DNA of 64,000 nt from Pagrus major (lineage: Eukaryota; Chordata; Actinopteri; Spariformes; Sparidae), in assembly GCF_040436345.1 (NCBI RefSeq), contig NC_133230.1, positions 23,942,197 to 24,006,196 on the forward strand, read 5' to 3'. Of the stretch, positions 1 through 64,000 are shown in pieces (within the stretch, counting starts at the first letter, position 1; the number at the start of each line of letters is the position of its first letter). The translations under genes were made by a program, and so were the position numbers. The notes under the pieces are model-generated. The model was not told the origin of the DNA and made no database searches. It saw only the letters and a program-made list of their open reading frames with translations.

Positions 1-69
1 TCAGAGGAAATGAATGTCACCAGAAGCCACATGATCTTCTTAATCCAATATTTTCTCTTTTTCTTACAG

Positions 70-7374
<7,305 letters not shown>

Positions 7375-9185
7375 GTGAAATGACGCGGCAGAAGAAGAAA
7401 CGAGTGGTGGAGATCAGAACGTGCGCAGGCCTCATCTCTCCTGCGTTTTCCACCTGCCTCAACAACAACAAACCTCCCTTCGCCCCGTATGGACTCACAA
7501 TGAAACCTCTTACTACCCCTACTGCCGTATATCTGTCCTACCAACAGTACTGGACACCCCTCGTCCTCATCTCCCACCCCCACCTCTACGCTCCACCACC
7601 CTCGCGTCGAGTTCTTTCTGTCTGCTGAACAGATAAGAAGCCGGGCCTGCAGCGAGGATGCATGGCTGACACAGCCCAAGTGATGAGAGTCTTAAAGGCC
7701 AAAGGTTGTTCTCATTCATCCAGCGCGGCGTGACCTCTGAGCGCCCGGCTTGTGAAAGGTCTCTAAGGGTCAGCGGGAGCGCCAGCTGACACATCCACCA
7801 GGTTCCTTGTGTGAGGAACCATTTCTTTCTGGACTGTAGATGTTACATCGGACAGCAGAATGATAAAGCTCCTACATATCCTAAGTGTTAAGATGTATCA
7901 GATAGGGCTGCCTGAGGGGAAAATGCCTCCCTCTCTCTCTCTGGAAGCGGTAAAAAAAAAAAAAAAAAAAGCAGTTCCCAGAGTCTTTTTGCTGTAGCGA
8001 GTAGCTTTTCATTCACCACGGCTCTTTAAGAGTCTTGTAAATATGTCATGTTGTAGAATCGGCAGGGAGCTTGCGTTGGTGATATGTGCAGATGAAGACG
8101 TGTTGGGTCTAAATGTGTACGGAGGTTTTCACTGTATTGTGTAGCACTGCACCAGACTGACCTCTCCTGGGTGACGGCCAGTGAAGAGCAGAAGCTGGCA
8201 GCGAGCCTAGGGCCCCCTCACACACACACACACACACACCCACGTACGTAAAAACAAGTTTTAAACCCAAGATATTAAACATACATCATGAAAACATAAT
8301 CTTCCATCGAGCGCTGTGCATCACATTATGTCCGGCACACGTTTAAGCACTTTAGCTGTATGTCGCTATAAGTCGCACTCCCCTGTTATGCTAACTGCGT
8401 GCATTATTTCGGATGTCTTGCACTTTTTTGCACCTCTTTTCCTATGCAAGCCTATGGTTTCCTTGTTAATAAGATTTACGAATTGTATTGCGACGTGATG
8501 AAATGCTATTAGGGGCTTTTTTTTTTTAATTTCTAAAAAGGTGAATTACGCTCGTTTTTTTCTTTTGCAAATGGTAAGATTCAAACGCGCTCCTGTAAGA
8601 TTCAAGAATCGTCTATTTATGTAAGGAAAAATGTATTTTATGCCAAAAGAAACATCAGCTTTGTTCCCCTTGAGGCTGTATTTTTATGAGTTGTAATTGA
8701 AGCTGCCTGATTAATGAAAGATATATTTTCACACAGATATTACATGTATGTTGTGCTCACCGATTTACAGAAAATGGAGGAATTTGCATTGAATGAAGAC
8801 TTTTGTGTTTATTTTGGAGAGATGAGGGTTGAACATTTGAGCATAGCATCTAAAGCCATGTGAGTCGTTATACCTCAGACAAACTTCCATTATCAGACTA
8901 TCCATAAATCTGCACCTTGAATTACTTTTATACCCTCCAAAGTCTTGTGCCATTTATTTTGTATAAAGAAATAGATATTTCATAACTTTAAACTGCTTTG
9001 TTTTACTTCAGAGGGTTTGAAAACCAGACGAAATGAGCTCAAGGAACTGCTGTAGCCTCTACCTAATATGTATGTATGTATGTATGTATATCGGTTCATG
9101 TAACCTTCAGTAGCTCTCATGTAGGTGCTCTGTAATTTTATGGAATTGTTTTAAATTTCAAGAATAAACAACTGGATGCCGAACA
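7375..9185 (+). other. fmn1: fmn1 3' untranslated region
   Basis: There is no further coding potential after the stop codon at 7372-7374. A canonical AATAAA at 9163-9168 gives a 3'UTR of about 1.8 kb. It contains a poly(A) run near 7952, a short CA repeat at 8218-8239 and a TATG repeat at 9068-9090. Several smaller open frames here are unsupported. The end point is inferred from the poly(A) signal. Confidence 0.6.
9163..9168 (+). terminator. fmn1: fmn1 poly(A) signal
   Basis: AATAAA in the context TTTCAAGAATAAACAACTGG. It is the first canonical plus-strand signal in a plausible position after the fmn1 stop codon. Confidence 0.55.
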
Positions 9186-10300
9186 AACTTGAGCGATTTC
9201 TCTAAATATTCCTCTGTCAACACGTCCATTAGGAAAGGCTTTCAGAAGGCCAGAATTTGCACTGAGCAAATGTGATATTTATGTAAGAAATCTGACTCAT
9301 CAAAAAGGATTTGATGATTCATTTTTCAGCGAGGCCGTTCAATAAACTGCGAGTCAAGTTTTAAAGCCAAGACAATTAAACTTGTTCCTGGAAGACCCCT
9401 AAAATAAAGTGATTATCATCACTAACATGAGAAATGTGTCATGTCAAGAGGTTGGTTTTTTAAAAAGATTTTAGGAATGTGATATTTAAAAGGGCAGGAG
9501 AAGAAATTAAAACTCAGTTTTAATATTTACAGTATTGATGAGGTAATAAAACAGAAGTACTCAGAAATATTTATTGTTTCCATAATTGAATAAAAAGCCG
9601 AAAATAAGGTCCCACAGAACACTGTTTGAAGCTAGAAAGGTGGCAGGGTCCGCCAAATGTAAACAAAGTAAAATAGTATGAAGTTGTGTTGTCCTTTTAA
9701 GGTCAGTTTGTTAATTCAGTTTATCAAGTCATGAAAACAAAGAGTTTGTTAATTTAGTTTGTATATGCAAAAAATCACTGAAATACCAACATTCCACTTT
9801 GTAACTTAAAATTGAAATTTAGGTGGTTATAGTCAATAAAAAAGTCAAATATTTTTGACTGTAGATTTACACTTTTGACTCTTGAGGCTCATTCCAAAAT
9901 ACTCCCACAGATTGAGGCTTAGATCATAAAATATAAGGGTGATTTTTATTGCCATTTTAAATCAAGAAAAAATTGCAAAATTTCAACCTCTTTTTAATAA
10001 AAAAAAGTGAAATTGCTGCGGTTTCAGGCTGAAAACCCCCTCATCATTTGAATCTAAGCACCGTGTTCCCTCTCCTCAGTCGTCCGACAGATTTGTGAGC
10101 CATGTAACAAAATTTATTGAAGTTAAATGGCATCATTTCAAGAGATAGTTGGAGCCGGTAACCTCTTTTCTCGTAAAACTGACTAGTTTTACGATGAAAT
10201 CTGTCCCGGGGTCTGAGAGTGCAAATGTCTGAGGAGACAAAACACCTTCCTCCTTCACATCAGGTGCAAAGTAACAGATGATATGCACAATATTCCAACA
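9186..10300. other. fmn1-grem1 convergent intergenic region
   Basis: AT-rich DNA between two convergent genes, with no supported ORF. It includes one copy of a repeat (about 9617-9765) that also occurs at 29685-29800 in the actc1 first intron, sharing the block GAAGCTAGAAAGGTGGCAGG. Nothing else is recognised. Confidence 0.6.
9617..9765. repeat. Dispersed repeat, copy 1 (second copy at 29685-29800)
   Basis: The shared blocks are GAAGCTAGAAAGGTGGCAGG, GTCCGCCA, AGTATGAA.TTGTGTTGTCC and a TTTATTCAG/TTAATTCAG end with a following TCATGAAAA. The two copies lie in the same orientation about 20 kb apart, with scattered substitutions and small indels, as expected for old transposon copies. Confidence 0.7.
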
Positions 10301-10304
10301 TCCG

Positions 10305-10310
10305 TTTATT
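10305..10310 (-). terminator. grem1: Candidate grem1 poly(A) signal
   Basis: TTTATT on the plus strand reads AATAAA on the minus strand, about 760 bp after the grem1 stop. Another candidate is at 10113-10118. Mammalian grem1 has a longer 3'UTR, so the choice between them is open. Confidence 0.35.
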
Positions 10311-10994
10311 TGATGTTTTCATGGATAATTTAATCAAAGAGATAAACCAACCGCTTACATCAAAGATGGCTTTACATTTTACAACTATTTAACCTCGATA
10401 ATGTAGAAACCACCACTGTACACCGTCTGTTTTCACTAACAATAAACACTACGGTCTCTACAACTGACTCAACTTAAAGAAAGAAAGAAAAACTTTACAG
10501 AAATCAATTAACCTTGAAAGATTCTTGAAATATCGAAATAAAATCACATTTTTCTCATTTACAAATAACCTCCTCGTATCCATCGAATTCCACACAGTGG
10601 AAACATCCAGTTAGACAATCACATGTGCACACAAAAATACAAAATCGGGCAGGAATGTTTTCCCGTTTTGAGCAGTGAGTAAATAAACCGGGGTGGTGCA
10701 GTCCTCTTCAGGTGAGAGGAAGCCGTGCGTAAAACGTGCCCATTCCAAGTCAGCGTTCCCGTGCAGTGATGCTTGTTTTCAAACTGGTGAGGGGTAAAAT
10801 GGTCAATGCAGTTCAGCTCTGGTTTATAAGTTGCATGTCCACTTTTATTCACACGTTGTGCAGGAGGAGACGCCGCACGTAGGAAGCCTCCATGGATGCG
10901 TCCTCCTCGATGGAGAAGTGTTATTGGCTGTGTGACAGCCTTTTTTCTTTTTCTTTTTCTAACGACAATCCTGACAGCGAAGAATAAGAATATG

Positions 10995-10996
<2 letters not shown>

Positions 10997-11036
<40 letters not shown>
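10997..11036. repeat. (CA)n microsatellite in the grem1 3'UTR
   Basis: About 19 CA units, which read as TG in the grem1 mRNA, begin about 30 bp after the grem1 stop codon. Confidence 0.95.
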
Positions 11037-11041
<5 letters not shown>

Positions 11042-11066
11042 ACACATTTCTGTGCGCCACATTTCT

Positions 11067-11615
11067 TCAGTCCAGGTCTATGGATATACAGCGGCACTGT
11101 TTGACGCGCTGGATGCGCTTCTTCTTGGTGGGTGGCTGCTGGTCCGGACAGTTCAAAGTAAACGTCATGGTGGTGAAACGCTTCGGCTTGCAAAACGAGC
11201 AGGACTGGAAGGCACCCTCCTCCCTGCGGATGTGCCTGGGGATGTAAAAGGAGTTGCACTGTCCGTAACAAAAGCGGTTGATGATGGTGCGGCTGACGCA
11301 GCCCTCCTCGTGGATGGTCTGCTTGAGGGGCTGCGTCTTGCACCAGTCCCGTTTCAAATACTGGCGCTCCGTCACATGTAAAGCTTCCTGGCTGGACTCC
11401 AGCACCTCGTCGGCTGGTGAGGATGCGCCCTGCCTCTGCCGGGACCCGGAGCCCGCCTGCGGAGGCTGCGGTTGCTGCTCCGATTCGTTTGGGTTGTTTT
11501 TGTCAGGATGAGGAATGGCGCCTTGTGAACCTCGGTTTCTCTTGGAATCCACGGGAGAGGATAGCAGCCCAATGATGAAAACCATACTGCAGAAGATACG
11601 CGTCGAGTTGGCCAT
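11067..11615 (-). CDS. grem1: Gremlin-1, secreted BMP antagonist (complete)
   Basis: Gremlin-1 binds BMP2/4/7 outside the cell and blocks receptor binding; in vertebrates it acts in limb, kidney and bone patterning. The single coding exon gives 182 residues, against 184 in human. The N-terminus (MANSTRIFCSMVFIIGLLSS) is a signal peptide. A low-complexity, basic, Pro/Gln-rich linker follows, with an N-glycosylation site (NES, about residue 43). From EVLESSQEALHVTERQYLKR onward it carries the DAN-family cystine knot: WCKTQPLKQTI, GCVSRTIINRFCYGQC, SCSFC and KQCRCISIDLD, with all expected cysteines. The C-terminal half is nearly identical to mammalian gremlin-1 and differs from gremlin-2. The ATG is preceded by a splice acceptor (CTTCTCCCCAAG), so the leader is in a separate upstream exon. 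The gene is convergent with fmn1, as in other vertebrates. Confidence 0.98.
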   Translation of the reverse strand: MANSTRIFCSMVFIIGLLSSPVDSKRNRGSQGAIPHPDKNNPNESEQQPQPPQAGSGSRQRQGASSPADEVLESSQEALHVTERQYLKRDWCKTQPLKQTIHEEGCVSRTIINRFCYGQCNSFYIPRHIRREEGAFQSCSFCKPKRFTTMTFTLNCPDQQPPTKKKRIQRVKQCRCISIDLD

Positions 11616-12067
11616 CCTTGGGGAGAAGAAGAAAATAATTCATCACCTTCACCGTTTCAACGCTGGACGGGTTACGCACAGCTGTCAAAGCTTTTACGCT
11701 GCGTAAAAGCGCACAGAAACAGCTTGCCTTTTTGTAACGCTGCATGCAAAGCGAGACTGAAGTGCAAAAACAATCGACTGTATATTTGAAAAACCTTAAT
11801 CTAGACATTTGAGTGAAAACTACAATGTTTCGTGTATTATGCACAAAACTTTATACAACAATCAATTGGCGCAGGGGCGCTCCAGGTTTAGCCGAAAGCA
11901 AGTAAACTTTCTTAAATGTCTTAAATAACTACCTACGTATCCACACATGCTCACCATTGGATGACAAGCATTCAGTTTTGCCATTTCTATCAGCATTGAA
12001 CTAAATAAACTTTAAATGAAAGTGGCGGAAGACGGTGCGCGGGGAGAAACAGTCCAAATTCCCTCAC

Positions 12068-12180
12068 CTGCGCGAGCCTCCACTGCTACAAGTGCGATGA
12101 TCTGATCCTGTCAGTCCTCGACGGCACCTTCCCGAGGTGATAGGCACCTACTGCTGTCGACTGTACGCTGGCGGGACTGT
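12068..12180 (-). other. grem1: Probable grem1 non-coding first exon
   Basis: On the minus strand a good donor (GCGCAG followed by GTGAGG) lies at 12067/12068, about 450 bp upstream of the acceptor that precedes the grem1 ATG. The segment is GC-rich and has no long ORF. A 5' non-coding exon followed by a single coding exon is the usual gremlin-1 structure. The upstream limit is a guess; a CCAAT-like box (ATTGG on the plus strand, 12308-12312) lies further upstream. Confidence 0.5.
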
Positions 12181-12416
12181 GGATGGGTGGGAGACCAACC
12201 GCTCCATAGACAGGGGCCAGGGGGTTTAATACAAATTGCTGCAGCGCCGGACTGTCTCCCTTTTAAATGTCTGCCAGCTGAGATGTGCACAACAGTTCCC
12301 TCTACATTATTGGCTAAGCACAATGTAGAGAAAATCAAAACTGTCCGCCCCCTCAACACTTCCCTGAACCCACTTCAAGACAGCAGACAACCGAGGAACA
12401 GCAAGGGCAGGGAGAG

Positions 12417-12454
12417 AGGAGGAGGAGGAGGAGGAGGAGGAGGAGGAGGAGGAG
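12417..12454. repeat. (GGA)n trinucleotide repeat upstream of grem1
   Basis: About 12 GGA units, a polypurine tract, roughly 350 bp upstream of the probable grem1 first exon. Glycine-rich and serine-rich open frames across it are artefacts. Confidence 0.95.
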
Positions 12455-12456
12455 GA

Positions 12457-14195
12457 AGAGGGGGAGACTAGCGGAGAGCGGACAGGCCTGAGGTTTGTGC
12501 GCACATGGAAAAAGTAAAGCAGTTGATATTTTGAATCGAAAGGAGCGTGATGATGAATCTGTGCCATTAATCCTCATTTTAAAACTGGAAGGAGGCGTTC
12601 ACGGTCCTCCCGCAAACTGCGAACAAGCATGCAATTTAAGAGTGAACTCAGAAAAGTTAACACACATCAGCACACATGTGAATCCTCAACATAACGAGAG
12701 CTTTTTTCTGCATGATTAAAAAAAAATGGAAACAGAAGACTGAATTTTGAATGTAGAGTTTATTTATGCATGGCCAAAGTAGACCATTGTGTAAAATTAA
12801 ATTAAGAAAAATGTCAGTTTACTTTACCTAATAAGGTCCCTTTGTAAATGGTTTATAAATCGATTTAAGCTGTTATTAAGAGTAATTCCGGGTTGCCAGA
12901 TTGTGCAATATCCCTCTATTTGTCTTGTCCTTCCGTGATTGGTAAAATACTGTTAGATGTTGGCAGTCTAATCTTTTTTTTTTAATTAAGTGTTTGCACT
13001 TTCTAATAAGCTGCAAGTCTCGAGTTAAAACGTCAATAAATTGTTGATTCATTGATTTTGGTCCAGACACTCTACCAGAGGGTAGAGTCCTAATTAAAGT
13101 GTCCATTTGACTAAATACTGTGTCGAAAAAGATAATCAAGCGTCCTGCTGATGGCATTTTTCACAACCTGGCAACCCATAGATTAATGCCTGATGACATG
13201 TGTATGAAACAGCGGTAAATAAGGTAATAACTATGTTTAAAGGCATGTGTTACAACTTTAGAAATATCAAAATATGGTTATAAACAATCAAACCATGGAG
13301 CTATTTATTGTGTTGGGGAAAATCACATTCAGCCCTGATGATATTCTAAAAAATCTAACTTTTTAAATGATTTTATGATCAGAATATTCACGCTTAACAT
13401 TTATGACATAGTAATTTGTCTGTTAGTGGATTTCCCTTATTTCTCTCTTTTAAAAAATGGTGTATTTAATTTTTCGGACAGGTGAGTATTCAGCTTCCTA
13501 ACATCGCACCGTCCTCTCTACCCGTGAACTCATCTGCTGAACACATGGCCTCGACCCCAAACATCCAATCTGTTATAAATATGTATCATAACGCAGCGCA
13601 TGAATGTGGAGAATCAAACCAATAATAGAAATAGAAATAACAGCCTACACACTGCGCTATAATGACATTAAGCTGCTGCACAAATGGAGGATTTGAACAC
13701 AACCTGACTGCACATGAAAAGCATAAATCACACAGAATGATTTTGACCTTCAGCCTTTCACTGTCTACTCTTCAGATTATTTACAAGGGAAATAAAAAAA
13801 GAAGCACACATTCACTTCTTTCAAGGCAACATGTTTTGAGCTGGTGTGCTGAGCATTTTAAGTGATAGTTATGATCAGATTTTACATAAAGCAAAAGAAA
13901 AGTTTATTTTAATCAAAGAATCACCTGATTATCATTTTTTTTTTAAATGTATAAGAGCAAATTTAAACTTAAAAAAAAAAAAAAATCCCGCAAACAGTTA
14001 AGAATTTCATCCGGAGTGTAGTTGCAACAGGTCAGCCTAAACAGTTATTGCAACCTCTGGTTTTTGAAATCATTCCTCAGTGTGATGTGGTTGCAGCAGT
14101 GGTTGTACGACTCCCCCTTGTGGCTCCAACAAGTGCTAATTATCCAAACCAGAAGAATTCAAGTGAAGACAAACATACAGCACATGCCCTTTGAT
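12457..14195. other. Intergenic region between grem1 promoter and arhgap11a 3' end
   Basis: AT-rich sequence with no supported coding region. It holds one inverted-repeat element (12890-13177) and homopolymer runs. The remaining short open frames lack codon structure and family similarity. It may include regulatory DNA for grem1, but no recognisable motif cluster was seen. Confidence 0.5.
12890..13177. mobile_element. MITE with about 17-bp terminal inverted repeats
   Basis: The left end, GGGTTGCCAGATTGTGCAA, and the reverse complement of the right end, GGGTTGCCAGGTTGTGAA, match closely. The 288-bp interior has no coding capacity. The superfamily is not assigned because no target duplication was clear. 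Confidence 0.6.
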
Positions 14196-14364
14196 TTTAT
14201 TTGTCTGAAGCGGTTCACATGGCAAAGTTATTTTACTGGCGGTTTGAAATTAATAGTCTGAGATAGACATGATCAATACTGCTCGGCTTTCTTTTTTTTT
14301 TTTAAATCCAACAAAAGGCGCACTTCTTACCTTCTGTTCATGACGATACAGTAAGAAAATATTC

Positions 14365-14370
14365 TTTAAT
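14365..14370 (-). terminator. arhgap11a: Candidate arhgap11a poly(A) signal (ATTAAA)
   Basis: A minus-strand ATTAAA, about 390 bp after the stop codon. A canonical AATAAA on the minus strand lies further on at 14196-14201, and either may be used. Confidence 0.35.
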
Positions 14371-14758
14371 GAAGACAAAGCTGCAACTTCAGTAAACATT
14401 TTTGTAAAAACATCTAACTAAGGATTAGATATAAAAAAAGCATAAATAAAAGACTTGATCTAAACATTTCCAGTCATACCATCAATCACACTCAAAATCT
14501 GGCCTGCACACTACAGTCTAAACACTATGCGACATAATCTTATAGGCTGATGTGTGTCGAGACTTCACTTCTAAACATAAGGCATATGAACAGCTCCCAT
14601 TAAGGCCCTAACTCAACACAAACAGCACCTACCTAATTTAGAAATAAATTAAGACCCCTGAAAATGTGGATGACATAAGAGGGAATGTTTGTCATGTTGT
14701 CCTAGCAGACAGACCTGCATAGCGACGAGGAAATTTAAAAGGCAAAAAAGATTTGGGA

Positions 14759-17700
14759 CTATAAATCTACAGGCTTGGTAGCAGACAGCAGTCGTCCTTG
14801 GTTCAGAGGGTTTCTAGGTGAACCTCTGTAATGGGTCATGTCCTTCTCCACTACCTGCTGCACAAGAGGCTTCTGAGCTCCTGCTGGTTCAGAAGAGGCC
14901 ATTTTGGTCTTTGGTTGGACCTTGTTTGTGACGTCGCCCAGAGCACAGACCTTTGCTTTACGGGCCAAAGTGCTTGGCTTTTTGGGTGGGACTGGTGGTG
15001 GTCTCTTTATGGACTGAACGCTGAGGGACGGTCCCACCTGTGCATCTTCCTGGTAGGGCTGAAGCTGTGGGTGAGGGGAGAGGCCGCTTTCCATGCTCAC
15101 TGCCTTCACCACTGGACTGCTCTGACTGGTGAGGAGTTTTGCATTTCTGGTGGGTCTCCTGTTGTCTCCTAGGAGAGAGTTCATCCTGCGGACAGTCTGA
15201 CGTACCGGGGTGCGCTGGAACTTGAGCGGCGATCGGATGTGTGAGGCCTTGGGGCCTCTGGGAGAATGAAGGGTGAGCTTGTTGAAGTGTTCGATGTGTT
15301 CTGCCACCCTACGCTTCTCGGTCTCCAGGCTGCGTGGCGAGAGGGGTTGCTGGTTTTGGATTTTGGTACCAATCTCTTGGGACGATTCATCGCTTTCATG
15401 TACCGAACTGGCTATAGTACCGATCTCATCTCCGAGTTCTAGGTCCAGCTTGTATGGAGTGGACTGCAGGCCGGAGGTGACGCCCACTCTGAAGAGAGCA
15501 GGACTCTGGATGTCCAGAGCTTCAATCAACCTGCTGCAGTTCACCTGCCCCACCTCCCGGTCACTCTCTTCCACAGTAAAGCTGCTGTGGCTACTGGTGG
15601 GAGCAGCACATGGAAAACCTTTATCAGCCTTTGCTACTGGACTACAGTAAACACCAGACTCAAAAATTACACTATCAATATGCAGAGGTGACAAAGCCGC
15701 AATTTCAATCTGGCCAAAGGTAATGTTCTGATCGTCAGCCAGAAGGCTCTGCTGAGCTGGGAACCTTGAGGCCTGGAGGACGGTAGGAGTCTTAGGTGGA
15801 GGGAGCAGGATGCTGTCTGATAGTTTGGTTTGGTCTGTCCCCGTGGAGCTGCAGGGCTCCTGGATGGCAGCCTGGAGATCACTGCCCAACTCTGTGAGGG
15901 TCTTTATTTTCAGCAGGGTGGGACCAGTCAGGCTCTGGGCCTCAGTGATGGAGCTCTCGCTCTCCAGGCTCTCGGCACTGGAAGCACAACACAGCTTCTT
16001 AGGAAGGCTGGCTACCGCTGGGGGCTTTGATACGACGATGGCTGGTTCAGACTTGTAGCCGCTCTTTAGGCACATGTTCATAGGCGTGTCCGTGAAAGAT
16101 CCTCCGCCGAAAGCCTGGGCTCCGACAGGAGTCTCCCCACTCCACGAGGTATGGTGGACACTTGAGTCACACTGGGGGGTCAGCAAGTTGTCTTCTGACT
16201 TACTGATGTACTTGGAGCCTGGAAAACAAAGTGGAATATTAGCAGATATTACAACTAAAAATACTTCTTTTTTTTTTTTTTTAAGTTTCTTCGCTTGATT
16301 TCTTTATTTGTTACTCACTTTTGGATTCAGCCTTTCTAGGCTGAACTGACGGACTGAACTCAGTCTCTTTGGTGAAACGAAAACTGGTGGTGCTCTCCTG
16401 AGTGGCAAGTCGCCAGCCGATGGACTCAGATCCCTTTATCACCAGCATGGAATGAGAAATGGAAGATGAAAGAAAGTAGGAGGATTAAGCTTGAGGGTAT
16501 TATTTGGTTAAAGAGGACCCCATAGATGTTACCCAAAATGCACCATTAATATGTTAATATTGTTAACTGTTGAGGTTAGTTCTTCAGAGGATGACAAAAA
16601 TCACTCAGAAGAAACAAGATATCAGATTCGTTGGTCAGCAACCTTTTATTAAGTGAAGAATATACATTGACTAAAGAGCATTAGAAAGTTAAACAGCTCA
16701 TCTTGTGTACCCCAACAGCTTACAATATATTTGATGTATTTACTGATATATAATCACATTCTTTCACCTGAGTGTTTAACATTGTAAATCACTGAAAATT
16801 GGGCACAGGGAGTATCCTATGGCTTTGTACCATACAACAATTTATTCAGTAACATGAGAAGTACAGGTCCTTTATAAGCCATGCATGCATTAGCTTAAAT
16901 GTGTTAGCTACTGAAAGTAAACTTAGAATGTTACACAATGAAAAAAGTGCTAGTGTGCAACAATTTACCCCAACATAAAACATCCTATGTGCAAATGTGT
17001 TACTCGATTTTAATACAGTTAATTACAGCATTTGAATGCCTGGATGCGCTTGATTAACGCCATTTTATCTGTGAACCAGAGGAATGTGAAGTCTGAGACG
17101 CAACCACACTTACAGCGTCTTTGCTGCTCTTCCCCAGGCTAAAACGCAAGCGCAGAGATTTGCGTGGTGCTTCTTTTTTGCCGGCTTTGGGAGAAAAACA
17201 GCCAGCCTTCCCAGATTCAACTCTGAAACAGATATTAAAACAATTATCAACATGAGATGAGTCAGTACCATGCAACTCTGAGGATAATATTTCAGAACTC
17301 TTATCTCACTGTATAGTGAAGCATAGTGGGAAATGCATGGCTGTGTGGCAAAATGCATCTCTCCATAAGAGACAAATAACAAGAAATTTAAGGATAGCAG
17401 GAGGAAGAAATAAATGTGTACCTGTTGACAGCATGTCTGTTGCTGAGTCGCCGGCTCTTCCTCCTTACAGACGTAGCCGATTGCCTTCTAGACCTGCCTG
17501 CCGGCGACAGGATATTCTGGGAAGACTCCAACACCCCTGAAGCACTGTAAGCTACAATATATAGAAGGGGGAAAAAATATGTTAACTTACCCACAAGCTT
17601 TCAAGATAGCACAACAGTTGATGCCCATTTGATTAAACACTCATCAATACCTGATCCAGGAGTGGAAGTGCCGCTGAACAAAGAATTTGGAAGTAAATCA

Positions 17701-20698
17701 ATCCCAAGGTTCTTTTTGACAGATCTACGTTTCTTGTTCGAGAATCCAAAAGAGTGACCAGATTCCAGAGGAAGCTTTCGTTTTGAGGAAGGCGTTGCAA
17801 TCACAGGAGTTGCGGAGGAAAAGACTGGCAAAAATCAGAAGAGAATTAATGTCTTTGAATGCGCAGGATTTGCCGTTTTTGTATTTAAAAGCATTGCAAA
17901 GATGATTCTGAGCCAAGGCACTGAGAATTAGCATTCATTGTAAAGGATGATCCATGCAAATGGAAGGCAGAAAAGCAAAGACAAGACATTTGAAACCAGG
18001 CATAATTTCACATCATTCATATGACTTCTTATTCATGATCAAGGCCAATGTGAATCTATTTTATTTGAAGCGCTCCAGAAGACAGAAAGCTCATTGTTTT
18101 ATGTGCACAGCAGATGGATTACTTCAGTATCATCATGCTATATGACAGGCAACATCATCTCATCCGACCACAGTACCTACCAAAACTGTCTGACTGGGGG
18201 GCTTTTGTTGGTGTTCTATTAGTTTTTATCTTATTCAGAGCACCATTGACCATATCTGAAATATGAGACAAACCGGACCATAGAAACAGTATTTACTGAC
18301 TAAAGCTGCTGCAAAACATTATTCATTCATTGGTAATGCGATACAGGGCTCTATTTTACATGGATATGTCTGTCTACTGTCACAAAATATTTCCAGAGTG
18401 GTTGCACCAGATGAGTTACAGTTTTCACCAAACAAATAATAGTCTTACCTCCAAAGCTGCGTCTGTGTCTCTTCTTCATCCCCGAGTTCAAGTCCAGCTC
18501 CTCAAGTTCATCATGAGTAGGGGACAGAACTCCCGCCTCACAGCCCATCATGGCTGGAATTTTCTCTTGAAGACACTGTGGCAACACACCTGGGACACAC
18601 AGACAGTCAAATATTAGCTAAAAAGCTACAGTACGGAATAACACTATGACTTGCAGGTAAAATGCCTCAAGTCAGGTCATACCAAAGCTGTGGGCATTCT
18701 CTATGAAGCAGTGTACTATGGCTGCCTGCAGCTTGAGGCGTCTCTCGGTGTTGGCGTTCATCTTCTCTGTACCGTCTCCAAAGTGAAGGAGGTTTGGGGC
18801 CAAGATTACAGACAAATTACTGCTGTCCATCTTATTCTCTGCACTCCTGTGATTAAACAAAGAAAAAACAGTAATGTTTTTATGAAGACCAAGATAAAAA
18901 GATGAAGAAAAAAAACATCTTAAACAAGGGATGGATGCTTCATAATAATCCAGAGAGAAGAATCCAACTAAATTAAACTCTGGCACCTCTTAGACACGTT
19001 GTTGAGGAAGTCAAAAAAGTGACGCAGGGCGGTTAGGTTTCTGTCTGGCAGCACACAGGACAGCAGAATGGTGGCAGACGTCCTGTCCTCCACTGTGGGG
19101 AGCTGCTGGGCCTTGAGAAAGGCCTCCTGCAGCTCTGTGGTCAGCACCGGCTCCGGCAGCTCCCTGAAGAACTGCTTCACCAGACCGGCCACATCACAGG
19201 GGAGTGCAGTGGACAAGCACTCCTCACCAGCGTCCAATTTTGCCTGAACAAACAAAACAGCTCTGTTGTGTTAGACCTTTCTCAGAGTCAAGGGCCCTCA
19301 GTGAATACAAGGTCGACTTCAGCCATCACTCACCCTGAGCGCTTTCAGGCGAATGACAGAGCCAGATTTTCTGAACAGGCCCTCGGTGTCGACGTGCGCC
19401 AGCAGTTTCATGCATGCGTCGACCAGAAAGCTAAGAGGGTAGGGAAATCTCATTAGCACAAAATGTACAAGGTAGGACATGAAATGACTTGCCAAATGTA
19501 AGCTCAAGTAAATAAGCATTTCGACTTGCCTTGGCACGCTCCCACATTCCATATTATAGTACGGTAAGTTCTCCAGGGACACCCCGAAAACCTTTGTCTG
19601 AGGGAACAATCAAACAATGAAAAATAGGACATTAAAATCCAATATTGATCACATTTAAACAGGCTACACGATAAGGAGGAGGAAAAATGTCCTGTCGGCT
19701 GGTAATTCATTCTAAAATCGCGTGCCAGCAGCATCACGGACCTGAGGTATTTGCCTCAGTCATGTTTTTTTTTTTTTTTTACTGCTATATTAAAAATGCT
19801 TATGGGTCAGTTTGATGGCTGGCAGCCAAACATTCCTATTGTTTCTGAGAACAACGATAAAAGCTACAACAGCCACTTAATGTTGGCTTTTAACCTCAAA
19901 GATCTTAATCTGTTCAGTGTGTTTTTTAGAGAAGAAGAATTACTTAATTTCGGTTCAACATTTCTTCACCAAGTCTGAGTTCAAGTGTGCTGTCTCTTAC
20001 CACATCTTAGGGCATTCCCTACAAATGCAGAAGTTCAGCATTCATTTGAAAACGTCACAAAGTCTCTTCCAACAAATCTTGTGACTCCTGTTAGCCATGA
20101 GTGACGTGCACAGGAAGAAACAAGGCTTTCAGAGTTCATTTGAAAATCAACCGACATTAAATTCAGTTATGGTCTTGCTAAAGTATGGGCTTTGCTTGCC
20201 AAAATGTCCAAAAGTCCACAAGAAAGTGCCACAAAGATTTATGAGAAAACATTGCCCTTTTTGTGTTTTGTTAGACTTGGCTTTTTGTTGCTGGTAAAGA
20301 AGTTTATGGTGTGAATAATCACGAGAACAGCCAAACAAAGCATCTGCACTGACTGACATGGGGTGACAACAGCCTGTGAACAAATGGGTTTCATCAGTGG
20401 GGGCATGCTTTCAGTAATATGCTAATCTGATTCAACAGATTAACAATAGTATGTCCAAGGCTGATACTGTGTGAACTTGCTGAATCTGCCATAACAGACT
20501 GTTATCAAGTCACAAATAAAATAAGTAAATTATGCTAAGTTACACTGGTTAAAGTTTTCCTTTACTTACCGAGCTGCTGGCTGCAGACTTGCAGCTGGCT
20601 GCTTTGTTTTTGTTCCAGTTCTTTGTCTTTATCCCGTACGCTGTGCGGAGATGCTGCACAGCCACTAAACGCATCACATTCTTCTCCATGACTTTCAT
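14759..20698 (-). CDS. arhgap11a: Rho GTPase-activating protein 11A (complete, 12 exons)
   Basis: ARHGAP11A is a RhoA-directed GAP with roles in mitosis, cytokinesis and neural progenitors. Coding exons in transcript order: 20570-20698, 19530-19597, 19334-19430, 18987-19243, 18683-18846, 18449-18589, 18181-18255, 17651-17824, 17422-17551, 17114-17222, 16319-16433, 14759-16218. They sum to 2919 nt, or 972 residues plus stop (human 1023). The RhoGAP domain covers about residues 44-245, with the arginine finger in GLFRKSGS (Arg86), [18 protein letters not shown] and [17 protein letters not shown]. Family-specific segments follow: [62 protein letters not shown] and the C-terminal [11 protein letters not shown]...TKPVDL. 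These match mammalian ARHGAP11A in order. The first ATG ([24 protein letters not shown]) aligns with the family start. The second intron has a GC donor, because only GC-AG splicing restores VPSFLVDAC. Confidence 0.97.
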
Positions 20699-21225
20699 TT
20701 TACACTTCTATCTTGTACTTCCAAAAGACCTTAAAAACACACTTCGTCCACTCTCTTCTGTCAGGACCAACGCAAACTTGACATCCGCAGTTATGCAAGT
20801 TCTGTCCTGACACGAACCTTTCCAACTTCACTTTCTCCAAACTTCTGCTAAGTCATCCTCACGTTAACTGCTCACGAGACGCCCGATCTTCACAAACAAC
20901 AGCCGACCGTCCCCTCAATAGTAAAAACTACAAAGGTGCTCAGTCCCATAGAGATGTAAACGACTCGATAAACGTGACAGTGCTGGCTTTAGCTGCAATG
21001 CAGTTAGCTAGCTAACGTTAGCCAGCTAGGTTAACGACTCGCATTCGCTCATTAAAAACCCTCACGCGGAAAACACGAAAGAGCTTCTCGGTGTCACACG
21101 ACTTGAAATGACTGTCTACCTGGTCTCAAACGTACTTCTTACTTCTTAATTACTTAGCTAGCTAACCGCATTGTGCTATGTTTCGCTCGTCAAATCGTTT
21201 GCAAGGCTGCTGTTTCCGCAGAGTA

Positions 21226-21265
21226 TTCAAACAGAGGCGCTCCCTACGTTATGCGCTCTGATTGG
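21226..21265 (-). promoter_or_regulatory. arhgap11a: arhgap11a promoter: CCAAT box plus CHR element
   Basis: Read on the minus strand, CCAAT (plus strand 21261-21265, inside CAGCCAATCAGAG) is followed 29 nt downstream by TTTGAA (21226-21231), a consensus cell-cycle genes homology region. A CCAAT box upstream of a CHR is the usual layout of G2/M genes controlled by NF-Y and MuvB/DREAM or MYB-MuvB. ARHGAP11A is a known G2/M-expressed gene. The block lies about 530 bp upstream of the start codon, just outside a GC-rich 5' segment. The assignment is by motif only. Confidence 0.6.
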
Positions 21266-21651
21266 CTGAAACCGCTCGAATAGCATTCTCTAGAGCGCGT
21301 GTTTTATTGCCCAGAGCAGCCCCGCTGGGCGGGGCGGTTTCCGTTGCACCAGATCAACGCTAAAGTGGACGCCTCTTTTCAACCGGTTGACTCTGTGATA
21401 GAAACTAGTCGCACCTTTAAAATGGGAAGCAACGTTGGACTTACAGGATCATGTTGTACACATTGTAACAAACAAACGCCCATTTTTGATTAAGTTGTAA
21501 CTATTATCGGATGTAATATCTTTCAACCTGTTTTTATGCTTCTGGCACATGATGTATAGTCACTGTGTAAACTATCTGATGATGCTTTGGAAATGAAAAC
21601 AATATTCATGTTTTTTGAGATCACACAGAGTGAGAGGACTGTATAGAAAAA

Positions 21652-22560
21652 TAGGGTGACCAGATCCAAATAAGCCAAATGTGGGACATAGGGTATGTTT
21701 GTGTGGGACAATGTGGGACACGTCACCAATTTATGGACGTAGTCTAAAATGTTGATATATTGTCTATCTAACTTTAAAAAATAAACATTTCTATTCTGTC
21801 TGGTAGCTCATAACATCTACGCTTTACCTTCTGGTTGATTTAGTAGCACACAATAGGACTATACAGGTTACAGGTAAGACCTTTATTTACCATGTGAAGG
21901 ACTTAATTATTACAGTTTAAGCAGCCTTGTTTATATTTTAGAAGCATCGTGTGTGTTTCTTTCACTTCGTGGGGGACCCATTAGTGTTTTTAATTCTCTC
22001 AAACATCTCTCCACGGAGGCAGGTGCGAGCACATCTGGAACTACAGCTGCTGATTTTGTTCGACCACATGGCTTTTTTTTTTTTTGCCATCTCCGAGTCT
22101 GGGAAAATGACGGGTGCTAGCTTACAACCTCAGTCTGCTGACCTGTATGGCTGGGAGTGCTGCACACCGTGGTAAATGCTGGTGATTTCAGCTGCTGTTA
22201 TCTTATCTGTCTGGCAGTCATCTTTGGGTTTCAGGAGGAATGTTTTCATAGATTGGCTCGTATCTTTTTGAGCCACACGTTTCTTATGAGACTCGCAGGT
22301 ACTGTGTCGCTTCAGGTCGTGTGAAATTGGGAAATAACTCGGTGAGAATCGTAAAGAGTCTCCTAGTCTCTGTTGTAGCTGCATCGTTGTTTTTTTGTGG
22401 TAGTTTCCAATATATTCTGCCAAAATCTGCATCCCTTTGACAGCTGCTGACACAGACCGGTGTAGTGCCGAAAAGAGACTGCTTGCCGAAAAACGACTGC
22501 CCCCGACGGGAACGCGCATCAGTTCAGAGGAAGTGGGCGTAGGTCTACTACGGGTCAGCT
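21652..22560 (-). mobile_element. Probable degraded transposon region
   Basis: It begins with the common fish repeat start TAGGGTGACCAGATCC and contains a decayed transposase-like ORF (22130-22519, minus). It has no host exon structure. The right end is near CCCCCGACGGGAACG. Boundaries are uncertain and no target duplication was found. Confidence 0.35.
22130..22519 (-). pseudogene. Fragment of a transposon-encoded protein (zinc-finger/hAT type)
   Basis: A 129-residue open frame. The segment SHDLKRHSTCESHKKR resembles the C-x-x-H end of the degenerate zinc finger near the N-terminus of many fish hAT-type transposases. The following KDTSQSMKTFLLKPKDD and TAAEITSIYHGVQHSQPYRS fit the linker and start of the next domain. 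There is no zinc-finger start, catalytic core or hAT dimerisation region, so it is a fragment. Family assignment rests on general resemblance only. Confidence 0.35.
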
Positions 22561-22730
22561 GGCAGACGCAGCACCGAGAGAAATGTTTTTTTTACTGTGC
22601 AGTCCTGTAGCCCAAGTGAAGAGGCTACGGAAAAAGAACGGCGCAGATAAAAAAAGTAACCTGATGTTTCCATAATGTAGGCTAGTTGTCAACAATTGAT
22701 GAGGGTAGATGCTTTACCTTGCCACTTTTA

Positions 22731-22760
22731 TTGTTGTTGTTGTTGTTGTTATCGTTGTTG
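22731..22760. repeat. (TTG)n trinucleotide repeat
   Basis: About ten TTG units with one ATCG interruption, between the transposase fragment and the tandem array. Confidence 0.9.
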
Positions 22761-22934
22761 CAATGTGATTTTACACCGCTTGGATCTATAAATAAAGTCA
22801 TAATTCAATATCCCTGTTTCAGTGATTTTATAACGAGGATTAGGAAATCAATGCAGAAAAGAATGCAGGAGTGTTTCCACGTCACATTAGATAGCAATCA
22901 TATAACACATACTAAGAAATTAGTAAGTGCTATC

Positions 22935-23105
22935 AGAGGTGGGTAATAACGATTTACATTTACTTCATTACATTTACTTAAGTAACTTTTTGGATAACTT
23001 GTACTTTTAAGAGCATAATTATGAATACAATAATGCAGTATATATAGAACTGTAGGCTAACTAACGGATTGCCTTTACATTCTGCATAACATTCTCTGTG
23101 TTTGC
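22935..23105. mobile_element. Left part of a fish repeat that hosts the palindromic array
   Basis: The text GAGGTGGGTAATAACG, TTTACTTAAGTAACTTTTT and GTACTTTTAAGAG is typical of a widespread fish DNA-transposon repeat. Similar text in reverse sense resumes at 26430-26530, after the array (TAAATGTAACTCCCAAAAAG, TTTCTCAAGTAAAAGT). The array therefore appears to sit inside one such element. Confidence 0.45.
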
Positions 23106-26100
23106 CAGGTGCACGTACAGTGAATTTGGTTAATATCACTGTGTCACTGTGCAGTCACTTTCCGGCAGGCCCTGCCGAAAAGTGACTGCACCCTGTAACT
23201 CTGGATTGGGAGGGGTTACATTCTCTATCTTTTCAGCATTAATAGTAGAGGAAACCAGGTGCATGTACAGTGAATTTGGTCAATATCACTCCTTGCAATA
23301 AGGACTTACAGGGTGCAGTCACTTTTTGGCAGGGCCTGCCGAAAAGTGACTGCACCCTGTAACTCTGGATTGGGAGGGGTTACATTCTCTGTCTTTTCAG
23401 CATTAATAGTAGAGGAAACCAGGTGCATGTACAGTGAATTTGGTCAATATCACTCCTTGCAATAAGGACTTACAGGGTGCAGTCACTTTTTGGCAGGGCC
23501 TGCCGAAAAGTGACTGCACCCTGTAACTCTGGATTGGGAGGGGTTACATTCTCTGTCTTTTCAGCATTAATAGTAGAGGAAACCAGGTGCGTGTACAGTG
23601 AATTTGGTCAATATCACTCCTTGCAATCCAGAGTTACAGGGTGCAGTCACTTTTCGGCAGGGCCTGCCAAAAAGTGACTGCACCCTGTAACTCTGGATTG
23701 GGAGGGTTACATTCTCTGTCTTTTCAGCATTAATAGTAGAGGAAACCAGGTGCATGTACAGTGAATTTGGTCAATATCACTCCTTGCAATAAGGACTTAC
23801 AGGGTGCAGTCACTTTTCGGCAGGGCCTGCCGAAAAGTGACTGCACCCTGTAACTCTGGATTGGGAGGGGTTACATTCTCTGTCTTTTCAGCATTAATAG
23901 TAGAGGAAACCAGGTGCGTGTACAGTGAATTTGGTCAATATCACTCCTTGCAATCCAGAGTTACAGGGTGCAGTCACTTTTTGGCAGGGCCTGCCGAAAA
24001 GTGACTGCACCCTGTAACTCTGGATTGGGAGGGGTTACATTCTCTGTCTTTTCAGCATTAATAGTAGAGGAAACCAGGTGCGTGTACAGTGAATTTGGTC
24101 AATATCACTCCTTGCAATCCAGAGTTACAGGGTGCAGTCACTTTTGACTGCACCCTGTAACTCTGGATTGGGAGGGGTTACATTCTCTGTCTTTTCAGCA
24201 TTAATAGTAGAGGAAACCAGGTGCATGTACAGTGAATTTGGTCAATATCACTCCTTGCAATAAGGACTTACAGGGTGCAGTCACTTTTCGGCAGGGCCTG
24301 CCGAAAAGTGACTGCACCCTGTAACTCTGGATTGGGAGGGGTTACATTCTCTGTCTTTTCAGCATTAGTAGTAGAGGAAACCAGGTGCATGTACAGTGAA
24401 TTTGGTCAATATCACTCCTTGCAATAAGGACTTACAGGGTGCAGTCACTTTTCGGCAGGGCCTGCCGAAAAGTGACTGCACCCTGTAACTCTGGATTGGG
24501 AGGGGTTACATTCTCTGTCTTTTCAGCATTAATAGTAGAGGAAACCAGGTGCATGGACAGTGAATTTGGTCAATATCACTCCTTGCAATAAGGACTTACA
24601 GGGTGCAGTCACTTTTCGGCAGGGCCTGCCAAAAAGTGACTGCACCCTGTAACTCTGGATTGGGAGGGGTTACATTCTCTGTCTTTTCAGCATTAATAGT
24701 AGAGGAAACCAGGTGCATGTACAGTGAATTTGGTCAATATCACTCCTTGCAATAAGGACTTACAGGGTGCAGTCACTTTTCGGCAGGGCCTGCCGAAAAG
24801 TGACTGCACCCTGTAACTCTGGATTGGGAGGGGTTACATTCTCTGTCTTTTCAGCATTAATAGTAGAGGAAACCAGGTGCATGTACAGTGAATTTGGTCA
24901 ATATCACTCCTTGCAATCCAGAGTTACAGGGTGCAGTCACTTTTTGGCAGGGCCTGCCGAAAAGTGACTGCACCCTGTAACTCTGGATTGGGAGGGGTTA
25001 CATTCTCTGTCTTTTCGGCATTAGTAGTAGAGGAAACCAGGTGCATGTACAGTGAATTTGGTCAATATCACTCCTTGCAATAAGGACTTACAGGGTGCAG
25101 TCACTTTTCGGCAGGGCCTGCCGAAAAGTGACTGCACCCTGTAACTCTGGATTGGGAGGGGTTACATTCTCTGTCTTTTCAGCATTAATAGTAGAGGAAA
25201 CCAGGTGCATGGACAGTGAATTTGGTCAATATCACTCCTTGCAATAAGGACTTACAGGGTGCAGTCACTTTTCGGCAGGGCCTGCCAAAAAGTGACTGCA
25301 CCCTGTAACTCTGGATTGGGAGGGGTTACATTCTCTGTCTTTTCAGCATTAATAGTAGAGGAAACCAGGTGCATGTACAGTGAATTTGGTCAATATCACT
25401 CCTTGCAATAAGGACTTACAGGCTCTGCCGAAAAGTGACTGCACCCTGTAACTCTGGATTGGGAGGGGTTACATTCTCTGTCTTTTCAGCATTAATAGTA
25501 GAGGAAACCAGGTGCATGGACAGTGAATTTGGTCAATATCACTCCTTGCAATAAGGACTTACAGGGTGCAGTCACTTTTCGGCAGGGCCTGCCAAAAAGT
25601 GACTGCACCCTGTAACTCTGGATTGGGAGGGGTTACATTCTCTGTCTTTTCAGCATTAATAGTAGAGGAAACCAGGTGCATGTACAGTGAATTTGGTCAA
25701 TATCACTCCTTGCAATAAGGACTTACAGGGTGCAGTCACTTTTCGGCAGGGCCTGCCGAAAAGTGACTGCACCCTGTAACTCTGGATTGGGAGGGGTTAC
25801 ATTCTCTGTCTTTTCAGCATTAATAGTAGAAGAAACCAGGTGCATGTACAGTGAATTTGGTCAATATCACTCCTTGCAATCCAGAGTTACAGGGTGCAGT
25901 CACTTTTTGGCAGGCTCTGCCGAAAAGTGGATTGGGAGGGGTTACATTCTCTGTCTTTTCAGCATTAATAGTAGAGGAAACCAGGTGCATGTACAGTGAA
26001 TTTGGTCAATATCACTCCTTGCAATCCAGAGTTACAGGGTGCAGTCACTTTTTGGCAGGCCCTGCCGAAAAGTGACTGCACCCTGTAACTCTGGATTGGG

Positions 26101-26347
26101 AGAGGTTACATTCTCTGTCTTTTCAGCATTAATAGTAGAGGAAACCAGGTGCATGTACAGTGAATTTGGTCAATATCACTCCTTGCAATCCAGAGTTACA
26201 GGGTGCAGTCACTTTTTGGCAGGGCCTGCCGAAAAGTGACTGCACCCTGTAACTCTGGATTGGGAGGGGTTACATTCTCTGTCTTTTCAGCATTAATAGT
26301 AGAGGAAACCAGGTGCGTGTACAGTGAATTTGGTCAATATCACTCCT
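23106..26347. repeat. Palindromic tandem array: about 20 units of roughly 163 bp
   Basis: About 20 head-to-tail units were counted by the recurring GGATTGGGAGGGG block. Most spacings are 163-165 bp, with three shortened units of 143-145 bp. Each unit has two halves. The first is a palindrome: GGGTGCAGTCACTTTTCGGC and its reverse complement around one central base, a 47-bp inverted repeat. In the units that read CAATCCAGAGTTACAG it extends to 77 bp. The second half is a spacer of about 85 bp containing TTCAGCATTAATAGTAGAGG, GAAACCAGGTGCATG and ACAGTGAATTTGGTCAATAT. There are two unit types: about 7 with the long palindrome and about 12 whose left arm reads CAATAAGGACTTACAG. The first and last units merge into flanking repeat DNA. 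There is no credible coding function; near-identical 66-residue frames on the plus strand follow from the repeat. Confidence 0.95.
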
Positions 26348-26540
26348 CGATGACAGCTGTCCCTCCTTTCTTCACATCCCATTCTGCTAGACACTGCAGC
26401 CTATTAACATAATCTTTATATTTTTATACACAGTCATCTTCATAACTAATAAATGTAACTCCCAAAAAGGTAAGTACACCAGTAAATGTTTCTCAAGTAA
26501 AAGTAAATGTTCACTACTGTCTTCAACCACTAGGTGGAAG
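26348..26540. mobile_element. Right part of the repeat hosting the palindromic array
   Basis: After the last CAATATCACTCC the sequence leaves the array unit and runs into CTAATAAATGTAACTCCC, GTAAGTACACCAGTAAATG and TCTCAAGTAAAAGTAAATG. This mirrors the left flank at 22935-23060. The right end is unclear. Confidence 0.4.
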
Positions 26541-27164
26541 CATCACCATCCATGTTTCAGCAAACTCTTGAGCATACCAGTGTGGGTGGAGTGGCATGAC
26601 ACAGGATCACACAGGGAGGTGGTGTACACAGGTGTCACACTACATAATGACAGTCACTCATTATTTTGTGTACTAGCAGAGCGGTGAGCATGACAGACCA
26701 TGGTTGAATGGACAAGGAGTGAATACAAATTGAGAAAACCAGTGGAAAAGGTAAATCTCAAGGTAAATTCTGAAAATTGGCAATATCTAAAAGACAAAGC
26801 AGAAGAGTGTCTTTAGATCACAACCTCTATCTCCCTGAACTTTAACTTTCTATTTGCTTGAAGTAACAGTTCTTTGTCAATGTTTATCCGCTGTATTGTC
26901 TGGTTTATGATGATGATCTGAAGTTAAAAAGATGCTAACATGTTGATGCTGATGTGACTGCTATTTGGGTATAAGAACAGTAGGCTGCATGTTTTTAAAA
27001 TGGTAGACAGGGGTCCAAAAATAATTTGAAATGATATATATATATATACATATATGTATATATGTATATATGTATGCATTGTTTAACTCCACAAAGTTAT
27101 CCAAATCCCTGCATTTATCTGCTCATGCTGCTTGTTTTCTGCCGGTCAAAAACAGTACAGGAGA
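26541..27164. other. Intergenic region between the array and the actc1 3' end
   Basis: No coding or RNA gene was seen. The region contains a TA/TATG microsatellite (27033-27077) and otherwise unremarkable AT-rich DNA. Confidence 0.6.
27033..27077. repeat. (TA)n/(TATG)n microsatellite
   Basis: Alternating TA and TATG/TACA units about 190 bp downstream of the actc1 stop codon. Confidence 0.9.
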
Positions 27165-27184
27165 TACTCTCACAAGGGCTTATC

Positions 27185-27190
27185 TTTATT
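27185..27190 (-). terminator. actc1: actc1 poly(A) signal
   Basis: A minus-strand AATAAA (plus TTTATT), 74 bp after the stop codon, predicts a short 3'UTR of about 95-100 nt. It is the first canonical signal downstream. Confidence 0.6.
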
Positions 27191-27263
27191 ACAGAACATA
27201 CACATATATATACAGGAGACAACAACGTACAAATGCATGGACGAAAGGCGGTTGGTTGTGTGT

Positions 27264-29271
<2,008 letters not shown>

Positions 29272-29554
29272 CTGAAATTTTGAGGGAGGGGTGAGAAGGT
29301 TTAGGCTGGGTGTTAGGAAGGAACAGCTGTCTAAACTGCCTCTCATGGAATACGAAGCACAAAGGCCTGTTATAATTGAACAATCACAGACACTTTATCG
29401 CTGGAGTGGCTGATGATGTGATGACTAGACCTGCTATATCTGGAGGAGTCAGTGACATAATCAATAAATCATGCACATGATTAAAGGGGCAGGCTGTCAT
29501 TTTAGAGAAGGAATTCGAACTCAGAATTTTGATATGTACAATATTAATAAGGTA

Positions 29555-30025
29555 CTAATAAAATTAATATTGTATTAGCACCCAGAGGCATGTTTAATTA
29601 GCTGTCTATACATAGCACCCCTTCATATTCTGCCCCCTGTTTCTTATAACTGAGAATAGTTATTATAATTAATAATAATAACACTTTTTGAAGCTAGAAA
29701 GGTGGCAGGGTCCGCCACATAAACAGTATGAAATTGTGTTGTCCTTTAAAGGTAGTTTGTTTATTCAGTCATGAAAATGAAGAAAGTTTGTTTAAACATA
29801 AAAAAACAGTCAATGAAGATCTTTCTCTTTCATCCCCAAAACTACATAGTGCACCTTTAATACATGCATTAGCAGGGATCTAGATGGTATTTAAAGACCT
29901 GCCAACACTATCTCAACTGCTCTGGACTTATTATCACCTTCAAACACTAACACACCTCAATGGGTGCTATGTATAGGCAGCTAATTAAAACATGCCTCTG
30001 GGTGCTATTTTGGTGCTAACCTTGT
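29555..30025. mobile_element. Foldback element in actc1 intron 1, with a nested dispersed repeat
   Basis: Sequence at about 29576-29625 and the reverse complement of about 29960-30010 match almost perfectly for about 48 bp, sharing GGTGCTATGTATAG, CAGCTAATTAAA and ACATGCCTCTGGGTGCTA. Between the arms lies the second copy of the dispersed repeat first seen at 9617-9765. The true element ends and target duplication are not resolved. Confidence 0.6.
29685..29800. repeat. Dispersed repeat, copy 2
   Basis: It shares GAAGCTAGAAAGGTGGCAGG and the following blocks with 9617-9765 and lies between the two inverted arms of the foldback structure. The nearby end ATAGTGCACCTTTAA resembles the termini of the MITE at 56847-57220. 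Confidence 0.65.
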
Positions 30026-30629
30026 TGGACCACTACTGATAACATATCTTCACAGTCACGATTGTTCCTGGGACATCTCAGAGCTGCTGAGGTAGCACCA
30101 AAAAGGGGCATAACAGAGCCAACCTGTGAGCTATTTTAAGCTCAGCACCCCCAGTTTGCTTAACGGAGTGAAACAAGTGACACATGCATCTCCTGCTATT
30201 TCAGGTCTGCGAGAGGTTGACTGAGAGCCAGGCCAGCACCCATCTGTCGGGACACCGTTTTACTACATGGCTCCATGCCTCAGCTGCCTCTTAACTTCAT
30301 TCATTCAAGCATAGGTGGATTTGGTCAGCTTCTCCTCAGCTTTTTGAGCACTGATCCAAGGAAAACCATATAATATGCTTGAGATACAATATGTAAAGTT
30401 CTGTCTATGCTTCCACAGAAAATCTAATCTTATAATGTTAACTTTAAAATCCAATGGCAATCAATGTAGGATAACCAGTTACTCCAGTTGTAACCCTGCT
30501 CAGCACTCATCCATTCATTCATCTATGTATCATCAGCTCAAAGCACAATTAATAGACTCTGACAGTAATCACACAAGTGACACAGACACGCTCAGTGACT
30601 CAGAGAAACAAGCCGGGAAATGGACTCAC

Positions 30630-30665
30630 CAAGTTGCACTGGTAGGCGGATGCTTCCACTGGGAC
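30630..30665 (-). other. actc1: Probable actc1 non-coding first exon
   Basis: A donor on the minus strand (GTGCAACTTG followed by GTGAGTCC) lies at 30629/30630, 26-35 nt downstream of the TATA-like box. The predicted leader exon is therefore short, and the intron to 29271 is about 1.36 kb, normal for sarcomeric actins. The cap site is inferred from the TATA position. Confidence 0.6.
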
Positions 30666-30690
30666 AAAGGCTGAGGGTGAGAGGAGCCCC

Positions 30691-30759
30691 TTAAATAAGA
30701 CCCAGACCGGGTCTAGGGACCAGGGGCGGGGCTGAGGGTTCATACAAGTCCAAATAAGA
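30691..30759 (-). promoter_or_regulatory. actc1: actc1 core promoter: TATA-like box, GC box, CArG-like box
   Basis: Read on the minus strand, from upstream to downstream: TCTTATTTGG (30750-30759), one mismatch from the SRF CArG consensus; a GC box (30723-30732); and TCTTATTTAA (30691-30700), a TATA-like box. The spacing fits a muscle actin promoter driven by SRF. The motif calls are mine and no binding data are implied. Confidence 0.65.
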
Positions 30760-31900
30760 GCTGCCAGCAAAAATCATCAAGCCCCAGGAAAGTGTTTTTT
30801 ACATACATGGATGGAAGACTGCTTGGCTGACACAGTTGAATGAAATGCTGATAACAGAGAAGTTAATGTGGAATATTATTGGTAGTTGTCAAATAAAAGG
30901 CAGTGCATGGGGGCTTATCATACAGGCATCTGCCTCCATTTGGTTTATTTATTATATTATTTAATGCAACAGATTAAGATTCCTCTTAAATTCTCATTAA
31001 TGCAGTTTCATTTTTGAAAGGAACACAAAGATTAATCAGTATTTTTTAAAATGAAAGTTTATCTCATGAACATATATGGTACCTTGTGCTTTCTAACAAT
31101 GCATACTTGCATTCCTCTTTAGCCCTGAAATTACATATACAAATCAAGACAGTGTGAATATCATGCAATCAGCACTTTAAAGTACTGTATTTTTTGTCAC
31201 TCTGTTGCATAATGAATGGGAATGCCTATATACAATTTGAACTTCATTCATTTGTAATGTGCCTCTTATCACGTCTTACGAGGTGTAACTAGGCTCATAA
31301 CCACCAAGAAGACCCACTCTGATGACCCAGTCAGTCCAGCGTCACCGGCGTCTTGTTAAGGAGATGAAAACATTGTATATGTCTGTGAACCACGCTGCTG
31401 GTATGCGCGCTGAGCCTCCTCAGCGTGTGGAACAGCTGATGGTAACGCCAGCCGGGCTCTGTATCTCATCTGGCTGTCTGAGTGGCCTGCTGGTGTCAGA
31501 GCTCAGAGCTGATTGGCCTAGCCGTCTCCTTGTAGGGTTATGCTGAGCAGGAGAGTCACTGCTGAGCGGCCACTGAGGCTCCCGAGACGTGAGCTTGCAG
31601 AGAGGAGTTCCATATTTGTGCCACCCACTTTTCCATATATTTCCTGCATGTACGTTACACCTTATGAGGACAAACTCTCATCTGTGCAGGGATTATACAA
31701 ACATTTGACAGATTATTTGTTGATGCAACATCATGTCAAGAAAAAAAAATGGTTAGAGCTCACAGAATCTCATTCATGTGTTTGTAATTATTAAAGAAAT
31801 GTTTTGATTTGAAGCTTCAGTTATGGTTAAGAATGACTCCGGTGTTAAAGAGCAGTATATAATATGTGAGTTTTTTATCATAGCTGGAGGTATGTGAGAA

Positions 31901-31970
31901 CATTCCCCTGCTCCACCAGATACCAGAGCCTCCTATTTATAGCTGTTTCCTCTCTATCTGGACAGATAGG
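31901..31970. promoter_or_regulatory. actc1: Putative muscle enhancer: M-CAT, MEF2 and paired GATA sites
   Basis: Within 70 bp there are CATTCC (M-CAT/TEAD, 31901-31906), CTATTTATAG (a perfect MEF2 consensus, 31933-31942) and TATCTGGACAGATA (an inverted pair of GATA sites, about 31955-31968). The cluster is about 1.25 kb upstream of the actc1 first exon. The combination fits a cardiac or skeletal muscle enhancer. The evidence is motif content only. Confidence 0.45.
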
Positions 31971-32573
31971 AGCTGGATGCAGCTGAAGCATCTCATAGTT
32001 ATTCGCTTAAGACTTTCATAGATTGGATTAATATTGTTTTGATACATGATTAGAAGAGGTGTGATTCATGATCAGGCTTTTCTTCCCAGCAACAGTGAGA
32101 GGCAGTGTTCACTGATAAATCCTGAAGCTTTGGAAATGAAAATGTAATATATAGAGGTTGTTTTGCAAACAATACATAAAATATTATGGGGAAACTCCAT
32201 CAAGGACGGTTTATTAGCCATGAGGTGCACTACAAAGTCTGTTGTTAATGTCTTCTGTGGCTCTGGAGGAGCTTTGTCAAGTCCGAGAACACAACCTCTG
32301 GTCTTGGCTCTGGATCGAAAACTATTAATTCGTAACAGAGTGACTGCATTCCAAACTGGAGGGGTGGGGTTTATGAAGACGTGTCACAAAAATGCCATTG
32401 ATTGAACTGTGGGAAGTGTAGGATCCAGTGTTTTAAGACAAAGGTCAGGATATGTCAGCCTGTGTTACATCATTCTTACTATACTAAATCACTGCAGTAC
32501 CCCATAAAGTAACCATGAGACCTCTGACTCACTCTCTCTGCTCCACCACTGCTCTTCTTATCTTTAAAAGTTT

Positions 32574-33041
32574 CAGTGGTAGAAAATGAGTAATTACTGA
32601 AGTAAGGAATTTGCTTCACTTATAGTATTTCCATTCGCTGCCTCTTTATACCCCTACTTAGTTCCAATGGAAACATTGTCCAACATTTATCAACATTTAG
32701 TTCTACTTTACAAATGAAGATTTCTCATACAAAACATATGATACACTTATAAGTGTCTTTTTATACATTCAATTTCACAACAGGATTTAAAATACTTGAA
32801 ATTACAGTACATTAACAGTAAAATGCAACTTACACATTAATGCATTTGTTGTATTTCATATAATGATGAGGTGATAGATAGAGAGAGAGAGGGATAGATA
32901 GACAGGTACATAGATAGATACATCATCATTTATTTGTTGATTATTATAGTTATAGTTTAGCAGAGAATGAAATACTTAATTAAAGTAAAAGTAACTTAAA
33001 GATGTACTTCAGTAAATGTAATTAGTTGCTTCCCACCACTG
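32574..33041. mobile_element. hAT-like non-autonomous element
   Basis: The left end is CAGTGGTAGAAAATGAGTA and the right end is GCTTCCCACCACTG, which are inverted to each other. The interior has the TACTTCAGTAAATGTAATTAG type of text shared with the element at 60970-61918. No matching target duplication was found, so the copy is old or truncated. A GATA/GAGA microsatellite lies inside it. Confidence 0.55.
32871..32922. repeat. GATA/GAGA microsatellite
   Basis: Mixed GATA and GA units inside the hAT-like element upstream of eif2ak4. Confidence 0.85.
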
Positions 33042-33230
33042 TATAGTGTCACTCAAAGGGGTCTTTTACATTTGATAGGTCAATTTTGCAATAACACTTA
33101 CATACTCGTAACATATGCAATGTTTTTTTTCCTATGTTGAATAATTTCTGTATTTTGATCATCCTCCACCTCTGAGTCATTCTCTGACATCAGCAGACGC
33201 CTTTTCCCAGCATCACTTCACTTCAGGATA

Positions 33231-33548
33231 ATTACCGCCCTCTAGCGGCCACTTTGGAGAACGCATTGTGATGACGTATCACTTGCGACCGAGCTGGGAA
33301 CAGCCATGCGCCAGCTGCAGCGTTGTTATGGTCGGCGCTGTGATAAGTTAGCTGTTGCGGAGTAGTTAGTGACAGAGAGGCGTCTCTCCGCCAAATTCGA
33401 GTTTCCAAAGTGTCCGAGGAGCGGAGGACGGCGGTGAGAGCCGCGGCGGAGCAGCGCTGTGCTGAGCGGGGAGCCCTCTTCCTCCTTCTCGTCTGACGGC
33501 TGTGAGTGTGACAGGACACGAGCACTGCCATGTAGCTGAGGCAGAAGA
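33231..33548 (+). promoter_or_regulatory. eif2ak4: eif2ak4 promoter and leader, with upstream ORFs
   Basis: A GC- and CpG-rich segment follows AT-rich DNA. A TGACGT ATF/CREB half-site lies at 33272-33277 in GTGATGACGTATCAC. If transcription starts upstream of 33306, the leader holds an upstream ORF of 19 codons (33306-33365) and an overlapping short one. In any case it holds a minimal start-stop ORF (ATG TAG, 33530-33535) 13 nt before the main ATG. The transcription start is unknown. Confidence 0.5.
33530..33535 (+). promoter_or_regulatory. eif2ak4: Start-stop upstream ORF before eif2ak4
   Basis: ATG is followed directly by TAG, with G at -3, so the context is reasonable. Only 13 nt separate it from the main start codon at 33549, which leaves little room for reinitiation. 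It lies in the predicted 5'UTR of the GCN2 mRNA. Confidence 0.6.
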
Positions 33549-57571
<24,023 letters not shown>

Positions 57572-57945
57572 AAACCTGCATGGTTCCACTGACTGTGGAG
57601 ACGTCCCTCGAGGCTCAGTCAGGTCCCAGAGACTGTTTTCATCCTGGGACCTACAGAATCTGTTTGAAGACTGACAGATTCATACCTTTTCCATTTGGAA
57701 AGCGAGAGCCCAACAGACACAAATGGTTTATTTTTACCATGCTGAATGGCGACCCAAACTCCATAACTTTCCAAAACCCCTTTTGTGGACAAGTGGTTCA
57801 CTGGACTTAATTGCCTTAATAGAACAACAGAAGTTGAAATATAGAGGACTTTTTACTGAAGACTGTGTGTCATGGAAACAATTTTACATTTCTAATTAGC
57901 AACAAGATCAATAGTGGAAATAAAAAACATTTTCCCACATGGAGC
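57572..57945 (+). other. eif2ak4: eif2ak4 3' untranslated region
   Basis: Non-coding sequence from the TGA at 57569-57571 to about 20 nt past the AATAAA at 57919-57924. Open frames crossing the stop in other registers are artefacts. Confidence 0.65.
57919..57924 (+). terminator. eif2ak4: eif2ak4 poly(A) signal
   Basis: AATAAA in the context GTGGAAATAAAAAAC, about 350 nt after the stop codon. Confidence 0.6.
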
Positions 57946-58660
57946 TGTGGTTTTTTCCAGCTGTTTAATGAGTATAACAGCCATGAGGATTAACAGTCTG
58001 GATACTGGGTTTTCCCTTATTGTAACATATACCTTATGAATCCAGTAATTACTCAGTTGAGACACAGGTTGAGAACATTTAGGGAGTTATGAAAATATCT
58101 TAAGTTAAAATTTACTGCTTTTGATAGTCTGAAAGTTTTACATTGCAGTGTTTGACGTATTCAAGGCCTGGGAAACTGACCCTAATGTTTGCTTTATTGA
58201 TCCTTCCGGAGAAGCTTCCTCACCTTGAAGTTTATGAGAGAGCTTTGACGGACAAGTCAAAACAACAGCCCAGTCTGCATTGAGGATTATCCAGGCTTCC
58301 AGGTCTGGCCTGCATGTCTTTGTGTTTTCCAGTGTTTTATTAGCACACCGGATAGATGAGGTGTACTCCTCACTAGTGCTTAAATCTCAGAGGACCCCCT
58401 CCCCCCATCAGGAATAACATACAGTAATACCACTAAACACATCTGCAAGTGCTACTGAGATAAGAGAACAACCTGGGTAAGCATTTAAAGAAACTAAGAG
58501 AGGACAAATTCCCATTTGGAGCAGAACTCCAGGACCAGATGTGAATGAGCCTGCAAGTACAAACCACTAACAGATACCATCTTGGCTGACATCACGGCAC
58601 TTTTGGGAATTGCTCCTCCGACCGAGTTTAAGTATCATCGATGCAGGGCTACTTTGGTTC
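57946..58660. other. Convergent intergenic region, eif2ak4 to VWC-protein gene
   Basis: No ORF, RNA gene or clear repeat was recognised in this short region between the two 3' ends. Confidence 0.5.
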
Positions 58661-58665
58661 ACACA

Positions 58666-58671
58666 TTTATT
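58666..58671 (-). terminator. Candidate poly(A) signal of the VWC membrane-protein gene
   Basis: A minus-strand AATAAA (plus TTTATT), about 2.07 kb after the stop codon at 60739. This would make 58650-60738 a long 3'UTR, which holds poly(A/T) tracts and a CA repeat at 59641-59690 and no supported ORF. Confidence 0.4.
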
Positions 58672-59639
58672 TTTCAAAATAAGTGTAAATGTTACAGTTC
58701 ATCATCTAGGAAACATATTTACAGGGTTTGCAACAGTGAAATAAATAAGGTTGTATAGAATATAGCAGATAGAAATGGTAAATAGTCTACAATGTACAGC
58801 AGCTTTGGCTACCAAAAGTTCATTTTTCCAAAAAAAAAAAAAAAAAAAAATCTCAAACTATAGTATTAATAAATAAAGCTATGTGAAAAAATAAATAAGG
58901 TACTCTTCTGTCCTACTAATTTAAACTACTTTTTTTTTTTTTTACACATAGAAGAACAAAGAACTGCGTAAGCTTTTACAGTCGCCTCTTCATTTTTTTT
59001 TTTAAAGCACATGGTCATGATTCAAACAGACACAAATCTACCGAGTTACTAAAACACTTCAATATAAATTGGTCTCCAACCAATTTTGGCATCAGAATGG
59101 TCTTTGTATTGAGAAAATTGGCAGTGGGTCGAAACCTCCGATCCAAGACCTTTTCCTTGCTTCGTAATGCTTCTCAGATTCTGTCCTTCCCCGCGCTGAT
59201 CAGATTGGTACAGAGCCTCTAGCTGCAACAGCGTGTTCACTTGAGTGGTTTAACATCTCCGCGGGCTTAATATGCCTATCAAATCCCTGATTAGGGCCTT
59301 TATCCCTCCAGGAATCCTGCAGGGCGCGTTCGAAAAAAAAAAACACTGGCTCCAAAGAAAAGTGCTACGTCTCTTTAACATGCTCTTAATTTGTAATGTG
59401 TACCAAACAAGCTCCCCTTACACTTTAACATCTCCACATCACATAATTCACTTTAAGAGTTGATGAGAACCATCAGTGACGCTGTACAACAAAATCTGAA
59501 TATATTACTGTTTTTAGGCTCCTTGATATGGGCTATAACTCAGTTATTAAAGGAAAACAAAGAAAATGCATTAAGGCTATAGAATTAAGGCTTTAAAATG
59601 ACTCATAACTATCTCTAACATTCGATGTGAACAGAAGGT

Positions 59640-59640
<1 letters not shown>

Positions 59641-59684
<44 letters not shown>

Positions 59685-59690
59685 AACACA
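59641..59690. repeat. (CA)n microsatellite in the predicted 3'UTR
   Basis: About 18 CA units followed by CAAA interruptions. Confidence 0.95.
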
Positions 59691-60738
59691 CAGCTTTGAA
59701 TGAAATAGTGAGGCGAGGTATCAAAGACCAGATGAAGTGTCTGGCGCCGCTAAAACGACTCTTCCTGGATGAACATCACTCCACCTCAGCTTTGCGATTC
59801 TTTGAGATGATGAAGTACGACTGATGGGCTGATCCTCCTGGAAAAAAGGCGAAAACTAAAGAGGAAATTCACATATTTCATTGCGTAGAATTGCGGTTCG
59901 TCGTCCGGAGTTTTCTGAATGGAACGGCTCAGGTCAGTCGAAGGTAGAAACAAGGCTGTTGTTTGGGAAGCGTGTCCTTCCTGAACTTGATCGGGGGGGA
60001 ATGTTTGGACTGGCATTTTCAAAATGTTTCAAGCTGGCCCCACAGAGACACCCATAATAAAAACGAGAGGTGGCCAAGAACAACACTACAACGAGTACAA
60101 ACACTGTAGAAATATACAAAAACTAAGATGGAAACCACACATTCTAAGGCAGGGGTTTGGATCTGGGGGTCTATATAAAGCCTGTTGACTTTGTTATGAT
60201 TTGGCTGCTGAACCCAACGTGATCCAACTGGATTATCAGTTCCTTTGGCCTCCCTGCTGATGAAAATGATTACATCCATGAAGCACTGCTGATCTCAGGG
60301 GGGCTTCATCCTCTACAGCCCCTTTAAACTACAGCCCAAACCCCTGTCCTAAAGCTTTTTATGCTCCTCTTATTGCCTCAGAGTTCCAGTTTCAAAGGAG
60401 GCAATAATGGGCAATAATATTACAATGTTCACAGTCAAAGTCTGATTCTGACAGAGGAGCCTCTCTGGCTGCCTCCTTCTCTGTTTTAAAGCAGAGTCCT
60501 TTTATGTGTCCATGCGTCCGTCCACCTCCCAGCATCTCACTCCACCCAAAGAAGAATATGGACACGTAGTAAAAGAAACAGAGGCCGCTTGTGTTGTCTC
60601 TTGTCGAGCATCCTCAGAGAGAGAAGGGTGGGAACAAGGCGGCGCCCAAGGTGTGTCACCCAATCACCTTGGATACAGCAGTGAGAGAGAGTGGGAGGTG
60701 CCGGACAGCTCCGATCTGCGGGGCTCGAGCGGTGTGTT

Positions 60739-63700
60739 TTAGCGCGGCGTCCAGTCGTTGCCCATGCTCAGCTTGGCCCTGGGGATGGTCATCTTGTCCG
60801 CGCAGGGGGAGCTCATCTCCGGAGAGAAGTGGATGATGCCGCAGTCGTTCTTCACATTCTGGAACTTGTTCTCCTTGGAGGGCTCCATGTAGACCACCGA
60901 GTTCTTGTTCACATGCTTCTTCAGGATCACAGTCTGAGCAGGACAGGAAAAAGAACATAGCCCCTTGTTCAGTGGTGGAAAGTAGTACATATTGAGCTAC
61001 TTGTTCTTAACTTGACTATTTCTATTGTATGCTACTTTACACTTTTGCTAGATTTCAGAGGGAAAGATGGTTCTTTTTTTTTTCTTTTTTTTACTCCACG
61101 GCATTTTCCAGCTTTAGTCACTAGTTACTTTTATCCCAAAATGTTTGTGAAAAAATTTCTGGAGCTGCACAGTAGAACAGCGATGCAGCATTCTCCTGAA
61201 CAACTGAACTAGATGCTGACACAGTGAAGATTTCAGCTTAAAAAAGGGTGTAAGCTGTTCAGCTATAAGCCTTTGCCCGTCTGAGGTGGGTGCATGTGCT
61301 CAACTGCTCATCAAGCATGTAAATAACGTCTATTCAAAATCAGTTTGGGATCTCAGGGCTTACGGAGACTTGGATTATGCCAGACGAGATGTTTTTACTT
61401 CAGCTGTTTCGGAGAATGCTGCAACACTGTTTTGCTGTGAAGCTCTAGAAACATGGTGGTGAGCAGATAATGACTGGATTTTCTCGTTTGGGTGAACTTA
61501 TCCTTTAAAATAAAGATTTTAAACAATAAATAATATGACAAGCTTTTAAAATACAACGCCTTGTTTATGACTAAACCAACTGCTTTGGCCTCTGACATCT
61601 TTCAAACAGCCGTGTAGTTGGGATCACATGTCAGGTAAATAGTGATTCAGTCTCAGTTGGTTTCATTTCAACAAATGTTCAAATGATCCAATATCTCAGC
61701 AAAAAGGCAAAGTAATGTATTTAAAACTGTGTATAAAGTAGTTCAAACTAGCTCCAGCGGCGACAACGGTAAAATGCTGATTATGCATTGATGCTTCAGT
61801 ATTAATAATCTATTGATGTCATATATAATAATATCTAAGTACTTTTACTTTAACTACATTTTGCTGGTAGTGGTTACTTTTACTTAAGTAAAGGATCTGA
61901 ATACTTCTTCCACCACTGCCCTTGTTGTCAGATTGAAGCCATAACTCAGGTCAGATGAATCCTTTCTAATTTTTTTCACCTTGCACTTGTTTGTTCTGAC
62001 AATATACTGACAAATTCGGATCTTCTGAGGCTACAATCTCATTTCATGGTTGAGTTGTAGATCCCCATGATGGACATGACCTTGTTCCAGTTAAAAGTGC
62101 AGGGCAAAGGGGAAACGGCGTTAATCTTAACGTCATGACGGCTTTAGTGCTGCATGTAGCAGAAGCAGGAAGATCAAGGAGCATTTTTAAGCCAGCGCTT
62201 GAAAATAATGAGCCGATTAACGTGATTTACAGATCTCTTCTCACCTTCTTTGGTGCACTGTAGCAGGACATCTGCACCCACTTCTTTTTCTTGTTGATAA
62301 GTAACGCCACGATGAGGAAGATGATGATGGCCAGCAGGAGACCTGCCAGGATCCAAGCTGCTGATTGGTAGATGAGGGCCATCTCTGTTTGGCTGGGATA
62401 ATTCTCACCCAGACCTGGCTCATCTGAGGGACACAGACAGCATCGATATCGGATATCTTTCCCACAGAAAGCTTTTCCCCCCCCCCATTTAATCTGAAAA
62501 CAGTTTATTTCTTCGCTTCACAGCTTGGTATTAAACATGGAAAAATAAACGCTGGGTGTCTCAAGAGAGATCATGTTTAGCCCGCGTCCATTTATCATTA
62601 TCGTTTTAGTGCATCATCAGTTTATTTCCCTTTCACTCATTTATCAATGAATCACAAAACACCCTCCATCAGCATAAACATTCACAGACTCTAAACATTG
62701 GCAGGGGGTGTAGGCTACACAGCCATGCCAATAACTGGGATGAATCCATGATGGGTTGAGGATGTTTGAAAAAGGAGGCAGGGGAAGCTAAATAAAGCAC
62801 TGGCATCACTGCATGCGGTTAGCCAAAACTTCTTGGTTAACCAGCTCCTTGAGTAAGACCAAATCTTCCTCTGTTATGATGGTCACCAAGACAAGCCACT
62901 GGGCGGTGGCAGCTAAATGCGCCCAACAACAATATCTGTTATATTGGAGAGCATGAACAACTTAGGGGCTATATGTGAGGGGGAATATGTGGATGATTTA
63001 ATGAGCAGGTACCTGTATCAGCGATGATGGGCGGTACAGTGACGGTGGTGATCCACGCTGCACTCTCCACTGTAACAGAGGTCGTTGTCTTGGGGGCGTT
63101 GGTAGACACCATCACCGGCACCGACGTTGTTATTTCTGTTCAGACAAGAATAAGATCCATTACTGATATCGGCGGTGTAACACAAAGCATTCCAGACATA
63201 ACTGTGAGGGAATGTATCAACTCCCTGGTGTCTAAATTGATAAGGTGTGTTTATAGGAACTTCCACTGTACTGCTTTTTAAAAAAAGGCATTACGTGAAA
63301 AGCTCTGTTTTCCACCGGGCGAATAACAAAAACAAAGGCCTGGTGAAACGGCTCCATGTCAGGGTGAACAATGGGTGCCTCTGCTGAGGTTTTCCTCTAT
63401 AGGAAAAGCTGACATGGAGCTTTGCCTTCCTGTGCCGCCACAGAGAGGGGGCGATGCGGGCCGATTCAGTCGGGGACAGGAAACACGTGTGAATGTGCGG
63501 ATGCTTGAGGAATGTTTTTGCTCCGAGCGGTGCCCGTGTGTGCATGTCACATGGAATGGTGTTGCCAACGGTCGTGTTTGCCTAAGAAGCGCCAGAGTGG
63601 CTGTGTCTAACGAACAAACACATACGCACACAGTCAGCGTAGGAAACCCCTCAGTTACGCCCTCTTTTTGACATGTAGCGCTATAAATTATAACTTTCCC

Positions 63701-64000
63701 AACAACAACAACAACAGGCTGGGCCTTGTTCCAGGGGTACCACAACTTTGACATCTTGTTCTTACTTTGTGGAAGTGTTACATAAACAACAATTTAGTAT
63801 GTAACATAAACCACATTCAGAATGTATTTAAACTCAGGGCTGAGTTTCAGTGCCAGAAAAATACTCAAAGTTGAGTCTAAAGGCAGCCTTCTCTTGATTG
63901 AGACTCACCGAGACAGTGTGGGCAGCACTGGCCCTTGCGTAAGACGGGCACCCTGCAGTTGGCAGCCGGACAGCGCTGAGAGAAACACTGAATGGTGCCG
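60739..64000 (-). CDS. Type I membrane protein with VWC module, C-terminal part (partial)
   Basis: I do not recognise this gene. Four coding exons in transcript order: 63909-64000 (runs off the window), 63013-63135, 62245-62423, 60739-60933. All have AG/GT borders and one frame is kept through every junction. The most N-terminal piece, GTIQCFSQRCPAANCR then GQCCPHCLE, is the end of a von Willebrand factor C module (C-x3-C, CC-x2-C). Next comes a Thr/Ser-rich extracellular stalk (TTSVPVMVSTNAPKTTTSVT), a short acidic segment (DEPGLGENYPSQTE), one transmembrane helix (AAWILAGLLLAIIIFLIVAL), a basic stop-transfer INKKKKW, and a cytoplasmic tail of about 80 residues with a possible tyrosine site (NSVVYMEPS), ending MGNDWTPR. 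VWC modules often bind BMP-type ligands. The tail does not match what I recall of CRIM1, DGCR2 or amnionless. The rest of the gene lies beyond 64000. Confidence 0.8.
60962..61926. mobile_element. Non-autonomous hAT element with perfect 8-bp TSD
   Basis: The element at 60970-61918 starts CAGTGGTGGAAAGTAGTAC and ends ATACTTCTTCCACCACTG, giving inverted termini. Both flanks are CCCTTGTT (60962-60969 and 61919-61926), an 8-bp duplication typical of hAT. The interior lacks a transposase. It also contains an internal inverted repeat of about 50 bp (about 61158-61210 against 61395-61450, both around GAGAATGCTGCA). It lies in the last intron of the VWC membrane-protein gene. Confidence 0.9.

What the first reader, a model, noticed from the sequence alone, without database searches (positions are those of the whole stretch)
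23106..26347. Tandem array of about 20 units, each built around a 47-77 bp near-perfect palindrome
A 163-bp unit repeated head to tail would be an ordinary satellite, but every unit contains a long inverted repeat with a single-base centre. The array could thus form about 20 hairpins or cruciforms in a row on either strand, or as RNA. Seven units have arms of about 38 bp (CAATCCAGAGTTACAG type). The rest have about 23 bp plus a diverged outer arm. The spacer half resembles text just left of the array (ACATTCTCTGTGTTTGCCAG, GCACGTACAGTGAATTTGG). This suggests that a foldback element landed in an older repeat and the pair was then amplified together. Possible roles (small-RNA source, chromatin boundary, fragile site) are speculation.
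Basis: partly seen in the sequence, partly recalled or inferred. Interest (0 to 1): 0.7.

Follow-up and report, generated by a model that had tools for sequence, protein, structure and literature searches.

The report
Transposon-like array of repeated DNA palindromes
Beside a muscle actin gene in what looks like a fish genome, about twenty copies of a 164-letter unit, most of them carrying a long DNA palindrome, sit between transposon-like ends; it is probably a transposon remnant with an expanded internal repeat, and the palindrome exists in two versions that may record a DNA-copying error that mends hairpins.

Summary
The array is real: 21 units (the last one truncated) at 23084-26347, consensus 164 bp. 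Long palindromes are present in 18 of 21 units: 5 have 38-bp arms with one mismatch, 11 have 31-bp arms with one or two. The 'text just left' is the first, diverged unit.

The flanks align to each other as inverted repeats (score 70; 0 of 2000 shuffles, 5 of 1974 random window pairs reach it), though not over the outermost 9 bp; the left end resembles another terminus at 33041. No 8-bp target duplication was found, so hAT membership is not claimed.

The left arm has two versions that differ at four sites within 6 bp, always together. In all 12 short-arm units the unit's own right arm is a complete template for the long version; the reverse change has none. One replication template switch would explain this. 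Three 19-21-bp deletions also fall inside the palindrome.

Best reading: a non-autonomous transposon remnant with an internal palindromic minisatellite, shaped by hairpin-driven replication errors. No function was tested. The host genome search did not complete, so copies elsewhere are unknown.

The parts
22934..23083 (+). Left flank, terminal-inverted-repeat-like: begins CAGAGGTGGGTAATAACG
   Evidence: Inverted alignment with the right flank, score 70, 0 of 2000 dinucleotide shuffles, 5 of 1974 random window pairs reach it; the alignment starts 9 bp inside the left end. 77% over 57 bp to a second terminus at 33041-32987, E 8e-7. That such ends are hAT-like is recalled.
23049..23083 (+). Possible decayed remnant of right arm plus unit start (an older, pre-U00 unit)
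   Evidence: In-register alignment: 0 of 5000 mononucleotide shuffles, 3 of 60,659 window 35-mers as good; the unanchored local test was not significant, 581 of 1000. Post hoc.
23084..23213 (+). U00: first, diverged unit; lacks 21 bp of spacer and 14 bp of the left arm
   Evidence: 10-12% divergent from the others
23214..26267 (+). U01-U19: 19 units, consensus 164 bp; mean pairwise divergence 2.7% (1.5% without the four-site block)
26268..26347 (+). U20: truncated last unit, spacer half only
26186..26262 (+). Example of a long-arm palindrome (U19): 38-bp arms with one mismatch, single-base centre at 26224
23797..23853 (+). Example of a short-arm palindrome (U04): perfect 28-bp arms around centre 23825, outer left arm mismatched
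26348..26519 (+). Right flank, inverted-repeat partner of the left flank; reads CAGTAGTGAACATTTAC on the minus strand
   Evidence: no 8-bp target duplication with the left side (read)

Best explanation
A non-autonomous DNA-transposon remnant with hAT-like ends, about 3.6 kb (22934-26519), whose middle is an expanded minisatellite of a 164-bp unit. Each unit is an 87-bp spacer plus a palindrome. SHOWN: the array, its palindromes, the inverted similarity of the flanks, the two-state left arm, and deletions inside the palindrome. INFERRED: the array grew by unequal exchange or replication slippage. The palindrome folds into a hairpin on single-stranded DNA at the fork. When the nascent strand folds back on the other arm, one template switch rewrites the imperfect outer left arm into an exact complement of the right arm (quasipalindrome correction); skipping the hairpin gives 19-21-bp deletions. 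The corrected arm then spread among units by duplication or conversion. It most likely has no selected function.
For: Array and units. Inverted flanks and a second similar terminus in the window. Columns 87, 88, 89 and 92 split the 19 units U01-U19 identically (7 against 12), no intermediates, out of 16 variable columns. All four changes restore pairing with the outer right arm, whose 17-bp partner word is intact in 19 of the 20 units U00-U19 (all but U17, where it is deleted); chance for four random changes 1/81. In 12 of 12 short-arm units the unit's own right arm fully templates the long-arm word; for the reverse direction the longest inverted template is 5 nt and covers 3 of 4 changes. All three 19-21-bp deletions of U01-U19 lie in the palindrome. 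In-register remnant of the right arm left of U00. Published precedent for arm homogenisation by template switching: PMC8604942 (abstract), PMC3820800, PMC8794818, PMC7954356 (passages).
Against: No 8-bp target duplication (AGTGCTAT against TCTTCAAC), and no copy of AGTGCTAT within one mismatch on the plus strand at 26348-26956. The flank alignment leaves out the outermost 9 bp of the left end, and 5 of 1974 random window pairs score as high. Direction of the left-arm change is not proven: U00, the only outgroup-like unit, has neither form. All five 38-bp-arm units still carry a mismatch near the centre (columns 114/128), so a switch, if it happened, did not mend the whole arm or the mismatch came later. 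Column 114 and the block occur in all four combinations, so exchange or recurrent CpG change blurs the history. The remnant at 23049-23083 is post hoc and failed the unanchored test. U00's 21-bp gap lies in the spacer, not in the palindrome. No regular higher-order pattern: lowest shift p 0.04 of seven tested.
Confidence: 0.5

Rival explanations
1. Ordinary local minisatellite: the array arose in place from unique DNA, the hAT-like flanks being unrelated old insertions. The palindrome simply promoted slippage.
For: No target duplication; the flank alignment misses the outermost 9 bp, 5 of 1974 random window pairs score as high, and similar termini occur elsewhere in the window; no related sequence in the six collection searches that were answered, although by their descriptions none of those collections holds fish genomes.
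Against: Flank-to-flank inverted alignment reached by 0 of 2000 shuffles; the two flanks abut the array directly.
Confidence: 0.28
2. The palindrome is itself a short foldback transposon that inserted into a spacer repeat, and the long-arm form is the original; the short-arm form is decayed.
For: Long symmetric arms; 7 of the 19 units U01-U19 hold the fully complementary left arm.
Against: Four changes within 6 bp with no intermediates and no complete template; by eye no target duplication around the palindrome; the first, diverged unit already holds a palindrome.
Confidence: 0.12
3. A transcribed chain of hairpins that feeds Dicer: an endogenous hairpin-siRNA or miRNA-like locus, perhaps through read-through from the actin gene at 27264-29258 on the minus strand, which points at the array.
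For: Very stable hairpins (plus strand folded; palindromes fold on either strand); the array lies about 0.9 kb downstream of the actin stop codon on the minus strand. Sub-threshold Rfam microRNA matches have low E-values (best 7.8e-08, mir-1954).
Against: No Rfam family reaches its gathering score; the best sub-threshold match has 44.5 bits against a gathering score of 99, which I read as what any long stem gives. No transcription data. The stems vary and break freely.
Confidence: 0.04
4. Assembly artefact: copy number or unit order invented or collapsed.
For: Tandem arrays are error-prone in assembly (general knowledge).
Against: Units differ at 16 variable columns, so they are not simply one unit copied by an assembler; exact number and order remain unverified.
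Confidence: 0.04

Closest known systems
MITEs with internal satellites (Xstir/Xmix and miDNA4 of Xenopus; tandem-repeat MITEs of Donax), seen in passages and a table of the reviews PMC9659126 and PMC12628747; Donax only as a title in a reference list
   Same: Short tandem array inside a non-autonomous element with inverted ends; growth of the internal array proposed from replication or repair errors.
   Different: miDNA4 is given there as Tc1/mariner; here the ends are hAT-like and unproven. PMC12628747 says that satellite monomers often contain inverted repeats and palindromes, but the passages I saw describe no MITE-borne array built on a long palindrome.
Tetris / TIR-220 of Drosophila virilis (PMC4079207, passages)
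   Same: A foldback-like element whose tandem repeats (about 220 bp) seed satellite-like arrays.
   Different: Tetris repeats sit within its terminal inverted repeats; here one array fills the middle and most units are themselves palindromic.
Satellites with intra-monomer dyad symmetry (TmSat2 of Tribolium madens, Trichogramma brassicae 385-bp satellite; PMC13081366, passages)
   Same: A long inverted repeat within each monomer of a tandem array. The authors call long ones not so common.
   Different: TmSat2 is a highly abundant satellite with about 300-bp imperfect arms; here one 3.3-kb array is known, with 28-38-bp near-perfect arms, beside genes.
Short-range template switching / quasipalindrome correction (PMC8604942 abstract; PMC3820800, PMC8794818, PMC7954356 passages)
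   Same: Clustered substitutions that convert an imperfect into a perfect inverted repeat, and arm homogenisation.
   Different: In what I saw these are inferred between strains, species or reconstructed ancestors, or scored in reporter assays; here both states sit side by side within one array.
Angel MITE of zebrafish (Izsvak 1999, as told in a passage of PMC12628747; paper itself not seen)
   Same: Teleost MITE able to pair with itself on one strand.
   Different: No tandem palindromic array described in the passage read.

Membership tests
hAT superfamily DNA transposon (non-autonomous) | 8-bp target-site duplication (recalled) | tested here: not met
   AGTGCTAT before 22934 against TCTTCAAC after 26519; no plus-strand copy within one mismatch at 26348-26956
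hAT superfamily DNA transposon (non-autonomous) | Terminal inverted repeats of the CAGNGGTG type (recalled) | tested here: inconclusive
   Left CAGAGGTGGG, right CAGTAGTGAA; inverted flanks score 70, 0 of 2000 shuffles but 5 of 1974 random pairs, outermost 9 bp not in the alignment
hAT superfamily DNA transposon (non-autonomous) | Mobilised by a related transposase; other copies in the genome | not tested
   Host genome search unanswered in 8 attempts
Minisatellite / satellite array | Head-to-tail near-identical units | tested here: met
Minisatellite / satellite array | Array length variable between individuals | not testable with these tools
   needs population or long-read data
Quasipalindrome correction by template switching | Clustered changes that make one arm the exact complement of the other | tested here: met
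   four of four changes, one partition, no intermediates; own right arm is the template in 12 of 12 short-arm units. Met for the outer arm only: a mismatch at columns 114/128 remains in all five 38-bp-arm units
Quasipalindrome correction by template switching | Imperfect form ancestral | tested here: inconclusive
   No complete template for the reverse change; U00 has neither form; right-arm remnant at 23049-23083 is post hoc
microRNA precursor | Match to a known Rfam family at its gathering score | tested here: not met
   0 matches in the window; best sub-threshold 44.5 bits against 99
microRNA precursor | Transcription and Dicer-sized reads | not testable with these tools
   no RNA data

The most novel reading that the evidence does not exclude
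The array is an active hairpin factory: up to 18 long stems transcribed as one RNA (for instance by minus-strand read-through from the neighbouring muscle actin gene) and diced into abundant small RNAs, with template switching continually restoring paired stems across units, so that hairpin quality is maintained by mutation bias rather than by selection.
Probability: 0.04. Interest if true: 0.75.

Novelty: new member of a known kind. Interest (0 to 1): 0.33.

Why it matters
Both states of a quasipalindrome, imperfect and corrected, sit side by side in one 3.3-kb array. That would be a natural test bed for template-switch mutation: outgroup and population sequences would give direction, rate and recurrence. 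If the element is multicopy, it would also show how transposon-internal repeats with strong hairpins expand. Otherwise it is an ordinary repeat remnant.

Tried and rejected
Related sequences elsewhere: exact patterns in viral contigs and genome contigs, blastn 'distant' in phages and plasmids: no match in 6 of 6 searches. By their descriptions none of these collections holds fish genomes, so this says nothing about the host. Paper text search for six sequence words: 0 papers. Rfam: none at gathering score. tRNA scan: none.

Considered and set aside: (1) microRNA cluster, because the sub-threshold Rfam hits (87 rows up to E 1, best E 7.8e-08, less than half of its gathering score) fit any long stem; (2) regular higher-order repeats: of seven shifts the lowest p is 0.04, uncorrected; (3) the TGCCGAAAARNGACTGC pair at 22466-22500 as source of the palindrome: BLAST E 0.12, too weak; (4) flank-to-unit similarity by free local alignment: none, 581, 561, 588 and 943 of 1000 shuffles as good; only the anchored test of the left flank stood out, and its 35-bp query was chosen; (5) a paper search that needed hAT, teleost, palindrom and three more terms together gave 0 papers. 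Listings showed no title about such an array; most of the papers listed were not opened.

Rows dropped: U00 and U20 were left out of the divergence, partition and shift counts.

Full report
OBSERVATION. The array is real. Four Tandem Repeats Finder rows of period 164 together cover 23149-26347 but for 2 bp. Splitting at a conserved anchor gives 21 units, 23084-26347: U00 (diverged), U01-U19 and a truncated U20. Consensus length is 164 bp. Among the 19 units U01-U19 mean pairwise divergence is 2.7% over 171 pairs, 1.5% without the four-site block described below. Eighteen of 21 units hold a palindrome of score 14 or more; 17 of these have a single-base centre. Five units have 38-bp arms with one mismatch (U03, U05, U11, U18, U19); eleven have 31-bp arms with one or two mismatches; U00 has 21-bp arms with one mismatch (25 bp with three); U06 has lost its tip; U14 and U17 have lost part of an arm; U20 stops before the palindrome. 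Predicted hairpins are far more stable than shuffles, in five of five RNA and four of four DNA folds. Outside the array a (TA)n microsatellite near position 600 scores higher than any unit (41 against at most 35) and a TA-rich site at 27053 scores 16; the other sites at score 9 or more reach at most 10.

SURROUNDINGS. The window looks like a teleost genome (my judgement from gene content and the style of repeats; no tool named the species). Gene order: gremlin-1 at 11067-11639 minus (best PDB match Gremlin-1, E 9e-73); a RhoGAP domain at 18968-19270 minus, which with the open frame at 14759-16303 (no Pfam hit) I take by recall for arhgap11a; the array; an actin gene at 27264-29258 minus (actin Pfam hits in three of three exon-like frames tested; best PDB matches are muscle actins; end of the frame); GCN2/eIF2AK4 from 37678 plus. 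The array therefore lies about 0.9 kb beyond the actin stop codon, apparently in intergenic DNA.

TRANSPOSON-LIKE FLANKS. The left flank begins CAGAGGTGGG at 22934. The two flanks align to each other as inverted repeats, score 70; 0 of 2000 dinucleotide shuffles and 5 of 1974 random window pairs reach that, and the alignment starts 9 bp inside the left end. The left terminus is 77% identical over 57 bp to 33041-32987 (E 8e-7), where the sequence ends in the same style (CAGTGGTGGG on the minus strand); a third such end lies at about 61918 (only short matches to the left flank). I recall such ends as typical of fish hAT elements; no library match was made. The 8-bp duplication expected for hAT was not found, so I do not file the element under hAT.

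THE TWO LEFT ARMS. Sixteen columns vary among U01-U19. Columns 87, 88, 89 and 92 share one identical split: U03, U05, U06, U11, U17, U18 and U19 against the other twelve, with no intermediate. The four changes (AATAAGGACTTAC to AATCCAGAGTTAC) make the outer left arm the exact complement of the outer right arm, whose 17-bp partner word is intact in 19 of the 20 units U00-U19; U17 has lost it by deletion. In 12 of 12 short-arm units the unit's own right arm is a complete template for the long-arm word. For the reverse change the longest inverted template is five nucleotides and covers three of the four sites. A single template-switch event therefore explains short-to-long; long-to-short needs an untemplated block. 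Caveats: once a long arm exists, conversion from a neighbouring unit can spread it; U00 has neither form; all five 38-bp-arm units keep a mismatch at columns 114/128 near the centre, so the whole arm was not mended or the mismatch came later; and column 114 with the block occurs in all four combinations, so units have exchanged sequence or the CpG site has mutated repeatedly.

DELETIONS. The three 19-21-bp deletions among U01-U19 (U06, U14, U17) all fall in the palindrome, which makes up just under half of the unit (77 of 164 bp). With three events this is suggestive only. U00 differs: it lacks 21 bp of spacer and 14 bp of left arm.

WHERE THE RIGHT ARM CAME FROM. The 35 bp immediately before U00 (23049-23083) align, in register, to the right arm plus unit start. 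In an end-anchored test 0 of 5000 mononucleotide shuffles and 3 of 60,659 other 35-mers of the window score as high. The query was chosen after an unanchored local test that was not significant (581 of 1000 shuffles), so this is a lead only. If right, the right arm is native to the element and the left arm was made from it, against a separate foldback insertion.

MECHANISM. Most likely a non-autonomous transposon remnant whose internal repeat expanded by unequal exchange or slippage, with hairpins at the fork causing deletion and arm correction. Published work describes the same mutation type: homogenisation of inverted-repeat arms in yeast strains (PMC8604942, abstract), quasi-palindrome conversion in yeast (PMC3820800, passages), template switching in great apes (PMC7954356, passages) and creation and maintenance of RNA hairpins (PMC8794818, passages). 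Arrays inside MITEs or foldback elements are known (PMC9659126, PMC12628747, PMC4079207, passages), and satellites with long intra-monomer inverted repeats are known but called not so common (PMC13081366, passages).

WHAT COULD NOT BE DONE. The host genome search was unanswered eight times. The collections that answered hold, by their descriptions, no fish genomes. Copy number, age, polymorphism, transcription and assembly correctness are therefore open.

VERDICT. A real and tidy structure, of a known kind. Its one distinctive point is the coexistence of imperfect and corrected palindromes within one array, which outgroup sequences could turn into a direct test of template-switch mutation.

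Noticed in passing
22466-22500: TGCCGAAAAGAGACTGC and TGCCGAAAAACGACTGC in tandem (18-bp step), one and two mismatches from the palindrome arm; BLAST E 0.12, so possibly chance.
   Followed up: partly
22130-22591 (minus): Open frame of 153 aa that resembles, by recall, the zinc-finger start of fish hAT-type transposase genes; no Pfam hit at E 0.01 and only two PDB hits at E 0.11 and 0.27.
   Followed up: partly
32987-33041 and about 61840-61918: Two further stretches ending in CCACCACTG, in the style of the left flank of the array; the first matches it at 77% over 57 bp, the second only in short pieces.
   Followed up: partly
23136-23151: TCACTGTG twice in a row in U00, where the other units have more left-arm sequence; could be an old excision footprint or a deletion with filler.
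   Followed up: no
array columns 114 and 128 (e.g. 23970-24008): The only CpG of each palindrome arm is TpG on the left in 7 of 19 units and CpA on the right in 4 of 19, which fits CpG methylation and decay; the two states also look like inversions of each other.
   Followed up: partly
11067-11639, 14759-19270, 27264-29258 (minus); 37678 onwards (plus): Gene order gremlin-1, RhoGAP gene (arhgap11a by recall), muscle-type actin, GCN2.
   Followed up: partly
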